A stretch of 64,000 nucleotides of DNA. Source: a virus. Below, in pieces: positions 1 through 64,000 of this stretch. Positions within the stretch are counted from its first letter, which is position 1. Every line of letters starts with the position of its first letter. The stretch is taken from positions 1 to 64,000 of IMG/VR virus record IMGVR_UViG_3300034198_024209. One strand, 5' to 3'. A program made the position numbers and the translations under genes. The notes beneath the pieces are model-generated. The model was not told the origin of the DNA, ran no database searches, and saw only the letters and a program-made list of their open reading frames with translations.

Positions 1-420
1 TTGGAAACGGATCCAGAAGATAGAATAAAAGGCACAGTAAAAAGAGAATTAAGGCACGAGCTAAGAGAATATTCAAACAAATGCTCTGAGTTAGCGAAGG
101 AGTATAATGTTGCGTTCTGGGCTACAACGCAATCTAACGCAAGTGGAGACAATAACAGAAGTATTAGAATGACTAATGCTTCCGAGGGGTTTGGCAAGTC
201 TCACAGGTGCTCAGTATTCCTAGGTATAGGAGCGACTGACGCTGACAGAGAAACTGGAAGGCTTACAGTTAAGGCAGGAAAGATGCGAGATGGTCGAATA
301 TTTGAAACTCAAATACAGGCTAGGCTCGATAAACAAACTTTTGAAGACGTGCCGCCAGACCTAGATTTTGCTCCTCCAGAGGCTGCTAACTTTACCCCAA
401 TAAACCAAAGAGGTGTATAA
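1..420 (+). CDS. Replicative DNA helicase, DnaB-like, C-terminal fragment
   Basis: This is the 3' end of a gene that begins outside the window. The 139 visible residues look like the end of a RecA-fold replicative helicase of the DnaB/T4 gp41 type. LAKEYNVAFWATTQSN (about residues 32-47) matches the strand that follows Walker B and ends in the sensor Gln. A conserved Gly/Lys/Arg-rich end strand (KAGKMRDGRIF) follows. The first codon in the window is TTG and is unlikely to be the real start. The enzyme would unwind DNA 5' to 3' at the phage fork. A primase gene follows six bases later, the usual helicase-primase pairing. The identity rests on motif shape and neighbours, because Walker A is outside the window. 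Confidence 0.75.
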   Translation: METDPEDRIKGTVKRELRHELREYSNKCSELAKEYNVAFWATTQSNASGDNNRSIRMTNASEGFGKSHRCSVFLGIGATDADRETGRLTVKAGKMRDGRIFETQIQARLDKQTFEDVPPDLDFAPPEAANFTPINQRGV

Positions 421-425
421 TATAA

Positions 426-1469
426 ATGTTAATAGACAAAGAACAAGTTATAAAAGAGTTCCCAGAAGCTAAAATATCAAATTCTAGTGGGCACATAGAG
501 TATGTTGTTCATTGCAGAAAATTCCACAAAAAGGGCGGTAAATATAAACTATCTATAAATTCAGAAACGGGCGCATTCATGTGCAATGATTGCGGCTGGA
601 AAGGTAATGCACTTCAAGAATTCTTCGATGAAGGATCTCAATTTTTTGCTGGTATGAAAATATACCGAAAAATTGATGTCGCTGAGTCTACTAGCTCTTT
701 TAGGTCATACAACCACATAGAATGGAAAGACGGTATCCCATCTCCAGGCAAATTAAAGTCTATATCGTCTCTAGACTTAAAACATCCAGCTATAAATTAC
801 CTCAAAAACAGAGGCGTTACAGACAAAGATTATGAAGTTTATGATATAAAATATTGTAGTCATGGCTATTATAATTTTTGTTCAAGAATGGGAACAACTT
901 CTGGCAGGATCGTTTTCCCTATATACATGTCAAACAAGTTGGTGGGCTGGCAAGCGAGACAGATAGAGAGAAACGATCCAGATAGAGAAATCTGGCACGG
1001 AGATGAAATGGGTTGGTGGAAACCCAAAAAAATAAAATTATCTGATGGGAAAATCACATACAGTGATTATGAGGTACCTAAGTATTACACATGCCCAGGA
1101 ATGCACAGATCAAGATCTTTATTAAATTTTGATTATGCAATAAAGGATAGTGACCTGGTTGTTGTAGTTGAGGGTCCAATAGACTGTATAAAAGTTGGTG
1201 AGAGAGCAGTAGCCACATTCGGCAAGAAGATAACCAAAGATCAAATACGTATATTAAAATCTAATTGGTCTAAGGTATTGATGATACTAGATGAAGAAGT
1301 AGATACTAGTGAACCCTGGTTTAAGGAGCTTGAAAATTCTTTTGATGGGGTTTATTTTGTATGGATGAAGTTATCCAATTTTGAAGATCCTGGCTCTGCC
1401 TCAAGAGAAGAGATATGGAAACAAATTAAACAAAATACTGAAAATGACTACGGTGCAAAAATATCCTGA
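426..1469 (+). CDS. DNA primase (zinc-binding plus TOPRIM domains)
   Basis: A 347-residue primase. The N-terminus has a CHC2/T7-gp4-like zinc finger: one Cys/His group near HCRKFH (about residue 29) and CNDCGW (about 57-62). A middle region follows, then a TOPRIM fold in which VVVVEGPIDCIKVGE (about 246-260) holds the catalytic Glu and LMILDEEVD (about 287-295) holds the Asp pair. It synthesises RNA primers for lagging-strand replication. It lies directly behind the helicase gene and before the polymerase, so the replisome genes are clustered. The start is the ATG after an AT-rich leader with no Shine-Dalgarno sequence. The family assignment is firm; whether it contacts the helicase is inferred. 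Confidence 0.88.
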   Translation: MLIDKEQVIKEFPEAKISNSSGHIEYVVHCRKFHKKGGKYKLSINSETGAFMCNDCGWKGNALQEFFDEGSQFFAGMKIYRKIDVAESTSSFRSYNHIEWKDGIPSPGKLKSISSLDLKHPAINYLKNRGVTDKDYEVYDIKYCSHGYYNFCSRMGTTSGRIVFPIYMSNKLVGWQARQIERNDPDREIWHGDEMGWWKPKKIKLSDGKITYSDYEVPKYYTCPGMHRSRSLLNFDYAIKDSDLVVVVEGPIDCIKVGERAVATFGKKITKDQIRILKSNWSKVLMILDEEVDTSEPWFKELENSFDGVYFVWMKLSNFEDPGSASREEIWKQIKQNTENDYGAKIS

Positions 1470-1695
1470 CGACATTGAGAATATTATTTACGAAATACTA
1501 GCAGAAGCCTCAGATGGGTCTGAAGGAATGAGTATTTCTGATATTTTCCAGGTCATAATACAGACAAGAAAGATAGATATTAAACCTGAAGTAATTTATC
1601 AATTTATGCAGAGAATGTGTAAAGAAGGTATGGCCGAAAAGATAAATGAAAATCTGTACAAAGGGATTAAATTTGATCCCGAGTTCCCCATTTAA
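1444..1695 (+). CDS. Small hypothetical protein, possible winged-helix fold
   Basis: I chose the internal ATG at 1444 (MTTVQKYPDD...), which overlaps the primase gene by 26 bases, rather than the longer frame from 1381. The shorter start matches the overlap style of the neighbouring genes. The 83-residue product is mostly helical, and EGMSISDIFQVIIQ...VIYQFMQRMCKEGMAEKI resembles the recognition helix plus wing of small winged-helix DNA-binding proteins. That resemblance is only suggestive. It is the last protein gene before the G+C-rich RNA block. Confidence 0.6.
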   Translation: MTTVQKYPDDIENIIYEILAEASDGSEGMSISDIFQVIIQTRKIDIKPEVIYQFMQRMCKEGMAEKINENLYKGIKFDPEFPI

Positions 1696-1700
1696 AGAAT

Positions 1701-2014
1701 AAATAAATTTTTGGCTTTTGATGGCAGATTGCCATCTTTTAAAATGCCTATGGCAGTTCGACGCTCGCAGATAGCAGGTGTCGCTAGATTCTTCAGGATC
1801 TGCTCGCTAACCCAGGATTACCGGTGGGGGGTCGTGAAAGCAACTCCCCCTCCAACAGGTAATCCTGGGTGCGCTTCGCTATCCTGAAGTATCGACCTCC
1901 ACCGCGAGGGGAGGAAACGTCGCTGAACCATCCCGGCACGGCAGCCGGGCTACCCAAGCGTAGCCTGGCTGCCATCACCGGGCAGGTTCAGGACTCTTTC
2001 GCAAAAATTTATTT
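1701..2014 (+). ncRNA. Structured RNA 1 of three tandem paralogous RNAs
   Basis: Strikingly G+C-rich compared with its AT-rich flanks and without a believable reading frame. The ends form a 13-bp closing helix P1 (1701-1713 with 2002-2014). Six bases GCTTTT follow, then a perfect 7-bp hairpin P2 with loop GAT (1720-1726/1730-1736) and a short P3 (1745-1748/1752-1755). Interior helices include 1759-1763/1918-1922 with 1764-1768/1904-1908, 1791-1799/1881-1889 (9 bp), 1811-1822/1858-1869 (12 bp), 1924-1929/1985-1990, 1932-1936/1978-1982 and a 14-bp stem with one G-U pair (1940-1953/1960-1973). All of these nest without conflict. RNA 2 and RNA 3 share the P1-GCTTTW-P2-P3 design with different sequences. 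I recognise no known RNA family and infer no function. Confidence 0.85.
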
Positions 2015-2024
2015 CAAGTATAAA

Positions 2025-2514
2025 AAGTTCTGGCTTTAGACAGAAGATTTCTGTCATTTAATGATGTCACTTAGATGACACACAGCGCCACAGCCCGATA
2101 ACCCGCCAAGGAGGCCAGTTACTACGTAACTGTCATACCTTGGGCGGGTCTCGGCGCGTGACGTTGTAACTGGTGGGCCATCCACGCTTGCAATCATGTG
2201 CCATACGGGCCCCCTCAGGGTATCTCTCGTGCACAGGGCTGTCACGCTCCACCCCCGTGGGGCACGGGGGTGTGAACGTGCCGCCCAGCAGGTGCCGAGA
2301 GATGCCCAGAGGAGCCCGCTAGCACATGACGCAGCGTGGATGCGCGCCCGACCACCGTACCCTGGCAAGGGACCCCTGGAGGTGTCCACCCGGTAACGAC
2401 GTTGTGCGCTACGCCACAAAGCGTCGTCAACCGGGTTTCACCTCCAGGGTCCCGCTGCAGGGTCACGGTGTCCGGACAACCAGTACCAACTCTTACGAGT
2501 TTTACGCAGAACTT
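2025..2514 (+). ncRNA. Structured RNA 2 of three tandem paralogous RNAs
   Basis: Closing helix P1 is 2025-2032/2507-2514, followed by GCTTTA and the 7-bp P2 with loop GAT (2039-2045/2049-2055), then P3 (2065-2069/2076-2080, loop CTTAGA). Three large arms follow. Arm A is 2085-2089/2153-2157, enclosing 2101-2111/2138-2149 and the perfect hairpin 2116-2122/2126-2132. Arm B is 2179-2188/2333-2342 (10 bp), 2194-2201/2322-2329 (8 bp), 2219-2229/2296-2306 (11 bp, one G-U) and 2250-2259/2263-2272 (10 bp). Arm C is a long hairpin spanning 2369-2453 with the core 2376-2384/2439-2447. Short overlapping frames on both strands here look like artefacts of the inverted repeats. It is the largest of the three RNAs. 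Confidence 0.85.
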
Positions 2515-2530
2515 ACATAAAAATTATAAT

Positions 2531-2890
2531 AAAATTTCTGGCTTTTGTTGCACGGTTGTGCAACTTTTTTTCATTGCGACTTAGTCAATGTATGGCCCAC
2601 ACTGCGGCGTCAGACGTCTTTCGAGCTTGTATTCCAAGCAGGTTTACACTAACCACACGGTGGTTACTGTAATACCTGTCAAGGAATACTCGACAGGACT
2701 TGGACGCCAGTAAGTGTGGGCCGTTTTAGGGAACCCGTCGCCGGCCCAGCTACGAGACCGAGTCCCGGCTTACATGCGTTCAGCAGGCGGACGACCAAAG
2801 GTCGTCTCCGCCTGCTTTCACGTCATTGTAAAGCCGGACTTCGTCTCGTGCTCAGGTCCGGCAACTCGGTTCCTATCACGCAGAAATTTT
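2531..2890 (+). ncRNA. Structured RNA 3 of three tandem paralogous RNAs, ending at the polymerase start
   Basis: P1 is a perfect 10-bp helix (2531-2540/2881-2890), then GCTTTT and the 7-bp P2 with loop GGTT (2547-2553/2558-2564), then P3 (2572-2576/2586-2590). Domain 1 is closed by 2594-2602/2714-2722 (9 bp) and 2606-2611/2703-2708, and contains 2629-2635/2683-2689. Domain 2 is closed by 2757-2763/2864-2870 (7 bp). It contains 2765-2774/2827-2837 and a long hairpin 2783-2796/2800-2815 with loop AAA. The stretch 2833-2839 can instead pair with 2856-2862, so two exclusive folds are possible. The 3' strand of P1 ends five bases before the polymerase ATG at 2895, so folding of P1 could affect translation of that gene. 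Confidence 0.85.
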
Positions 2891-2894
2891 TAAA

Positions 2895-3749
2895 ATGAAT
2901 AATCCAACAAAATTAAACATACTACCGCTTCATACTCATACTACATATAGCCTTATGGATGGAGTATCTGACATAGATCAGTATATAAAATATTGCAAAC
3001 AAAACAATATTGATGCATGTAGTTGTACTGACCATGGATACGTATTAGGTTTATACGACTTAATAACAAAAACTAAAGACGCTGGGATAAAAGGCATTCC
3101 TGGTATTGAAATTTATTTAGCCCCACATACAGAATATGCTTACAATGAAAATTTAAAGAAATTTGATTACTTTCATTTAACCCTCTGGGCGGCAAACAAA
3201 GTCGGATACGACAATTTACTTTCAATATCTAATTGCTCATGGGGTCACGGGAGGGTTGTTAAAAAATTTGGACAACCCAAACCGAGAGCAGCATGGGAAG
3301 ATCTTGAAAATTATAGAGAAGGAATAATATGTGGGACTGGATGCATAGAGGGGCCAATAGTTAAGCCATTCCTCAGAATGGAAAAAGATATGGCCACTTA
3401 CAATGCATGCAGGTTGATAGATATTTTTGGAGACAAATTATTTGCAGAAGTAATGCCACACTCCGTTGACAGAGACTGGACAGTTAAAAATGTTTACCAA
3501 GTTGACAATGAAAACGGGATAACGTATACATTCTCTGGCTCAGATATAATAGAAACTGAAATTGGTTCAATCACGGTAAAAGAAGCATTTGAGAAAAAAG
3601 TTTCTCAAATTTATTCAGCCATTACAAATAGACCGCAAGATATGCCGTTATCAGATAGAATAATTACTATTCAGGATGAATCCGTTGAAGCAGAGGATGA
3701 ACAATATAAATGTCAAAAAATAATGCCAAGAAAAATAGTAATAGATTAA
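2895..3749 (+). CDS. DNA polymerase III alpha subunit (DnaE-type), N-terminal PHP part
   Basis: A 284-residue protein holding the PHP domain of a DnaE-type polymerase. HTHTTYSLMDG (about 13-23), the TDHG motif (about 49-52) and GIPGIEIYLAP (about 71-81) are metal-site motifs of the PHP fold. MPHSVDRDW (about 196-204) resembles phage DnaE sequences. The reading frame stops at 3747 and the rest of the polymerase continues from 3775 in another frame. The gene is therefore split, frameshifted or joined by recoding. The start ATG lies five bases after structured RNA 3, with no Shine-Dalgarno sequence. Confidence 0.85.
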   Translation: MNNPTKLNILPLHTHTTYSLMDGVSDIDQYIKYCKQNNIDACSCTDHGYVLGLYDLITKTKDAGIKGIPGIEIYLAPHTEYAYNENLKKFDYFHLTLWAANKVGYDNLLSISNCSWGHGRVVKKFGQPKPRAAWEDLENYREGIICGTGCIEGPIVKPFLRMEKDMATYNACRLIDIFGDKLFAEVMPHSVDRDWTVKNVYQVDNENGITYTFSGSDIIETEIGSITVKEAFEKKVSQIYSAITNRPQDMPLSDRIITIQDESVEAEDEQYKCQKIMPRKIVID

Positions 3750-3774
3750 GTATTCGTATAAAATTTATAGACAT

Positions 3775-6534
3775 ATGAGAGTTAAACAATCGACATGGAG
3801 ATCAACAAATTCTCCGATATTCCTGAGAAAAGAATGCACCGAAGCTGCACCAAGCGGTGATTTTCAAAAGTCGGGAAATGAATTAATTATGAAAATAGCT
3901 AGGGCCCACAATATTCCAATATTGTTGACGCTTGACGCTCATTTTGTAAATAAAGATCAAAAAATGGTGCAAGATCTTTTATTGCAAAACGGAAGAGACG
4001 AAGATAGCGGACTTAGGTTTAGCACAAAATACTATCAGATGAATTCCGACCAGGCATGGGAAAAATGGATAACTCTTCATGGTACTAATTTTGCGAGCCA
4101 CTTCCAGGAGGGTGTAGAAAGCAATCACGCCATTGCAGATATGTGTGAGCAAATACACCTGGAGAAAAAATATCATTTGCCGGAAGTATCATTTCCTAAA
4201 GAAATTGTAGATATTTCTAGTTCTCATGAAGATAAATTAAAAAATTTAATTTATTGTCTGATTGATAGCAACGGGAGAATGAATGAAACTGAAGAATACA
4301 GAAATAGACTTAACAAAGAAATACAAGTTATTTCAGATAACGGTAAAATAAACCTATTGCCATATTTTCTATCTCTTTATGAGATATGTGAACAAGCCAG
4401 GCAATTAGGAATATGGATAGGGGCAGGAAGAGGTAGTGCTGGTGGATGCTTATTGGCTTACTTACTTAAAATTACTCATATCGATCCAGTAAAATACAAC
4501 TTATCATTTGAGAGGTTCCTATCTTCTGGTCGAATAAACAGGGGTAAACTTCCTGATATAGATATAGACTTTAGCGAACCAGACAAAATAGCTGAAGCCC
4601 TTAAATCTAAGCACGGCGACAAATTTGTAAGAATTTGTACAACCGGAACAAATAAAGTGAAGAGCGCCATTAGGGACGTAAGTAGAGTGATCCTAGACAC
4701 CAAATTTAATGAAAACAATAAATTAATGGTGGATAAGGTTTGCAAAACCATAAATAATGTTCCACAGGGTTTTAGTGATCTTTTAAAGTGGTTGCATGGC
4801 TGGGATGATGAAGAAGGTCATCACGCTGGAGAACTGGAAATAAATAAAACATTATATAATTTTTTCGATGAACATCCATCTGTTCAATCTTTGGTGGAGC
4901 AAATTATTGGCATTCCAAAATCACTTGGTCGTCATGCTAGTGCTTACTGCCTATCTGATGTTCCAATAAATGAAATTGTTCCAGTGTGTAGAATAGGAGA
5001 AGAGGAGTGCACTCAATTTACCATGGAAGCAGTAGAATCCATGGGTCTAATAAAATTTGATCTACTCGGGTTAAATACATTAAAAGATATTGGTAATTGT
5101 GTACAACTAATTAAAGAAAGACACAGTAAAGAAATTGACATTTACAATATCCCAGAAGAATCAATTGTTTTTAAAGAGTTCTGTAAAGGAAAGACGGAAA
5201 CAATATTTCAGTTTAATGGCCCGATTCCTACTAAAGTCTGTAGACAAATAAAGCCTAAAAGCATAATTGACTTAGCTGCAATTACAGCTGCTTGCAGACC
5301 AGGTACAATGTATGCATTGATGTATGATGAACAAGATGATGAAACTACAACTCTTATAGATTTATGGGTGAAAAGAAGGCAGGGAAAGAAAGAAGTTTCT
5401 TACCTGCACGAAGACCTTAAAGATATATTATCCAATACACATGGTATTGTATTGTTTCAGGAGCAGATATCTGCGATGTTTCAAAAATCTTGTCAATATT
5501 CCCCCGAACAGGCAGACGAAATTCGAGAAATCATAGGAAAAAAGAAATTAGACAAAATGAATGAAATTCTTCCAGATATCAGGAAGAGACTTCAGGACAG
5601 AGGCTGGGACGCAACTCAAGTGTCAGCTTTTGTGAGTTTATGTAGGTCTAGTAGTAATTATGCATTTAATCTAAGTCATAGCGTTGCTTATTCGTATATG
5701 GCATATGTTTGTATGTGGTTAAAATCACACTATCCTCTTGAGTGGTGGACAGCTATTCTGCAAAATTCAAATCACGAAGATCTTGCCGAAAATGCTAAGT
5801 ACTTCTCTGAAATAGTAAAATTACCAGACGTCAACATTAGTCAGGTTGATTTTTACATTATAGATGATTCTGACAAAAAAATCGTATATCCTTTGACCAT
5901 GGTAAAAGGAGTTAAAAATGCTTCACAGGAAGTATTTGAAAAGGCTCCATACTCTAGCCTAAAAGATTTTTTTGACAAAATTGACAAAAAGATAGTAAAC
6001 AAACGAGTTGTTAGTGCATTGATATTTGCTGGAGCTCTAGATAAATTAGCTACAATAAAATCAAAAGACAAAACAGAAACTAGAAACAACCTAATCCATG
6101 AGTATAATTTACTCAGAGGAGAGAAAACTAGTAAATTATTGTCTAAAGGAGAAATTGATATACTAGAGAGCAAGAGCTTATGTATAGGCAGCCCTGATGT
6201 TGTAGATTATTTCTTAAGCAAGGGAATGCATTCGTGCATAGGAATTCCAGAGGTAATGTTGACACACGAAGGGTACACAATTAAAACAGCTGGAATAATA
6301 TTGGCGATTAAAAAAATAAAAACCAAAAAAGGCCAAGACATGTGTTTCATTGATATTGGCAATAAAGAATTTCAGATTAGTGTTACATGCTTTCCTGAAA
6401 GATACGAGCAGATAAAAGATGATATCAACGTAGATAAAGTGGTTTTAGTAACAGGCAAAATTAATGTTTATAATGATAGAAAATCAATTGTAGCTGACTC
6501 AATCAAAGTATTTAATATTGATGAAATAAACTAA
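3775..6534 (+). CDS. DNA polymerase III alpha subunit (DnaE-type), catalytic and C-terminal part
   Basis: A 919-residue product with the C-family polymerase core. From ECTEAAPSGDFQKSGNE (about residue 20) it resumes the end of the PHP region. GAGRGSAGG is near residue 217 and the catalytic PDIDIDF near 260. The finger and thumb region follows, with a helix-hairpin-helix-like region and an OB fold (about 830-919, GYTIKTAGIILAIKK...). It is the replicative DNA polymerase. The first roughly 19 residues (MRVKQSTWRSTN...) look unlike polymerase, whereas the other frame just upstream encodes TIDMEINKFSDIPEK, which joins to ECTEAAP by skipping one A in the run at 3828-3831. The start codon is therefore uncertain and a fused product is possible. 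Confidence 0.85.
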   Translation: MRVKQSTWRSTNSPIFLRKECTEAAPSGDFQKSGNELIMKIARAHNIPILLTLDAHFVNKDQKMVQDLLLQNGRDEDSGLRFSTKYYQMNSDQAWEKWITLHGTNFASHFQEGVESNHAIADMCEQIHLEKKYHLPEVSFPKEIVDISSSHEDKLKNLIYCLIDSNGRMNETEEYRNRLNKEIQVISDNGKINLLPYFLSLYEICEQARQLGIWIGAGRGSAGGCLLAYLLKITHIDPVKYNLSFERFLSSGRINRGKLPDIDIDFSEPDKIAEALKSKHGDKFVRICTTGTNKVKSAIRDVSRVILDTKFNENNKLMVDKVCKTINNVPQGFSDLLKWLHGWDDEEGHHAGELEINKTLYNFFDEHPSVQSLVEQIIGIPKSLGRHASAYCLSDVPINEIVPVCRIGEEECTQFTMEAVESMGLIKFDLLGLNTLKDIGNCVQLIKERHSKEIDIYNIPEESIVFKEFCKGKTETIFQFNGPIPTKVCRQIKPKSIIDLAAITAACRPGTMYALMYDEQDDETTTLIDLWVKRRQGKKEVSYLHEDLKDILSNTHGIVLFQEQISAMFQKSCQYSPEQADEIREIIGKKKLDKMNEILPDIRKRLQDRGWDATQVSAFVSLCRSSSNYAFNLSHSVAYSYMAYVCMWLKSHYPLEWWTAILQNSNHEDLAENAKYFSEIVKLPDVNISQVDFYIIDDSDKKIVYPLTMVKGVKNASQEVFEKAPYSSLKDFFDKIDKKIVNKRVVSALIFAGALDKLATIKSKDKTETRNNLIHEYNLLRGEKTSKLLSKGEIDILESKSLCIGSPDVVDYFLSKGMHSCIGIPEVMLTHEGYTIKTAGIILAIKKIKTKKGQDMCFIDIGNKEFQISVTCFPERYEQIKDDINVDKVVLVTGKINVYNDRKSIVADSIKVFNIDEIN

Positions 6535-6567
6535 TGACAACAACAAAAACAACAAAAAAATGAATTA

Positions 6568-6744
6568 ATGAAATTACCACAAAACATAGAAGAAAATATC
6601 ACTATATATTTAGAGGCTGCGCGTGTCGCAATGGCAGATGCAGACATATTCGATCATATAGCTGAACAGCTAGACATTTCAGACGAAGAACTTATTTGGC
6701 TTCGTGAGGACCTGCAAAAATATTTGGGCTCCCACGAAGACTAA
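6568..6744 (+). CDS. Small acidic hypothetical protein
   Basis: A 58-residue frame, MKLPQNIEEN...LQKYLGSHED. It sits between the polymerase and the ssDNA-binding candidate and fills most of an otherwise empty gap. It is acidic and probably all helical, and no family is recognised. The start is the second of two nearby ATGs, because the first (6560) runs straight into a stop. Its position suggests cotranscription with replication genes. Confidence 0.6.
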   Translation: MKLPQNIEENITIYLEAARVAMADADIFDHIAEQLDISDEELIWLREDLQKYLGSHED

Positions 6745-6787
6745 TTTTATTTAGCAAATCAAAAAAACAACAAACAAAAATAAAAAT

Positions 6788-8038
6788 ATGGCACTAGGAA
6801 TAAACGAAACAATTGAAAGCGAAACAAAAACATCAAAACACTTAGTTTACAGAGAAGGAGTAAGAGTTCAGTACACTAAAAAAGATAAAAATATAACAGC
6901 ATGTATCTTGCCTGCTATTGCAGACATAAAAGATAAATCTAGTTATCTTTCGTATAGGCAAGAAGATGACCCACAAATGTTTACAAAATGGGCAGTTGGT
7001 CTAAAATTTCATCCTTTTGTAAACAAGGATCAAAATATTATTAGTCCTACTTCATTTGACCACACAGCTTATGACCCGATTGACGAATTTATTAGGGTCA
7101 CTAAAGCTGACCCAGAATATTGCGAATTAGCTGGATTTGGACCAGATGGAAAAAGAATGCCAAATGCATATAAAAATCCAGACGTTAGGCTTAGTACTAA
7201 ATGGTCTGGATATGTTGTCAATTCAATCATCCTGTATGATCGCGATCAAGATTCTGAAAAGTCAATTCTACTTCAAATCCCTAATACAGCATTTAGACGC
7301 GCTGGTTCTGCAAAAGACGGTGGGCAGCAATGGGGATTATTGTCGGAGTTAAACAGAAAAAACAGAAAAGCTGACTCTGGATCAGTGGATGATTATTATT
7401 GGGGAGACATTACAGATCCAAAGGCTCTTATTCCGTGTAGTCTAAAATTGACCCCAAATCCAGCGGGTGGAATCGCTATATACAATATGGTTCCAATTGA
7501 TGATGAAGACCCAGTAAAAATCTCTAGAGCAACACTTGAGAGTAGGTATGATCTTGATAATATTTTCTATGAGATCACAGAAGGTGAGATGATAGATAGA
7601 ATGATCTACTATTTTTCAGATGTACCAAATCTCCTTAAAAGAGCTTACGCCTCAAGAGTTCCAAATATTGATAGACTCATTACAAATGCTAAAGCTACTA
7701 GAGTTACCATAAATGATGAGGATGGCGATAGTGATGCTATTGAGGAATCATTTATTGTGTCTAGTAAGAAAGTTAATGTTGCTGGGACAAAAACACCTTC
7801 AAAGCTTGATGATGATAGTGAAGAGCTTGTGAGTGTGGACTCCAGAAGTTTTGCACCCGAAGAGGATGATCTTCCAGCTCCATCAAAAAAATCTAAAAAT
7901 ATAGAAGTTGACGAAAACGAAGACGACGATATAGACATACCTGAAGACAAAGAAATATCGGTGCCCACAAGAAAAGCGCCAAAAAGTTCTTCAGCATCAC
8001 AATCAAAAAAAGTAAGCATTAGGGATCTAATGGATTAA
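6788..8038 (+). CDS. Probable single-stranded DNA-binding protein
   Basis: A 416-residue protein placed between the polymerase and the recombinase. The N-terminal 300 residues form a mixed, aromatic-rich domain. They are followed by a long, low-complexity acidic and serine-rich tail (about 310-400, with runs such as DDDSEE and DENEDDDIDIPED) ending in VSIRDLMD. A compact domain with a flexible acidic tail beside polymerase and RecA genes is the hallmark of phage ssDNA-binding proteins such as T4 gp32. I see no definitive OB-fold motif, so the function is inferred from architecture and context. A terminator-like hairpin follows directly. Confidence 0.55.
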   Translation: MALGINETIESETKTSKHLVYREGVRVQYTKKDKNITACILPAIADIKDKSSYLSYRQEDDPQMFTKWAVGLKFHPFVNKDQNIISPTSFDHTAYDPIDEFIRVTKADPEYCELAGFGPDGKRMPNAYKNPDVRLSTKWSGYVVNSIILYDRDQDSEKSILLQIPNTAFRRAGSAKDGGQQWGLLSELNRKNRKADSGSVDDYYWGDITDPKALIPCSLKLTPNPAGGIAIYNMVPIDDEDPVKISRATLESRYDLDNIFYEITEGEMIDRMIYYFSDVPNLLKRAYASRVPNIDRLITNAKATRVTINDEDGDSDAIEESFIVSSKKVNVAGTKTPSKLDDDSEELVSVDSRSFAPEEDDLPAPSKKSKNIEVDENEDDDIDIPEDKEISVPTRKAPKSSSASQSKKVSIRDLMD

Positions 8039-8050
8039 TTTAAAATCAAA

Positions 8051-8081
8051 ATGCGCCATAGCCCCCACTATGGCGTATTTT
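8051..8081 (+). terminator. Rho-independent terminator-like hairpin
   Basis: An 11-bp stem with one G-U pair (8051-8061/8068-8078), loop CCCCCA, followed by a short T run. It lies between the ssDNA-binding candidate and the recombinase gene. Confidence 0.75.
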
Positions 8082-8122
8082 CTTAAACTTTTGCACAAAC
8101 ATAACACAATAAATTATTTAAA

Positions 8123-9487
8123 ATGCCAAGACCGAAAAAAATAAAAACAGAAGAGTTAGCATTACTTAATCCACTTGATCAATATTTTGTAGAATCCGCA
8201 AGCTCGATTGAAGAAAAATACGGGCTAGACAGGGTTAGCTCTGCACTAGAAGAGGACGCAAATCTAAAGTATTTAGAGGTTCCAGATCTAGGACTACAAT
8301 GGAGTCTTGGAAGAAAGGGATTTGCTTTAGGTAGAGTTATGCAAGTAATGGGATCAGAAGGATCTAGTAAAACTAGCTTTGCATTATGGGTTGCAAATAT
8401 TTGCATGAAGTCTGGAGGGATTGCAGCTATGGTCGAGACTGAAATGGCTTCATCCACCAGGCACATGAAAAACTATCTAAATAGTCCAGAAAAATTTAGG
8501 ATTTTTCATGCTGATACAATTGAGGATGGGCTTAAGATGACCATTGATCAATTAAATTTGTTCCTTCGTATAGACCCACATGGAGCAATACCCAAAGTTT
8601 TAATTTTTGACAGCATTGCTGGATCTTCTGAGGCAAGAACACAAAATGATGAAGAAAATTTTGTTCAAGCCAGAGTCGGTGGATCAGCTAAAGTAATCAA
8701 AGATGCTACAAACTTAATTAAATGTAAATTAAAAGAAACAAATACGCTGTGGATAGTTTTAAACCAGGGCAGAGAAATAATTCAAACTGGTTTTGGCGGA
8801 GGCTTAATTCCAGATATAGACAAAATGATTGGTTCAGGCGGGAAGGCCATCCCATTTGCAGCGACATATTGGCTTATCTTAAAAAGGCATGCTGCAACAA
8901 AAGAAGATGGGGCAACGTCTGGTTTTAAGGTTAAGGGCGTATTCAAAAAGAATAAACTAGCTGAACCGGGCAGAGTTTTTTACTTCAATGTAAAGTGGGG
9001 TGAATCCTTTGACTTTGTTGAATCCACGACAAACCTTTTGGCTGCCGCACTACCTCTTCAAGAAAAAACCGACACCGACGAGCCAGTCCAAAAGGGCGGC
9101 ATACTCGGATTACAAGCAGCTAAAGGTGGGACGTTTTTTAGCGAAGAGTTAGACATAGACAGAACAGAGGCAATGAAAGCTGAAGAGATCTATAAATTGG
9201 CTCATAGCGAAGAATATTACAAAAGATGCCAACAAGAATTGGGCGTGCCTATTGAAGACAAAGTAGCTACTTTTAATTATGAAGCTGCATTAAATGAAAA
9301 AAGCAAAAAATTAAAGAAAACAGATGAAACAAGACTCAGCAATGTACTCGCCCCATCGGGAATACCTTCACCAAGCGGACCAAATGATGGGGGACAACAA
9401 GATGATGAAATTGAGGAGGAAAGCAGCAACAATAATTTCGTCCAAAATGAAACTGGGGATACCACCGAAAAGTCTAGCGAACAGTGA
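8123..9487 (+). CDS. RecA/UvsX-like recombinase
   Basis: A 454-residue RecA-family ATPase. Walker A is GSEGSSKT (77-84), Walker B is VLIFDSIAG (159-167, Asp163), and the catalytic Glu is expected in MVETE (103-107). The L2-like region GSGGKAIPFAAT follows. Residues after about 310 form a charged, probably disordered extension that is longer than in bacterial RecA. It would drive homologous pairing in recombination-dependent replication, repair and packaging precursors. It begins after the terminator with an A-rich leader and no Shine-Dalgarno sequence. Its 3' end overlaps the next gene by about 40 bases. Confidence 0.9.
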   Translation: MPRPKKIKTEELALLNPLDQYFVESASSIEEKYGLDRVSSALEEDANLKYLEVPDLGLQWSLGRKGFALGRVMQVMGSEGSSKTSFALWVANICMKSGGIAAMVETEMASSTRHMKNYLNSPEKFRIFHADTIEDGLKMTIDQLNLFLRIDPHGAIPKVLIFDSIAGSSEARTQNDEENFVQARVGGSAKVIKDATNLIKCKLKETNTLWIVLNQGREIIQTGFGGGLIPDIDKMIGSGGKAIPFAATYWLILKRHAATKEDGATSGFKVKGVFKKNKLAEPGRVFYFNVKWGESFDFVESTTNLLAAALPLQEKTDTDEPVQKGGILGLQAAKGGTFFSEELDIDRTEAMKAEEIYKLAHSEEYYKRCQQELGVPIEDKVATFNYEAALNEKSKKLKKTDETRLSNVLAPSGIPSPSGPNDGGQQDDEIEEESSNNNFVQNETGDTTEKSSEQ

Positions 9488-9917
9488 CGATGCTTTTCTT
9501 GAGTTAAATTCAATGCTGTTTTCTAATGAATCTGTAATTGAAAATTACGAAACTCTATATGGTAGATTTAAATTTATATTTGACTGCTCAGATGAAAGAT
9601 CATTTGAAATAAATAAAATTTCAGATATTTTTTATAAAAGCTGTAAGCCAGCGCCTAGTCATCCATCCTTTAAAGATTTATTTTTACATAGATGTGAAGA
9701 GGTGCTAGAAAAATATACAAGTTATGTCTCCAGTGTCTCTCAAATTGCTCTTGTGCATATGAACCCAACACACGATTCTTTATATATATGCGTAAGCGAC
9801 GAATTCAGCGATAATGTGCATGTACCCCATATAAAGATTCCTGGTCAAACAGTGGAGAGTAGAGATGGAATAATAATTTTTCCGTTTAAAAATTTTATAG
9901 ATAATTTTAATTTATGA
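9447..9917 (+). CDS. Hypothetical protein following the recombinase gene
   Basis: A 156-residue product starting at the ATG at 9447 (MKLGIPPKSLAN...). The longer frame from 9324 would overlap the recombinase by 160 bases and its extra residues look random. It is mixed alpha/beta with no recognised motif. The gene overlaps its upstream neighbour and, through ATGA, the resolvase gene downstream, so it is translationally coupled within the recombination operon. A role in recombination is inferred from position only. Confidence 0.6.
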   Translation: MKLGIPPKSLANSDDAFLELNSMLFSNESVIENYETLYGRFKFIFDCSDERSFEINKISDIFYKSCKPAPSHPSFKDLFLHRCEEVLEKYTSYVSSVSQIALVHMNPTHDSLYICVSDEFSDNVHVPHIKIPGQTVESRDGIIIFPFKNFIDNFNL

Positions 9918-10402
9918 ATAAAATATGGATAGGGTGGGATAATGGTATAGGAAATATAAGTGCCGTATGGGAAGACAAACTAGCGGACTATAGAATAACT
10001 CCGGTTAAAAAGTGTTTAAATTACACAAAAAAAGTTTCATACATCAATAGGCTCGATAGAAACAAGTCAAAGGATTTAATTTTATCCTGGATAGATGGAT
10101 ATCTGCCTGTTATATGTATCGAAAGACCAATGGTTAATCCTGGAAGATTTAAAGCTACCGCCTCTGGGCTTAGAGTTCTTGAGGCCCAAGAATGTTTAAT
10201 GGAGGATTTATGCTTGCCATATAGATTTATAGACTCTAAAGAATGGCAAAAAGTTATGCTACCAGAAAACATAAAAGGCCCAGAAACCAAGACAGCTTCT
10301 CTTGCTGTAGGCAAAAGGCTTTTCCCACACCTATCCGAAAAATTTAAAAATGATGCAGATTCGCTTCTGATAGCTGAATACATGAGAAGAAAAAATTTTT
10401 AA
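9914..10402 (+). CDS. RuvC-like Holliday-junction resolvase
   Basis: A 162-residue RNase-H-fold nuclease. Candidate acidic metal ligands are Asp9 in WIGWDNG, Glu70 in VICIERP and Asp147/Asp149 in NDADSLLIAEY, arranged as in RuvC. VLEAQECLMED (about 88-98) and the Lys-rich segment before the last acid also match RuvC-like phage proteins. It would cut four-way junctions from recombination before packaging. The ATGA overlap with the previous gene and the recombinase two genes upstream fit this role. Confidence 0.8.
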   Translation: MNKIWIGWDNGIGNISAVWEDKLADYRITPVKKCLNYTKKVSYINRLDRNKSKDLILSWIDGYLPVICIERPMVNPGRFKATASGLRVLEAQECLMEDLCLPYRFIDSKEWQKVMLPENIKGPETKTASLAVGKRLFPHLSEKFKNDADSLLIAEYMRRKNF

Positions 10403-10405
10403 TTT

Positions 10406-10777
10406 ATGAAAGATCTAAACTTATTAAATAACTTTTCTGAGTCCGAAAAAATTCCAAATTTTTTGATGTGCATAGACGAAAACGACATTGAATATGTTTT
10501 ACATTCTGGATCTTATCCATGCTTAGTTAGAATAAATGGAATAGCAAATGAAGAAGAAGACGACGAAGACGACGAAGACGATTACGGGGGTATTGGCTTA
10601 ATTGACGAAAATAAATTAGATCAAATTAAAGATTCATTTGTTTTTGATGTAGAAGTCTTTAAAATAACTGAATTAGGTTTAAAGCCGATGGGTATAGAAA
10701 GATCTTTAAGCTCGGTAAAAGATTTAATAAAAAGATCTATTGATTATTATATTGAACAACAAGAAGAAAATGAATAA
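10406..10777 (+). CDS. Acidic hypothetical protein
   Basis: A 123-residue protein with a strongly acidic block (EEEDDEDDEDDYGG, about 51-64) between two ordered parts. It starts three bases after the resolvase stop, so it is in the same operon. No family is recognised. Confidence 0.65.
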   Translation: MKDLNLLNNFSESEKIPNFLMCIDENDIEYVLHSGSYPCLVRINGIANEEEDDEDDEDDYGGIGLIDENKLDQIKDSFVFDVEVFKITELGLKPMGIERSLSSVKDLIKRSIDYYIEQQEENE

Positions 10778-10788
10778 AGTATAAAAAT

Positions 10789-11475
10789 ATGTCTAAAAAG
10801 AAAAATAAAAATCAAAGTGAACAAGTTGAAGAATCTATAGATTCTGCTTCAACTGAAATTGCGATCTCAGAGGAATCTGTGGCAGAAAATCCTGAAACTA
10901 CCGAAACCGTGGTTGATGAGATTAACACAGATAAAATCGAAGACGAACCCAAGCAGGAGCCAACAGCCGCAAGCGACCTAGATACTCAGGAGATAAAACA
11001 GGAGGAACCTACAGCTCCAGAACCAACTCCAGAACCAGCTCCAGAACCAACTCCAGAACCAACTCCAGAACCAACTCCAGAACCAACTCCAGAACCAACT
11101 CCAACTCCAGAACCAACTCCAGAGCCAGCTCCAGAGCCAGCTCCAGAGCCAGTCAAGCAAATCGAAAAACAAGATGAAAAAACTGGAGACCTTGAACATA
11201 TAGCTAAAGCTATACTTAAGGCTGACAACAATTTGAATACAAGTTTTATAAGCTTTAACAGGGGAACACGATCACTACTAATCAAACAATCAGGTGGAGT
11301 ACATTGTTTTTGTCGTGTCGTACCTAGAAGCAGAAGTCACAACGGGCAGGAGTGGGAAGCAGAGTTCTTAGGCAATATTCCTCCACAAATTCACTCAAAG
11401 CTGGTTAAAATATTAAAAGACATAGGAATCCCTGATTCAAAGAGATTGTTTTTTAATCCATCTGGTTTGCTGTAA
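10789..11475 (+). CDS. Protein with Pro-Glu-Pro-Thr/Ala repeats and a small C-terminal domain
   Basis: A 228-residue protein in three parts. First comes a charged N-terminus rich in Glu and Ser (1-75). Then comes a long tetrapeptide repeat PEPT/PEPA (about 76-122), which would form an extended rigid spacer. Finally there is a compact C-terminal domain (about 133-228) with DLEHIAKAILKADN and several basic residues. Low-complexity PE repeats often link domains or reach across membranes. There is no signal peptide, so a cytoplasmic linker or virion spacer seems more likely than secretion. A strong terminator follows. Confidence 0.7.
   Translation: MSKKKNKNQSEQVEESIDSASTEIAISEESVAENPETTETVVDEINTDKIEDEPKQEPTAASDLDTQEIKQEEPTAPEPTPEPAPEPTPEPTPEPTPEPTPEPTPTPEPTPEPAPEPAPEPVKQIEKQDEKTGDLEHIAKAILKADNNLNTSFISFNRGTRSLLIKQSGGVHCFCRVVPRSRSHNGQEWEAEFLGNIPPQIHSKLVKILKDIGIPDSKRLFFNPSGLL
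11014..11156. repeat. 12-base tandem repeat coding for PEPT/PEPA
   Basis: About a dozen copies of a 12-base unit close to CCAGAACCAACT, with variants giving Ala for Thr and one shortened unit. Near-identical copies suggest recent expansion by slippage, and copy number may vary between isolates. Confidence 0.85.
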
Positions 11476-11500
11476 ACGATAAAAAAACAATACCCCCTTA

Positions 11501-11531
11501 AAAAGGAGCACTATTTCGTGCTCCTTTTTTT
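11501..11531 (+). terminator. Strong rho-independent terminator
   Basis: A perfect 11-bp stem (11501-11511/11518-11528), loop TATTTC, ending in a run of T. It closes the replication and recombination operon. Confidence 0.9.
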
Positions 11532-11536
11532 GTTGT

Positions 11537-11564
11537 GACGGAAAAATGCCATAGTTTTTCCGTC
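11537..11564. other. Perfect inverted repeat after the terminator
   Basis: 10-bp arms (11537-11546/11555-11564) with loop TGCCATAG. It has no T run of its own, lies six bases after a complete terminator and could be a second RNA hairpin or a protein-binding site. Confidence 0.6.
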
Positions 11565-11607
11565 TATAGGGGGGTCTTAATTATTTGCAATAATAAACCA
11601 TAATAAT

Positions 11608-11628
11608 ATGTAAGTAATTTACTTACAT
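11608..11628. promoter_or_regulatory. Near-perfect palindrome before the next gene, candidate operator
   Basis: Arms ATGTAAGTAA and TTACTTACAT around a single T, just upstream of the first gene of a new transcription unit. The next bases give TACATTTG (11624-11631), which fits the Bacteroidota -7 consensus TAnnTTTG. A repressor site overlapping a promoter is plausible but not shown. Confidence 0.45.
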
Positions 11629-12630
11629 TTGTTAACAACCAACAACAATAAAATAAATAACAAAACAGTGCAACAAACGCTGACACAATCCGTGACCCAC
11701 GGAAAAACGGGGTCATTAATAAATGTCATACCGCAGCAAAATAAAACTCAGTCAACAATATTGCCTGAGGAGCAAACACAAATTGGTTTTGCCATAAAGC
11801 AGGGTGGTATAACCAAGGCTGCTTGTTACAAGGTGAGGAACGGTGTTGCAAGACTCATGGGAGCGTCTTGCGGTAATCTTCCTTTCATTGTGAACAGAGC
11901 AGAACAAGCTAGTATAAACTGGGCTACGGCAGCATTGCCGTTGCCACATGGAAGCTATATAGCCCCAAATGGAGGTAGCTGTATTCAAGGCCGAAAGGGT
12001 GTCGTGAATAAAGCAACGATGCCCGTAAAAAATCTTGCGACATTGACGCAAGAATTGTTTCGGCAACCCCCAAGAGATAATAAGTTAGAGTTGTTTGGTC
12101 TTGATAGTGCGGTCCAAGAAAAGACGGACGGATGTGATAAAGTGACCTTGAAACTTGGCAAGATGAAAGCTTGTCTGTTTACTAGGTTTCTTACAACTCT
12201 GTACGGCCCGTCGCCGGAAACGGCTGGACTATTTAAAAATATCATGAACTCTTTAAGGTTCACTGATGATCAAACATTAAAGATGAATCTAGTGAAGCTA
12301 TACAATTGTATAGAAGAACACGTAGATAAAGGAGTAAGTTTTTCGACATCGTTGGTTAGGTCTAAAAACTTCAATGCTGCACGGCAACGTGACAAGCTCC
12401 TAAAGATTGTATCGTTCTTGCCAGAACTTGCTGGCTTAGACGATCAATCATTCATCGAACTATACAAGGTTAATAATACCAAGGAACAAATTCCACTTAT
12501 CAGTGTCGTGGAAATTAATTACCCTGTGGTAGTCAGTAAGTCAGATGTCGGCGAAAATTTTTGCTTTCCTTCGACGTGGACAAAGTCACCGTTTGAAGTA
12601 AGTCAAAAAGGTGAATCGGAAACCTTTTAA
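11629..12630 (+). CDS. Hypothetical protein, 333 residues at most
   Basis: The longest frame starts at a TTG that overlaps the palindrome and the TACATTTG element. A GTG at 11668 (VQQTLTQSV...) is an alternative start. The product is basic and Asn/Gln/Thr-rich at the N-terminus, then globular. I see no family signature, signal peptide or membrane segment. Base composition is richer in G+C than the genes on either side, which may mark acquisition. It forms a unit with the next gene. Confidence 0.55.
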   Translation: MLTTNNNKINNKTVQQTLTQSVTHGKTGSLINVIPQQNKTQSTILPEEQTQIGFAIKQGGITKAACYKVRNGVARLMGASCGNLPFIVNRAEQASINWATAALPLPHGSYIAPNGGSCIQGRKGVVNKATMPVKNLATLTQELFRQPPRDNKLELFGLDSAVQEKTDGCDKVTLKLGKMKACLFTRFLTTLYGPSPETAGLFKNIMNSLRFTDDQTLKMNLVKLYNCIEEHVDKGVSFSTSLVRSKNFNAARQRDKLLKIVSFLPELAGLDDQSFIELYKVNNTKEQIPLISVVEINYPVVVSKSDVGENFCFPSTWTKSPFEVSQKGESETF

Positions 12631-12668
12631 AAATCCGAAAACAACTAAACTAAAACAAAAAAAATAAT

Positions 12669-13040
12669 ATGCTTAGTCACGCGACAAACACAATCAGTAA
12701 ATATGCAGCTCAACACGGACCAATTGTAGGCAAATACGCTCTACAGATTGGAACAACTACAGTGAAAACAGCTATTGGAGTTGCTAGTACCATAGTGGCA
12801 GTTACTGCAGGTATCAATCTAGCCTCAAAAGCGGTAGAGGGAGCTGGTAAGCTCCGCGAACGCTTTAATAAAAAACGTGCCGACCAAGAGCTAGAGAAAC
12901 TTCGCACATTCGCTGTCTCAGAAGAAACCACTGTAACCAGTGAAGCAGTGACAGAGAGTGCCCCATTCAGAATGTCAGAAATAAAATCTATATTCGAAAA
13001 GATAGTCGGCAAACCGGTGGAAGCAACAGAAACTAAATAA
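12669..13040 (+). CDS. Small protein with one hydrophobic segment
   Basis: A 123-residue protein. Residues 35-55 (TAIGVASTIVAVTAGINLA) are an uncharged stretch that could span a membrane once. They are followed by a basic helix (KLRERFNKKRADQELEKL) and a Thr/Glu-rich tail. No family is recognised. A long hairpin and a terminator follow. Confidence 0.55.
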   Translation: MLSHATNTISKYAAQHGPIVGKYALQIGTTTVKTAIGVASTIVAVTAGINLASKAVEGAGKLRERFNKKRADQELEKLRTFAVSEETTVTSEAVTESAPFRMSEIKSIFEKIVGKPVEATETK

Positions 13041-13050
13041 CAGCCAATAT

Positions 13051-13089
13051 GCGTATATACTATAGAGTTTAACTTTATAGTATATACGC
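13051..13089 (+). other. 14-bp perfect hairpin in the 3' untranslated region
   Basis: Arms 13051-13064 and 13076-13089 pair without mismatch around an 11-base loop. There is no T run directly after it, so it is more likely an RNA-stability element or a protein site than a terminator. Confidence 0.7.
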
Positions 13090-13114
13090 GGAGGGCGTTA
13101 AGATAACTCAAGAT

Positions 13115-13139
13115 AAAACGCGAATTGCGTTTTTTTTTG
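13115..13139 (+). terminator. Rho-independent terminator
   Basis: A 7-bp stem (13115-13121/13127-13133), loop GAATT, running into a tract of T. It ends the short two-gene unit. Confidence 0.8.
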
Positions 13140-13231
13140 AAAAATAAAAAAAATGTGTAACATATCTATACCTTTGTATTTAATTATTTATTTAAACAAA
13201 TAATTAAAATGCAAAGGTTTAATATTAAAAA

Positions 13232-13894
13232 ATGAAAAAAGAACAATTTATTTTAGCTACTGACTATAAAAGTAGTTTTTTCAGTGCGGTATTCTCTTTC
13301 GAGACAACTATGTCCCCCTTTGATACACTGGATAAGTACGATTTGCTACACGCATATATGGTTGGAGAAATTATAGGAAGATTTGACGACGTGCATGAAA
13401 GCGATTCGACAAGACCTTTTGTAGTTGAACAATTACTTAATCAAGTAAAAGATGTGGTCAAGGGTCTAAAATTTAAGTCCCAAAACAAAAAAATCGAAAA
13501 CTCTTCCGCCGAGATCAGAAAAATTTACCCAATCGAAACAGCTCAGATAGACAAAATGATTGACGATGACACGGGATTTGTTATCGGCTCTTTTTTTGTA
13601 CCAATGATTCTGTCTGATACGCTAAAAGAATTTGACGCTCTTGAAGCAAAAAAGAAGAAAAATCTTTGCCATGTAGATATACAAGGCCAATTTCTAAACG
13701 AGTCTATAAACGCTTTTTCATTGATGTTTGATATGTTTCTAGGCTTAATGCAGCGAAGGGAAGATAAAGACCCTCAAATCACTCAAGAGCTGATATCAAC
13801 AACGGCAAGTCTAATGAAAGAAACAATTGAACTTTCATTTGTATCTACGGGAGAATTTGACGCATATGCGGAACGCAAAAACAAAAAAGCTTAA
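13232..13894 (+). CDS. Hypothetical protein
   Basis: A 220-residue, largely helical soluble protein with no recognised motif. It opens a unit after the terminator; TACCTTTG at 13169-13176 upstream fits a Bacteroidota -7 element. The gene overlaps the AT-hook gene by 29 bases. Confidence 0.65.
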   Translation: MKKEQFILATDYKSSFFSAVFSFETTMSPFDTLDKYDLLHAYMVGEIIGRFDDVHESDSTRPFVVEQLLNQVKDVVKGLKFKSQNKKIENSSAEIRKIYPIETAQIDKMIDDDTGFVIGSFFVPMILSDTLKEFDALEAKKKKNLCHVDIQGQFLNESINAFSLMFDMFLGLMQRREDKDPQITQELISTTASLMKETIELSFVSTGEFDAYAERKNKKA

Positions 13895-14525
13895 AACAAA
13901 CAAAATAATTAAAAAAGAAGAAAAAAGAAAAAGAGGTAGGCCACCCAAAAACAAGGAAGCCCAAAAGGTCGTGCCAGTCATCGCCAAGAAAAAAAGAGGT
14001 AGACCACCAAGGTTGAATAAGGAGACAAAGACTAATACTCCACCAAAGAAAAGGGGTAGACCTCCTAAAAATGCAAGCAATCAAGAAAGCAAAACAAAAA
14101 AAGAACACGAAATAAAACAATCGGTTAAATATGAAAACGAGTTTGAAGCAAAATTGTTCATAAACCAAAAACCATCAAGTAAGCAAATAGATGAATACTC
14201 TAATTGGCTGATAAAATATAATGAAGCAGTCACACAAATAAACTTTGAAAACCAAATAAAACAAATAAACTCTCTCCAGAACATATTAAATAAAGTGGTA
14301 GATAGTTCTACCGCTAGTATTGTCATACCTCCCATTTTTGTAACAAAGGGGGATAAAATTACTTTTGTATTGTTTGAGCCATTTGATAGAGGGGCTGAAG
14401 TGATTATTAAATACAAAACGGGATTAGTGCCACCGCATTTGAGCTCGTCTGCAAAATATACAGCAGTGTGTAACAAAATCACTGAGTCTATTCAAAAATT
14501 TGTTCCTGTAGGTGTTTGTTGTTGA
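13866..14525 (+). CDS. AT-hook DNA-binding protein
   Basis: I place the start at 13866 (MRNAKTKKLKTN...) because the longer frame from 13827 extends further into the upstream gene. The first 75 residues carry three classic AT-hooks: KRGRPPKN, KRGRPPRL and KRGRPPKN, spaced by basic linkers. Each would insert into the minor groove of AT-rich DNA. A helical middle and a beta-rich C-terminal domain follow. In an AT-rich phage such a protein could organise DNA or regulate transcription. Confidence 0.75.
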   Translation: MRNAKTKKLKTNKIIKKEEKRKRGRPPKNKEAQKVVPVIAKKKRGRPPRLNKETKTNTPPKKRGRPPKNASNQESKTKKEHEIKQSVKYENEFEAKLFINQKPSSKQIDEYSNWLIKYNEAVTQINFENQIKQINSLQNILNKVVDSSTASIVIPPIFVTKGDKITFVLFEPFDRGAEVIIKYKTGLVPPHLSSSAKYTAVCNKITESIQKFVPVGVCC

Positions 14526-14565
14526 AAGTGATGCTTAGTCAAAATAAAATAATTTGAAATTAGTC

Positions 14566-14594
14566 TTGACTTTGAAAAAAAAATCAAGTATCAT
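14566..14594 (+). promoter_or_regulatory. Sigma70-like promoter for structured RNA 4
   Basis: The -35 TTGACT (14566-14571) and -10 TATCAT (14589-14594) are separated by exactly 17 bases, and a start near 14601 is expected. It is the best-formed promoter I can see in the window. Confidence 0.6.
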
Positions 14595-14595
14595 C

Positions 14596-14720
14596 CGAAC
14601 TTGTTCGTTTTTCCCGAAACACGTGTGCCTCCTATTTTTACGTTCCGTTTAGATCCGCGAAGCGGAGATCAACGGACAAGCGAAGCTTGAGTCAAAATCG
14701 GGTGGCAACAGTGTTTCGGG
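14596..14720 (+). ncRNA. Structured RNA 4 or structured 5' leader
   Basis: Follows the promoter directly. Hairpin 14596-14600/14603-14607 comes first. A perfect 10-bp closing helix (14613-14622/14711-14720) and an inner 4-bp helix (14626-14629/14704-14707) enclose two arms. The first is 14644-14649/14671-14676 continuing into 14654-14658/14662-14666, and the second is 14677-14681/14685-14689. Both arms end in the very stable GCGAAGC mini-hairpin. The segment has no believable frame and is G+C-rich next to AT-rich DNA. No terminator follows before the gene at 14764, so it may be a leader rather than a free RNA. It lacks the GCTTTW-P2 signature of RNAs 1-3. Confidence 0.65.
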
Positions 14721-14763
14721 CTAATAACAATGGACTATTTTTAACAACAAAAAAACAAAAAAC

Positions 14764-15567
14764 ATGAAACCGCCAAAACTAGAACAGCTAGAATTGTTTG
14801 TATCAGTGGATCAGTATGTAGACGTAAACATACATGGAAAAGAAGCTATAGATGACTTAAATTGTGAAGAAGCAATAGTTTCAGAGACAGAAATTAATAA
14901 AGGAAAAATACCTGAACAGACTGTTTCATTGGTTTCTCCGATTATGGCTGAAGCGCCGATTATTAATCTTCGTCGTTTTGAAACTATAGTTTCTTGGATT
15001 CCATCAAAAATAAAATTTAATGATCTAATTGAGGATGAATATTTAACTATCGAGGAGCTAAAACTATGGTTATCTAAAGATGATTTATACAGCATTTTGT
15101 ATAAAGACCAGCTAAACGACGTAAACTGCACAGAGTTCTTTACAGAACAGGAAGCAGAAAGATTTGTTGGCGAATTTTTCTATACAGAGCAGGGGCAAGA
15201 ATATCTAATATATAAATGGAGAAAAGCAATTAGGTTGATAAATAGTGAATTGCGATCCAGGATAGGGATCATTAGGTTGGGCAAAAATAGGCTTCCAAAT
15301 ACTCCCAGGGTTTGGATAGGCAGAAGTTCACGTGCCAAGTCTAGCAGAATATTGGTTAAGGCTTTTGACACGGATATAGAGCTTGTATCCGAAAAACTTG
15401 TCAACGCTTTTATAGGAAAAGACGCTTTTGACAAGGCTTGGGATTTTTGCTATCGCGGCGGGACATGGAAAATAATAATTTATGATAAAACAACAGTCAG
15501 CAGAGAAATACCTAAAGTGAATAATGTCTTTTATATAGAGGAGTTTGAGGGGGAAGATTTATTATGA
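14764..15567 (+). CDS. Hypothetical protein downstream of structured RNA 4
   Basis: A 267-residue protein with an acidic N-terminal third and a basic C-terminal half (WRKAIRLINSELRSRIG, GRSSRAKSSRILVKAF). No family is recognised. It starts after a pure A/C leader without a Shine-Dalgarno sequence and overlaps the next gene by ATGA. If RNA 4 is a leader, this is the gene it would control. Confidence 0.65.
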   Translation: MKPPKLEQLELFVSVDQYVDVNIHGKEAIDDLNCEEAIVSETEINKGKIPEQTVSLVSPIMAEAPIINLRRFETIVSWIPSKIKFNDLIEDEYLTIEELKLWLSKDDLYSILYKDQLNDVNCTEFFTEQEAERFVGEFFYTEQGQEYLIYKWRKAIRLINSELRSRIGIIRLGKNRLPNTPRVWIGRSSRAKSSRILVKAFDTDIELVSEKLVNAFIGKDAFDKAWDFCYRGGTWKIIIYDKTTVSREIPKVNNVFYIEEFEGEDLL

Positions 15568-15809
15568 GTGAAGTAATAACAGAACTAAATGAATTACGGC
15601 AAGATTTAAGGGCCTACTATAAAAAGCTCAAATCAGACACCAAGGATTTAAAAAAAAGATACACAAAACTATCTAAGAGAGTTGCAAAACTCATGGATAA
15701 AACTAACGATCCAGACAAGTTATATGAGCTAGATAAACCAATGTATAAGTGCGATATGGCCTTATACGATATGGAATCTTATCTTTCAGAATGGGAGTAT
15801 TACCATTAA
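15564..15809 (+). CDS. Small coiled-coil protein
   Basis: 81 residues, almost all helical with heptad-like leucines and many Lys/Asp (LRQDLRAYYKKLKSDTKDLKKRYTK-type region, about 8-45). Coupled to the previous gene by an ATGA overlap. Function unknown. Confidence 0.65.
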   Translation: MSEVITELNELRQDLRAYYKKLKSDTKDLKKRYTKLSKRVAKLMDKTNDPDKLYELDKPMYKCDMALYDMESYLSEWEYYH

Positions 15810-15814
15810 TTTAC

Positions 15815-16027
15815 ATGAGTTTGAGATACGAGCAATACGCAAGCATAAACAGAACTAAAAAATTTTTAATTGACGTTGTGCATCTGAAAACTAAATCTAA
15901 AAAACTAGAAGAATTAAAGAAAGAGGCGTCAAGATGTCTAAAGCATTTTCCGTTTCTTACTGAGACAGGTATCCCAATTTGGTCGAATGATATTTTTACA
16001 TCAGAAGACGGTAATCCAACTTTTTAA
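15815..16027 (+). CDS. Small conserved phage protein
   Basis: I start it at 15815 (MSLRYEQYASIN...), after the previous stop. The frame from 15749 would add implausible residues. It resembles a common small phage family in which SLRxEQY is followed by a basic middle and a C-terminal CLKHFPFL...G.P.WS. That family has no established function that I know of. Confidence 0.65.
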   Translation: MSLRYEQYASINRTKKFLIDVVHLKTKSKKLEELKKEASRCLKHFPFLTETGIPIWSNDIFTSEDGNPTF

Positions 16028-16033
16028 TTTAAA

Positions 16034-16264
16034 ATGCCAGAAGAAAAAAATAGGGAAGAATTAATTCAAGAAATTAATAATCTATATACCGGAGTTACTA
16101 TATGCTTGGATGCATTAAGGTCGATATCTTGTCCTATTCGTCCAGATGGAACATATAATAATGACAGGGAGTCTTGTAGAAAAATGGCAATAAAAGCCGT
16201 AAATAAAGCAGAAGAAATAATATACAAAACACAACATGAAATTATCACTGCAACAAATACATAG
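16034..16264 (+). CDS. Small hypothetical protein
   Basis: 76 residues, predicted helical, with no recognised motif. It starts six bases after the previous stop and overlaps the next gene by 29 bases. Confidence 0.55.
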   Translation: MPEEKNREELIQEINNLYTGVTICLDALRSISCPIRPDGTYNNDRESCRKMAIKAVNKAEEIIYKTQHEIITATNT

Positions 16265-16703
16265 AATTATAGAAACATCTGAAATAGATGACAACACCAA
16301 GAACTCTATCATACAGAACATTAATCAGTATGTTAGAGAGAACCAAAACCAGGGGGTCGATGAGGCTTTGCCTAAACCAGAAAAGTATCCTGTAACCATA
16401 TTGGTTGGAGCGCAAGAAGTATTAGACGCTGTAAACTCGGACCAATTATATGCATATACCGTCATGGTTGCTGAAACAGCAAATCACAACGAAACAATTA
16501 ATGAATTAACTAAAACTTCTGTATCATACAATACCGAAAAGAAGCGTAAAAAAAGCAAAATACATAGATTTACTGACTGCTTTGAAAAACTTAAGTCTTC
16601 GAATCTTGAAGATAACCCCCTCAAGATTTTGACAAAAGAACCGGCGATCATAATAAAAACAGCAAACTTTAGTATTTCTCAGCAAAATGACGCCCAAGGA
16701 TAA
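16236..16703 (+). CDS. Hypothetical protein
   Basis: 155 residues with helical segments (ENQNQGVDEALPKPEKY, VLDAVNSDQLYAYTVM) and a basic patch KKRKKSKIHRF near 105. Overlaps genes on both sides, so it is an operon member. No family is recognised. Confidence 0.55.
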   Translation: MKLSLQQIHRIIETSEIDDNTKNSIIQNINQYVRENQNQGVDEALPKPEKYPVTILVGAQEVLDAVNSDQLYAYTVMVAETANHNETINELTKTSVSYNTEKKRKKSKIHRFTDCFEKLKSSNLEDNPLKILTKEPAIIIKTANFSISQQNDAQG

Positions 16704-16941
16704 GCTGCGTTATTTAGTTTATCAAAAAAATATTTTAGGAAAAAAAATTAGTTATACTCCTATTGAAATAGCTATGGGGATCAACGGAGCCACATCAATT
16801 GTTAATCGTTTCCCCAAAAAACAAAGGAAAATGATTGGATATTTTGCTACATACAAAACAGAATTAAAGGAAGAAGAAATCAAAAGTTACACAAAAAACA
16901 AAATATTAGAGAAATTTTCTAATTATATAAATTTTGCTTAA
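16687..16941 (+). CDS. Small basic hypothetical protein
   Basis: 84 residues, strongly Lys/Tyr-rich, overlapping the previous gene by 17 bases. The product is basic enough to bind nucleic acid, but no motif is visible. It ends just before a terminator. Confidence 0.55.
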   Translation: MTPKDKLRYLVYQKNILGKKISYTPIEIAMGINGATSIVNRFPKKQRKMIGYFATYKTELKEEEIKSYTKNKILEKFSNYINFA

Positions 16942-16944
16942 CAA

Positions 16945-16974
16945 ATAGGGGGTGGGAAACCACCCCCTATTTTG
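16945..16974 (+). terminator. Strong terminator with GAAA tetraloop
   Basis: A perfect 11-bp stem (16945-16955/16960-16970) capped by GAAA and followed by TTT. It closes the 14.7-16.9 kb operon and insulates the ubiquitin-like gene downstream. Confidence 0.85.
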
Positions 16975-16996
16975 ATCTACATAGTAGAACGAAATG

Positions 16997-17022
16997 CGCT
17001 CCAAAATAATTGGAGCGTTTTT
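16997..17022 (+). terminator. Second terminator in tandem
   Basis: A perfect 8-bp stem (16997-17004/17010-17017) followed by TTTTT, 26 bases after the first terminator. Tandem terminators suggest that read-through into the next gene is strongly prevented. Confidence 0.8.
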
Positions 17023-17114
17023 CGTTTTCACTAATGATGCGATTGGTTTGGATTCACCAAAGTAAAAAATCTCGCCTTGTTTATTGCGACAAATAAACAA
17101 AAAAATAAAATAAT

Positions 17115-17342
17115 ATGAAAATCAAAGTCACCTTCAGTGGATGCGAACATACCCCAGAATTGCCAACTGGATCTACTCTATCATGCATCAAGGGGAATAA
17201 AACGTTGGCATCCAGAATGGGATGGGACGAACAAGGATCTATTGCCTTTATCGTAAATGGAGTGTCCGTACCTGATCAAACCGTTCTCAACGATGGAGAC
17301 TGGATATCCGTTCAGCACAAGGCTCACGAAAAAGCTGCTTAA
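17115..17342 (+). CDS. Ubiquitin-like beta-grasp protein (ThiS/MoaD or PRTRC-C-like)
   Basis: A 75-residue protein with beta-grasp layout: an N-terminal strand pair (MKIKVTFSGCEHTPEL), a helix region, then FIVNGVSVPDQTVLNDGDWISV (about 45-66). The last part is the N-G-x-x-V...L-x-D-G-D pattern typical of ThiS, MoaD and bacterial ubiquitin-like proteins. The chain ends QHKAHEKAA without a terminal diglycine. It lies just upstream of E2-, E1- and JAB-like genes, so a role as the modifier of a conjugation system is inferred. It is flanked by terminators on both sides, suggesting separate and perhaps higher expression than the enzymes. A sulfur-carrier role is the main alternative. Confidence 0.7.
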   Translation: MKIKVTFSGCEHTPELPTGSTLSCIKGNKTLASRMGWDEQGSIAFIVNGVSVPDQTVLNDGDWISVQHKAHEKAA

Positions 17343-17463
17343 TATATAATACTTATATCTACATTTTTGTATAATTGTGTCCACACAGAAGTCTACAGAA
17401 TAGCAATTTAGTTTGTTATTCGTTTTGTGGGGTTAATTGTTCATTTGTTTAGTTAATATAATT

Positions 17464-17503
17464 AGCACTAGCCTCTTTTTGATGGGGCTAGTGCTTTTTT
17501 TTT
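17464..17503 (+). terminator. Terminator between the ubiquitin-like gene and the E2-like gene
   Basis: A perfect 10-bp stem (17464-17473/17486-17495) with a run of about nine T. The 120-base stretch before it, after the Ubl stop, is otherwise unexplained 3' untranslated sequence. Confidence 0.9.
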
Positions 17504-17540
17504 CTTCAGTTAAAAAACAAAAAAATAAAATAAAAATAAT

Positions 17541-18407
17541 ATGAAACCATTCTTTGGTGTAACAGAAGATGGAATGATAGTTAGATATGATCCACACGTT
17601 GTAATAAACCCAGACGAGATTCTGGCGAAAATGAACAACAGAGATTTTAGGACTATATTTAAGTATGATAGTTTTTTAATGCCAATACATAGTGCAAGCT
17701 ACATAAATAAACAGTATAAAAAAGTTGCATTTAATTTTTCGATTACCTCTAAAAACTCATGTATTTTTTGGAGTTTCTTGCCGGGACTGCCTTTTGATTC
17801 AGCCTTTAGGATATCCGAAGTGACTCCAGGAAAACTTGGATATACTCCATGTTATGAAAGAACTCATGGAGACAATGCTCCAAGTGATATTGTATCAGAA
17901 CGTTTGTGGTGGGATGTAGATAGTACAAACTGTGTCAATAGTGATTTTGAGCTGCGACCATTAATAGCGATAAACATAGATCACGCAAGTCAGCTGTCTT
18001 CAGTGTTTCTTGTGTTTAATATTTATAATAGAAAAGAAAAAATTACATTAGGTAATTTTTTGCCACCAATTACCAACATATTTAAAGATTGTCGTGTGTG
18101 TATGGGGCACACACACAACCCCTCTTTTGCTGATAAAGAGTTAAATGTGCACGATATTGTGCAGGGCGAGATTCAATGGTTCTTTGAAAGCAAGATGAAC
18201 GGTGATCTTGCACAGGACACCATTGACCGACAAGGAATATCAAATCAATTATTTAGATGGGACGAAAACAAAATGTGTTTGCCGTCGCCTAGACCTGTCC
18301 AGACCATAGTTAACTCTAGGGTCGGAAATTACTATATAGATGGGCTTCCACTTGATGATAAAAATGTTTGCGATCAGATTATGTCCTGCAAGATTTTTTA
18401 TATTTAA
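17541..18407 (+). CDS. E2-like protein, resembling PRTRC protein B (Prok-E2 family D)
   Basis: A 288-residue protein. The telling region is residues 169-220: TLGNFLPPITNIF, then KDCRVCMGHTHNPS with Cys184 and Cys187, then EIQWFFESKMNG. Prok-E2_D/PRTRC-B proteins have the same order: a N-V-x-x-D-G-x-x-C-x-G strand carrying the presumed catalytic Cys, then a W-x-x-x-F-F helix. Cys187 is the best candidate for carrying the modifier. N-terminal residues 1-160 are beta-rich and not recognised. It is followed eight bases later by a small gene and then an E1-like gene. The assignment is by pattern from memory, so a profile search is needed. Confidence 0.6.
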   Translation: MKPFFGVTEDGMIVRYDPHVVINPDEILAKMNNRDFRTIFKYDSFLMPIHSASYINKQYKKVAFNFSITSKNSCIFWSFLPGLPFDSAFRISEVTPGKLGYTPCYERTHGDNAPSDIVSERLWWDVDSTNCVNSDFELRPLIAINIDHASQLSSVFLVFNIYNRKEKITLGNFLPPITNIFKDCRVCMGHTHNPSFADKELNVHDIVQGEIQWFFESKMNGDLAQDTIDRQGISNQLFRWDENKMCLPSPRPVQTIVNSRVGNYYIDGLPLDDKNVCDQIMSCKIFYI

Positions 18408-18414
18408 TTAAAAA

Positions 18415-18756
18415 ATGAATTTATACCAACAATTACTAAGGGCACCTACGCTTAGTGTTCGCCCCACAGCTGTGCATGGAGATATGGAATCTAGAATTCT
18501 ATCCCTCAATCAAAGTTTATCTGTTTACAGAAAACTGTATGCTTGGTTTCCTGCACCTAGTGCAGTTCATGGCCAAGATGAGGAAATAGAACAAGTAACA
18601 ATTCCAGATGAAGCAACAAGGGATTTATTTTTTAGCCGGATCCTATCTGGACACTTAAAAAGTGAATCCCTTGAATTTTACAACCAGAACAAAAAAGTTG
18701 ATATAGCCGACACAACGGAAGAATTGTTAAATTCTTTGTTCAAAAAATTAGTGTAA
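18415..18756 (+). CDS. Small hypothetical protein between the E2- and E1-like genes
   Basis: 113 residues. Two short copies of a PTAVHG/PSAVHG-like motif occur near residues 17-22 and 48-53, and the C-terminal half is helical and acidic. No family is recognised. Its place between E2-like and E1-like genes suggests an accessory or substrate of the conjugation system, which is inference. Confidence 0.55.
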   Translation: MNLYQQLLRAPTLSVRPTAVHGDMESRILSLNQSLSVYRKLYAWFPAPSAVHGQDEEIEQVTIPDEATRDLFFSRILSGHLKSESLEFYNQNKKVDIADTTEELLNSLFKKLV

Positions 18757-18775
18757 CAAAAAAACAAATAAAAAT

Positions 18776-18805
18776 AGGGGGACTATTGATATAGTCCCCC
18801 TTTTT
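18776..18805 (+). terminator. Terminator before the E1-like gene
   Basis: A perfect 11-bp stem (18776-18786/18791-18801), loop TGAT, followed by TTTTT. It ends seven bases before the E1-like start, so that gene needs read-through or its own start. It may act as an attenuator that lowers E1 expression. Confidence 0.85.
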
Positions 18806-18811
18806 CATAAA

Positions 18812-19537
18812 ATGAAAAACTTCTACATAATTGGATGCGGTGGAGTATGTACTTACTTTTTGCCTGCATTTTTTAAAACAATAAATCATGATAAACGCTT
18901 TTCCGGCGCAACTACAACATTGATTGATGGGGATACCGTAGAGCAGAAAAATTTATTGAGACAAAACTTCTATCACCAAGATAGTGGCTCAAACTCAATT
19001 ATTGATGCCTATAAGTCTGAGGTCTTGGCAGAGCATTATTCCAGCCAATACCCAAATTTAATAATAGAATCTCAAGAAAACTACATTACTGATTCCTTAT
19101 TTGTTGAGGAAAAATCTTTTATATTTTGTTTTGTTGATAACCATCCCGCCAGGAAAGACGTTTTATCTGTAGTCGATATTTTTTCCTGCGATGCTATATT
19201 TGCAGCAAATTCCTCAATAAGTAGTCACGCTTATTATTATAATAGCAAAATGAAGGGCGGAAGTATGGATCCTAGAAATAGGTTCCCAGAAATATTGACA
19301 ATAGATACTGGAAGTCCTGTAAGGGCTGCTGGATGCGATACCGAAGTTAAGCTCAATGACGTCCCTCAAACAGCTATAGCAAACCAAATGGCCGCTACTC
19401 ATGCATTATTTATATGGAATTTCTGGGCAACAGAAAGCAAAAAAATGTCTAAAGAGGAGTCTTATGAAATTTGGCCAATAGAGTTTATGAACAACTCATG
19501 CAGATACACAACAATTGCAGTAGAAAACTTAAAATAA
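18812..19537 (+). CDS. E1/ThiF-like ubiquitin-activating family protein
   Basis: A 241-residue Rossmann-fold adenylating enzyme. FYIIGCGGVCTYFLP (4-18) is the glycine-rich nucleotide site. LIDGDTVEQKNLLRQNF (37-53) has the Asp-x-Asp, Asn and Arg-Gln of ThiF/MoeB/E1 proteins, with Lys68 downstream. FVDNHPARKDV (107-117) is the conserved Asp segment. Cys175 in AAGCDTEVKLND sits where PRTRC-type ThiF proteins carry a cysteine. The usual CxxC zinc pairs are missing. It would adenylate the C-terminus of the ubiquitin-like protein encoded upstream. Confidence 0.75.
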   Translation: MKNFYIIGCGGVCTYFLPAFFKTINHDKRFSGATTTLIDGDTVEQKNLLRQNFYHQDSGSNSIIDAYKSEVLAEHYSSQYPNLIIESQENYITDSLFVEEKSFIFCFVDNHPARKDVLSVVDIFSCDAIFAANSSISSHAYYYNSKMKGGSMDPRNRFPEILTIDTGSPVRAAGCDTEVKLNDVPQTAIANQMAATHALFIWNFWATESKKMSKEESYEIWPIEFMNNSCRYTTIAVENLK

Positions 19538-19540
19538 AAA

Positions 19541-21292
19541 ATGAGCACAGAAGAAACCACAATGAATGATTCATCCAAGTACGGACCATATGCTGGTTGC
19601 CAGATGTGGAAAAATCAATTGTATAATTCTACAATAAGTAATGTTTCTAGGCATAGAACCACAGATAGACATTCTATTTCTAATTACATGGATTATTCTG
19701 CTAGGCTAACAAAAACATTGTTGACTCCTATGGTGTATGGAGCAATTGGATTGCAGCATAGGCCTGAAAATCTATCAGATTCAAAGACCTGGTTGATGCC
19801 GGATTTCTTTGGCGATCCATTTCATCATCAAGTTCATCATATTTTTTATGATACATTGAAACCCTGTGGTTTTTATCACAATAAAGCTATAAACGCCTTG
19901 TGTAGATTGATAGTAAACTTATCGTTTGTTCGATATACTGTATTTTCTGAAACCAGGCAGATAAACAATAAAGCATTCCGGATTAAGAAAGGGCAATATA
20001 TAAGCGCGAGCACCCCAATAGAAGACAGAAATAGTAAGATTATCCATTCTGCAGTTGAAGCAAATAGTTGCAGACCCACACATTATTCAAGCAATTACTT
20101 TGAGTTTACTCATTTTGATTTGTCTGATATTTTTTTCTCATCTTATCTAATCTCAAATTCAGGTATTGGGTTGTTTATTCTGCCTAGTGGATCCGTGTTT
20201 TGGTTTAAGAAGAAGAATAAATGGGTTACATGTGTTTGCGAGTATGAAATGCCCAAAGCATTCCCAAGGGGCAACGTTAAAATCAATTTTAGGGAGATTG
20301 ATGAAGACGGAATTGCAAAAGATGAAATAATTTTTTGCTGTGTTCAGCGTGAACAATACTTGCATAAAACTATTGCAAAGATGATTAAAAACGACGAGAT
20401 TAGGATTGCCATAAGCAACATAAAATCAATTAATAATCCTGGAGCGTCAATCAGTTGTGGAATGCTTGCTTGCTCTATTAATGCGAATGCTATGTCGATG
20501 CTTATGAAAAATTTTCATTCATCTATTTTTGATCAATTAAAGATAAGGGCGCTTCAAAACACTAATATTAAAAAATTAAAAAATTTTGATGACTTAGTGG
20601 ATGCCATTGCAAAAAACAGGAGAAATCATCTCACCGCAATCCAGTATTCTGGCGAAACCATGTTGTTTGCTAGAAAGGAGGCTGTTAAAGCTTGCAATAA
20701 TAATACGCCATTATTCTGGGAACTTGGCGTAAAGATGGATTACATTACCAACGCTATACAAAAAGTTGTTAACGAACAAAATAGTTATTACTACAACTCA
20801 GATTTAGAAAGCTTTGGTATCAATCAAGAAATAAAACATTTGGTTGAACTTGATTATACATTCCCTAATTTATCCAGTAGCAAATTACAAAGATATATTC
20901 GCAATATGCAAAGTAGTAGTATAGCTATTGATATGAATAATGAGTCATGGTTAAGTTCAAACATGTATTCATATTTGAGAATCGATCCCAAGCATGTAAA
21001 AAATAGGACTACTCCTATTAATGTTAAAGTAAGCCTAGATGTTACTAAGACAGAAATCTGCAAATACAGTGTCGAGATGGATACATCTTATAATATACCT
21101 ACTCAAGTTAAAGAACTTGGAGAAAACGCTGTATCTAAATTTATAAAATATATTAGTACCGGTAAGGATAAGAAAAATTGGGACAAGGAAATTAAACAAA
21201 GCAAAGACTCACATAAAATAACCTCAAATAGTTTAAACAATGAGGAAAAAACGGAAGCAAAAATAAACAAAATAAAAGTATTACAAACATGA
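19541..21292 (+). CDS. Large hypothetical protein of the conjugation cassette
   Basis: A 583-residue soluble protein starting three bases after the E1-like stop and overlapping the JAB gene by ATGA, so it is tightly coupled to both. It has aromatic and His-rich parts near residues 85-110 (FFGDPFHHQVHHIFYD) and a beta-rich core, and the last 60 residues are Lys/Asp/Asn-rich and probably disordered. No known family is recognised. In comparable bacterial cassettes unknown large proteins accompany the E1/E2/JAB set, so this could be a substrate, adaptor or ligase-like factor. Confidence 0.6.
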   Translation: MSTEETTMNDSSKYGPYAGCQMWKNQLYNSTISNVSRHRTTDRHSISNYMDYSARLTKTLLTPMVYGAIGLQHRPENLSDSKTWLMPDFFGDPFHHQVHHIFYDTLKPCGFYHNKAINALCRLIVNLSFVRYTVFSETRQINNKAFRIKKGQYISASTPIEDRNSKIIHSAVEANSCRPTHYSSNYFEFTHFDLSDIFFSSYLISNSGIGLFILPSGSVFWFKKKNKWVTCVCEYEMPKAFPRGNVKINFREIDEDGIAKDEIIFCCVQREQYLHKTIAKMIKNDEIRIAISNIKSINNPGASISCGMLACSINANAMSMLMKNFHSSIFDQLKIRALQNTNIKKLKNFDDLVDAIAKNRRNHLTAIQYSGETMLFARKEAVKACNNNTPLFWELGVKMDYITNAIQKVVNEQNSYYYNSDLESFGINQEIKHLVELDYTFPNLSSSKLQRYIRNMQSSSIAIDMNNESWLSSNMYSYLRIDPKHVKNRTTPINVKVSLDVTKTEICKYSVEMDTSYNIPTQVKELGENAVSKFIKYISTGKDKKNWDKEIKQSKDSHKITSNSLNNEEKTEAKINKIKVLQT

Positions 21293-22488
21293 ATAAGTTA
21301 TACATACATAAGGGGATCCCCCTAATGGAAAAACAAGTAAACGACAAAGTAGCTGGTTTTTTTCCAGTAGAGTTTACTGAATTAAAAGAAGAACCAAAAG
21401 CTAAAGTTAATATTGGTAAAATCAGCCTTTCTCTTTGGAGGACAATTAACTTTTTCTTCAAGGCGGTAGCAATAAAAGAGAAATCAGAAGCACAAGTCCG
21501 CTTGTTTTATTCTGACGTAGACAGTCAATGGAAAGCTCATGCTTTTCCGCAAAAAGCAAATACTGGTATGACCACAAAAGAATTGTGCGATAATCCAGGT
21601 TTTCAGGGCCAGATGAACGAAATAATTGAGAACGGTAAGTACTATCAGTACGGTACTATTCACAGTCATGTTTATGCATCAGCATTTCAGTCTGGCGTAG
21701 ATAAAAATGACGAAGCAGGCTGTCCTGGAGTTCATATTACTATAGGAAAGTTGGACCAATCTAATATTGATATATCTCAAAGATTCACCGTAATTGTACC
21801 AGGGGTAATTTCTCAAGATGAACAAGGCAATGAGTTTGTTGTATCAAAAGCTAAGAAGTTTTTTATGCCAATTGATATGCAAAATTTTGTTCAGATTCCA
21901 GAGGATATTTATGGTTCAACAAAATCAGAGGAGTTGAGGAAAATTATATTTAATTTTGTTATATCAGAAAATTCTGAAGAGTTAGTGGATCATGAACTTG
22001 TAAAAAAATGGATGGAAAATAGGATTGAAGAAGAAGCTAAACCTGAAATAAAATATATTCTTCATAAGGATAAGGATGAATATGATCACTCCAGCTTCCA
22101 CTCAAAACAGTTGATGATGTTTGATTCATCAAATAAAGACTACAAAAAAGGTTCAAAAAAAAACAACAGATACAAAGTTCAAAACTGTATACCAAACTCT
22201 TCGACTTACAAGATTGGTGATAGACAAGATCTTGAAAGGTTGGTAAACAAAATTTGTTTACTGCACAAGATATCGCAAGCGGAATTATCCGAGATACTGC
22301 TCAGCAAACCCGAACCGGTTATGTTTGAAAAGTATATAAACCTATTTAATGACATAGATATAAATATTTTATCCATATATCAAATGTATGGATATTCTCT
22401 TGGCCTAGAAATACAAGACTGGGTACAAGAGAGAATGGCAAAAGCAACACAAGAACACAAAATATCGCAAATACTACAAGCACTATAA
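21289..22488 (+). CDS. JAB/JAMM metalloprotease-like protein (PRTRC-A-like)
   Basis: A 399-residue protein whose N-terminal domain carries GTIHSHVYASAFQSGVD (122-138): His125 and His127, then Ser135 and Asp138. This is the H-x-H...S-x-x-D zinc site of JAMM peptidases that remove or process ubiquitin-like proteins. The upstream catalytic Glu is not obvious. Residues 180-290 are unassigned, and the C-terminal 100 residues are helical (SQAELSEILLSKPEP...). In PRTRC and Bil cassettes a JAB protein accompanies E1, E2 and a ubiquitin-like protein, as here. It may trim the modifier, whose C-terminus lacks an exposed diglycine. Confidence 0.65.
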   Translation: MNKLYIHKGIPLMEKQVNDKVAGFFPVEFTELKEEPKAKVNIGKISLSLWRTINFFFKAVAIKEKSEAQVRLFYSDVDSQWKAHAFPQKANTGMTTKELCDNPGFQGQMNEIIENGKYYQYGTIHSHVYASAFQSGVDKNDEAGCPGVHITIGKLDQSNIDISQRFTVIVPGVISQDEQGNEFVVSKAKKFFMPIDMQNFVQIPEDIYGSTKSEELRKIIFNFVISENSEELVDHELVKKWMENRIEEEAKPEIKYILHKDKDEYDHSSFHSKQLMMFDSSNKDYKKGSKKNNRYKVQNCIPNSSTYKIGDRQDLERLVNKICLLHKISQAELSEILLSKPEPVMFEKYINLFNDIDINILSIYQMYGYSLGLEIQDWVQERMAKATQEHKISQILQAL

Positions 22489-23483
22489 TGAAAACAAATA
22501 TAAAACACTGGATTGTTGATCAAATCGTAGACTCCCTACTTAAGACAAAGTATGATAAAGTTATTTTATCTATGGAATCTATATGCAATAAAAAATTTAA
22601 GGATATTTTTTATTTGCTTGATGACAATGACATGAAACGCATTGTTAATGAGCTTGCGCTCAAAAAGATTTTGATTAATCAAGATCTATTGTGGGAGGAC
22701 ACAATATTAAATAGTGTATTTAATATTGGGATGTATTCCCCAGACGATATGTATATTCCGCCATCAGAATATAGGTCATTTAATATTGACTCTTCTAGCT
22801 CTATCGATGTTATTAGCTGCAGCCCAACACCACAAAACATTAATCAACAGGCAACAAACCTAGTTCAAACTGCATATACAGGGGATTTTGAGGTAGACAT
22901 TGCAAACCTTGCAAATAAATACCCACATGCCTTGTTGATTGGATGCAAGAGTGAAGCGGAATGTTTATATGCATCAATGCTTCCAGCTTGGCAAAAATTG
23001 CTAAATGTAAAATGCATCGATCCAAAGAAAGCTTTGGCTGATGCAATAAACGAATATTGGGCAGAAGAAGTGGGAGCAGGTTCCTGCGTTGACAAGGACC
23101 AAATACTAACAGAATTGTTTGATTCTCTTGGATATGATTATCCATATTCAGGGACTTCTGACGACTATGATGATGAAGAAGAAGATATATCCACTTATGA
23201 GAAAAATAAATACGACAATGACGATGAAGACGACGATGAAGACGACGATGAAAGGTGCGAAATTTACGATGGTGATACTACGTGGGTAAGTGGATACGTA
23301 GACATGGAAAATGTCATGACACATACTGACTCGGGGCTAATTGCATATGTTTTCTCCTATAAGAAAACCGAAGAATGCAATGTCGCTATAGATAAAGAGT
23401 GCTTCATAGTAAAAGTGCCTAAAGGTTGCAATTCTACTGGCATTGTTTTGTTTAATGACCCAATAACAAAACAAAGATTGTAA
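22488..23483 (+). CDS. Hypothetical protein with an acidic linker
   Basis: A 331-residue protein overlapping the JAB gene by one base. Residues 225-260 form a highly acidic run (DDYDDEEEDIS, DDEDDDEDDDER) separating an N-terminal mainly helical part from a small beta-rich C-terminal domain. No family is recognised. It is the last gene before a strong terminator, so it probably closes the conjugation operon. Confidence 0.6.
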   Translation: MKTNIKHWIVDQIVDSLLKTKYDKVILSMESICNKKFKDIFYLLDDNDMKRIVNELALKKILINQDLLWEDTILNSVFNIGMYSPDDMYIPPSEYRSFNIDSSSSIDVISCSPTPQNINQQATNLVQTAYTGDFEVDIANLANKYPHALLIGCKSEAECLYASMLPAWQKLLNVKCIDPKKALADAINEYWAEEVGAGSCVDKDQILTELFDSLGYDYPYSGTSDDYDDEEEDISTYEKNKYDNDDEDDDEDDDERCEIYDGDTTWVSGYVDMENVMTHTDSGLIAYVFSYKKTEECNVAIDKECFIVKVPKGCNSTGIVLFNDPITKQRL

Positions 23484-23484
23484 T

Positions 23485-23922
23485 ATGAATATACACTCAA
23501 CTTGTTATTCAAGTTTGAGTAATACGGTCAAGAAGGTAATAAACACCACCCATGTAAAACCGTGGGTGGTGTTTTTTTACTCCCCGGAAGAGGCTGGTGG
23601 TTCAATATTTTCTCCTTTCAGTATAAGCAGTATCTTTTCACTAGATAAAGATCGTCTTCTTTGCCTGGAGTGCTTTGAGTGTGACCCATTTCATCCGTTA
23701 TGCAGACCGTTTACAAATCAAACAGCCATTAAGATTAAATTTTTTTTAGATCCATTAATAAATAAAGACTGCAATTTAGTTGTAGCTTGCCCTATGGGCA
23801 AAATATCCTCAAGTGTTTCTATGGGGATAAATCAAAGATATAGTAACTGTAGTATAACCTTTTACGGTAAAAATATTACAATCAAAAGAATACAAAACTT
23901 AATGTTCTCAGAATTAGTATGA
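23485..23922 (+). CDS. Protein resembling a degenerate dual-specificity phosphatase
   Basis: A 145-residue frame. Residues 75-120 (FTNQTAIKIKFFLDPL, then NLVVACPMGKISSSVSMG) follow the helix-strand-P-loop layout of small phage phosphatases. The signature Cys (CPMGKISS) and Gly are kept, but the Arg expected six residues after Cys is Ser. It would therefore be inactive or a different fold. A perfect terminator lies inside the first 30 codons, so the frame may be translated only from read-through transcripts, or the start may be wrong; no other Met start exists before about codon 107. It overlaps the macro-domain gene by ATGA. Confidence 0.5.
   Translation: MNIHSTCYSSLSNTVKKVINTTHVKPWVVFFYSPEEAGGSIFSPFSISSIFSLDKDRLLCLECFECDPFHPLCRPFTNQTAIKIKFFLDPLINKDCNLVVACPMGKISSSVSMGINQRYSNCSITFYGKNITIKRIQNLMFSELV
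23541..23578 (+). terminator. Perfect terminator inside the 5' end of a reading frame
   Basis: A 12-bp stem (23541-23552/23563-23574) without mismatch and a T run to 23578. It sits 58 bases after the previous stop codon and inside codons 19-31 of the frame beginning at 23485. It is well placed to end the conjugation operon. Confidence 0.9.
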
Positions 23923-24428
23923 CAAAAGCGAAAGAAAATAGAATTGTCGCAGATATCACACAAATCAAACAAGGTGTTATTGCGCACCCAGTTTCACTTA
24001 ATCTTGAAAGTAAATACATAGGTGGATACTCTTCGACGCTTAGAAAAAGGTTCGGAAACGAGGCTTTTACTGGGTATGAGGTAACATGCAATAACTACAA
24101 AAACACTAATATACAAAATAGATCAGCATTCCTTAGGGGAACGCTAGGAAGCGTCGTTGTAGATAAAACATCAGTAAATAGCAATGTGTTTATTGCCCAT
24201 TTATTTTGTATGGAAAATTCAGACAATAAAAATTATGCAAATTCAATGGCAATATCAATTTGTATAGATAGACTTAGGGACATTGCCTCTCGAAAATTTA
24301 AAGATTTTTTTATATATTTCCCGTACAAAATGGCTTCAGGAATTTATGGTGGAAGCTGGAATATGATAGAGGAAGAGATAACTTCTAAGATCAAGAATTG
24401 TAAAATTTGTATATTACCTAAGACATGA
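23919..24428 (+). CDS. Macro-domain (ADP-ribose-binding) protein
   Basis: 169 residues with the macro-domain pattern. QGVIAHPVSLNLESKYIGGYSSTLRKRFG-type start (about 18-46) corresponds to the helix and loop around the adenine site. VFIAHLFCMENSDNKNYAN (about 84-102) follows, then FIYFPYKMASGIYGGSWNMIEEEI (about 129-152), the strand-plus-loop that holds the distal ribose. Phage macro proteins usually bind or hydrolyse ADP-ribose derivatives. This fits countering ADP-ribosylation-based immunity or tRNA/NAD metabolism, but neither is shown. ATGA overlaps on both sides make it part of an operon. Confidence 0.65.
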   Translation: MTKAKENRIVADITQIKQGVIAHPVSLNLESKYIGGYSSTLRKRFGNEAFTGYEVTCNNYKNTNIQNRSAFLRGTLGSVVVDKTSVNSNVFIAHLFCMENSDNKNYANSMAISICIDRLRDIASRKFKDFFIYFPYKMASGIYGGSWNMIEEEITSKIKNCKICILPKT

Positions 24429-25510
24429 ATTCGTTGCTTGATAAACTTAGAGGTAGTTATATCCCTAAGAAAAGATCCAAAAGATTCACTCCAAAATTAG
24501 TAAAAAAGTCTCGCAAAAAAAAATTAACTACATATAGAGATAGTAAGCCCCAAGAAAAATGGGTTATGCCGGATTTATCTTTATACGATATTGACAATTA
24601 TTTACCGGATCAAAAAGAACAGGACCTACCTGGAATAACTGATCATATATACAAAACACCCTCGACGCATATAGAGCTTCCCAGTTCATGGGAGGACAAC
24701 AGGACAGAAAAAAGAATAATTGATCAATTCCACTATAGATATCTTTCCCCAATTATTAGATATAATGTAAAAAATAAAATTACTACTACTGGTATAACTC
24801 TCCCCTCAGATGGATGGGTTTGGGAACAAGAATTAGCTAAAAACTTCAAAAAAATAGGAGCTAATTTTAACTTTATAGGAATAGAGGGAGCTAAAAAAGC
24901 TGATATATTAAAAAGATTTTTAGCAAAATCATATAAATTAAATCATTCCACGTACAATTTTAAGACCGAGTGTTATGTAGGTATCATGAGAGAATTGATG
25001 GAAAACATTAATTCAAGTAGATCAATAAAATTGAACTGCACCAATGAAAGGTGGTTTTATCCTGTAGATTTTATTTATGCTGATTTTATGGGATATTGGG
25101 CTGGTCCCTCCATAAATACTATCTTATCCATATTTTATGGGCCAAGAAAAATAAAGAAAGGTGGATGCTTTTTCATGTCTATATATTTAGCCAGAGGGAG
25201 CAAAGATAAAGACGTAAGGAGGGACACAATAGAGATAGGTAAAAATGTAAAAAAACAAATGGATCTAGGTCTTAACCACTTTAATATTCATGATTCAAAT
25301 TATCTATTAAGAGATTCCACAAAGAAATCAGGTGAATTATTTGATTTAGTCCGGGGCATAGGTGCATTTACGTGGAAAATGGCCCATAAGCAGGGAATCC
25401 AGTTGCTTGTTCACGATGTACAAATATACTACAACGAATACGTAAATGAATCCGGCAGAGAAGTAAGGTCTCCAATGGCTTCTTTTTACTTTACAAAACT
25501 CAACGATTAA
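24425..25510 (+). CDS. Methyltransferase-like or unassigned protein
   Basis: 361 residues. The first 45 are very basic (KKRSKRFTPKLVKKSRKKK). The middle has features of a class I SAM-dependent fold: FNFIGIEGAKKADIL (near 152), VDFIYADFMGYW (near 214) as the acidic strand, then IKKGGCFFMSIYLARGSKD (about 241-259), typical of strand beta-5. The glycine-rich SAM loop is not clear, so this is tentative. A basic tail suggests nucleic-acid contact. Confidence 0.45.
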   Translation: MNSLLDKLRGSYIPKKRSKRFTPKLVKKSRKKKLTTYRDSKPQEKWVMPDLSLYDIDNYLPDQKEQDLPGITDHIYKTPSTHIELPSSWEDNRTEKRIIDQFHYRYLSPIIRYNVKNKITTTGITLPSDGWVWEQELAKNFKKIGANFNFIGIEGAKKADILKRFLAKSYKLNHSTYNFKTECYVGIMRELMENINSSRSIKLNCTNERWFYPVDFIYADFMGYWAGPSINTILSIFYGPRKIKKGGCFFMSIYLARGSKDKDVRRDTIEIGKNVKKQMDLGLNHFNIHDSNYLLRDSTKKSGELFDLVRGIGAFTWKMAHKQGIQLLVHDVQIYYNEYVNESGREVRSPMASFYFTKLND

Positions 25511-25538
25511 GTAAAAAAATAAATAGCTACACATAAAA

Positions 25539-25670
25539 ATGGCTTCAGAAAAAAGAAAAAAAATACAGGAAGAAAAACAAAAAAGATTAGTTAAGCTAAA
25601 GAAAGTTTTAGCTGGTGGAAGTAAATATGCTGAAAAGCAAAGACTAAAAAGATTGGGGTCTCAACCTTAA
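25539..25670 (+). CDS. Very small basic protein
   Basis: 43 residues, MASEKRKKIQEEKQKR... to ...LKRLGSQP, almost entirely charged with many Lys, and helical. It starts 28 bases after the previous gene and lies just before tRNA-Leu. It could be a nucleic-acid-binding peptide, but nothing specific can be said. Confidence 0.5.
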   Translation: MASEKRKKIQEEKQKRLVKLKKVLAGGSKYAEKQRLKRLGSQP

Positions 25671-25680
25671 GTGTAACTTC

Positions 25681-25764
25681 GGCGCGGTGGCGAAATGGCA
25701 GACGCAAAGGACTTAAAATCCTTTGGTTATAATGACCGTGTGGGTTCGAGTCCCACCCGCGCTA
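25681..25764 (+). tRNA. tRNA-Leu (anticodon TAA)
   Basis: An 84-base class II tRNA with acceptor stem 25681-25687/25757-25763 (first pair G-U), D-arm and anticodon loop CTTAAAA. It has a long variable arm (GGTTATAATGACC) as expected for leucine and a T-arm with loop TTCGAGT. The discriminator is A and CCA is not encoded. It reads UUA, a codon favoured in AT-rich phage genes. Confidence 0.95.
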
Positions 25765-25786
25765 TTTACTACTTATATTTAAAATT

Positions 25787-26062
25787 ATGAAAAAGAAAAT
25801 AGAATCAGAACAACAATTATTTGTAAAATTTAACGAAGAAGAATCACGTGAACTGAATATCTACCCAGGGGATAAATTTTCAGTTAAAGAATTCGACAAT
25901 GGCAGCATTCTGCTTCAAAAATACGGAACTATTGAAATAGATATTTCATCCATGTCTCGTGACGTTCTTCAATTTTTGATTATAGAGTCTTGCAACAGGG
26001 ATGTATCGGTTAATGAAGTTTTTGAGGATGTTATTAAAAAGTCATTAGCCAAAATTGAATGA
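25787..26062 (+). CDS. Small hypothetical protein
   Basis: 91 residues. NIYPGDKFSVKEFDNGSILLQKYG (about 24-47) resembles a short beta-strand swap such as AbrB-type domains, and a helix follows. A small DNA-binding regulator is possible but weakly supported. Overlaps the phosphoesterase gene by ATGA. Confidence 0.5.
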   Translation: MKKKIESEQQLFVKFNEEESRELNIYPGDKFSVKEFDNGSILLQKYGTIEIDISSMSRDVLQFLIIESCNRDVSVNEVFEDVIKKSLAKIE

Positions 26063-26835
26063 AAACTTTAGTTATACCAGACATACATCATAGGACTCGA
26101 AATGTAGATATAGCATTAAATGATAATGAATACGATGAAGTAGTGTTTCTTGGTGATTGGCTAGACTCGTTTTATGAGCCGCCATTAGTCACAAGTTTTG
26201 AGGATACGTGTATATATCTTAGGGATTTAGTGACAAGCCATAAAAATAAAGATAAATTTATTTTTCTAGTGGGTAACCATGACGTAAATTATATTTATTG
26301 TAACAATGGTCCATCCACGAAATCTTGTTCTAAGCTCTTACCATACTATTGTTCTGGCTTTACCACGAGCAAGGCAAAAAAATTTAGAAAAACATTTTTT
26401 GATAAAGGATTAAAAGATGATTTTTTCAGGAAAAATTTTAAGTTAGCTCATAGATCACAGGGATGGTCTTTTTCACACGCTGGAATAATTATGGAACATT
26501 TTCCATATGGATATAATATTGATAGATTAATTGAGACAGCTAATGATGCCTGGGCAAATTTTAGGGACTTATCGTATAGCTTCAATTATCTAGTCTCTTC
26601 AATTGGTGTGTGTAGGGGCGGCAGACAATCAGTGGGAGGACTTACTTGGTGTGACTGGATTAATGAGTTTTATCCATCTAGCTCAGTTGGCAAACAAATA
26701 TGTGGCCATACGACAGTTAGAGAACCTGAATGTATTGCAAAAGACACTGAATACGAAAGTTGGAATCTTGACACTGTTTTTCACTATGGCATCATAGAAG
26801 ATAGTGTTTTAAAAATTACGGAATATGCCCGTTAA
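26059..26835 (+). CDS. Calcineurin-like metallophosphoesterase
   Basis: 258 residues with the dimetal phosphoesterase motifs in order: DIHHR (8-12), GDWLDS (31-36), GNHDVN (about 73-78), SHAG (about 138-141) and GHTT (about 215-218). Comparable phage enzymes hydrolyse nucleotides or act on RNA ends. The substrate cannot be read from sequence. Overlaps the genes on both sides. Confidence 0.85.
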   Translation: MKTLVIPDIHHRTRNVDIALNDNEYDEVVFLGDWLDSFYEPPLVTSFEDTCIYLRDLVTSHKNKDKFIFLVGNHDVNYIYCNNGPSTKSCSKLLPYYCSGFTTSKAKKFRKTFFDKGLKDDFFRKNFKLAHRSQGWSFSHAGIIMEHFPYGYNIDRLIETANDAWANFRDLSYSFNYLVSSIGVCRGGRQSVGGLTWCDWINEFYPSSSVGKQICGHTTVREPECIAKDTEYESWNLDTVFHYGIIEDSVLKITEYAR

Positions 26836-28084
26836 CAAGAATATATCCCAAACTATTACTCAGGCTTATTCTTTTGCAAGAAGAATGGCTCCCAAGAGAG
26901 TTTCGTCAATAGCGGCGAATAAAGAACCTCCAAGAGAATATAACAACAAATTAATATTGCTTGATAGGGCATTGCTCAAGACAGACTTCGCAAGACCCAT
27001 AATGCTTGACGTAACAACAATTGCAGTAGGCGCTCCAGGATGTAAAGACGTAGATGGGAACAAAATAGGTGCAATATATTTTTATAGAGGCGGTGTATAT
27101 GAAAATATAGATAAAAACTGGAAAAAAAAGTATAAGTTTTTCTACCCACTTACTGGAAACGAAGACCGCCTCCCGTTAGACGGGTCTTCAGTAGACTTCG
27201 GATTTTCCATTTCTCTGTCCGCGAGCGGAACCGTTATAGCCATTGGCGCTCCTGGAGAAAGGTCAGAAACTGGAGAGAGGACCGGAGCTGTATATGTATA
27301 TTCAGTTTCCGAAAATTTTAATTCACATACTCTAATGGCAAAAATTCTTCCACCGGACCCTACTGAATACAAAGAATTTGGTAGGTCTGTGGCTTTATCT
27401 GATGATGGTAGCTTATTGTTTGTTTGTGATAAAAAAATAAATAACTTGTCAAAAATTTACACATTTACTAGCTCAAGCGATAATTTGTCTAGCTGGTTTT
27501 TTGCAGGGAAAAGAAATACTAGAAACGAATTGGCCACGCATTACAACTATGAGACAAAAGTACTAAAAATAGACAAAACTCTTCCAGAAAGAATTGCATA
27601 CATGGACTCGACAGGGGGGTCAACTCCTTTCGTGTTTATGTGCAAAGAAAATGTGGATGTATTGACTATGACACAGTCAACTGAGGTAGTGTTCTGCACA
27701 AAAAATAAGATAGACAGAGAATTGAAAATTAAAGCTACTTTAGAGGATCCAAACTCATCTGTTTTGTCTGACTGTTTTGGTCATAGTATATGTGCAAGCC
27801 CCCCATATTTATATCGAGTGGGGGTGGGAGCTCCAGGGAAGGATAATCAAACTGGTTGTCTTTATGTATATATTTACGATGGAAAACAATTTCCGCTTTT
27901 TAATGTCCTGGTACCAGATGACGCCGAGGAAGGAGACAAATTTGGGTTTTCTTGCTCTAGTAGTAGCGAGCAGGAAAGTGTTCCTTGCCATTTATACGCA
28001 ATAGCAGATACGATATCGTCTGTTGGCCCATTCGAGAAAACTAGCGGTTGGTCAAGTTCTTACGTGTCTAGGTCTAAAAGATAG
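26825..28084 (+). CDS. FG-GAP-like beta-propeller protein
   Basis: A 419-residue protein with repeats resembling integrin-type FG-GAP blades: IAVGAPGCKDVDGNKIGAIYFY (about residue 60), DFGFSISLSASGTVIAIGAPGE (about 122-143), EFGRSVALSDDGSLLFV (about 183-199) and VGVGAPGKDNQTGCLYVY near 335. Such propellers bind ligands and appear on surface adhesins. There is no signal peptide, so display on the virion is likelier than secretion. Confidence 0.7.
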   Translation: MPVNKNISQTITQAYSFARRMAPKRVSSIAANKEPPREYNNKLILLDRALLKTDFARPIMLDVTTIAVGAPGCKDVDGNKIGAIYFYRGGVYENIDKNWKKKYKFFYPLTGNEDRLPLDGSSVDFGFSISLSASGTVIAIGAPGERSETGERTGAVYVYSVSENFNSHTLMAKILPPDPTEYKEFGRSVALSDDGSLLFVCDKKINNLSKIYTFTSSSDNLSSWFFAGKRNTRNELATHYNYETKVLKIDKTLPERIAYMDSTGGSTPFVFMCKENVDVLTMTQSTEVVFCTKNKIDRELKIKATLEDPNSSVLSDCFGHSICASPPYLYRVGVGAPGKDNQTGCLYVYIYDGKQFPLFNVLVPDDAEEGDKFGFSCSSSSEQESVPCHLYAIADTISSVGPFEKTSGWSSSYVSRSKR

Positions 28085-28090
28085 TGAATT

Positions 28091-28390
28091 ATGAATATAT
28101 ATAGCTTAATTAATCAAGACGTAGTAGATGCGAGATTTTTGCAAAACGATGAATTAAAAATGCTTGGATGGGAAAATAAACCCAATGCTATTGGGATATC
28201 AGTGGGCGGAGTGTTGCTTATTCCGGTTGTTTATGGAGAAGATGATAATGTGGCCATTGCTGACAATATACCCGCGCAATTCGAGTTCAGTTTTAATGAT
28301 GAGGTTATTTATCCAATCTCTGTAGGGTATTTGCAATATGGATCTCAGGGGCCTTCGAACGGGGCATCGGGCGCTACCGCTATGCCATAA
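28091..28390 (+). CDS. Small hypothetical virion-associated protein
   Basis: 99 residues, beta-rich, ending in a Gly/Ser/Ala-rich tail (GSQGPSNGASGATAMP). It starts shortly after the FG-GAP gene and probably belongs to the same structural operon. No family is recognised. Confidence 0.55.
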   Translation: MNIYSLINQDVVDARFLQNDELKMLGWENKPNAIGISVGGVLLIPVVYGEDDNVAIADNIPAQFEFSFNDEVIYPISVGYLQYGSQGPSNGASGATAMP

Positions 28391-28434
28391 ACAAAATTAT
28401 TGTTTTAAATGGCGCAAAACATTATATTAAAATT

Positions 28435-28656
28435 ATGAATAAATATACGAAAACATACATGAATGAGTTAATTAAATTAGCGGGAAGTCCGACAGATGAG
28501 CATATGATGTCTTTATCTGATCAAAAGTCTCCGGCAAAACCAGTAAAACCAACCACTCCAAAAAAAAGTGATGGACTAATTACGAAGATCCCAGGGCTAC
28601 CAGCTAACGCCAAACCTAGTGAGGCTGACCTAAATGACGCTGCGGGATATAAATAA
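28435..28656 (+). CDS. Small Pro/Lys-rich protein with a MNKY...KLA N-terminus
   Basis: 73 residues. The N-terminus MNKYTKTYMNELIKLAG closely parallels that of the next protein (MNKYASEYFGHIFRKLA). The remainder is Pro/Lys-rich and probably disordered. A shared amphipathic head on neighbouring proteins suggests a sorting, cleavage or capsid-incorporation signal, which is inference. Confidence 0.6.
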   Translation: MNKYTKTYMNELIKLAGSPTDEHMMSLSDQKSPAKPVKPTTPKKSDGLITKIPGLPANAKPSEADLNDAAGYK

Positions 28657-28665
28657 ATATTATTT

Positions 28666-29976
28666 ATGAATAAGTACGCCTCAGAATATTTTGGCCACAT
28701 CTTTCGAAAACTTGCTAGGCAGTTTTCTCCAGAAGTACTGGAATCCATGAGGCGTGCAATGGGTGATCCATCGATTGGATCTGCAGAGCAAACAGCTTAT
28801 AGAAAAGCTTACGAATCTGCTACCAAAGGAGTAAATACCGCTCCCACTATACTAAAACCGAATGTGCCGCAAGCCACGCCTAGCGCACTTGCCGCACCAT
28901 CCATCAAGCCTAGTGGCGCTGGCGCTGGGGTGCCTCCAGTAGCTGGAAATATGGCTGCGCCATCGAACTGGTCTAGATTAATGATGAAAGGCGTTCCAGC
29001 CAAGAATTTAGTAGCAGGGGGGCTTGCGGGAGCCGGAATTGGATTAGCAGCCGATGCAGTTACACCACAATTTTCTGGTGGTGGCTACTGGTCTGAAGTG
29101 GGCAACCAATTAAGAAGCTACGGAATTGATACAGCCTCTAGTGCAGCTGGCGCTGGAATAGCTACTGGTGGGGCTGGTTTATTGCCTGGGGCAGTTTGGG
29201 GTGCTGGTTCCAATTTGGTCGGAAAGCTAGTTGATGTTGGGACCGGATTGAATGAGTTGTACAACCCGAAAAGCGAACTCAACCAAGGGGTCGCAGAGAC
29301 AAGAGAGAGAAACAATCGCTTAGACGCGCAAAACGCTCTTAGAAATAATCCACTGCCAAAGCCTAGTTCGTCAGGAAAGCTTTCAGACGGTCAGTTAGCA
29401 AATATGGCGGGGGTTGGGTTTGCAGGTGATCTACCGCAAAATGCTATAAATAATGCAAATCAGACTACTCCTCTCCCGCCAATAAACCCTAGTACAGATA
29501 CAAACAATGGACCTATACCTACTCCTACTCCTGCTGTTACACCTGCTGGGAGCGTAAACAACGATCTCCCTGCTCCAGTACCTAGCCCAGTTCCTTCTCC
29601 AGTCTCAGTTCCTAGCACTGCGCCTTCTCCAGCGCCCATTCAAACGACTCCACAAGTTGTAGATAATAAACCAAGTGTTGCTCAGGATCAGGTTGCGAAA
29701 CAGCAACCAGCCAATAAACCGAAAACGCAGCAAAAAGTAAATCCTTTAAAACAGGTTAACTTCAAGCCACAAGTTCCTAATCCGGTATTAAAACCAACCT
29801 CTGTTAAACCTAAAGCTGTTGTACAGAACAGCAGACTTGGAGGCCCCTTAGGCACTGTTTCAAATGTTTTTGGCAGACTTGGAGATACAATGCAAAATGC
29901 GGCAAGTGGCAGATTAGGAAAAGGAGATCAATTAAGGCAGACCAGTTTATTACCCGGGCAAAACAAAAGAAGGTAA
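28666..29976 (+). CDS. Probable virion protein with Gly/Ala-rich hydrophobic core
   Basis: 436 residues. After the MNKY...KLA head comes an Ala/Pro-rich region. Residues 110-190 (AGGLAGAGIGLAADAV, AGAGIATGGAGLLPGAVWGAG) look like glycine-zipper, membrane-active segments. A long Pro/Asn/Thr linker and a basic tail follow. This layout suits an internal or injected virion protein that crosses membranes during infection. No homologous family is recognised. Confidence 0.55.
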   Translation: MNKYASEYFGHIFRKLARQFSPEVLESMRRAMGDPSIGSAEQTAYRKAYESATKGVNTAPTILKPNVPQATPSALAAPSIKPSGAGAGVPPVAGNMAAPSNWSRLMMKGVPAKNLVAGGLAGAGIGLAADAVTPQFSGGGYWSEVGNQLRSYGIDTASSAAGAGIATGGAGLLPGAVWGAGSNLVGKLVDVGTGLNELYNPKSELNQGVAETRERNNRLDAQNALRNNPLPKPSSSGKLSDGQLANMAGVGFAGDLPQNAINNANQTTPLPPINPSTDTNNGPIPTPTPAVTPAGSVNNDLPAPVPSPVPSPVSVPSTAPSPAPIQTTPQVVDNKPSVAQDQVAKQQPANKPKTQQKVNPLKQVNFKPQVPNPVLKPTSVKPKAVVQNSRLGGPLGTVSNVFGRLGDTMQNAASGRLGKGDQLRQTSLLPGQNKRR

Positions 29977-29993
29977 CAAATAAAGTATTTTTT

Positions 29994-30026
29994 AAAAAGC
30001 CTCCATAATTTCATGGAGGCTTTTTT
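29994..30026 (+). terminator. Strong rho-independent terminator
   Basis: A perfect 13-bp stem (29994-30006/30013-30025), loop AATTTC, with a T run. It ends the 26-30 kb structural operon. Confidence 0.9.
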
Positions 30027-30033
30027 ATTTAAG

Positions 30034-30384
30034 ATGAAAACAAAAAATAAAAAAAAAGACAGTTTTGTGTATTTAGTTTATTGTAACCCAGCCCCACAAT
30101 TAGTTTATGGGGTATATAAATCAAAACATGACGCAGTACGATATGCCCTATCTTTGATAAGGTACAGAAGAGAAAGGGCTACATCAAAAAACAAAAAGTT
30201 TGGTTATTACCACTTCCATCCACTACCACAAGAGAACCAGCTTTTGCGAATGAAAAATAAAGATAGTCATTGTTATTATGATTCATGCATCTTTACTGTT
30301 TGCATATCAGTTCCAGATGAAAAAAATAAGGAGTGGGGAGACGATTCATGTCATATTAGAGTTGTCAGAAGAGTTTTAACATAA
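30034..30384 (+). CDS. Small basic hypothetical protein
   Basis: 116 residues from the ATG at 30034. The frame from 30013 would start inside the terminator. Lys/Arg/Tyr-rich (RYALSLIRYRRERATSKNKKFGYYHF). No family is recognised. The region from 30385 to 30522 after it carries a promoter-like element. Confidence 0.55.
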   Translation: MKTKNKKKDSFVYLVYCNPAPQLVYGVYKSKHDAVRYALSLIRYRRERATSKNKKFGYYHFHPLPQENQLLRMKNKDSHCYYDSCIFTVCISVPDEKNKEWGDDSCHIRVVRRVLT

Positions 30385-30468
30385 AAATTTTTATTTTATG
30401 ATTTTTGCTTTTATTTTTTATTGTGAAACAATGTTTTATAAGATAAAACGAGCCATACGTAAAATGTT

Positions 30469-30499
30469 TTGACACCCTTTTTTTAGGATGTACTATAAC
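30469..30499 (+). promoter_or_regulatory. Sigma70-like promoter before the oxygenase gene
   Basis: TTGACA (30469-30474) with a downstream TACTAT (30491-30496) at 16-base spacing, or TATAAC (30494-30499) at 19. The -35 is exact. It lies about 25-50 bases before the oxygenase start codon. Confidence 0.5.
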
Positions 30500-30522
30500 A
30501 AAACTCAATCAACACATAAATT

Positions 30523-31134
30523 ATGCAACAAACACACACAGGAAGCAGTCAAGTCTTTAGGTACGACAATGTTTTAGGCCCACAAACGTGCAATGAAATT
30601 TGCACCTATCTATTGAGGGAGAAAGGGGAGCATATGTCAAGCGACTCTGAATTATTGCCATGGAGAGAAAACGATGTTTTCAATTATAGAAATATGGCTG
30701 ATTACAATTTAATTAATAAAATTAATCTACACAGGCATGCAGTAAAAAATTTGGTAATGATGTCATTTAAGCAAATGGCATATATAGAATACACTGATTT
30801 AGTTGTCTGGAGAACTGGAAAGTCGCAAGACAGGCACAAGGACAATGGATACAAAGAAAACGATTCATTGAAAAATAGAAAGTTTACAACCGTAACGTAT
30901 CTTAATGAATCTTTTGTGGGAGGCAATACATTCATACAGACAGAAAACGGAGACGATTATATAAGTTTTCCTAAGCAGGGGTCTGTTGTGCTGTATTACG
31001 CAGACGAAAGAGCTACGCATGGAGTAACTGAGGTTGAGAGTGGAATAAGATTTACTCTTCCAATCTGGTTTTGTACAGATTATTTCGTCAGCGAAGAAGA
31101 AAGATATAGGGCTCAAGACAATATTTTTAATTAA
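30523..31134 (+). CDS. Prolyl-4-hydroxylase-like 2-oxoglutarate/Fe(II) oxygenase
   Basis: 203 residues with a double-stranded beta-helix. The iron-binding His and Asp are in DRHKDNGY (about 105-112), and the distal His in ADERATHGV (about 161-169) is followed by GIRFTLPIWF, whose Arg binds 2-oxoglutarate. The enzyme would hydroxylate an amino-acid side chain, probably proline. The window also encodes a large collagen-like protein (53385-56453), a natural candidate substrate. It has its own promoter-like element and starts a new unit after a terminator. Confidence 0.8.
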   Translation: MQQTHTGSSQVFRYDNVLGPQTCNEICTYLLREKGEHMSSDSELLPWRENDVFNYRNMADYNLINKINLHRHAVKNLVMMSFKQMAYIEYTDLVVWRTGKSQDRHKDNGYKENDSLKNRKFTTVTYLNESFVGGNTFIQTENGDDYISFPKQGSVVLYYADERATHGVTEVESGIRFTLPIWFCTDYFVSEEERYRAQDNIFN

Positions 31135-31149
31135 ATATTTTGTCTTGAG
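31112..31149 (+). other. Hairpin spanning the stop codon of the oxygenase gene
   Basis: A perfect 9-bp stem (31112-31120/31141-31149) extended by AATATTT/AAATATTT across the TAA at 31132-31134. No T run follows. It could fold in the mRNA 3' end or affect processing of the tRNA-Pro 15 bases further on. Confidence 0.45.
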
Positions 31150-31163
31150 TCTTTAAGCAAAAA

Positions 31164-31238
31164 CGGAGCGTAGCTTAGCCTGGCTAGAGCGCCTGGTTTG
31201 GGACCAGGAGGTCGCGAGTTCGAATCTCGCCGCTCCGA
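31164..31238 (+). tRNA. tRNA-Pro (anticodon TGG)
   Basis: A 75-base cloverleaf with acceptor 31164-31170/31231-31237, whose first pair is C-G as in bacterial tRNA-Pro. Anticodon stem CCTGG/CCAGG with loop TTTGGGA, T-loop TTCGAAT, discriminator A, no encoded CCA. It reads CCN proline codons, which are common in the fibre and PEPT proteins of this phage. Confidence 0.95.
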
Positions 31239-31275
31239 TTTACCAATAAACACAATTAGTTAAACAACATAAAAA

Positions 31276-31806
31276 ATGACAAAAGAACTGGAAAACATAA
31301 CAAACCAAACAGTAGAGATTCCAATTAAAGAAAAACGTAAAATAGAGTTTGTCCAGCCAACAAAGATTAAGCTTGGTTATTCTTTTAATGAATCCATGGG
31401 GTTAGGTGTTTTTGCAACAAAAGACATAGAACCTGGAGAATTGATAGAAAGATGCTATATGGTTCAATTGGCTGATAGATCTAGATACCAACATGATCGA
31501 CAAATTAAAAGATATCTGTACACAAATAGGTGCTCATGTCAGCAGTGCATGATACATGGAGTCCACATGAACATGGTACTTGGATACGGGATGATATATA
31601 ACCACCAAGACGAACCAAATACAGAGTGGAATTTTAAATGGGCAGATGATTATGCAGATATTATTTGCGTAAAGCAAATAAAAGAAGGACAAGAGATATT
31701 TGTTTATTATGGGTCGAGTTATTTCAAGGGGCGTGAATACTTTTCACAATCTGGAGACTCTGTGATACCTGAATTCAAGGGAGAAGATACTTTAATTGAA
31801 ACTTAG
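31276..31806 (+). CDS. SET-domain protein (putative protein lysine methyltransferase)
   Basis: 176 residues. GLGVFATKDIEPGELIERCYM (about 44-64) is the N-terminal SET motif. YNHQDEPNTEWNF (about 113-125) parallels the N-H-x-x-x-P-N cofactor motif, and EGQEIFVYYGSSYF (about 139-152) matches the E-E-L-x-x-x-Y-G end. Such enzymes methylate lysines of proteins using SAM. It lies between tRNA-Pro and RNase HI. Phage SET proteins are uncommon. Substrate unknown. Confidence 0.75.
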   Translation: MTKELENITNQTVEIPIKEKRKIEFVQPTKIKLGYSFNESMGLGVFATKDIEPGELIERCYMVQLADRSRYQHDRQIKRYLYTNRCSCQQCMIHGVHMNMVLGYGMIYNHQDEPNTEWNFKWADDYADIICVKQIKEGQEIFVYYGSSYFKGREYFSQSGDSVIPEFKGEDTLIET

Positions 31807-32239
31807 GATATACACCGATGGTGCGTGCTCAGGCAACCCAGGCCCAGGTGGATATTCAGCCATTATAAAACTAGAAGATGGAACTAGTTATGAATTAAGC
31901 GAAGGATACAAAAATACAACAAATAATCGAATGGAATTAAGGGCAGCAATTGCTGCCCTTAAATTTGTGTTGATTCACAAACAAAATGAAGTTGTATTGT
32001 ATTCTGACTCAAAATATATCACAGATGCGGTAAATCAAGGCTGGATACTAAACTGGAAAAATCGTAATCTGGCTGGAGTAAAGAACCCAGATCTTTGGAG
32101 GCAATTTATTGAGTTGATTGATCAATTTGATAAATTGTTTTTTGTCTGGGTTAAAGGACACAATGGACACGAAGAAAATGAACAATGTGATGAACTAGCA
32201 AGAAACGCAATAAAGGGAGTCCTTTTGGACGACATCTAA
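31796..32239 (+). CDS. rnhA: Ribonuclease HI
   Basis: 147 residues. The start is a TTG overlapping the SET gene by 11 bases; it gives MKLRIYTDGACSGNPGPGGYS, the exact RNase HI head with the first catalytic Asp. The rest carries NRMELRAAIAAL with the Glu, YSDSKYI with the second Asp, and KGHNGHEENEQCDELA with the His and last Asp. It removes RNA primers from RNA-DNA hybrids during replication and supports the ribonucleotide reductase genes downstream. Confidence 0.93.
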   Translation: MKLRIYTDGACSGNPGPGGYSAIIKLEDGTSYELSEGYKNTTNNRMELRAAIAALKFVLIHKQNEVVLYSDSKYITDAVNQGWILNWKNRNLAGVKNPDLWRQFIELIDQFDKLFFVWVKGHNGHEENEQCDELARNAIKGVLLDDI

Positions 32240-32260
32240 TTAAACATAAATAATAGATAT

Positions 32261-33244
32261 ATGAATACATTAAAGATATTTGATGAACAAATTTCAAGAA
32301 AACCAAATCTTTATCCTTGGACGGATAAATTTATTGAAGCCATGCATAATGGATTCTGGACAGATAAAGAATTTAATTTTAAGTCGGATGTTCAGGATTT
32401 TGCAGTAAAGCTAACTGAGCAAGAAAAACAAATTATAATACGTACTTTATCTGCAATAGGGCAGATAGAGGTTGCAGTAAAAACATTTTGGGCCAAACTT
32501 GGGGAAAATTTACCTCATCCATCCTTATCTGATTTAGGTTATGTGATGGCCAATGTCGAAGTAATACATAATAACGCTTACGAAAGATTGATTTCAGTGT
32601 TGGGGCTGGAGAGCGTGTTTGAAGAAAACTTAAAACTAGAATGGATACAAGGTAGAGTGAAATATCTCAAAAAATACACACACAGATTCTACAAGGACAG
32701 TAAAAAACAATATCTATATGCCCTCATCTTGTTCACCTTGTTTGTTGAAAATGTTTCCCTATTTTCTCAGTTCTATGTAATTAACTGGTTCTCTACATTT
32801 AAAAATGTTTTAAAAGATACCGATCAACAAGTTAAATATACTAGAAATGAAGAAAATATACATGCACTAGTTGGTATTAAAATAATAAATACCATAAAGC
32901 AAGAGTATCCAGACATTTTCGACAAAGAATTAGAAGAAAAAATTCTAGAAGAAGCTCAGGAAGCTTTTATCTCAGAATCAAAGATAATTGATTGGATGGT
33001 GAATGGAATAAATGAGAATGGTCTGTCTGCAGATACATTAAAGGAATTTATCAAGAATAGAATTAATAATTCCTTGAATCAAATAGGATTAAAATCTGTA
33101 TTTGAAATAGATAAAGATAAAATTGCTTCTACTGTTTGGTTTGATGAACAGTTGTTGGCAAATAATATGACAGACTTCTTTCATTCAAGACCAGTTGACT
33201 ATTCCAAGAAATCACAATCATTTTCAGAAGATGATTTATTTTAA
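32261..33244 (+). CDS. nrdB: Class I ribonucleotide reductase beta subunit
   Basis: 327 residues. Metal ligands visible are Glu70 (QIEVAV), Glu100 and His103 (EVIHNNAY, with the radical Tyr candidate Tyr107), Glu163 (LFVENVSL), and Glu198 and His201 (RNEENIHAL). The tail ends in SEDDLF, the short acidic C-terminus that docks on the alpha subunit. It makes the radical needed for dNTP synthesis. The order beta before alpha with a small gene between is unusual compared with bacterial nrdAB. Confidence 0.9.
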   Translation: MNTLKIFDEQISRKPNLYPWTDKFIEAMHNGFWTDKEFNFKSDVQDFAVKLTEQEKQIIIRTLSAIGQIEVAVKTFWAKLGENLPHPSLSDLGYVMANVEVIHNNAYERLISVLGLESVFEENLKLEWIQGRVKYLKKYTHRFYKDSKKQYLYALILFTLFVENVSLFSQFYVINWFSTFKNVLKDTDQQVKYTRNEENIHALVGIKIINTIKQEYPDIFDKELEEKILEEAQEAFISESKIIDWMVNGINENGLSADTLKEFIKNRINNSLNQIGLKSVFEIDKDKIASTVWFDEQLLANNMTDFFHSRPVDYSKKSQSFSEDDLF

Positions 33245-33269
33245 AGAACAACAAACAAAAAAACAATAA

Positions 33270-33548
33270 ATGGAAAAAGATATATATATTCCTTTTACTG
33301 CAGCTCAATATGCAGAAGGACTAGAACTACAAGCAATTTTAGTAAAATGCAAAGAATGCATAGATGATCTTTTTGGTGAAGGATACTCCAAAACTAACCC
33401 AGCTCTTGTTGGATCAATGTTTCAGGGCATTCTTCACTCTTATGACAATACTCAGCTCTTACAGCACTTAAGTACTATAAATAAAACTATAGAGTGGGTA
33501 GGAGAGAAGATACAACATCACGCATATGTTTGTGCAAAACATTTATGA
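33270..33548 (+). CDS. Small hypothetical protein between nrdB and nrdA
   Basis: 92 residues, predicted helical, with one Cys pair region (VKCKECIDDLF, about 29-39). It overlaps nrdA by ATGA and is presumably cotranscribed. It may assist the reductase, but no family is recognised. Confidence 0.6.
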   Translation: MEKDIYIPFTAAQYAEGLELQAILVKCKECIDDLFGEGYSKTNPALVGSMFQGILHSYDNTQLLQHLSTINKTIEWVGEKIQHHAYVCAKHL

Positions 33549-35242
33549 AAAAAGACTGTTATTGGCTAAATAAAGACTCTAGAAAATTCCTTGAAAGAGG
33601 ATATTTGTTAGAGGGCGAATCCCCAGAGGATCGTATAGATGATATATGTAAAGCAGCTTCGAAAATCCTAAACAGCTACAAAATTTTATTAAGTGATGAT
33701 GTAGATAAAACATTGTTTCAAGATTTTGAGGAAAAATTTAGCGATTACCTTTGCAGAGGATTCTATTCATTGAGTTCGCCCATTTGGGCGAACTTTGGTA
33801 GAGATAGGGGGCTGCCCATAAGTTGTTTTGGTAGCTTTATTCCAGACAGCATGGAGGGGATAATGTATAAGCTTGCTGAGGTCGGCATGATGACAAAATA
33901 TGGTGGTGGTACATCTGCTTTCTTTGGCGATCTGAGAGGTAGGGGGGACTCTATCTCGTCTGGTGGCGAGTCTACTGGATCAGTGCATTTTATGGAGTTA
34001 TACAATAAGCTGATGAATGTAGTCTCTCAAGGCAACGTTCGCCGAGGGTCATTTGCTGCGTATCTTACTATCGATCACAAAGATATTAATGAGTTTCTTC
34101 AAATTAGGGACGAGGGACATGAGATCCAGCAGATGTCTTTTGGAGTTTGTGTTAGCGACGGTTGGATGAAAGAAATGGTGGCAGGAGACAAAGAAAAAAG
34201 AAAGATATGGGGAAAGGTAATTCAAAAACGATTTGAAACTGGATACCCGTATATATTCTTTAAGGATAATGCTAATAATAATGCTCCATCTATCTACAAA
34301 GAAACTGATCGTCAAATTTATGCTAGTAACTTATGCTCTGAAATAATGCTATCAAGCTCAGTAAATGAATCATTTGTTTGTAATTTGTCATCATTAAACC
34401 TAGAGAAATGGGATGAGCTAGTCCAAACAGACGCAATTGAAATACTTGTGGTATTTCTTGATGCGGTCATGCAAGAATTTATAACAAAAACCACTGGAAA
34501 TACATTCATGCAACACGCTCATCAATTTGCTGTTAATCAACGTGCATTAGGTATTGGTGTGTTGGGGTGGCACTCATACCTACAATTGAATATGACCTCT
34601 TTTGAGGGTATGGAAGCTAAATTAAAGAATGCCGAAATCTGGAAAACCATCAGGACTAGATGTGATTCTGCTACAGAAAGATTAGCCAGAACCTTTGGAG
34701 TTGCCCCGATATACAGTGGCTCAAAGGAGGTTAGACGCAATACCACAACATTAGCTGTTGCCCCCACAACAAGCTCTAGTTTTATATTGGGTCAAGTATC
34801 TCCATCGATTGAGCCTCTTAGCAGTAATTATTTTGTGAAAGACCTTGCCAAAGGAAAATTCACATACAAGAATAATTATTTGAAGAAGTTGCTCAAATCA
34901 ATGGGTCAAGATACTGACGAGACATGGTCTTCAATTCTGGTGAATGGTGGATCTGTTCAGCATCTTGATTTTTTATCACAACAAGAAAAAGATGTATTTA
35001 AAACCTTTGAGGAAATCTCACAACTTGAAATTGTGAATCAAGCAATTCAAAGACAAAAATACATTGATCAAGGTCAATCACTAAATTTGATGATACCATC
35101 AAACACAAAGCCGAAAGATGTAAATGAGTTATTGATTCATGGTTGGGAGAACGGTATAAAAGCGTTTTACTATCAAAGAAGCTCTAACCCTTCTCAAAAG
35201 TTGGCCAGATCTATTTTGTCTTGTAAATCCTGTGAGGCTTAA
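33545..35242 (+). CDS. nrdA: Class I ribonucleotide reductase alpha subunit
   Basis: 565 residues from the ATG at 33545, which couples it to the previous gene by ATGA. Catalytic features: Cys94 (PISCFGSF), the N-x-C-x-E motif at Asn262/Cys264/Glu266 (NLCSEIM), Cys279 (SFVCNLSSLNL), the tyrosine pair in AFYYQR and a CKSC redox pair at the end. The usual N-terminal ATP-cone allosteric domain is absent, so activity control by dATP should be lost. It reduces ribonucleotides for phage DNA synthesis. Confidence 0.92.
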   Translation: MKKDCYWLNKDSRKFLERGYLLEGESPEDRIDDICKAASKILNSYKILLSDDVDKTLFQDFEEKFSDYLCRGFYSLSSPIWANFGRDRGLPISCFGSFIPDSMEGIMYKLAEVGMMTKYGGGTSAFFGDLRGRGDSISSGGESTGSVHFMELYNKLMNVVSQGNVRRGSFAAYLTIDHKDINEFLQIRDEGHEIQQMSFGVCVSDGWMKEMVAGDKEKRKIWGKVIQKRFETGYPYIFFKDNANNNAPSIYKETDRQIYASNLCSEIMLSSSVNESFVCNLSSLNLEKWDELVQTDAIEILVVFLDAVMQEFITKTTGNTFMQHAHQFAVNQRALGIGVLGWHSYLQLNMTSFEGMEAKLKNAEIWKTIRTRCDSATERLARTFGVAPIYSGSKEVRRNTTTLAVAPTTSSSFILGQVSPSIEPLSSNYFVKDLAKGKFTYKNNYLKKLLKSMGQDTDETWSSILVNGGSVQHLDFLSQQEKDVFKTFEEISQLEIVNQAIQRQKYIDQGQSLNLMIPSNTKPKDVNELLIHGWENGIKAFYYQRSSNPSQKLARSILSCKSCEA

Positions 35243-35261
35243 AACACATATTTCACAAACT

Positions 35262-35558
35262 ATGAAAGCTATATTAGAGTTCGATTTGCCAGAAGATTCA
35301 AATGACCATGAATGTGCCGTAAAGGGCATTGAAATGAGAATCCTAATCAGTGACCTTTTAAATGAAATCCGCAGTAAACTAAAATACGACGGGGGTGAGT
35401 TTGCTGGTCAATGGTGTGTTGAAGAATATAAAGAAAGTGAATCTGGAGAGTATATTTCTGAAAAGGTTGATAAAACTGCTTGTGATCATACCCTTGAAAA
35501 AGTGAGAGATTGGTTAATAAAAGAAATGACTGAAAGAAACATTCCTGAGTTAATATAA
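35262..35558 (+). CDS. Small hypothetical protein
   Basis: 98 residues from the ATG at 35262 (MKAILEFDLPEDSNDHECA...), a head common in phage proteins of unknown role. The frame from 35232 overlaps nrdA needlessly. Predicted helical with a charged middle. Confidence 0.65.
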   Translation: MKAILEFDLPEDSNDHECAVKGIEMRILISDLLNEIRSKLKYDGGEFAGQWCVEEYKESESGEYISEKVDKTACDHTLEKVRDWLIKEMTERNIPELI

Positions 35559-35560
35559 GT

Positions 35561-35734
35561 ATGCTGGCTTATATACAAAAAAAAATACCGTTTAAGGTAT
35601 CACTTATACAAAATAAAAATAAAAGTTGGCATAAACCTGTATGCGTAAGATCTAGAATGCTTATGGATGGAAGGCTAAAGCCACAAGAGTTTCATTGGAT
35701 GATATTCTCAATCCACCTGAAATATATTAAATAA
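35561..35734 (+). CDS. Very small basic hypothetical protein
   Basis: 57 residues, MLAYIQKKIPFKV... to ...IHLKYIK, rich in Lys and aromatics. It starts two bases after the previous stop, which fits operon spacing. Function unknown. Confidence 0.5.
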   Translation: MLAYIQKKIPFKVSLIQNKNKSWHKPVCVRSRMLMDGRLKPQEFHWMIFSIHLKYIK

Positions 35735-35741
35735 AATATTT

Positions 35742-35888
35742 ATGAGATTTGTAAATAAAGCTAAATATTATTTTAGGAGATTTCTTATGAGATTTCTTAA
35801 TCTTTGTCCGTATTGCCTGTCAAAAGTAAACGAGACAAGAAATAGAACATATATTTGTCCTATTTGTAATCATAGATCTAACTTATAG
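35742..35888 (+). CDS. Zinc-ribbon-like small protein
   Basis: 48 residues with CPYC (22-25) and CPIC (39-42), a four-cysteine zinc ribbon, preceded by a basic and aromatic head. It probably binds zinc and may contact nucleic acid or protein. Confidence 0.6.
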   Translation: MRFVNKAKYYFRRFLMRFLNLCPYCLSKVNETRNRTYICPICNHRSNL

Positions 35889-35901
35889 AAGTAAGTTTAT
35901 T

Positions 35902-35930
35902 AAGTGGGGCAACAACTCGTTGCCCCACTT
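35902..35930 (+). other. 12-bp perfect hairpin after the zinc-ribbon gene
   Basis: Arms 35902-35913 and 35919-35930, loop AACTC. No T run; instead GGGGCAATG repeats the stem sequence just downstream. It may be a terminator needing a factor, an RNA-stability element or a protein site. Confidence 0.55.
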
Positions 35931-36051
35931 GGGGCAATGAGAGCATAATAACTTATTGCAATCCATTTTTTGTTATAAAAATGCATACATATTTGTAACA
36001 AAAAAAGTATCAAAATCCTGCAATCAAAATCTACCACCACACACCAAACAC

Positions 36052-37011
36052 ATGCAACTTGAGCTAGATCAACAACCTAAAGTTAAACTCGTTTCAGTAA
36101 CACAACCGCTAGTTAAAAATATTGGGACAGCCGAAGAGTTGATAGTTTATTGCGCTAGAGTATCAAATCCAGATAATCAATTAAATAAAGAAACCTCCGC
36201 AAAACTCCTAAATTATTGTATAGATCATGGGCATTGGTCTCCTTTTGAAATGGCTTCAATGACTGTAGAGATAACAACCTCTAGAGCCATAGCCGCTCAA
36301 ATACTTAGACATAGAAGTTTTAGTTTTCAAGAGTTCTCACAAAGGTATTCCAGTGTATCCGGTGCACAAGAATTGACATGGAGAGCTCAGGGAAAAACCA
36401 ATAGACAGGTTGGAGAGGAAGAAATTGAATTGTCTGAAAAACTTAAAGAAAAAATTTATCTATCTCAACGTCTTTCGCTTGATGTATATAACAGCTTACT
36501 AGAGGAAGGTGTGGCAAGGGAGTGTGCAAGGATGATCCTTCCGCTCAATACCTCCACTACTCTATATATGACAGGCACAGTAAGGTCTTGGATCCACTAT
36601 CTTGACCTTAGGCTTGATGCATCTACTCAAATGGAGCATCAAATTATAGCACAAAAAATAAAAGATATTTTTATTGGTGAGTTCCCAGTAGTATCAGATG
36701 CACTTGGTTTTCAATGTATAGATTGCTCTAATGTAAATTTAAGCGAATTACATGAACAAATAATCAGCAATTTTTATGTTGCAGATCAAATGTGGAGTAC
36801 CAATTGCATAAACTTTAATGTAAGTGAAATTAAAAGACTTAGCCTTGGCGAATATTACTTTGAAGTCAGGGGCGAACCAGTAAATGGGTTAGATGACCTT
36901 GGTTCGACCATAGTTGGAGTAATGAAGATTATTGACGGTGAATATATCGTAGACTACTGCGAAGTTAATAAAATAGGAGAACACAAAAAATTAGCTTATG
37001 AAAATTATTAA
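36052..37011 (+). CDS. thyX: Flavin-dependent thymidylate synthase
   Basis: 319 residues from the ATG at 36052; upstream codons from 35956 lie in an AT-rich leader. The ThyX motif RHRSFSFQEFSQRYS (about 84-98) has the Arg-His-Arg and Ser-x-Arg-Tyr-Ser of the family, and ECARMILPLNTSTTLY is the conserved substrate-side helix. It makes dTMP from dUMP with FAD. The last 100 residues (about 220-319) are an extra domain not found in standard ThyX and are unassigned. Confidence 0.93.
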   Translation: MQLELDQQPKVKLVSVTQPLVKNIGTAEELIVYCARVSNPDNQLNKETSAKLLNYCIDHGHWSPFEMASMTVEITTSRAIAAQILRHRSFSFQEFSQRYSSVSGAQELTWRAQGKTNRQVGEEEIELSEKLKEKIYLSQRLSLDVYNSLLEEGVARECARMILPLNTSTTLYMTGTVRSWIHYLDLRLDASTQMEHQIIAQKIKDIFIGEFPVVSDALGFQCIDCSNVNLSELHEQIISNFYVADQMWSTNCINFNVSEIKRLSLGEYYFEVRGEPVNGLDDLGSTIVGVMKIIDGEYIVDYCEVNKIGEHKKLAYENY

Positions 37012-37354
37012 AAAACAATATCAGCCAGAAGAGAATGAATATATAAATGATTTTACTGGTGTATCATTTTCGGAATTTGACCCAGGCTGTACTTTAAAAA
37101 TCAGTTTTGGTTATGGATCAGAGTTTGATGGAGCCAAAATTCAATTGGACTTAACAGATGAAGATGTTAAACCGATTCTTGAAATGATTAGAGGTAAATT
37201 ATGCCATCAAACTAAAGGTTACTTAGAACAAAAATTGAGTGAAACGGAAGACAATTATGATGCAGCAATGCAAACCAGAGACTGGGGTGCATGTGATTTA
37301 GTAGGTAATTGTATGTCTCTGTATAGATTCTTGTTGGATAAAAAATACGAATAA
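36998..37354 (+). CDS. Small hypothetical protein downstream of thyX
   Basis: 118 residues, beta-rich N-terminal half and helical C-terminal half. Overlaps thyX by 14 bases and the next gene by ATGA/TAATG spacing. No family is recognised. Confidence 0.6.
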   Translation: MKIIKKQYQPEENEYINDFTGVSFSEFDPGCTLKISFGYGSEFDGAKIQLDLTDEDVKPILEMIRGKLCHQTKGYLEQKLSETEDNYDAAMQTRDWGACDLVGNCMSLYRFLLDKKYE

Positions 37355-37896
37355 TGAATATATTTGTAATTGACTTAGACCCACGAATTGCTGCAAGGCA
37401 CTTAGTGGATAAGCATATATCAAAGATGATCACTGAAACAGCACAAATACTGTCTAATTGTTTTACATTAGGCAGGATGGCTATGAGTGACTGCCCAAGA
37501 AATCAGAAAGGTGAAGCTAGAAAACATTCATATCCACATCATCCATGCTGCAAATGGGCTCCACAATCCAGAGACAACATGAGATGGTTGGTAGAACATG
37601 CAAGAGAGATGGACATAGAAAGAATTCAGCGATTTGGCAAAGTAGATGCACACTTTTCTGTTCGCTTTATCAATTGGGCTTTTGACAACCTATCAAGCTC
37701 AATAGCCCCTGAGAGTGGGCTAACCCAGTTCGCGCAGGCGATGCCTGATGAGTATAAAAGTGATAATGCGGTAGACGCATATAGATCTTATTATTCTCTC
37801 GGAAAGGCACATCTGCATAAATGGACAAGAAATAAACCAAATTGGATAGAAGAAATAATAAATGGACACAAAATTAGAGAAGGAATTATCGGATAA
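37354..37896 (+). CDS. Conserved phage protein (DNA-glycosylase-like annotation in some phages)
   Basis: 180 residues. DPRIAARHLVDKHISKMITETAQILS near the N-terminus and QAMPDEYKSDNAVDAYRSYYSLGKAHLHKWT near the C-terminus are hallmarks of a widespread phage family. Homologues are sometimes labelled pyrimidine-dimer glycosylase-like, but I do not consider that proven. Confidence 0.7.
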   Translation: MNIFVIDLDPRIAARHLVDKHISKMITETAQILSNCFTLGRMAMSDCPRNQKGEARKHSYPHHPCCKWAPQSRDNMRWLVEHAREMDIERIQRFGKVDAHFSVRFINWAFDNLSSSIAPESGLTQFAQAMPDEYKSDNAVDAYRSYYSLGKAHLHKWTRNKPNWIEEIINGHKIREGIIG

Positions 37897-38341
37897 ATAT
37901 CCCAAAATACTTAGATACATGGACGGAGACCCAATGATTACTTGCATGGCCTTTGGAATAGAATGCAACAATGGATGGTATTCATTGATAGATAGATGTA
38001 TGGGAAAACTTCAGTATTTCTGCGACACATGCACTAAGATGGGAAACCCAATTCAGGTAGTTGCTGACCAGATCAAAGAGAAATATGGAACACTTCGTTT
38101 CTATTTTAGTGTTGATGGAGAAGAGAATGACTATCAGATTCAATATTCAATTATTGAAGATATAATAAATGGCGCTGAAGCTGAGGCTGCACATACATGC
38201 GAAATAACCGGAGAAAACGGGTCCTTATGCAAAAAGGGTGCATGGTATAAAACACTGTGCAGGCAAAGCGCAAAGCAGCATGGATACGTAGCCTCAGACA
38301 TACAGCTACAAAAATATTGGGACTCACTAGAAAAAATATAA
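37862..38341 (+). CDS. Conserved phage protein of unknown function
   Basis: 159 residues. NNGWYSLIDRCMGKLQ, QVVADQIKEKYGTLRFYFS and a Cys-rich segment TCEITGENGSLCKK resemble a common phage family of unknown role with a possible zinc site. Overlaps the previous gene by 35 bases. Confidence 0.65.
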   Translation: MDTKLEKELSDKYPKILRYMDGDPMITCMAFGIECNNGWYSLIDRCMGKLQYFCDTCTKMGNPIQVVADQIKEKYGTLRFYFSVDGEENDYQIQYSIIEDIINGAEAEAAHTCEITGENGSLCKKGAWYKTLCRQSAKQHGYVASDIQLQKYWDSLEKI

Positions 38342-38343
38342 CA

Positions 38344-38652
38344 ATGAGTGACGAAGATATTGACGAATATGCGTTTTATAAGAGTGGATTATCATCTCAT
38401 GGATGTCTTGAAAATTTAGATAAATATGCAAGAGATGCAATTACTGAATATGGCAAAATTATTCGTAGAATGCAGCTAGAAAAAATAAAGAACGGTTTTC
38501 AGGGGTGTTGTTATGCATGTGAAGTGGTTGGGATCACCAATCAAAAGCTAGAATCCAAGATATCTAAAATGGAGGAATCTATAAATAAACTTGGCGAAAC
38601 AATAGAAATAATGGACAACTTAATAAAGTCATACAAAAAAGATGGAAATTAA
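38344..38652 (+). CDS. Small hypothetical protein
   Basis: 102 residues from the ATG at 38344 (MSDEDIDEYAFY...). The longer frame from 38257 is rejected because it overlaps the previous gene. The C-terminal half is helical and coiled-coil-like (KLESKISKMEESINKLGE). Confidence 0.6.
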   Translation: MSDEDIDEYAFYKSGLSSHGCLENLDKYARDAITEYGKIIRRMQLEKIKNGFQGCCYACEVVGITNQKLESKISKMEESINKLGETIEIMDNLIKSYKKDGN

Positions 38653-38893
38653 ATTATTAAGAAATCAGACAAGCAACATACATACATTTGCTGTTAGATA
38701 TGAAGACAGCAAAGAGTATTTAGTTAATATAGTTAAGCAAGGTGACATAAAAACAGTTGAGTCTGTTTCTCACCGTGGAGTAGAGCTTAATCAAACCAAT
38801 GAGCAGGAAAACGCTATTAAAAGTAGTATTCTTGAGGCAGTTGAATTAGAGATTTTAAAAAATAAAACCCAATCAACTCTAACTACTACCTAA
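38642..38893 (+). CDS. Small hypothetical protein
   Basis: 83 residues, mixed fold, overlapping the previous gene by 11 bases. No motif is recognised. Confidence 0.55.
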   Translation: MEIKLLRNQTSNIHTFAVRYEDSKEYLVNIVKQGDIKTVESVSHRGVELNQTNEQENAIKSSILEAVELEILKNKTQSTLTTT

Positions 38894-38901
38894 CAAACAA
38901 A

Positions 38902-39096
38902 ATGATCATCACAAGAAAATCTCCAATAAGTAAATTAGAGCATTCAATGGATCTGGACATAACAGAGGAACAGATCCAAAAGTGGCAGCAAGGTGAATTG
39001 ATTCAAAATGCCTTTCCTAATTTAAGTGCAAGCGAAAGAGAATTCATTAAAACTGGAATTACTGACGAAGAGTGGGACTTAGCGTTTAAGGAGTAG
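38902..39096 (+). CDS. Small conserved phage protein
   Basis: 64 residues. EEQIQKWQQGELIQNAFPNLSASEREFIKTGI is the pattern of a small phage family often placed near metabolic genes, in which the W...G.....FP.L...ER.F...G core is kept. No function is established that I know of. Confidence 0.65.
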   Translation: MIITRKSPISKLEHSMDLDITEEQIQKWQQGELIQNAFPNLSASEREFIKTGITDEEWDLAFKE

Positions 39097-39159
39097 CGTG
39101 TCTTATTTTATAAAAAAAAAGATTGATTTTATCGTTTAAACATATACTTAAGTCCCTCT

Positions 39160-39546
39160 ATGAACAAAATCAAATACAGAGCATGGAACGAAGAAAATAA
39201 TAGTTATAAGACTAATGTTTTTCTATCCGCTGACGGCTTAAATTTACTCTATTTTGAGGATTCTAAAATACTTGCTTTGCCATTACTAAATAGCAAGTTT
39301 ACTATCGAACAGTATTCGATGTTTGATGACAAAAACGGTAAAGGGATCTTCGAGAATGATATAGTTAAAGTAAAATACCATTACGCTGATGGCACGGATG
39401 ACATTGAAGAGGTTATCAAAGTGGTTGTCTTAAACAATGGATCATTCTGCTTTGGAGATGGCACCATATTTGAATATAAACAGAAACCCTTTAGTGTCAT
39501 TGAAGTCATAGGAAACATTCACCAAAATCAAGAATTACTTAATTGA
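39160..39546 (+). CDS. YopX-family protein
   Basis: 128 residues. The head KIKYRAWNEENNS, the core YSMFDDKNGKGIFENDIVKVKY (about 52-73) and the end FSVIEVIGNIHQN are the YopX family pattern, common in phages and prophages with unknown role. Confidence 0.85.
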   Translation: MNKIKYRAWNEENNSYKTNVFLSADGLNLLYFEDSKILALPLLNSKFTIEQYSMFDDKNGKGIFENDIVKVKYHYADGTDDIEEVIKVVVLNNGSFCFGDGTIFEYKQKPFSVIEVIGNIHQNQELLN

Positions 39547-39641
39547 TGCAATATCTGATTAATTCGATCCTAGCTGTAACATTTTTTAGCTTAGCTATTG
39601 CTATAGTGCTTGCAGCCTATATAACCACTAAGAAAAAATGA
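39546..39641 (+). CDS. Single-pass membrane micro-protein
   Basis: 31 residues, MQYLINSILAVTFF... then ...YITTKKK, with one hydrophobic segment (about 5-26) and a positive tail, so a membrane protein with the tail inside. Its ATG overlaps the stop of the YopX gene and its stop overlaps the MazG-like start, so it fits tightly. Its size hints at a holin-like or membrane-regulatory peptide, unproven. Confidence 0.5.
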   Translation: MQYLINSILAVTFFSLAIAIVLAAYITTKKK

Positions 39642-39973
39642 ACAATATACAATATACATTCAATTCATATCAAGAGGACGCAGCAAAAACTGCTATATAC
39701 AAGAACAAGTTAATTTATCCTGTTCTTGGATTAGTTGGGGAAGCTGGAGAGGTAGCAAACAAAGTAAAGAAGATACTCAGAGACAAAGACGGAAAATTAG
39801 ACATTGATGATAAAGACAGTATTTCAAAAGAGCTAGGAGATGTACTGTGGTATTTAGCTGCTTGTGCAACCGACCTCGGGATAGATATGAACGATCTTGC
39901 GATAAAAAACCTAGAAAAACTAAATTCTAGAGCAGAACGAAACACGATCTCCGGTAGCGGAGACAACAGATAA
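39638..39973 (+). CDS. MazG-like nucleotide pyrophosphohydrolase
   Basis: 111 residues. GLVGEAGEVANKVKKILRD (about 30-48) with the acidic E-x-x-E and SKELGDVLWYLAACATDLG (about 68-86) with E-x-x-D form the all-alpha MazG metal site. It hydrolyses nucleoside triphosphates, perhaps modified nucleotides or alarmones. Confidence 0.85.
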   Translation: MNNIQYTFNSYQEDAAKTAIYKNKLIYPVLGLVGEAGEVANKVKKILRDKDGKLDIDDKDSISKELGDVLWYLAACATDLGIDMNDLAIKNLEKLNSRAERNTISGSGDNR

Positions 39974-39974
39974 A

Positions 39975-40271
39975 ATGCAAAAAGACAAAATTACAATTAA
40001 AGACTTACGGCAAAATGGATTTAAAGTAAGGGTTCTTCATACTGACCCATACACGATTCCACATACTTTTGATGTGAATGAAAAAGCTTTAGATCTTTCT
40101 AAAATTGGAACATGCATAGCGATCAGAGATCCAGAAGGGGTAGAACACAGGGGAGTAGCCTTGTGTAGCAAGGCTGACAACTGGAACAGAAAACTTGGGA
40201 ACAAGATAGCTCTAGGTAGGGCCTTAAAAACCGTATCAGATGATTGGTTGAACAAAATTACTGCAAAGTAG
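39975..40271 (+). CDS. Small hypothetical protein
   Basis: 98 residues, mixed alpha/beta, no recognised motif. It starts one base after the MazG-like stop and lies in the same unit. Confidence 0.6.
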   Translation: MQKDKITIKDLRQNGFKVRVLHTDPYTIPHTFDVNEKALDLSKIGTCIAIRDPEGVEHRGVALCSKADNWNRKLGNKIALGRALKTVSDDWLNKITAK

Positions 40272-40316
40272 TAAAATTAATTGAATTAAAACAATTAGTG
40301 CACAAACAATAAAAAA

Positions 40317-40604
40317 ATGACAAACAACAACAAAGAAACGATAGAACTTAAAAAACAAATAGTTGAATTAACTAGCGAGAATAATCTTTTGCGCGAACTC
40401 AATTCAGTTGCTTCTGCTTTTTTAATCGCCGTAAACGTTTATGATGCTGCTGTATCAGATATGATATCCATAAAAAACAAAATAAACAAATTCTATGCAG
40501 ATGTGGATAACTCAGAAATTCGTACACAATCTTCTAAGATAACTAAGGCTAAAAAAGAGGCCGCAAAAAAGAAATCGGCTGTGGTAGCTAAAAAAAGCAA
40601 ATAG
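40317..40604 (+). CDS. Small coiled-coil, Lys-rich tail protein
   Basis: 95 residues. A helical N-terminus resembles a coiled coil (IELKKQIVELTSENNLLREL) and the tail is basic and Ala/Lys-rich (KAKKEAAKKKSAVVAKKSK). A histone-like or nucleic-acid role is possible. Confidence 0.55.
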   Translation: MTNNNKETIELKKQIVELTSENNLLRELNSVASAFLIAVNVYDAAVSDMISIKNKINKFYADVDNSEIRTQSSKITKAKKEAAKKKSAVVAKKSK

Positions 40605-40621
40605 CTAAATAAGGAACACAA

Positions 40622-41035
40622 ATGAGCGAAGAAAACGACACACAACAAGAGGTAGAAAATCCAGTAGAGGAACCTCAAGTCAAATATGATGTAAATATTA
40701 AAAGTAATACACAAAAAACTGTATTTATTAATGTTTTTGAATTGGAAATGAAACCCAGGATAGATGGGGCTGAGCCACTGTATCTAATTTATACTAGATA
40801 CCATAATGAGAGCAGTGCAGTTCCTGGAATTCCAGAGGCATTGCCAACTTCGTTTAGTATCGCAGATTCTAATGGGAATTCTGTTACTTATACCCCTGAA
40901 ACTAACTATGACTTGCTTTATGCCATTGAAACTTCCATTAATAAGTATGTAGAAACGAATAATGAGAAACTAAAGCAAGGGGCACTTGAACTAGCAAAAG
41001 TCGAAGATAGCGCAAAAGATGAAAACGAAAACTAA
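40622..41035 (+). CDS. Hypothetical protein
   Basis: 137 residues with an acidic Gln/Glu head and a beta-rich core (FINVFELEMKPRIDGAEPLYLIYTRY). No family is recognised. Overlaps the next gene. Confidence 0.55.
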   Translation: MSEENDTQQEVENPVEEPQVKYDVNIKSNTQKTVFINVFELEMKPRIDGAEPLYLIYTRYHNESSAVPGIPEALPTSFSIADSNGNSVTYTPETNYDLLYAIETSINKYVETNNEKLKQGALELAKVEDSAKDENEN

Positions 41036-41636
41036 AGAAGTTGCAGAGTCTACCGCAATTATTGACAAAATTGATGACATTGATGACATTAAAGTGTGCG
41101 ATAACGAGTACAGCTTTATTGATCCGCTGTTTCAGAGATACATAACAAGAATCAGAAAGTACAAGCCACAACTTAATTCATATCTGTCTATGTCAGATAT
41201 TGGTTTGATTAAGCTTGCTGCTGGGTTAAGTTCTAACTCCGCAGCTCTTCTAAACCAGTTTTGGATTGCAGAATACATAGACGAAGAGAGTCTAACTGCA
41301 GAGAGTATAGTCTCTGGAGTAACAAAGATTGTTCACGATATCCATAAAATATTTGAAGTTTTAGAGATAGAGTCACTAGTTAAATGTGGAGATATTCCAC
41401 CTACTATATCCCTTGATTTTGAGTATGATGAAGTAAAGTATCTTGTTGAATTGATGGGGGCTGCCTCATTGATGACTGTAATAACTGGAGGTATCCTATC
41501 TCAGATATGTGACGATTCAATCGAGGTTGACTGTGCTGAAATCGTTAAAGACTGTTCCATGTGTTTAGCAATTTGTTCTACGATGCTTGACTATTGTGGA
41601 ATTTGCTTTAAAGACCTTATAAGCACCAAGGTTTAA
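41019..41636 (+). CDS. Hypothetical helical protein
   Basis: 205 residues, Cys-rich near the C-terminus (DCAEIVKDCSMCLAICSTMLDYCGICF), which could bind metal. The start overlaps the preceding gene by 17 bases. No family is recognised. Confidence 0.55.
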   Translation: MKTKTKEVAESTAIIDKIDDIDDIKVCDNEYSFIDPLFQRYITRIRKYKPQLNSYLSMSDIGLIKLAAGLSSNSAALLNQFWIAEYIDEESLTAESIVSGVTKIVHDIHKIFEVLEIESLVKCGDIPPTISLDFEYDEVKYLVELMGAASLMTVITGGILSQICDDSIEVDCAEIVKDCSMCLAICSTMLDYCGICFKDLISTKV

Positions 41637-41651
41637 TAAGCAGCTTAAATT

Positions 41652-41683
41652 ATGGCCGCGAGATCACAACCCCTCGCGGTCAT
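41652..41683 (+). other. 11-bp hairpin before tRNA-Arg
   Basis: A stem (41652-41662/41673-41683) with one G-U pair and a 10-base loop. There is no T run. It lies 17 bases upstream of the tRNA and could mark its processing or the end of the previous mRNA. Confidence 0.5.
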
Positions 41684-41699
41684 AGTCTATATAATATAT

Positions 41700-41773
41700 G
41701 TGCCCATAGCTTAATTGGATAGAGCAACGCTCTTCTAAAGCGTAGGTTGCTGGTTCGATCCCAGCTGGGCACG
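41700..41773 (+). tRNA. tRNA-Arg (anticodon TCT)
   Basis: A 74-base cloverleaf with acceptor 41700-41706/41766-41772, anticodon loop CTTCTAA, T-loop TTCGATC, discriminator G, no encoded CCA. It reads AGA, the arginine codon preferred by these AT-rich genes. Confidence 0.95.
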
Positions 41774-41816
41774 ATTTTCTATTTACATTTTTAATTATAC
41801 CATATTTAATAAAGTT

Positions 41817-42020
41817 ATGAGTACACAGATCCAAGCTCCTCCTATTTCGCCTATGTCAAAGACAGAGAACGTTGACAAAATAATGAAAGAGGTAAATTCT
41901 AAGATAAATTCTTTAAGTCTTAGTGGCGATCTTGATGGTATACTAAAAAAAGTTATACCGAAGATAGCTGGAGATGAGTCATTAAGAAAGCAGCTTGAAA
42001 AGTTCATCAATAAAAAATAG
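41817..42020 (+). CDS. Small hypothetical protein
   Basis: 67 residues with a Pro/Thr-rich head and a helical C-terminus. It follows tRNA-Arg and precedes the fibre locus. Upstream, TTTACA and TTTAAT at 17-base spacing could form a weak promoter. Confidence 0.55.
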   Translation: MSTQIQAPPISPMSKTENVDKIMKEVNSKINSLSLSGDLDGILKKVIPKIAGDESLRKQLEKFINKK

Positions 42021-42088
42021 CTTTTTTTTAGCTACTAGGTAAAATATAATTTAAATCTGCAGATTAGATAACTTGTTACACCTGGAAT

Positions 42089-42400
42089 ATGATTAAAAAC
42101 AGTTTTTACTTATTTTTTTTATTTGTTTTTAGTTTTAGTGCTATTGCTCAATCTATTGAAAGTAATGGAACAAAATATATATTAGATGGTAATGATTCTT
42201 TTTCATATCCATTTTTTACTTCATCTAATACCCTGTATTTATATAATGCATTGAATATGTCTCAATACCTAAAATTTATATCTGCGCCGTCAACTCCAAC
42301 AAGCCCTGGCTTGACCGGACAAATGGCCTATGAAGATAATTTTTTATATATATGTGTAGGTGCAAACTCATGGAGAAGAGTTAGAATGGGAACCTGGTAA
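42089..42400 (+). CDS. Small protein with a signal-peptide-like start
   Basis: 103 residues. The first 20 (KNSFYLFFLFVFSFSAIAQ) are a hydrophobic export signal ending in AIAQ, a cut site typical of Bacteroidota secreted proteins. The remainder ends PTSPGLTGQMAYEDNFLYICVGANSWRRVRMGTW-like (about 70-103), a motif seen at the start of fibre proteins. It is odd for a phage fibre-like protein to carry an export signal. It abuts the next gene by one base. Confidence 0.6.
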   Translation: MIKNSFYLFFLFVFSFSAIAQSIESNGTKYILDGNDSFSYPFFTSSNTLYLYNALNMSQYLKFISAPSTPTSPGLTGQMAYEDNFLYICVGANSWRRVRMGTW

Positions 42401-43737
42401 TGGCAAACAAAGACATAGTTATACTACAGGAACAGGCAGATGGATCTTTAAAAGAAACACTTTTAGATGCTGGATTAATTTCGGCTCAGGGTACTCCCAT
42501 CGTTTCGGATACTGTTCCAGATATAAGCAGTTTTGAAGATGGACAGGTGTGGATAAGAAAATCCGATTTACAGCAATTTTTTCTATACAATGATGGTGAT
42601 TCTAGGGCATGGGCGCAATTACCTCCACCTCCACACACACACTCAGAGATAGATATTTTAAATCTTGCTGATGTAGCAACATCTGGCAACTATAATGATT
42701 TAACAAATAAACCAAATATCGCAGAAGGGATAACTCCAGTTGCAAACACTGGTATAAATATAGATATCGCCACTAGCGCAATTAAAACAACCTACAATAC
42801 ATTAATAGCGGACTCTGTAACCAGTATTGCGGTAGGCGGAGCATCGGCTTTGCCGGCCTCGGCATGGAAAACAAAAAATATAGTTGAAGTACTCGACACT
42901 ATACTGTTTCCAGATGTTCTTCCTACATACACAGTACCCGCCATTTCTCTGAACGGTACACAGTCGGGAGAAAAAGAAATCGGTACGACAATTTCTCAAG
43001 CGCTTACTTTATCTGGGTCCAAAAATGATGCTGGAGCATTCACGGCGTTATCATTGACAAGGGGCAGTACCAGCATTGCCTCTACTTCTTCTCCAACCGC
43101 CTCTTCTATCTCTAACATAGCGGATCAATTTGGATATGCTAACCCGAATAGTCCAAACCAAAAATACGATCTTACATTTACTGACTCTTCCGTGGTGGTA
43201 GCCAGCGGAGCTAATACATGGGCAGCTAGTGGTACATACTCAGCAGGACTAGCAAAAAAGAACAATAAAGGGGTTACTGACGCCAGAGCCGCAGCAACCA
43301 GGTCTACCTCAGCTCCACAACTCGGAGCAACATTTTCACCATCATCTATTACAGTTACAGGAATATATCCATATTTCTATGGGGTTTCTGCCGGGTCTCC
43401 AACTTTGGCAAGTATTGCAGCTTTGATAAGTGGAGGCACATCAACTAAGGTGCTTGCTAATGCCTCTGGAAGCTTATCTATAAATTACACAGCAAATTCT
43501 CAATTTATATGGTTTGCGCATAGCGATGCATACACAACTAAAACGAAATGGAGTGAGCAAGGTTCTTTATTCAATACTGGTGCAATAGGAAACAGCTCAT
43601 CGACAGGTTTCATGAAATATCTTGGGACCATCGCGGTCACCTCTCCAGGTTCTATTTGGACAACTACGTTTAAAATTTATTGCAGCGGAAACGCCACTAT
43701 AGTTAATTCAGTTGTTTACGTTTTCGCTAATTCATAA
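42400..43737 (+). CDS. Fibre-like structural protein
   Basis: 445 residues, Ser/Thr/Ala/Asn-rich and beta-rich. FEDGQVWIRKSDLQQFFLYNDG (about 46-67) resembles an adhesin base module. SVTSIAVGGASALPASAWKTKNIVEVLDTILFPD (about 138-171) is nearly repeated in the 45149 protein, so the two are paralogues. It is likely a tail fibre or virion-surface component. It starts one base after the secreted-like gene's last codon. Confidence 0.7.
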   Translation: MANKDIVILQEQADGSLKETLLDAGLISAQGTPIVSDTVPDISSFEDGQVWIRKSDLQQFFLYNDGDSRAWAQLPPPPHTHSEIDILNLADVATSGNYNDLTNKPNIAEGITPVANTGINIDIATSAIKTTYNTLIADSVTSIAVGGASALPASAWKTKNIVEVLDTILFPDVLPTYTVPAISLNGTQSGEKEIGTTISQALTLSGSKNDAGAFTALSLTRGSTSIASTSSPTASSISNIADQFGYANPNSPNQKYDLTFTDSSVVVASGANTWAASGTYSAGLAKKNNKGVTDARAAATRSTSAPQLGATFSPSSITVTGIYPYFYGVSAGSPTLASIAALISGGTSTKVLANASGSLSINYTANSQFIWFAHSDAYTTKTKWSEQGSLFNTGAIGNSSSTGFMKYLGTIAVTSPGSIWTTTFKIYCSGNATIVNSVVYVFANS

Positions 43738-43740
43738 AAT

Positions 43741-44004
43741 ATGGCTATTTTACTTAACGACAATTTAAATTTAGCTGCTCCCAAGCCAGTTGATTCTAGG
43801 TATGGGCCATATACTTCTTTGGCTCTAGCTATTTCTTCTGTTCCTTCAGTCAATAGATATTTAGGGCTAACTGTAGGAGTAATTAACTCAGAAGGAAACG
43901 TTGTAGAATATTGGTACCCTGATTGCGTTTTAGATTCTTGCTTAGTGGTAAAAGAAGTATCTCCTGATCTATCTGGGCTTTTAATAGATGGGGGAACATA
44001 TTAA
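43741..44004 (+). CDS. Short fibre-module protein
   Basis: 87 residues. PKPVDSRYGPYTSLALAISSVPSVNRYLGLTVGV (about 15-48) is a paralogue of the head of the 46398 protein (QPVDVKYGPYSTVSAALSEIP). A stand-alone copy of a fibre module, perhaps a chaperone or base piece. Confidence 0.65.
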   Translation: MAILLNDNLNLAAPKPVDSRYGPYTSLALAISSVPSVNRYLGLTVGVINSEGNVVEYWYPDCVLDSCLVVKEVSPDLSGLLIDGGTY

Positions 44005-44111
44005 ATTTATTTTTTTTATTGATCTGATTCATACGATTGTTTATATTAATGAAGTAACAAGATGTTTTAAAATTCATCAGTAAAAATTTAAAAAAAACAA
44101 AATAAACTATT

Positions 44112-45086
44112 ATGGCAAATCCAATTATCAAAATCAAAAGAGGTGCAACGGCACCAACAACACTTAATAACGGTGAGTTGGCAGTTGATCTAACAAATAA
44201 AAATTTATACGTGGGCGATTTGTCCGGCGTTCCACTCGCAATCGGCGGTGAGGGCACTTTTGCAAAAAAGAACGCTAGTGATGTAGGCTTTACAGGTGGA
44301 AATATCAATGGTGTAACTATTGGCAGCACCACAGCAGCAGGTGGTGCGTTCACTACCTTGACTGCTTCGACGGCTCCTACTGCCGACAATGATGTAGTTC
44401 GTTTGAAAGAGCTCAATGACTCTGTTTCTGATCTCGGTTCGGTGTTCCATTATGTTGGCGATGTTAGCTCTGCCTCTACTCCCCTTGATCTCAGCACCCT
44501 GAGCGATACAACTACTGGTGCTTACTACAAGGTCGATGTCGCCGGAACCTACACGGCAGGAGCATCTAGCTTCGCGGCCAAAGTTGGCGATGCGTTTGTA
44601 AAAACCACAACTGGCTGGCAAAAACTTGACAATGTTGATGTCGAAGTGCTGCCAACCGCAAACGAAATCGTCGTTACTGGCGATGAGAATGCTGGTTACA
44701 CGGTTTCCATTGATCCTGTTTTCTCAGGACGGGTTACGACTGCGGAAAGTGACATCAACGCCCTCGAAACCAAGACGCAGAACATCACAGCCACAAGTGA
44801 CATAACCACAGTTGCTGGTGTCATGCAGAACGGAAACGGAAGCAATGTCGTTAACTTCGGCACCGGGAGTTTGACATTTACTGGCGCGCAGGAGTTCGGA
44901 GCTGTTTTTGTTAATGTAGACTTGGAAGTTGGTGGCAATACTTATATTGGAACTGGTGTTGGTGGAGGTAACTTGGAAGTTGGCGGCACTGTTCTTATCG
45001 AGGGCAACGCGACCTTCAATGGCAACATCGTGGGAGACGGCTCAACCGAAATCACCGATTGCATCATTGACGGCGGCGTTTACTAA
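44112..45086 (+). CDS. Fibre-like protein of distinct composition
   Basis: 324 residues. The head IKRGATAPTTLNNGELAVDLTNKNLYVGD (about 7-35) is the common fibre head seen in many marine phages. A beta-rich repeat region with a heptad segment (GRVTTAESDINALETKTQN) and a terminal beta-helix-like part (FNGNIVGDGSTEITDC) follow. G+C content is visibly higher than in neighbouring fibre genes, suggesting a transferred module. Confidence 0.7.
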   Translation: MANPIIKIKRGATAPTTLNNGELAVDLTNKNLYVGDLSGVPLAIGGEGTFAKKNASDVGFTGGNINGVTIGSTTAAGGAFTTLTASTAPTADNDVVRLKELNDSVSDLGSVFHYVGDVSSASTPLDLSTLSDTTTGAYYKVDVAGTYTAGASSFAAKVGDAFVKTTTGWQKLDNVDVEVLPTANEIVVTGDENAGYTVSIDPVFSGRVTTAESDINALETKTQNITATSDITTVAGVMQNGNGSNVVNFGTGSLTFTGAQEFGAVFVNVDLEVGGNTYIGTGVGGGNLEVGGTVLIEGNATFNGNIVGDGSTEITDCIIDGGVY

Positions 45087-45107
45087 AAAATAACTAAAAA
45101 ACAAAGT

Positions 45108-45134
45108 CCTCCAGAGGTTCGATTCCTCTGGAGG
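45108..45134 (+). other. tRNA T-arm-like hairpin
   Basis: A perfect 10-bp hairpin (45108-45117/45125-45134) with loop TTCGATT, the exact tRNA T-loop pattern. It looks like the 3' part of a tRNA without its 5' half. It sits in the gap behind the higher-G+C fibre gene. Possibly a remnant of a tRNA used in recombination, or a chance hairpin. Confidence 0.55.
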
Positions 45135-45148
45135 CAAACCATTCTATA

Positions 45149-46396
45149 ATGGCTAGTCCAAAAATAATTCCCAAAAAAAGCACTATTGCTGAACGGGTTC
45201 CAGTAAGCGGGGACCTTGATGCAGGCGAGATTTGCATAAATCACGCCGATAAAAAACTTTATGCCAAGCATCCCAGTACGGGGGTTATTCAGGAGATTGG
45301 TAGTCTTTCGGCTCATTCGCACGATGAGCTTTACTCGTTAGATAACTCTCAGCACATTGAGCTTCAAAATAATGGAGCGCTCGTTTTAAATGGTTCTACC
45401 ACGCTCACACTACCTAGTGCTTCTGGTACTCTCGCACTATTAGATGATGTTAGCGGCGGGGGAGTCTCTACAACACCAGCAAATTCAGGACTAACTATCA
45501 CAGACGATTCTATTACTACTGTATATAATACAGCGGTTCCAGACGCTACAGTTAGTATGGCTGTAGGTGGGGCCTCGGCTGCTGCAGCCAGCGCATGGAA
45601 AACAAAAACAGTTGTACAGGTTCTTGATGAAATATTATTCCCTACCGTATTGGCATCTATCGGTACAAACAAATCTGTTTCTCTGGCTGTTAGTGGGACT
45701 AGTGGAGTTCTTGAAATAGGAGAATCTTATTCTAGAACGCTCACAGCAACATTCAATAGGGGTACAATCCTTAATGGTAGTGGTACAACAAATTCAAATC
45801 TTTTGGTGGGGGCAGTAGAAGATTATACATTTACAGGGACAGGAATATCCAGCACAACTCAAACCGGAAATACGCTATCATTCACATCCACCGTTGTATC
45901 TGGATCTAACAACTGGGCAGTAACAGCTACGCACGGAGCGGGTTCAGGAGCTTATTTTGACAATAAGGGAGTAGCAGGAACAAACTTAAATGGTTCCAGA
46001 GTGGCCGGAAGTGCTACGGATTCTTCTAGTTCTCCGACAATCACTGGACTCCATCCATATTATTACTACAAGAGCTCAAGCCCTATCACATCTGCTGCTA
46101 TGGTTGCAGCTATAGAGGGTGGAACGGCTACGAAGGTTATAGCGAGTAGCACAGGAACATTATCCATTCCATATGCTGTAACTGCACAGTATCTAGCTGT
46201 AGCATATCCAACTACCAGTACGTTAAAGACTCGTTTTTTTGTTACTGTTAGTGATGCTGACGTTATTACCGTTGTGTTTCAAGCTGTGACTACTCCAAGC
46301 GTCACCACCGCTCTTTGGACTCAAACATACAATGTTCATGTGAGCAAGAGTGCACTTACCAACACTAACACTATCATAGAATTGAGGAACTCTTAA
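45149..46396 (+). CDS. Fibre-like structural protein
   Basis: 415 residues with a fibre head (ERVPVSGDLDAGEICINHADKKLYAKHP, about 13-40), then beta repeats. DATVSMAVGGASAAAASAWKTKTVVQVLDEILFPT (about 132-166) matches the 42400 protein, and the following Ig-like core is shared. Likely a tail or virion fibre paralogue acting on receptor binding. Confidence 0.7.
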   Translation: MASPKIIPKKSTIAERVPVSGDLDAGEICINHADKKLYAKHPSTGVIQEIGSLSAHSHDELYSLDNSQHIELQNNGALVLNGSTTLTLPSASGTLALLDDVSGGGVSTTPANSGLTITDDSITTVYNTAVPDATVSMAVGGASAAAASAWKTKTVVQVLDEILFPTVLASIGTNKSVSLAVSGTSGVLEIGESYSRTLTATFNRGTILNGSGTTNSNLLVGAVEDYTFTGTGISSTTQTGNTLSFTSTVVSGSNNWAVTATHGAGSGAYFDNKGVAGTNLNGSRVAGSATDSSSSPTITGLHPYYYYKSSSPITSAAMVAAIEGGTATKVIASSTGTLSIPYAVTAQYLAVAYPTTSTLKTRFFVTVSDADVITVVFQAVTTPSVTTALWTQTYNVHVSKSALTNTNTIIELRNS

Positions 46397-46397
46397 T

Positions 46398-48968
46398 ATG
46401 GCACTTTCAGGCATTCAATTCTCCGGACCGATACTTGTAGGCCTTAACCAGCCTGTTGATGTAAAATACGGACCATACTCTACAGTATCTGCGGCACTTT
46501 CGGAAATACCTCTTACATTGAGACACATCGGTCTCACAGTTGGGATCAATGACACCACAGCTGGATTAAAAGAATATTGGTTTAAATCAGGTACAGCCAA
46601 TGCAGACTTAGTATTAAAAGACGAGGGAGGAGCTATCACTGTGAGTAAAGTACTTACAGATGGTAGCTATAGCGGAGCTGTAACGAATGTAACAGGGCTT
46701 AGATTCGACGAAGATTCAGGGTTTGATGTTGTGGACTTGGGGGGCGGCAACGCCAAAGTCCAAATGAACTCCACATTCAAGTATTGGGAGGTGAATGGGC
46801 AACCCGGTCTAACTGCTCAAGGGTTAGATACCGCTAATTTTATAGCCGGCTCGGGAGTAACAATCGCCGCTAATTCCGTAGATAACTCTCTGACATTTAC
46901 CGCTACGGGCGGCGTCACCAGCTACAACGAACTCACCGACCAGCCAACGCTTGGCACAGCAGCGGCTACGGACTCGACCGACTACGCCACTGCCGCGCAG
47001 GGGGCTAAAGCGGACGCAGCCAGCCAGCCGGGGCATAAGCACAATCAGCTTTATTCGCCAAATGAAACAAAACAATTAGAGCTTAAAGATAGTGGAGAGC
47101 TAACTCTTCCCAATGGTGGAAGTATTTCTGCTTCTGCAACGGCAGAGGGATCGCTCACTCTTACGCCACCAAACGCAGGCGCAGGTCAAGGGCTTGTGGT
47201 TCGCCCAACTGTATCTACTTGGAGTATAACTTCTAGTGGTAATATCGTATATGGTAGTCCTATTACAATTTCTGTAACTCTAGGGAGTTGGGCTTATTTT
47301 GGAACAGTAAACTATACGATCTCTGGTACTGGAGTCACCGAACAATCATTGGGTCGAGCACTAACTGGAAAATTAACTTTCGTAAGCACATCTGCTCCAG
47401 ATACCGAAACAATCACATGGACCATACCAGCCAATAGTAATATTACTGAATTTACTTTAACACTAACAAGTGTTGATGGAGAAAGATCGACTGATATATT
47501 GACCGAAAATGCTCCGGCGTTATATTACAATTTTGAATATAACGGTTTACCTACTAACCAATTTGTTACTGTAACCAATAACGGAACATCCAATTCAGAA
47601 CATAGTCATGTTCATCTCATATCGGCAGACCCCTCAACGGTTGATATTTATTTAGGTGACGACGATCAATATGTAAAGATCGAGCGTAATGCAGGCGGTA
47701 TTGTTATTGGAAATAATAGTAATACTAAACAATGGAATTTTAAGACTGACGGTGTTCTTGAGTTACCTGCTGGGGGCGACATAACGCTCGGCGGAACTTC
47801 GGTTTTGGGTGGTGGCACACAAGCTAATTGGAACTCCACATCGGGGCCGTCGCAGATTTTAAATAAGCCGACACTTGGCACAGCAGCGGCTACGGACTCG
47901 ACCGACTACGCCACTGCCGCGCAGGGGGCTAAAGCGGACTCTGCTTTGCAGGCATCCGCGCTCACGCCATACCGCACTATCGAGGCGCAAGATGCTATTG
48001 ATAATGGATTTGCGTCGGAAAATCATACTCATGCCCTTTCTGAACTGACTCAATCCGGTGCCGCTAATGGTCAAGTTATTGCATGGGATGGGGCTGCGGG
48101 TGCGTGGGTTCCGTCTTCTTCTTCGTCAAGCGCAGGCGTTTCTGATGGAGATAAGGGCGATATTACGGTTTCAGGCTTAGGAACTACCTGGACCATTGAC
48201 AATGGCGCGGTTACATATGCCAAAATGCAGAATGTTTCTGCAACTGATCGGCTTTTGGGTAGAGCAACAGCGGGAGCAGGGGCAGTAGAAGAGATCGGAT
48301 GTACGGCTCTTGGAAGATCTATCATCGGAGAGTCAATTGCGGGAAATGTTAGATGGCGTATAGATGCTGCGGCGACTAACCACACACATACAACTTCACA
48401 GATAACAGATTGGACTGCCGCTATTTCTACGAAAGCCGATGCAAATCACCAGCACACTATTTCACAGGTAACAAATCTATCTAGTTCGTTAGCTGGAAAA
48501 TCTGCTGTAGGGCACACTCATGTAATGTCGGAAATTACTGATTTAACATTTCCAACGGCGTCAGTTTATTACGGAGATACCCCACCTACAGACACCACAT
48601 ACAACCTATGGATTCAAACCAGCACAGCTAGGATTTTTAATAAAATCGATGGCTACTGGGTAGAGGCGGCTGCAGGTTTTGGTCCTCTAGTAATAGAAGG
48701 AACTGGCGGAGGGGGAACGACCCCTGGTCCTGGAACTGGTGGGGCGGTAGACAGTGTGAACGGCTTGATAGGGGCAGTGACTTTAACTCCGTCGATAATT
48801 GGAGCCGCAAACGCAACACATTCCCACGCTATTTCAGAGGTTACTAATCTTCAATCAACTTTAAATTCAAAAATATCAAACACCGGAGGTATAAACGGAA
48901 TAGCTATTGTTTCTGCGTTGCCTTCTGTGGTGGACACAAATGTTTTGTATGTTATAGTTCCTACTTGA
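46398..48968 (+). CDS. Large fibre-like protein with repeated modules
   Basis: 856 residues. The head is the QPVDVKYGPYSTVSAAL module shared with the 43741 protein. Residues 97-150 (VTGLRFDEDSGFDVVDLGGGNAKV...) recur in the collagen-like protein. Two copies of LGTAAATDSTDYATAAQGAKAD are encoded by 66-base exact DNA repeats. Histidine-bearing motifs (HTHTTSQITDWT, HQHTISQVTN, HTHVMSEITDL) resemble trimeric-fibre helices. The tail ends SALPSVVDTNVLYVIVPT. It is likely a trimeric fibre. Confidence 0.75.
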   Translation: MALSGIQFSGPILVGLNQPVDVKYGPYSTVSAALSEIPLTLRHIGLTVGINDTTAGLKEYWFKSGTANADLVLKDEGGAITVSKVLTDGSYSGAVTNVTGLRFDEDSGFDVVDLGGGNAKVQMNSTFKYWEVNGQPGLTAQGLDTANFIAGSGVTIAANSVDNSLTFTATGGVTSYNELTDQPTLGTAAATDSTDYATAAQGAKADAASQPGHKHNQLYSPNETKQLELKDSGELTLPNGGSISASATAEGSLTLTPPNAGAGQGLVVRPTVSTWSITSSGNIVYGSPITISVTLGSWAYFGTVNYTISGTGVTEQSLGRALTGKLTFVSTSAPDTETITWTIPANSNITEFTLTLTSVDGERSTDILTENAPALYYNFEYNGLPTNQFVTVTNNGTSNSEHSHVHLISADPSTVDIYLGDDDQYVKIERNAGGIVIGNNSNTKQWNFKTDGVLELPAGGDITLGGTSVLGGGTQANWNSTSGPSQILNKPTLGTAAATDSTDYATAAQGAKADSALQASALTPYRTIEAQDAIDNGFASENHTHALSELTQSGAANGQVIAWDGAAGAWVPSSSSSSAGVSDGDKGDITVSGLGTTWTIDNGAVTYAKMQNVSATDRLLGRATAGAGAVEEIGCTALGRSIIGESIAGNVRWRIDAAATNHTHTTSQITDWTAAISTKADANHQHTISQVTNLSSSLAGKSAVGHTHVMSEITDLTFPTASVYYGDTPPTDTTYNLWIQTSTARIFNKIDGYWVEAAAGFGPLVIEGTGGGGTTPGPGTGGAVDSVNGLIGAVTLTPSIIGAANATHSHAISEVTNLQSTLNSKISNTGGINGIAIVSALPSVVDTNVLYVIVPT
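46950..47015 (+). repeat. 66-base exact direct repeat, copy 1
   Basis: Identical to 47874-47939 and much richer in G+C than its surroundings. It encodes LGTAAATDSTDYATAAQGAKAD. Identity at silent sites implies recent duplication or gene conversion. Confidence 0.95.
47874..47939 (+). repeat. 66-base exact direct repeat, copy 2
   Basis: Second copy of the repeat at 46950-47015, in the same reading frame of the same fibre gene, 924 bases downstream. Confidence 0.95.
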
Positions 48969-48969
48969 T

Positions 48970-51477
48970 ATGCCTGAAATTTCTGCAGCTTCTGAAATTG
49001 TTTTTAACTCTGCCAATGCCTCAAGCGCATTTTTTGGAAATACTAGAGTTTGGCGCTCGCCTATTTATGTAAAAAACGGACAAGCAGACACAGTGCCGCA
49101 AGAAGTTTATCAAAGTAATTTTACTGGTTCCGATTTAGCTGCTTCTGGGCTTTATACACAGGGTGGGGTTAACGGGAATTGGATTCTGAACACCGATAAC
49201 GATTATGTTACGGGAGTTCAGACAGCCGGCAATCCCCGAGGAGGTTTGTTTTCCACTAACACTTGGAGCAATGAGAACGGGTTTACTTTAAAAGCAACAT
49301 GGAGAAACACTGCCACCATGACACGATTTTCGGTTGGCTTGGTTGTTTCTTCGTATGCGACTACAGCCAGCTCGGATCCCTTTAACCAAAGTACTCCAGG
49401 AGCGTATGGCATCGGGTTTTCTACTGCTGGAGAGTTTAGTGGGCAGTTAGTTTTTAATAATGGAATAACAACAACTTCATTAAGCTCGGCACAGGGAAAT
49501 GAAACAATAGGGGTCACGCAAACCCTAGAGATAACGGTTACTGATGGAGGCTGGAGCTATAGTCTCAATGGAGCAGCCTCTACCACTGGGTCATTTACAT
49601 TTAATTTCAGGAATAGGGATTACAGATTTGCCGCTTGGGCGCAGAATATCCCAAATTCTCAAATTTCAAGCATTAAGATAACCGGACTTCCGGTGTACGG
49701 AACTGGCCGTGAAAATGTAGCTATGGGGCATAGTGGCAGTTTTCTTATTATTACGCCAGATGGTTATCTCAGGAGTCTGGGAATATCTGGAGCATCCGGC
49801 GAGGGAGTTGTCCCTACCACTTATCGAGGACAAAATTTGGTTAAAAAAGTATGGGCCGGAACAGATCAATCTTTTTTATTAACTACAGATAACTTACTGT
49901 ACGGTTGGGGCTCCAGTTTCGGCGGAGTAACACAAATTCCTACGTCTCTCAAAACAGCTCCCGGAAATAATTTAAGAGATCTTTGTCCTATATCTGCAAG
50001 TCACGCTGTTGCAATTAAGTCGGATGGTCGCGCTGTTGGTTGGACTAGTTCTTCCTCAGGTATTCCTCACTTGAGTGTAATAAATGCTGGCGGAGCAGCA
50101 ACATCTGGAACAGGAAACTGGACAAATCTAAAAAAAATTGTAACTGCAGATGGTACGTCTATACTAGGGCTACGCACAGATGGCTCAATAGTAGCTTCTT
50201 TTGCTTTTGATGGTACACACCCAACTACAGGAATAAAACATATACATTCCAATTATTGGAGGATGGTTATTTTAGATAATACTGGGACTGCGTATACTGT
50301 ATACAAGAGACATGATACTCTTGGAACGATGCCCCCAGAGGGCTCTGGAATTACAGAAATATGGCCCCATTCTAATAACGCCCATTTTTGGCGTCAAAAC
50401 GGAGTGATTGGGGGCGGGCCCCCCGAGGCAAGTCAACTTCCAGCAGAACTTCTGAGCGCAGGATCGAGTATAACAGAGATTTATAATACTAGATCTTGGG
50501 CTTGCGCGGCGGTAACAAGAGACTCTAGAAAATCTGAGTTAGTTTTTTGGGGTGCTCTACGCAATACCAGTACTTCTGATAATGTAGCGGCCACAGGAAT
50601 TGAGGACGATCCACAGGCCCCGCGAGATTTTTATACTTGGTGGAGTCCTTATGATATAAATACTACGGTTTGGCTAGATCCAACAGATAGAAGATACATA
50701 AGTTTTGCAACTACGTATACAGTTTCAGCTGTGTCGGATAGGAAAAATTCAGGGATGTCTCTCACTCAACCCACAGCTGCCAACAGACCGCAATCAGCTC
50801 TCCAGCTTTTATCGTTTGTTCCTAGTGCGATAATAAATCTGAATCGTTCTATATGGTTTGACACATCCGCTAAAGCACTTTTAGCAAGAGTAAGCGGTGT
50901 GGATAGAAGTATTTCTAATTTAGAGTCCGGGACACCGTACGCACAAGAAACCGTGTTCGCTGTAATAAGAAAGAACCAAGACACTACAAGTAATTCATGT
51001 TTATTGCAAGAAACTTCTATCGGGAGCAATTTGGCTGGTAGAAATATATTTTGGACCCCAAGTAACAAATTATATGTAGATTTTGGAACAAATGCCGACA
51101 ATACTCAGATAAATAGACTCATAGTGGATAATTTTTTTACGGGGACATATCCCGAGCTGTTTATTTTATCGATTACAATGAACACCAACCCAACCGGAGC
51201 AAATCCGGGATTTAGTGTATGGGTAAACGGGTCTTTAAGGGCAACAGGGCCAGCTTTATCTGGAGCGGTTTGCAGTGCAGGAGGGTCGACCGTATTAGGA
51301 AACGACGGGGGTGGAGCATTTTTAAACGGGACACTTGGAGAGCTTGTTATGTTAAATTATATTCCAGGGGAAGATATTAGGCAAAGAATCGAAGGATATC
51401 TGGCTTGGAAATTTCAAATAGCTTCGTCGCTGCCGAGTGGTCATGGATTTAAAGACAATCAACCATTAAGAACTTAA
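48970..51477 (+). CDS. RCC1-like / LamG-like surface protein
   Basis: 835 residues. Residues 30-250 are a beta-sandwich-like N-terminal part. RCC1-type repeats follow (FLLTTDNLLYGWGSSFGGVTQIPTSL, AVAIKSDGRAVGWTSSSSG). The C-terminal third (about 558-830, TTVWLDPTDRRYISF..., then FSVWVNGSLRATGP) resembles a LamG/concanavalin-like carbohydrate-binding sandwich. It probably binds host glycans. Starts one base after the previous stop. Confidence 0.7.
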   Translation: MPEISAASEIVFNSANASSAFFGNTRVWRSPIYVKNGQADTVPQEVYQSNFTGSDLAASGLYTQGGVNGNWILNTDNDYVTGVQTAGNPRGGLFSTNTWSNENGFTLKATWRNTATMTRFSVGLVVSSYATTASSDPFNQSTPGAYGIGFSTAGEFSGQLVFNNGITTTSLSSAQGNETIGVTQTLEITVTDGGWSYSLNGAASTTGSFTFNFRNRDYRFAAWAQNIPNSQISSIKITGLPVYGTGRENVAMGHSGSFLIITPDGYLRSLGISGASGEGVVPTTYRGQNLVKKVWAGTDQSFLLTTDNLLYGWGSSFGGVTQIPTSLKTAPGNNLRDLCPISASHAVAIKSDGRAVGWTSSSSGIPHLSVINAGGAATSGTGNWTNLKKIVTADGTSILGLRTDGSIVASFAFDGTHPTTGIKHIHSNYWRMVILDNTGTAYTVYKRHDTLGTMPPEGSGITEIWPHSNNAHFWRQNGVIGGGPPEASQLPAELLSAGSSITEIYNTRSWACAAVTRDSRKSELVFWGALRNTSTSDNVAATGIEDDPQAPRDFYTWWSPYDINTTVWLDPTDRRYISFATTYTVSAVSDRKNSGMSLTQPTAANRPQSALQLLSFVPSAIINLNRSIWFDTSAKALLARVSGVDRSISNLESGTPYAQETVFAVIRKNQDTTSNSCLLQETSIGSNLAGRNIFWTPSNKLYVDFGTNADNTQINRLIVDNFFTGTYPELFILSITMNTNPTGANPGFSVWVNGSLRATGPALSGAVCSAGGSTVLGNDGGGAFLNGTLGELVMLNYIPGEDIRQRIEGYLAWKFQIASSLPSGHGFKDNQPLRT

Positions 51478-51482
51478 AATAT

Positions 51483-51785
51483 ATGCCAATAGATTTTCCA
51501 AATTCACCAAGTGACGGATATATTTATCCGCCAGAAAACGCAACAGCCATTGAAGGCCGTCGCTGGAAATGGGATGCTGCAACAGGCGCGTGGCTTAATT
51601 ACGCCGCTAGTCAGCCGTATACCTTACAAATCTACAATGTGGTTAACTTACAACCAGAGTTAGATAGCAAAATAGAAAAACAAGGGGCAGACACTACTCC
51701 AGTTAATACTATTCGTTGTGTTACACAGGCCGAATACGACGGATTGACAAAAGATGCAAATACAATTTATTTCATAAAACAATAA
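51483..51785 (+). CDS. Small fibre-associated protein
   Basis: 100 residues. The head DFPNSPSDGYIYPPENATAIEGRRWKWDAATGAWLN resembles N-termini of phage fibre proteins that start with F-P-x-x-P...G...W.W....W. The tail NTIRCVTQAEYDGLTKDANTIYFIKQ is a C-terminal motif also found in the collagen-like protein. It may be a minimal fibre or chaperone. Confidence 0.65.
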   Translation: MPIDFPNSPSDGYIYPPENATAIEGRRWKWDAATGAWLNYAASQPYTLQIYNVVNLQPELDSKIEKQGADTTPVNTIRCVTQAEYDGLTKDANTIYFIKQ

Positions 51786-51786
51786 T

Positions 51787-53115
51787 ATGCCTACCGTTGT
51801 AAAAGCCTATTTAGGAACAGTACCACTTTTTACTGAAACTGGGGGAGGTGGATCAAGCACTGCATGGGTTCGTCCTTCCGACTGGCTCACGCTGCCCTCT
51901 GCCCAAGCTAATTCTGTAAAAATACTACATGCGGTTTTTGATCAAACTGAAAACTATGTGGTTATCAAAATGCAGACCTCCGACAATTCCTCATACACTA
52001 TAAACTGGGGAGACGGTAATACCACAACAGCGTTAAGCAACGCAAATACTACCTACAATTACAGCTACAGTTCTTCTGGATTGAATGGCACTCTCTCTAC
52101 TCGCGGATACAAGCAAGCCATAATTACCATAACGCCAGTAGGCTCAGCAACATTTACACTTTGCGATCTATCGCAAAAAATCACATCGCCAGCAGGTATG
52201 CAAATGTACGCTACAGGGCTGCTTGATGTTAATATAAATCTTCCAAATCTTATAACTGGCCAGAGGCTACTCATAGGCTCAGCGGCAGTTCGCCATTCCC
52301 ACCTCGAAAGGGTTTATATCGGATCGTGGGGGCTTATTAGCAATGTATCACTCTTATTCCAGTATTGTCCTGCGCTTCAATCTCTGAACGAGACAGAGTG
52401 GAACATGTCAAACATAACTACTGTTGGAAGTATGTTTTTTGACTGCTGTGGTATAAAGGTAATCGATGGGTCTAATTGGAACATGTCAAAAGTCACCATT
52501 TTTGCGTCCATGTTTCAAAATTGTGCAACCATCCAAAAGGTAATTTGCACGAACTGGGTCACATCAGCAGCCACTAGCCTTGGAAATATGTTTTACCTCT
52601 GCGGGGGTCTCACGAATATAGATGTGTCCAGTTGGAATACTGCTAACTGCACAACTTTTGCTTCACTTTTTTCGGGATGCCGCTCCTTGACCAGTATAAA
52701 TGTTCGTAACTGGAACACCGCAAAAGTTACCACAATCGCTAATATGTTTGAAAACTGCGTTGCATTGCAAGAAGTGGATATGTCTCTTTGGAGCCTGCCA
52801 TTATGCACGACTGCAGCGGCAGCTTTTTCAGGCTGTCATTCCTTGAAAAAACTAGGGCCGTGTAACTTCTCGGCTTTAACGACCCTTACAACCACATTCA
52901 ACAACTGCCGCTCTCTCACTTCATGCACCGTAACAGGCATGAAGGTAAACGTGGATTTTACAAATTGCCGATTAAGCACAGCTGCACTTAATCAAATTTA
53001 TACTAACTTAGCCTCAGTAGCAACAGTCAGGACAATTACGGTCACAGGCAATTATGGCAATGTCGCCGACGACACATCAATAGCTACGGCTAAAAACTGG
53101 ACAGTAACAGGATAA
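51787..53115 (+). CDS. DUF285/BspA-like repeat surface protein
   Basis: 442 residues. After a beta-rich head (ADLSQ-type region near 125) come 23-25-residue repeats such as NMSNITTVGSMFFDCCGIKVIDGS, SGCRSLTSINVRNWNTAKVTTIANMFENC and similar (about 200-390). This is the DUF285/BspA-type leucine-rich solenoid common in surface proteins of Bacteroidota and Mollicutes. It likely mediates attachment. Confidence 0.8.
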   Translation: MPTVVKAYLGTVPLFTETGGGGSSTAWVRPSDWLTLPSAQANSVKILHAVFDQTENYVVIKMQTSDNSSYTINWGDGNTTTALSNANTTYNYSYSSSGLNGTLSTRGYKQAIITITPVGSATFTLCDLSQKITSPAGMQMYATGLLDVNINLPNLITGQRLLIGSAAVRHSHLERVYIGSWGLISNVSLLFQYCPALQSLNETEWNMSNITTVGSMFFDCCGIKVIDGSNWNMSKVTIFASMFQNCATIQKVICTNWVTSAATSLGNMFYLCGGLTNIDVSSWNTANCTTFASLFSGCRSLTSINVRNWNTAKVTTIANMFENCVALQEVDMSLWSLPLCTTAAAAFSGCHSLKKLGPCNFSALTTLTTTFNNCRSLTSCTVTGMKVNVDFTNCRLSTAALNQIYTNLASVATVRTITVTGNYGNVADDTSIATAKNWTVTG

Positions 53116-53119
53116 ATTT

Positions 53120-53299
53120 ATGGACGACACATCAGGATTCTACAAACTGGACGAGGGGCAACTTCTATACGGGCCTAACTTCGTAATCAACGCAAACTAC
53201 CAGCTAAACAGAGAAACTAAAGACGAACACGCTTACCCCGTGGATGGATGGAGCTGGTTTGACAGCAAGGAAGAAGCTGAGAAGGCATTAATCCAATAA
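53120..53299 (+). CDS. Small acidic hypothetical protein
   Basis: 59 residues, MDDTSGFYKLDEG... to ...WFDSKEEAEKALIQ, with a Trp-rich end resembling small phage proteins placed near fibres. It starts four bases after the repeat protein. A hairpin with a T run follows. Confidence 0.6.
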   Translation: MDDTSGFYKLDEGQLLYGPNFVINANYQLNRETKDEHAYPVDGWSWFDSKEEAEKALIQ

Positions 53300-53302
53300 C
53301 AT

Positions 53303-53346
53303 AATTTAATATTTTTTTGATTGGCATTAATATATTAAATTTTTTG
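53303..53346 (+). terminator. AT-rich terminator-like hairpin
   Basis: A perfect 10-bp stem of only A and T (53303-53312/53332-53341) followed by several T. Weak because of its composition. It precedes the collagen-like gene. Confidence 0.45.
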
Positions 53347-53384
53347 TTCTGTATTTTTTGCTCAAAATACGATAAAAAAGAACC

Positions 53385-56453
<3,069 letters not shown>

Positions 56454-56460
56454 AAATTTA

Positions 56461-59400
56461 ATGGACATTGCGTGTCTTGAAAATACATCTCTACTTATAG
56501 GTAAAACCGACAGGATACTTTATTCTTTTGGGTTTTCCCCAACTATTTGTTCTGATCCAGATTTAGTTATTCAAGTGTCTTGCGGTAGGGATCATTCATT
56601 AGTATTAAAGGAAGATGGCCTGGTTGATGCATGGGGGAATATTTATTCTTTAACTGAAAATACAATGCACAGGCCCCCAGCTGGGCTTAGAGGCATAAAG
56701 TATATTTCAGCTGGAGAGAAACATGGATTAGCTGTTGAATCAATACATAATTCTGTTATTGCATGGGGTTCAAACGAATATGGTCAATCTAATGTTCCAG
56801 AGTCTATAGCGGGTATAGAATATCTAAATGAACCAGTAGCAAAAGTTGGAGCCGGATACAGTTATTCACTCGCTTTAATGGAGTCTGGTACAATTTTGGC
56901 TTGGGGCGATATTGTTGGTCAACCGCCCAGCTCTTTATCTACTAAAACGGTGGTAGATATATCTACAAAAGGAAAACACTCGCTGGCTCTGATAGATGAC
57001 GGTACAGTTATCGGATGGGGTCAGATAACTAACCTAGATGCGTCAAGCGTTATACACACAGATGCTGGCAGTATTATTCCTGTTGGATTAAATAATGTAA
57101 CAAAAATATCTGCTGGTTTTTCTCATTGTTTGGCGCTTAAGTCAGATGGCACTGTTGTGGCCTGGGGAGACAATACATATGGACAGTGCAATGTCCCAAG
57201 TGGATTAAATAACGTTTACTCCATTTGCGCTGGATATAAGCACTCATTAGTTATAAAAAATGACGGATCTATTGTTGGCTGGGGAGACAATACATATAAT
57301 CAATGTTCGTGGAGTCAATTATCCCACGTTCAATCAGGCGCAATACAGCCAAAAGTGGAGGCATATGGACAGACTAGCTATGTGTTAACACGTGGTGGAG
57401 ATCTTTATTTTTGTGGGACAAGCGGAAGTATTAACTCTACTAGTACATTAGTGGATAGCAACGTTCAGGACTTTAGAGTTTTTGACTCTAGTGATGTGAC
57501 TTTTTCTTCCAATGTATACACTCCCCCTTCTGTTGGTTTATACTTAAATAGTAACAACAGTAGTAATTTAGATAATTTTTTTATAGGTAGCTTGGGCAAT
57601 GGGTATGCTGTAAGCTACACCATTGAATTGTGGTTCTATCCAATTGGAAACCAAAATGGAAAAACTTTGTTAGCTGATACATTCGCGAATAATCAATGTA
57701 GTTTTGCTTTAGCGTGGTTTAATAATGAAGGGACGGGAGCTGGCTCAGGATTTAAGTTTGGGTTTTACGGCAGAAAAAGGATTTATGTCGGATGTACTTT
57801 AAATTATTATACGTCATATCAATGGTATACTCAAAGCGCTGGAGCACCATGGTTAAATACATGGAACCATGTTTTAATTTCGCTAGAGACAGAACAAATT
57901 GCGTCTGGAGGAACGATTGGAGGAAAAACAAATTTAGGTGGATATAAATACAACACTAGAGCATACTTAAATGGAGTTCATCAATCCTCTGAAGAGCACT
58001 ATGTCTTGGTGCCTTCGTGTGGCGCTGGTAGCACAATAAGTGCATATACATATAGCGCCGAAGGAGGCATACCATTATCTAATTCAATTAAAATAGGTAG
58101 GAGATGGGACAACAACTCGACTCAATATAAATTCAATGGATATGTAAGAAATTGTCAGATAAAACATGGCGAAAAAAAACTGAAAAATGAAACATTTACA
58201 CCAACTCCAGTAAATACTGTATTGACTCCCATCCAAAATGATCTGTCAATGCAATTCACAAGCAATAATGCTGGAGAACTTTATTCATACTTTTCACAGG
58301 GTTCATATTTTTATGATTTTACTCCAGTTGGGGATGGATGTGCTGTATATAAAAAGATAGATGGAACTACTAACTGGCACGGATCTGGCACTGATAACAG
58401 AAGACCATCATTTGAGTCCGTTCCCAACAGAATGCCAATGCTTCAGTATGGTTTTGAGATAGACTCTACTGGAAAGCTTAAACAGGCCTCTGGTGATTTG
58501 GCACTACATGGAGGAAATTTTTATTATTTAAACAATCTTCTAAATTCGCCAGTTGAAGATGTTATATCTATTTCTTCTTCATCTAGAATACATAGTTTTT
58601 ACGATGGTAACACCAATTGTCATTTAATTATTTTGACTAAATTTGGGATAGTTTCATTCGCGCCTTTCTCTCAATATAGCACTGTATCAAATAAAGTGTC
58701 CGTAGCAAAATGGATGAGAGATTTGAGGACAGTAAGTGATTGGTTATATGATAGTAGCCCCAATAACACCCCCTTTTATTACAATCCGCAGCTACGTTCG
58801 TTAGAACTTAATACTTCCACAAATCCACCATCACCTAATCGGCTTTATGCAAATCAAAATATATCTGTCAAAGTAGTTAACACTGGTGTTGGTGATTCAT
58901 CGAATGATTCGTATACGGTAATTAATGATAAAGATTATATCCCCCCATTAAATTCATATTTTTGTTATTGTAAGGGATTACCAAACTTACTTTACGTAAG
59001 TCAATCTGATTGCCAGATAAGGGGAAATACATACGAAGCAGCAAATTTTGATATATACATTAATTTAAATAATTTTTTAATAGACCCATCTTTAAGGCTA
59101 TTGAGACCAGCTAGATTGCGGATTAATAAATATTCTTACTTCTTTCATCAGTTAGGATACGCAAATGTATTTATACCAGACACACTAAATAATGTAGTCG
59201 ATGAAAATCAGTTTTTGTTAAGTATAAGTGGGCTGCCCAAGAATAACGCAGTTTTAGACAATGGGGTGAATCTTAAACTGAATGTAGACTATAATGGAAA
59301 AAAGAATTTACCTAAAATACCTGGAGAATATATTGTAACTATAACTACATATGATTTTAATGTTCATTGCATAAGGTCATTTTGTATTTACGTTGGGGAG

Positions 59401-62400
59401 CCTGGTATTGCACTAAATGGAAACAAAGAAATAACTGGACAAAATATCGTTCCATCAAACAATAGAGCGAATGCTTTTCTCAAGTACTGTAGATTAAAAG
59501 ACAAAGTATCTGAAATATCTTCTGGTGACACTTCGTTTTTTCATGATGACGAAATTTTGTCTATAGATGAGGAAATTCCATTAAAAATAATTCAACAATC
59601 ATTAATATTTAGAAAACCAATTTTATTTAAAAACAACTGTATATATGTATCATCAGGGTATCAGGAATATTATTATCTTGATGTAAATGGTTTAACCTCT
59701 ACAATATGTGCAGACAATGTAACTGGTACATATAAATATGGAAGTGATAATTTTCCGCAGAGAAGTAGGATGGTATTCTTTGATCCATCTGTTGAGATAA
59801 AGTACAGAGATTTCAGGATTTCATATAAACAAACTTATTTATACCCGAGTGCCCCAAGTTTCAATAGTTTGTTTTTTTGGTCATCAACTTTAGACCCAAG
59901 AACAGACCAATCAACTTATAGCTTAACAGAGAGTAACGGGTCTATAGGTATAATTAATAGTCAGCCAAGGTATTTTGCTAATGATATAAACCTATATAAT
60001 GTCGAAACAAAAATTCCTTTTATAACGCCATTTCAGGCCCCCCACTTTACAGACAAATCAGGAACAGCTTCATCCTGTATTTATCGAGAAATTTACAGAA
60101 ATGGATCAAAAATAGAAATAAAGGATGGACCAACTCCCAATCCAGATGGTTCATATGGATGGGCAATAATAGAAGATTATATATATATATCTAGGTATAT
60201 AGGATTAATTTTTTCTGATGATGTGTATAACACTGGAGAGACAACAGATTCAATAATTAGTGATATTTCACTTAGCGTAGGCAATGAAACTATTGATTAT
60301 TCAAAACCATTTAAGCCAATTTTGTTATCTAATTCAAATGTAGAATCTAATTCCTTTAGAGCTATGTGGAAAAGATCAGCAGAGATGACTTCAGCTTTAA
60401 TGGATATATCTACGGATTTAAATTTTTCCAATATCTTAAGGCAAGATGTTGTGTGCACTGGATCCACTCAATATAGTTTTCCAGATTCTGGCTCTAATAG
60501 GTATTTCGATTTAAACAACAACGGAATAACTGATGTTAGTAAAGCCATCAGGGAAAATACAAATTATTACTATAGAATAAAGCATAAAAAAAATGAAATA
60601 GTTGGAGATTATTCAGCTACACAGCTTGTATCTACACTATTTGAAAAAATTAAAGTTAATATAGTTAATTATTTCATAGGTAGTCAGGAGCAGAATATAC
60701 CAGTGCCAGGTGAATCAAATTCTGGATTTCCGTTTAGTTCGATATACAAAAATTCTGGCCAAACCTATTTATATAAAATTGACTTTGCCTCTGATGGACA
60801 AACATATGTAAATAATATAGATAGAACTGGAAATAATTCAAGTGACGCAATAACTATTAAAATATATATAAAAGGTGCTCAATATTTTTTATTTTCTTAT
60901 GTGATAAATAGATATGGACAACTTATAGATTCTCCGCAAGGCTTCTTATCAGAGTCTACAAGCATACTTGCCTCAAATAAAAATATAACGGTAAAGGAAT
61001 ATACTTTTTCTCCGGATATAAGGGATTTAAATCTAGAGATTAGGGCTTATCCTATAAATTCTCTTACTGACTTTGTGTATGTCGATACATTTTCTGGTGT
61101 AAACTTCTTGGGATTTAATTCGGTTCTACCATTCTTTATAGCAAATAAAGAGGTAACAGTAAATGAGTGGGAACAAGTTAGGCTTTACGCAGAAGAAAGA
61201 GACTGGGGTTATGACCTGCCAGCGGCAAGTAATTATTCCTCTGTGCATGAACCTATGTCCAATATAAGTTGGTTTGATGCTATAAAATTTTGCAATGCAA
61301 AAAGCGAGATGAACTGGTTGAGTCCAGTTTATTTAAATCTAGATGATACTGTATACAAAAACGGACAATCTGTTTTACCGCAAATTAAATGGAGTAATAG
61401 CGGATATAGACTACCGTTAGAGATAGAGTGGGACTATGCAGCAAGAGGTGGAGCATTCAGCGGATCATATTTATATAGTGGATCAAATTTACCTAACTCG
61501 GTCTCGGTCAATTCATCTAACTCTGGTAACGCAAAAAATGAAGTTGCTACATTGGCACCCAACGAAATAGCTGTTTATGATATGTCGGGCAACATTTCAG
61601 AGTGGGTACTAGACAACTATTCGCCAGCTGACCCAGTCCCAACGTCACAGCAAAACCCAGATTATTTATCGACTGTATTACTTTTGCATTTTAATGATGA
61701 ATCTCCGCCGCTCACGCTAGGACTTTATGAACCAATTAATTCTGATGGAGGTCAGTCGAGGTTTTTAGCAACTGCATATACTTTTCCTAGCTATATAGGG
61801 TTTAAACTAGGCCCAGGTGTAAGAATAAGAAACTGTAAGATATTATTAAATGGACCAAATATTGAAAAAACTTTTGGACTTAATCATGGCTGGGATCTGA
61901 TTAAGTATTTTACATTTACTCACAACATTAATACAACTGCTGAAGGGATAGGCACTGAAGGAGGTAGTCCTGGGTTTCCATGGAGCAACGATGTATGTGG
62001 TTTTTACTTAGATATATCTCCATCTGAAATAGCTAGTTCAACCTCTATTACTATTGATTATGAATATACTTCTTCATGGGCGAGTAAGCAGGGTATAGCT
62101 TTTTGGAATAATGTTTCTACTCCTACTGGCTTTAATGGAGACATTAGCTCTGACTGGATAGGCACATGGGACAACCAAACCTATGCAAGATTGTCATCAA
62201 ATATAAATAGGAACACAATAATAAATCAATCAAGTCGAGATGGTTCAATACACAGAAGAAGGACTATAATACAAAAAACAGCTGGGCAATATCACTTTAT
62301 AACTGAATCATCTGCAATTTCTTTTCCTACAATAAACGACAGTAGTTTACTGGGGTTATCCCCACTTAATTATTCTAATAGCTCTCCAAGTTCTCCAGTG

Positions 62401-64000
62401 ATAATGAACACTGATAGTAAGTTTGATGGATATTCGCTTTTGTCTAGTAATTCAAGGAACTTAGGGGTAAATTTTGAAAATAACAATTTTTATGATTTTT
62501 GTGACGGTTTTACTGTAGACTTTTGGTTTAAATTTTTAGGTTACGACACGTCTGTAGATTCTTGGTATAACACTAACTCACATCTAATTCGTTTTAGTAG
62601 CTCTTATTATAAGTTTGGAGAATGGAGCGTTTATTTGAGTGAGGAGTCCAACAATGTTTACTTGAACGTATCTGGTCCAGATAATTTTATATTAAATGAT
62701 AAAAATAAACTAATACAACTCAACCAATGGAATCATTTTGCTTGGTCATATGACCCAAAAACATTTAATCATATAATATTTTTAAATGGAATAATTTATA
62801 AAACAGGAATTAAACCAATTTATGTAACTGACTCTACTGTTACAAAATATTTTAGAATATGCTCTAGGCCCAACTGGTCTTACCACGTTTTCAATGGTTA
62901 TGTAGATGAACTTTATTTTACCTCAAAAATAAGATATACTCAGGACTTTAATTTACCGACCTCCCCGTATAATAGCTCAAAGCCAGACTCACTTGTGTTA
63001 GATATATCTAAAGACAGTCTAATAAGGGGGGGCAATTATACATCTTCCAGTGACGATCTAGAAATAAACAATAGAACAAATTTGTATTCATCTCGCTCGA
63101 CAAGAGATAATAAATTTGGACTCAGGCTAGTTAAGAGTAATTGGAACCCCGTAAACGGGCAAATAGGAAGACTATTTATAAATCAAATAACACAAATAGA
63201 TAAAAATGCAGCAGTTGTTTATTTAAATGGAGCCTCTAATGAATCTCTATCTAGTAATGATTTATTGCAAGTAAGCGTAGACAATGGAATTACTTGGACT
63301 AATACTTCAACCAACAATCTTTTTTCTGGGTGGGAAATAAATAACAATCAATATGAAACAACATCTACTTATGAAGCAACTTATGGGCTTTTAATAACTA
63401 TACAGCACAATAAAACTAATTTTATTTTACTTAGAGCATTAAAATTTTCTCACACACAAAATCAGACATCTAATGTTATTGTTTTTGACAACTTTGTTCA
63501 GGCCCCAGATATATCTTCTATAATTGCTTTGTCATATAAGACTACAATAATAAGAATTAATTATTCATACACCGAATCATCTAATACATTGAAATATCAA
63601 TACTCAATAAATAATACAAGTGATTTTGTTGACGTAAGTAATGTAAACACATTTTCAAGCTATTTGGTAGTCCAGGACACGCAAATTGACAGAACACTTT
63701 TTATTAAAATAAGGGCAATCGATCAAAACAACATTCCATCGTTTTCATCAAATTCAAAATTAATTGAATTCAACTTATATCAACCAGTAATATTAGCTGC
63801 ATCTCTCTCTGCTGACATAAATAAGCCGATAACAAATAATTTACCGCTTGCCGTTTTATATACAATTGATTTTGGTCCATTAGAGCCATCATCTTTTCAG
63901 TACTATTTTGGCGAGCAAGACAATACAAGCTCATGGAGTGATGTTGCATCTAGCTCTGTTTTGATAAGCTCAAATGTGGCATCAATTAATTTATCTGTAT
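56461..64000 (+). CDS. Giant fibre/adhesin protein: RCC1-like repeats, LamG-like domains, FGE-sulfatase domain (3' end outside window)
   Basis: The frame is open from the ATG at 56461 to the window edge, at least 2,513 residues. Residues 1-350 are RCC1-like repeats (SCGRDHSLVLKEDG, AWGSNEYGQSNVP, AWGDNTYGQCNVP). Residues 360-570 are LamG-like (YTIELWFYPIGNQNG). Residues 1561-1724 match the formylglycine-generating-enzyme family: KEVTVNEWEQV, SNISWFDAIKFCN, YRLPLEIEWDYAARGG, NEIAVYDMSGNISEWV. Residues 1976-2166 are a second LamG-like domain (FTVDFWFKF..., NQWNHFAWSYD). The end looks like a fibronectin-type domain. The FGE fold is also the C-type lectin fold used by variable phage receptor-binding proteins, so binding rather than catalysis is likely. 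Confidence 0.85.
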   Translation, partial: MDIACLENTSLLIGKTDRILYSFGFSPTICSDPDLVIQVSCGRDHSLVLKEDGLVDAWGNIYSLTENTMHRPPAGLRGIKYISAGEKHGLAVESIHNSVIAWGSNEYGQSNVPESIAGIEYLNEPVAKVGAGYSYSLALMESGTILAWGDIVGQPPSSLSTKTVVDISTKGKHSLALIDDGTVIGWGQITNLDASSVIHTDAGSIIPVGLNNVTKISAGFSHCLALKSDGTVVAWGDNTYGQCNVPSGLNNVYSICAGYKHSLVIKNDGSIVGWGDNTYNQCSWSQLSHVQSGAIQPKVEAYGQTSYVLTRGGDLYFCGTSGSINSTSTLVDSNVQDFRVFDSSDVTFSSNVYTPPSVGLYLNSNNSSNLDNFFIGSLGNGYAVSYTIELWFYPIGNQNGKTLLADTFANNQCSFALAWFNNEGTGAGSGFKFGFYGRKRIYVGCTLNYYTSYQWYTQSAGAPWLNTWNHVLISLETEQIASGGTIGGKTNLGGYKYNTRAYLNGVHQSSEEHYVLVPSCGAGSTISAYTYSAEGGIPLSNSIKIGRRWDNNSTQYKFNGYVRNCQIKHGEKKLKNETFTPTPVNTVLTPIQNDLSMQFTSNNAGELYSYFSQGSYFYDFTPVGDGCAVYKKIDGTTNWHGSGTDNRRPSFESVPNRMPMLQYGFEIDSTGKLKQASGDLALHGGNFYYLNNLLNSPVEDVISISSSSRIHSFYDGNTNCHLIILTKFGIVSFAPFSQYSTVSNKVSVAKWMRDLRTVSDWLYDSSPNNTPFYYNPQLRSLELNTSTNPPSPNRLYANQNISVKVVNTGVGDSSNDSYTVINDKDYIPPLNSYFCYCKGLPNLLYVSQSDCQIRGNTYEAANFDIYINLNNFLIDPSLRLLRPARLRINKYSYFFHQLGYANVFIPDTLNNVVDENQFLLSISGLPKNNAVLDNGVNLKLNVDYNGKKNLPKIPGEYIVTITTYDFNVHCIRSFCIYVGEPGIALNGNKEITGQNIVPSNNRANAFLKYCRLKDKVSEISSGDTSFFHDDEILSIDEEIPLKIIQQSLIFRKPILFKNNCIYVSSGYQEYYYLDVNGLTSTICADNVTGTYKYGSDNFPQRSRMVFFDPSVEIKYRDFRISYKQTYLYPSAPSFNSLFFWSSTLDPRTDQSTYSLTESNGSIGIINSQPRYFANDINLYNVETKIPFITPFQAPHFTDKSGTASSCIYREIYRNGSKIEIKDGPTPNPDGSYGWAIIEDYIYISRYIGLIFSDDVYNTGETTDSIISDISLSVGNETIDYSKPFKPILLSNSNVESNSFRAMWKRSAEMTSALMDISTDLNFSNILRQDVVCTGSTQYSFPDSGSNRYFDLNNNGITDVSKAIRENTNYYYRIKHKKNEIVGDYSATQLVSTLFEKIKVNIVNYFIGSQEQNIPVPGESNSGFPFSSIYKNSGQTYLYKIDFASDGQTYVNNIDRTGNNSSDAITIKIYIKGAQYFLFSYVINRYGQLIDSPQGFLSESTSILASNKNITVKEYTFSPDIRDLNLEIRAYPINSLTDFVYVDTFSGVNFLGFNSVLPFFIANKEVTVNEWEQVRLYAEERDWGYDLPAASNYSSVHEPMSNISWFDAIKFCNAKSEMNWLSPVYLNLDDTVYKNGQSVLPQIKWSNSGYRLPLEIEWDYAARGGAFSGSYLYSGSNLPNSVSVNSSNSGNAKNEVATLAPNEIAVYDMSGNISEWVLDNYSPADPVPTSQQNPDYLSTVLLLHFNDESPPLTLGLYEPINSDGGQSRFLATAYTFPSYIGFKLGPGVRIRNCKILLNGPNIEKTFGLNHGWDLIKYFTFTHNINTTAEGIGTEGGSPGFPWSNDVCGFYLDISPSEIASSTSITIDYEYTSSWASKQGIAFWNNVSTPTGFNGDISSDWIGTWDNQTYARLSSNINRNTIINQSSRDGSIHRRRTIIQKTAGQYHFITESSAISFPTINDSSLLGLSPLNYSNSSPSSPVIMNTDSKFDGYSLLSSNSRNLGVNFENNNFYDFCDGFTVDFWFKFLGYDTSVDSWYNTNSHLIRFSSSYYKFGEWSVYLSEESNNVYLNVSGPDNFILNDKNKLIQLNQWNHFAWSYDPKTFNHIIFLNGIIYKTGIKPIYVTDSTVTKYFRICSRPNWSYHVFNGYVDELYFTSKIRYTQDFNLPTSPYNSSKPDSLVLDISKDSLIRGGNYTSSSDDLEINNRTNLYSSRSTRDNKFGLRLVKSNWNPVNGQIGRLFINQITQIDKNAAVVYLNGASNESLSSNDLLQVSVDNGITWTNTSTNNLFSGWEINNNQYETTSTYEATYGLLITIQHNKTNFILLRALKFSHTQNQTSNVIVFDNFVQAPDISSIIALSYKTTIIRINYSYTESSNTLKYQYSINNTSDFVDVSNVNTFSSYLVVQDTQIDRTLFIKIRAIDQNNIPSFSSNSKLIEFNLYQPVILAASLSADINKPITNNLPLAVLYTIDFGPLEPSSFQYYFGEQDNTSSWSDVASSSVLISSNVASINLSV

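Follow-up and report, generated by a model that had tools for sequence, protein, structure and literature searches.

The phage from which our window derives, and dozens of others, appear, to judge from their sequences, to encode a seemingly complete ubiquitin-related tagging machine, consisting of a tag, an activating enzyme, a conjugating enzyme and a tag-removing enzyme. The window, the whole 64,000-nucleotide stretch analysed here, is part of the 88,649-base IMG/VR virus record IMGVR_UViG_3300034198_024209, which may itself be a fragment. The original prediction that a ubiquitin-like protein (Ubl) and E2-, E1- and JAB-type proteins lie together at positions 17115-22488 was borne out, as was the presence of a small and a large protein among them, here called X and Y. 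These genes, and a further one (Z) behind them, are all located on the + strand:

16996-17018, + strand: intrinsic terminator upstream of the Ubl gene; a similar hairpin is found in L003
17115-17342, + strand: Ubl, 75 aa, putative modifier precursor (ThiS match, PDB profile match, AF2 model)
17464-17495, + strand: intrinsic terminator in the gap between Ubl and E2, with a 12-pair stem and a T run
17541-18407, + strand: E2-like protein, 288 aa, predicted catalytic Cys187 (codon 18099-18101)
18415-18756, + strand: X, 113 aa, small protein whose gene separates those for E2 and E1
18776-18801, + strand: intrinsic terminator-like hairpin in the gap between X and E1; L003 has one too
18812-19537, + strand: E1, ThiF-type adenylating enzyme, 241 aa, predicted catalytic Cys175 (codon 19334-19336)
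19541-21292, + strand: Y, 583 aa, an insert that parts E1 from JAB in the window clade
21289-22488, + strand: JAB/JAMM peptidase, 399 aa (E67, H125, H127, S135, D138)
22488-23483, + strand: Z, 331 aa, overlapping the JAB stop; relatives in L003/L012 only

From E2 onwards the genes are tightly spaced or overlapping, with a single terminator-like hairpin, the one in the X/E1 gap, and Z is a possible member of the cassette. The neighbouring genes that were recognised encode a DnaE-type polymerase, RecA, a metallophosphoesterase and ribonucleotide reductase, and the closest recognised tail genes start at about 46 kb, so that the cassette does not adjoin structural genes, as had been supposed, but replication genes. 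A protein with three KRGRPPK-type (AT-hook-like) repeats is encoded at 13827-14525 of the window, and is also found in L003. Overall, the evidence strongly supports a Ubl/E2/E1/JAB cassette encoded by a phage.

Proteins and terminators of the cassette

The window Ubl matches Pfam ThiS at E=0.0023, which is below the ThiS cutoff. When the Ubl family profile was compared with PDB sequences, the top matches were ubiquitin and polyubiquitin (tetra-ubiquitin, E=7e-4), and an AF2 model with a pLDDT of 86 matched SUMO and ubiquitin with a probability of 1.00 and a TM score of about 0.67. The protein is thus a predicted beta-grasp modifier by both profile and model. Its tail reads ...HEK73-A74, followed by one extra residue, Ala75, and has no GG; Lys73 is invariant in 34/34 aligned sequences. 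The 44 distinct Ubls comprise 28 with a terminal K-A, eight with a terminal K-G, and eight that continue past this point for 1-15 residues. The C-terminal glycine looked for in a modifier is therefore replaced by alanine in the window and in most of its relatives, and is present in some. A terminal alanine in place of glycine is unusual for E1 substrates. Since extensions beyond the K-A/K-G tail occur in 8/44 Ubls, and tandem Ubls ending in GTKG are found in other phages, a processing peptidase would be required, and the extensions of 1-15 residues could be trimmed by JAB.

The Ubl gene is isolated between the terminators at 16996-17018 and 17464-17495. A strict terminator, whose stem sequence differs among loci, is found 3′ of Ubl in 22/44 loci, compared with 4/440 shuffles, and none follows E2 or E1 (0/44 loci). 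Because the Ubl gene is terminated separately, the modifier could outnumber the enzymes, and we infer that it can be produced in excess over them.

The E2-like protein of the window matches Prok-E2_D (PF14460) at E=0.005 and 17.0 bits, against a cutoff of 25, and 6/34 relatives match the same family at E<0.01, the best of them at 3e-11. The putative active-site cysteine is conserved in 43/43 sequences, and the spacing of canonical (UBC) E2 active sites, an N followed eight residues on by C, is found in 33/34, compared with 3.7% of shuffles; the motif reads TNIFKDCRVC in the window and LPNIYDDGRLC in relatives. The E2 profile found no match among PDB sequences. Its identification as an E2 was made at the sequence level, because the structural model, of moderate confidence (pLDDT 71), returned no E2 among its Foldseek matches.

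E1 of the window matches ThiF at E=3e-9 and PRTRC_ThiF at E=2e-6; it carries the adenylation motifs, and its predicted catalytic cysteine is conserved in 63/63 sequences. JAB matches PRTRC_A at E=3e-4 and has an intact JAMM motif (E67 and HSHVYASAFQSGVD), as expected of a putative metalloprotease, the JAMM residues Glu67, His125, His127, Ser135 and Asp138 being conserved in 67/67 sequences. A five-sequence JAB profile had no match in PDB. One viral JAB reading frame, L216:7380-9965, encodes 862 aa, about twice the usual length.

The slot of X is occupied by an ORF, mostly of about 110 aa, in nearly all loci with the order Ubl-E2-E1-JAB; sequence similarity to X itself extends only to L003/L012 and L013, and elsewhere X is defined by position. 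Relatives of Y are likewise confined to L003/L012 and L013, and family searches with Y yielded no match. A helical motif common to Y and the proteins in the same slot of other loci was tested and rejected.

Related viral loci, gene context and phylogeny

Because the family matches of single proteins were each weak, we gathered relatives of the cassette proteins. A scan of viral contigs with a JAB alignment yielded 78 loci, and iterated profiles built from the cassette proteins yielded 77 loci for E1, 83 for JAB, 61-67 for E2 and 58 for Ubl. All four genes are present in 54 viral loci on about 50 contigs, some of which have more than one locus, and 48 of these 54 have the order Ubl-E2-E1-JAB on one strand. 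The association of the four genes in viral loci exceeds chance.

The portal gene of the window's record, compared with 50,697 phage records, found only Salmonella phage Arash and Vibrio phages D69, D148 and D181, and the D69 E2 used as a query matched exactly these four phages; the portals are only distantly related, with 22-24% identity. Among the portal-positive viral contigs searched, E1 and JAB are present in all nine that exceed 100 kb and absent from all four short fragments. Eight of the nine carry all four genes, the number of tandem Ubls ranging from one to five, and in these eight contigs the Ubls that end the frame in KG have the tail GTKG or GNKG; the ninth, L013, has a cassette of the window type, and both cassette types thus persist. 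PolyUbl genes were seen in phages at L215:3637-4743 (five tandem copies) and L005:6391-7182 (three). Two likely annotation errors were noticed in the cultured phages: in Arash (OQ632216.1) the Ubl is unannotated and lies in another frame than gp251c (Gp251 has been reported by mass spectrometry, with the frame not stated), and in D69 (OZ195729.1) the E1 gene is split or mis-started as VPHD69_0301/0302.

Cassettes are also found in phages without the window portal. In phages of about 40 kb, PolA, SSB and primase-like genes lie downstream of the cassette, while terminase is encoded on the other strand, and in another lineage it precedes RNA polymerase subunit genes. Overall, the cassette shares its strand with PolA in 44 loci, with SSB in 36 and with primase in 32, and is opposite to terminase in 17/17. 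In D69 it is located on the ribonucleotide-reductase strand, opposite to the PAAR/tail block, and in Arash it is likewise opposite to that block. JAB of the 40-kb clade had no match in cultured phages, and E1 compared with plasmids gave only partial or low-identity PRTRC/ThiF matches. Prophage origin, plasmid carry-over and assembly artefact were ruled out, as cassettes occur together with PolA and terminase in many independent contigs, and further contigs pair them with RNA polymerase genes.

A few of these loci have additional features. In L073, L074, L075, L084 and L086, a second ThiF-like gene lies between the cassette and the RNA polymerase beta-prime and beta genes, directly before the latter, and the E2-like ORFs exceed 850 aa. 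An RNA polymerase beta-like fragment of 483 aa (Rpb2 domain 2, E=5e-6) is encoded at L009:12007-13458 (record 82006-83457), is followed by an opposite-strand gene, and may represent a split beta subunit; split beta subunits are known in other phages with multisubunit RNA polymerase. In a gut cassette, a DnaN-like clamp ORF, recognised by eye, directly follows E1 (L007:1679-2761), with E2 further downstream, and may point to a link between PRTRC-like systems and replication clamps.

In a tree of E1 and JAB, one side comprises the window clade, the 40-kb phages and other viral cassettes (32 rows, all viral), and the other comprises bacterial PRTRC-type cassettes and the Arash lineage. The split of the viral side received a support of 1.0 in FastTree, but only 85/71 in IQ-TREE. 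A tree constrained to unite the window clade with the Arash lineage was rejected, with a log-likelihood lower by 142 and a p-AU of 7.7e-5, and phages with a related portal therefore carry two non-sister cassettes. We interpret this as the same function having been acquired twice, although one cassette may equally well have replaced the other. A JAB profile search of 396 genomes of one phylum revealed no cellular members of the virus-only clade, which was also checked by one genome scan seeded with a mixed E1 alignment; as far as scanned, the window cassette is placed by its sequence within a virus-only clade.

Proposed role and its alternatives

We consider it fairly probable that the cassette constitutes a virus-encoded ubiquitin-like conjugation cascade which operates at the replication stage and has a host protein or a replication or transcription protein as its target. 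A working cascade used during infection is the most likely reading of these genes. JAB would trim the Ubl precursor and expose Lys73-Ala74; E1 would adenylate the trimmed C terminus and capture it on Cys175; and the Ubl, possibly supplied in excess from its separately terminated gene, would move on to Cys187 of E2 and thence to target proteins, from which JAB could also take it off. The cassette would be expressed together with the phage replication genes: its contexts in the window, in the 40-kb phages, in the RNA-polymerase group and in D69 suggest expression at the replication stage, not in assembly. As to the target, our best guess is that the protein modified during infection belongs either to the host or to the replication or transcription machinery of the phage.

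The original prediction had also proposed modification of virion proteins during assembly, and a related possibility is that packaged enzymes act at the start of infection. In purified Arash particles, Gp246 (E1), Gp247 (JAB), Gp248 (E2) and Gp249 were detected (PMC10585845 Table 2), which suits a role in assembly or a packaged role at least as well as ours; however, the Arash particle set comprises 116 proteins, replication enzymes among them, and the authors of that study weigh carry-over of abundant enzymes (PMC10585845). Gene context speaks against this part of the prediction: the cassette lies outside the structural module in the window, the 40-kb phages and the RNA-polymerase group, and in D69 and Arash the PAAR/tail block is on the other strand. 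Since the cassettes are read with replication, ribonucleotide-reductase and RNA-polymerase genes, we do not favour modification of virion proteins, and regard it as unlikely. The cassette might instead be a Bil- or PRTRC-like weapon, that is, a system carried by the phage which spoils superinfecting phages or mobile elements; phages are known to carry defence genes, which counts in favour of such a role, and defence genes usually have a patchy distribution. Bil conjugation is indeed an antiphage defence (PMC11354881), but PADLOC defence models, those of Bil included, gave no match beyond weak E1 hits, and the cassette is not patchy, since all long contigs of one phage group have it and another group has it at a constant position, which makes a weapon distinctly unlikely.

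A decoy or antagonist of host ubiquitin-like defences such as Bil and type II CBASS, for example a JAB that strips host conjugates, would accord with the apparent suitability of phage JABs for removing conjugates; such action would not, however, require E1, E2 and Ubl all to be present with their active sites intact, and we hold it to be very improbable. The least probable alternative is that Ubl and E1 serve only in sulfur transfer of the thiamine or molybdopterin type, with no conjugation. While ThiS is the sole Pfam match of the window Ubl and E1 is of the ThiF type, the E2-like protein with its invariant cysteine (43/43) and a Ubl tail of K-A or K-G in place of GG argue against it, and no thiamine or molybdenum-cofactor gene was seen among the proteins scanned, which represent a partial annotation.

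If the preferred reading, a conjugation cascade used during infection, is extended to all these phages, it might be, and we put this forward tentatively, that unrelated phage lineages depend on Ubl conjugation of their own as a core function, with a terminal alanine replacing glycine in activation. Viruses of bacteria would in that case make general use of ubiquitin-like protein control, which would then not be confined to antiviral defence. Our searches of the open-licence literature uncovered no description of a phage E1-E2-JAB-Ubl cassette, nor does one appear in the text of a comparative survey covering 224 jumbo phages (PMC7824862). Cultured carriers are available in Salmonella phage Arash and Vibrio phages D69, D148 and D181, and what these cassettes do is therefore testable in laboratory hosts.

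Comparison with known conjugation systems

PRTRC is a plasmid cassette composed of a PRTRC_A JAB, a Prok-E2_D E2, a PRTRC_C Ubl, PRTRC_ThiF and a ParB-related protein. PRTRC systems are plasmid cargo, and type II CBASS is an antiphage defence with ubiquitin-like conjugation. The cassette had been assigned to the PRTRC or Bil type, and the resemblance to PRTRC is real, in that E1, JAB and E2 of the window are distant relatives of PRTRC proteins, and the Arash lineage has the bacterial order E2-JAB-E1 together with GTKG Ubl tails. However, the window proteins score below the curated cutoffs, with 27.3 bits vs 144.75 for PRTRC_ThiF (TIGR03736) and 20.4 vs 101.8 for PRTRC_A (TIGR03735); neither the PRTRC_C Ubl (TIGR03738) nor the ParB-related protein (TIGR03734) was matched in the 88.6-kb record, possibly a fragment; and the window differs in its gene order, Ubl-E2-X-E1-(Y)-JAB, in the K-A tail of its Ubl and in belonging to a clade separate from the bacterial cassettes. 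Bil systems similarly combine Ubl, E2, JAB and E1, and in them the C terminus of the Ubl is thought to be exposed by JAB (PMC11354881). However, BilA contains two Ubl domains, BilD pairs an inactive with an active adenylation domain, and BilB carries a CEHH motif (PMC11354881), whereas the window has a single Ubl domain and a single-domain E1 of 241 aa, and none of its proteins matched the PADLOC models of BilA, BilB, BilC and BilD. The cassette fits neither the PRTRC nor the Bil definition.

The passages on lambda/T1-type tail assembly in the field's founding survey of 2006 (PMC1779556) describe a phage Ubl (TAPI) adjoining a phage JAB (TAPK), which recalls the window cassette, although E1 and E2 do not figure there and the genes are part of the tail cluster. 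The bacterial Ubl/E1/E2/JAB operons of types 6a-6e of Iyer et al. 2006, one of them with polyUbl genes, are located in bacteria, ICEs and plasmids, and a phage E1/E2 cassette is not described in those passages (PMC1779556). Compared with such systems, hitherto known mainly as antiphage weapons or plasmid cargo, the cassettes described here are complete sets owned by the phages themselves.
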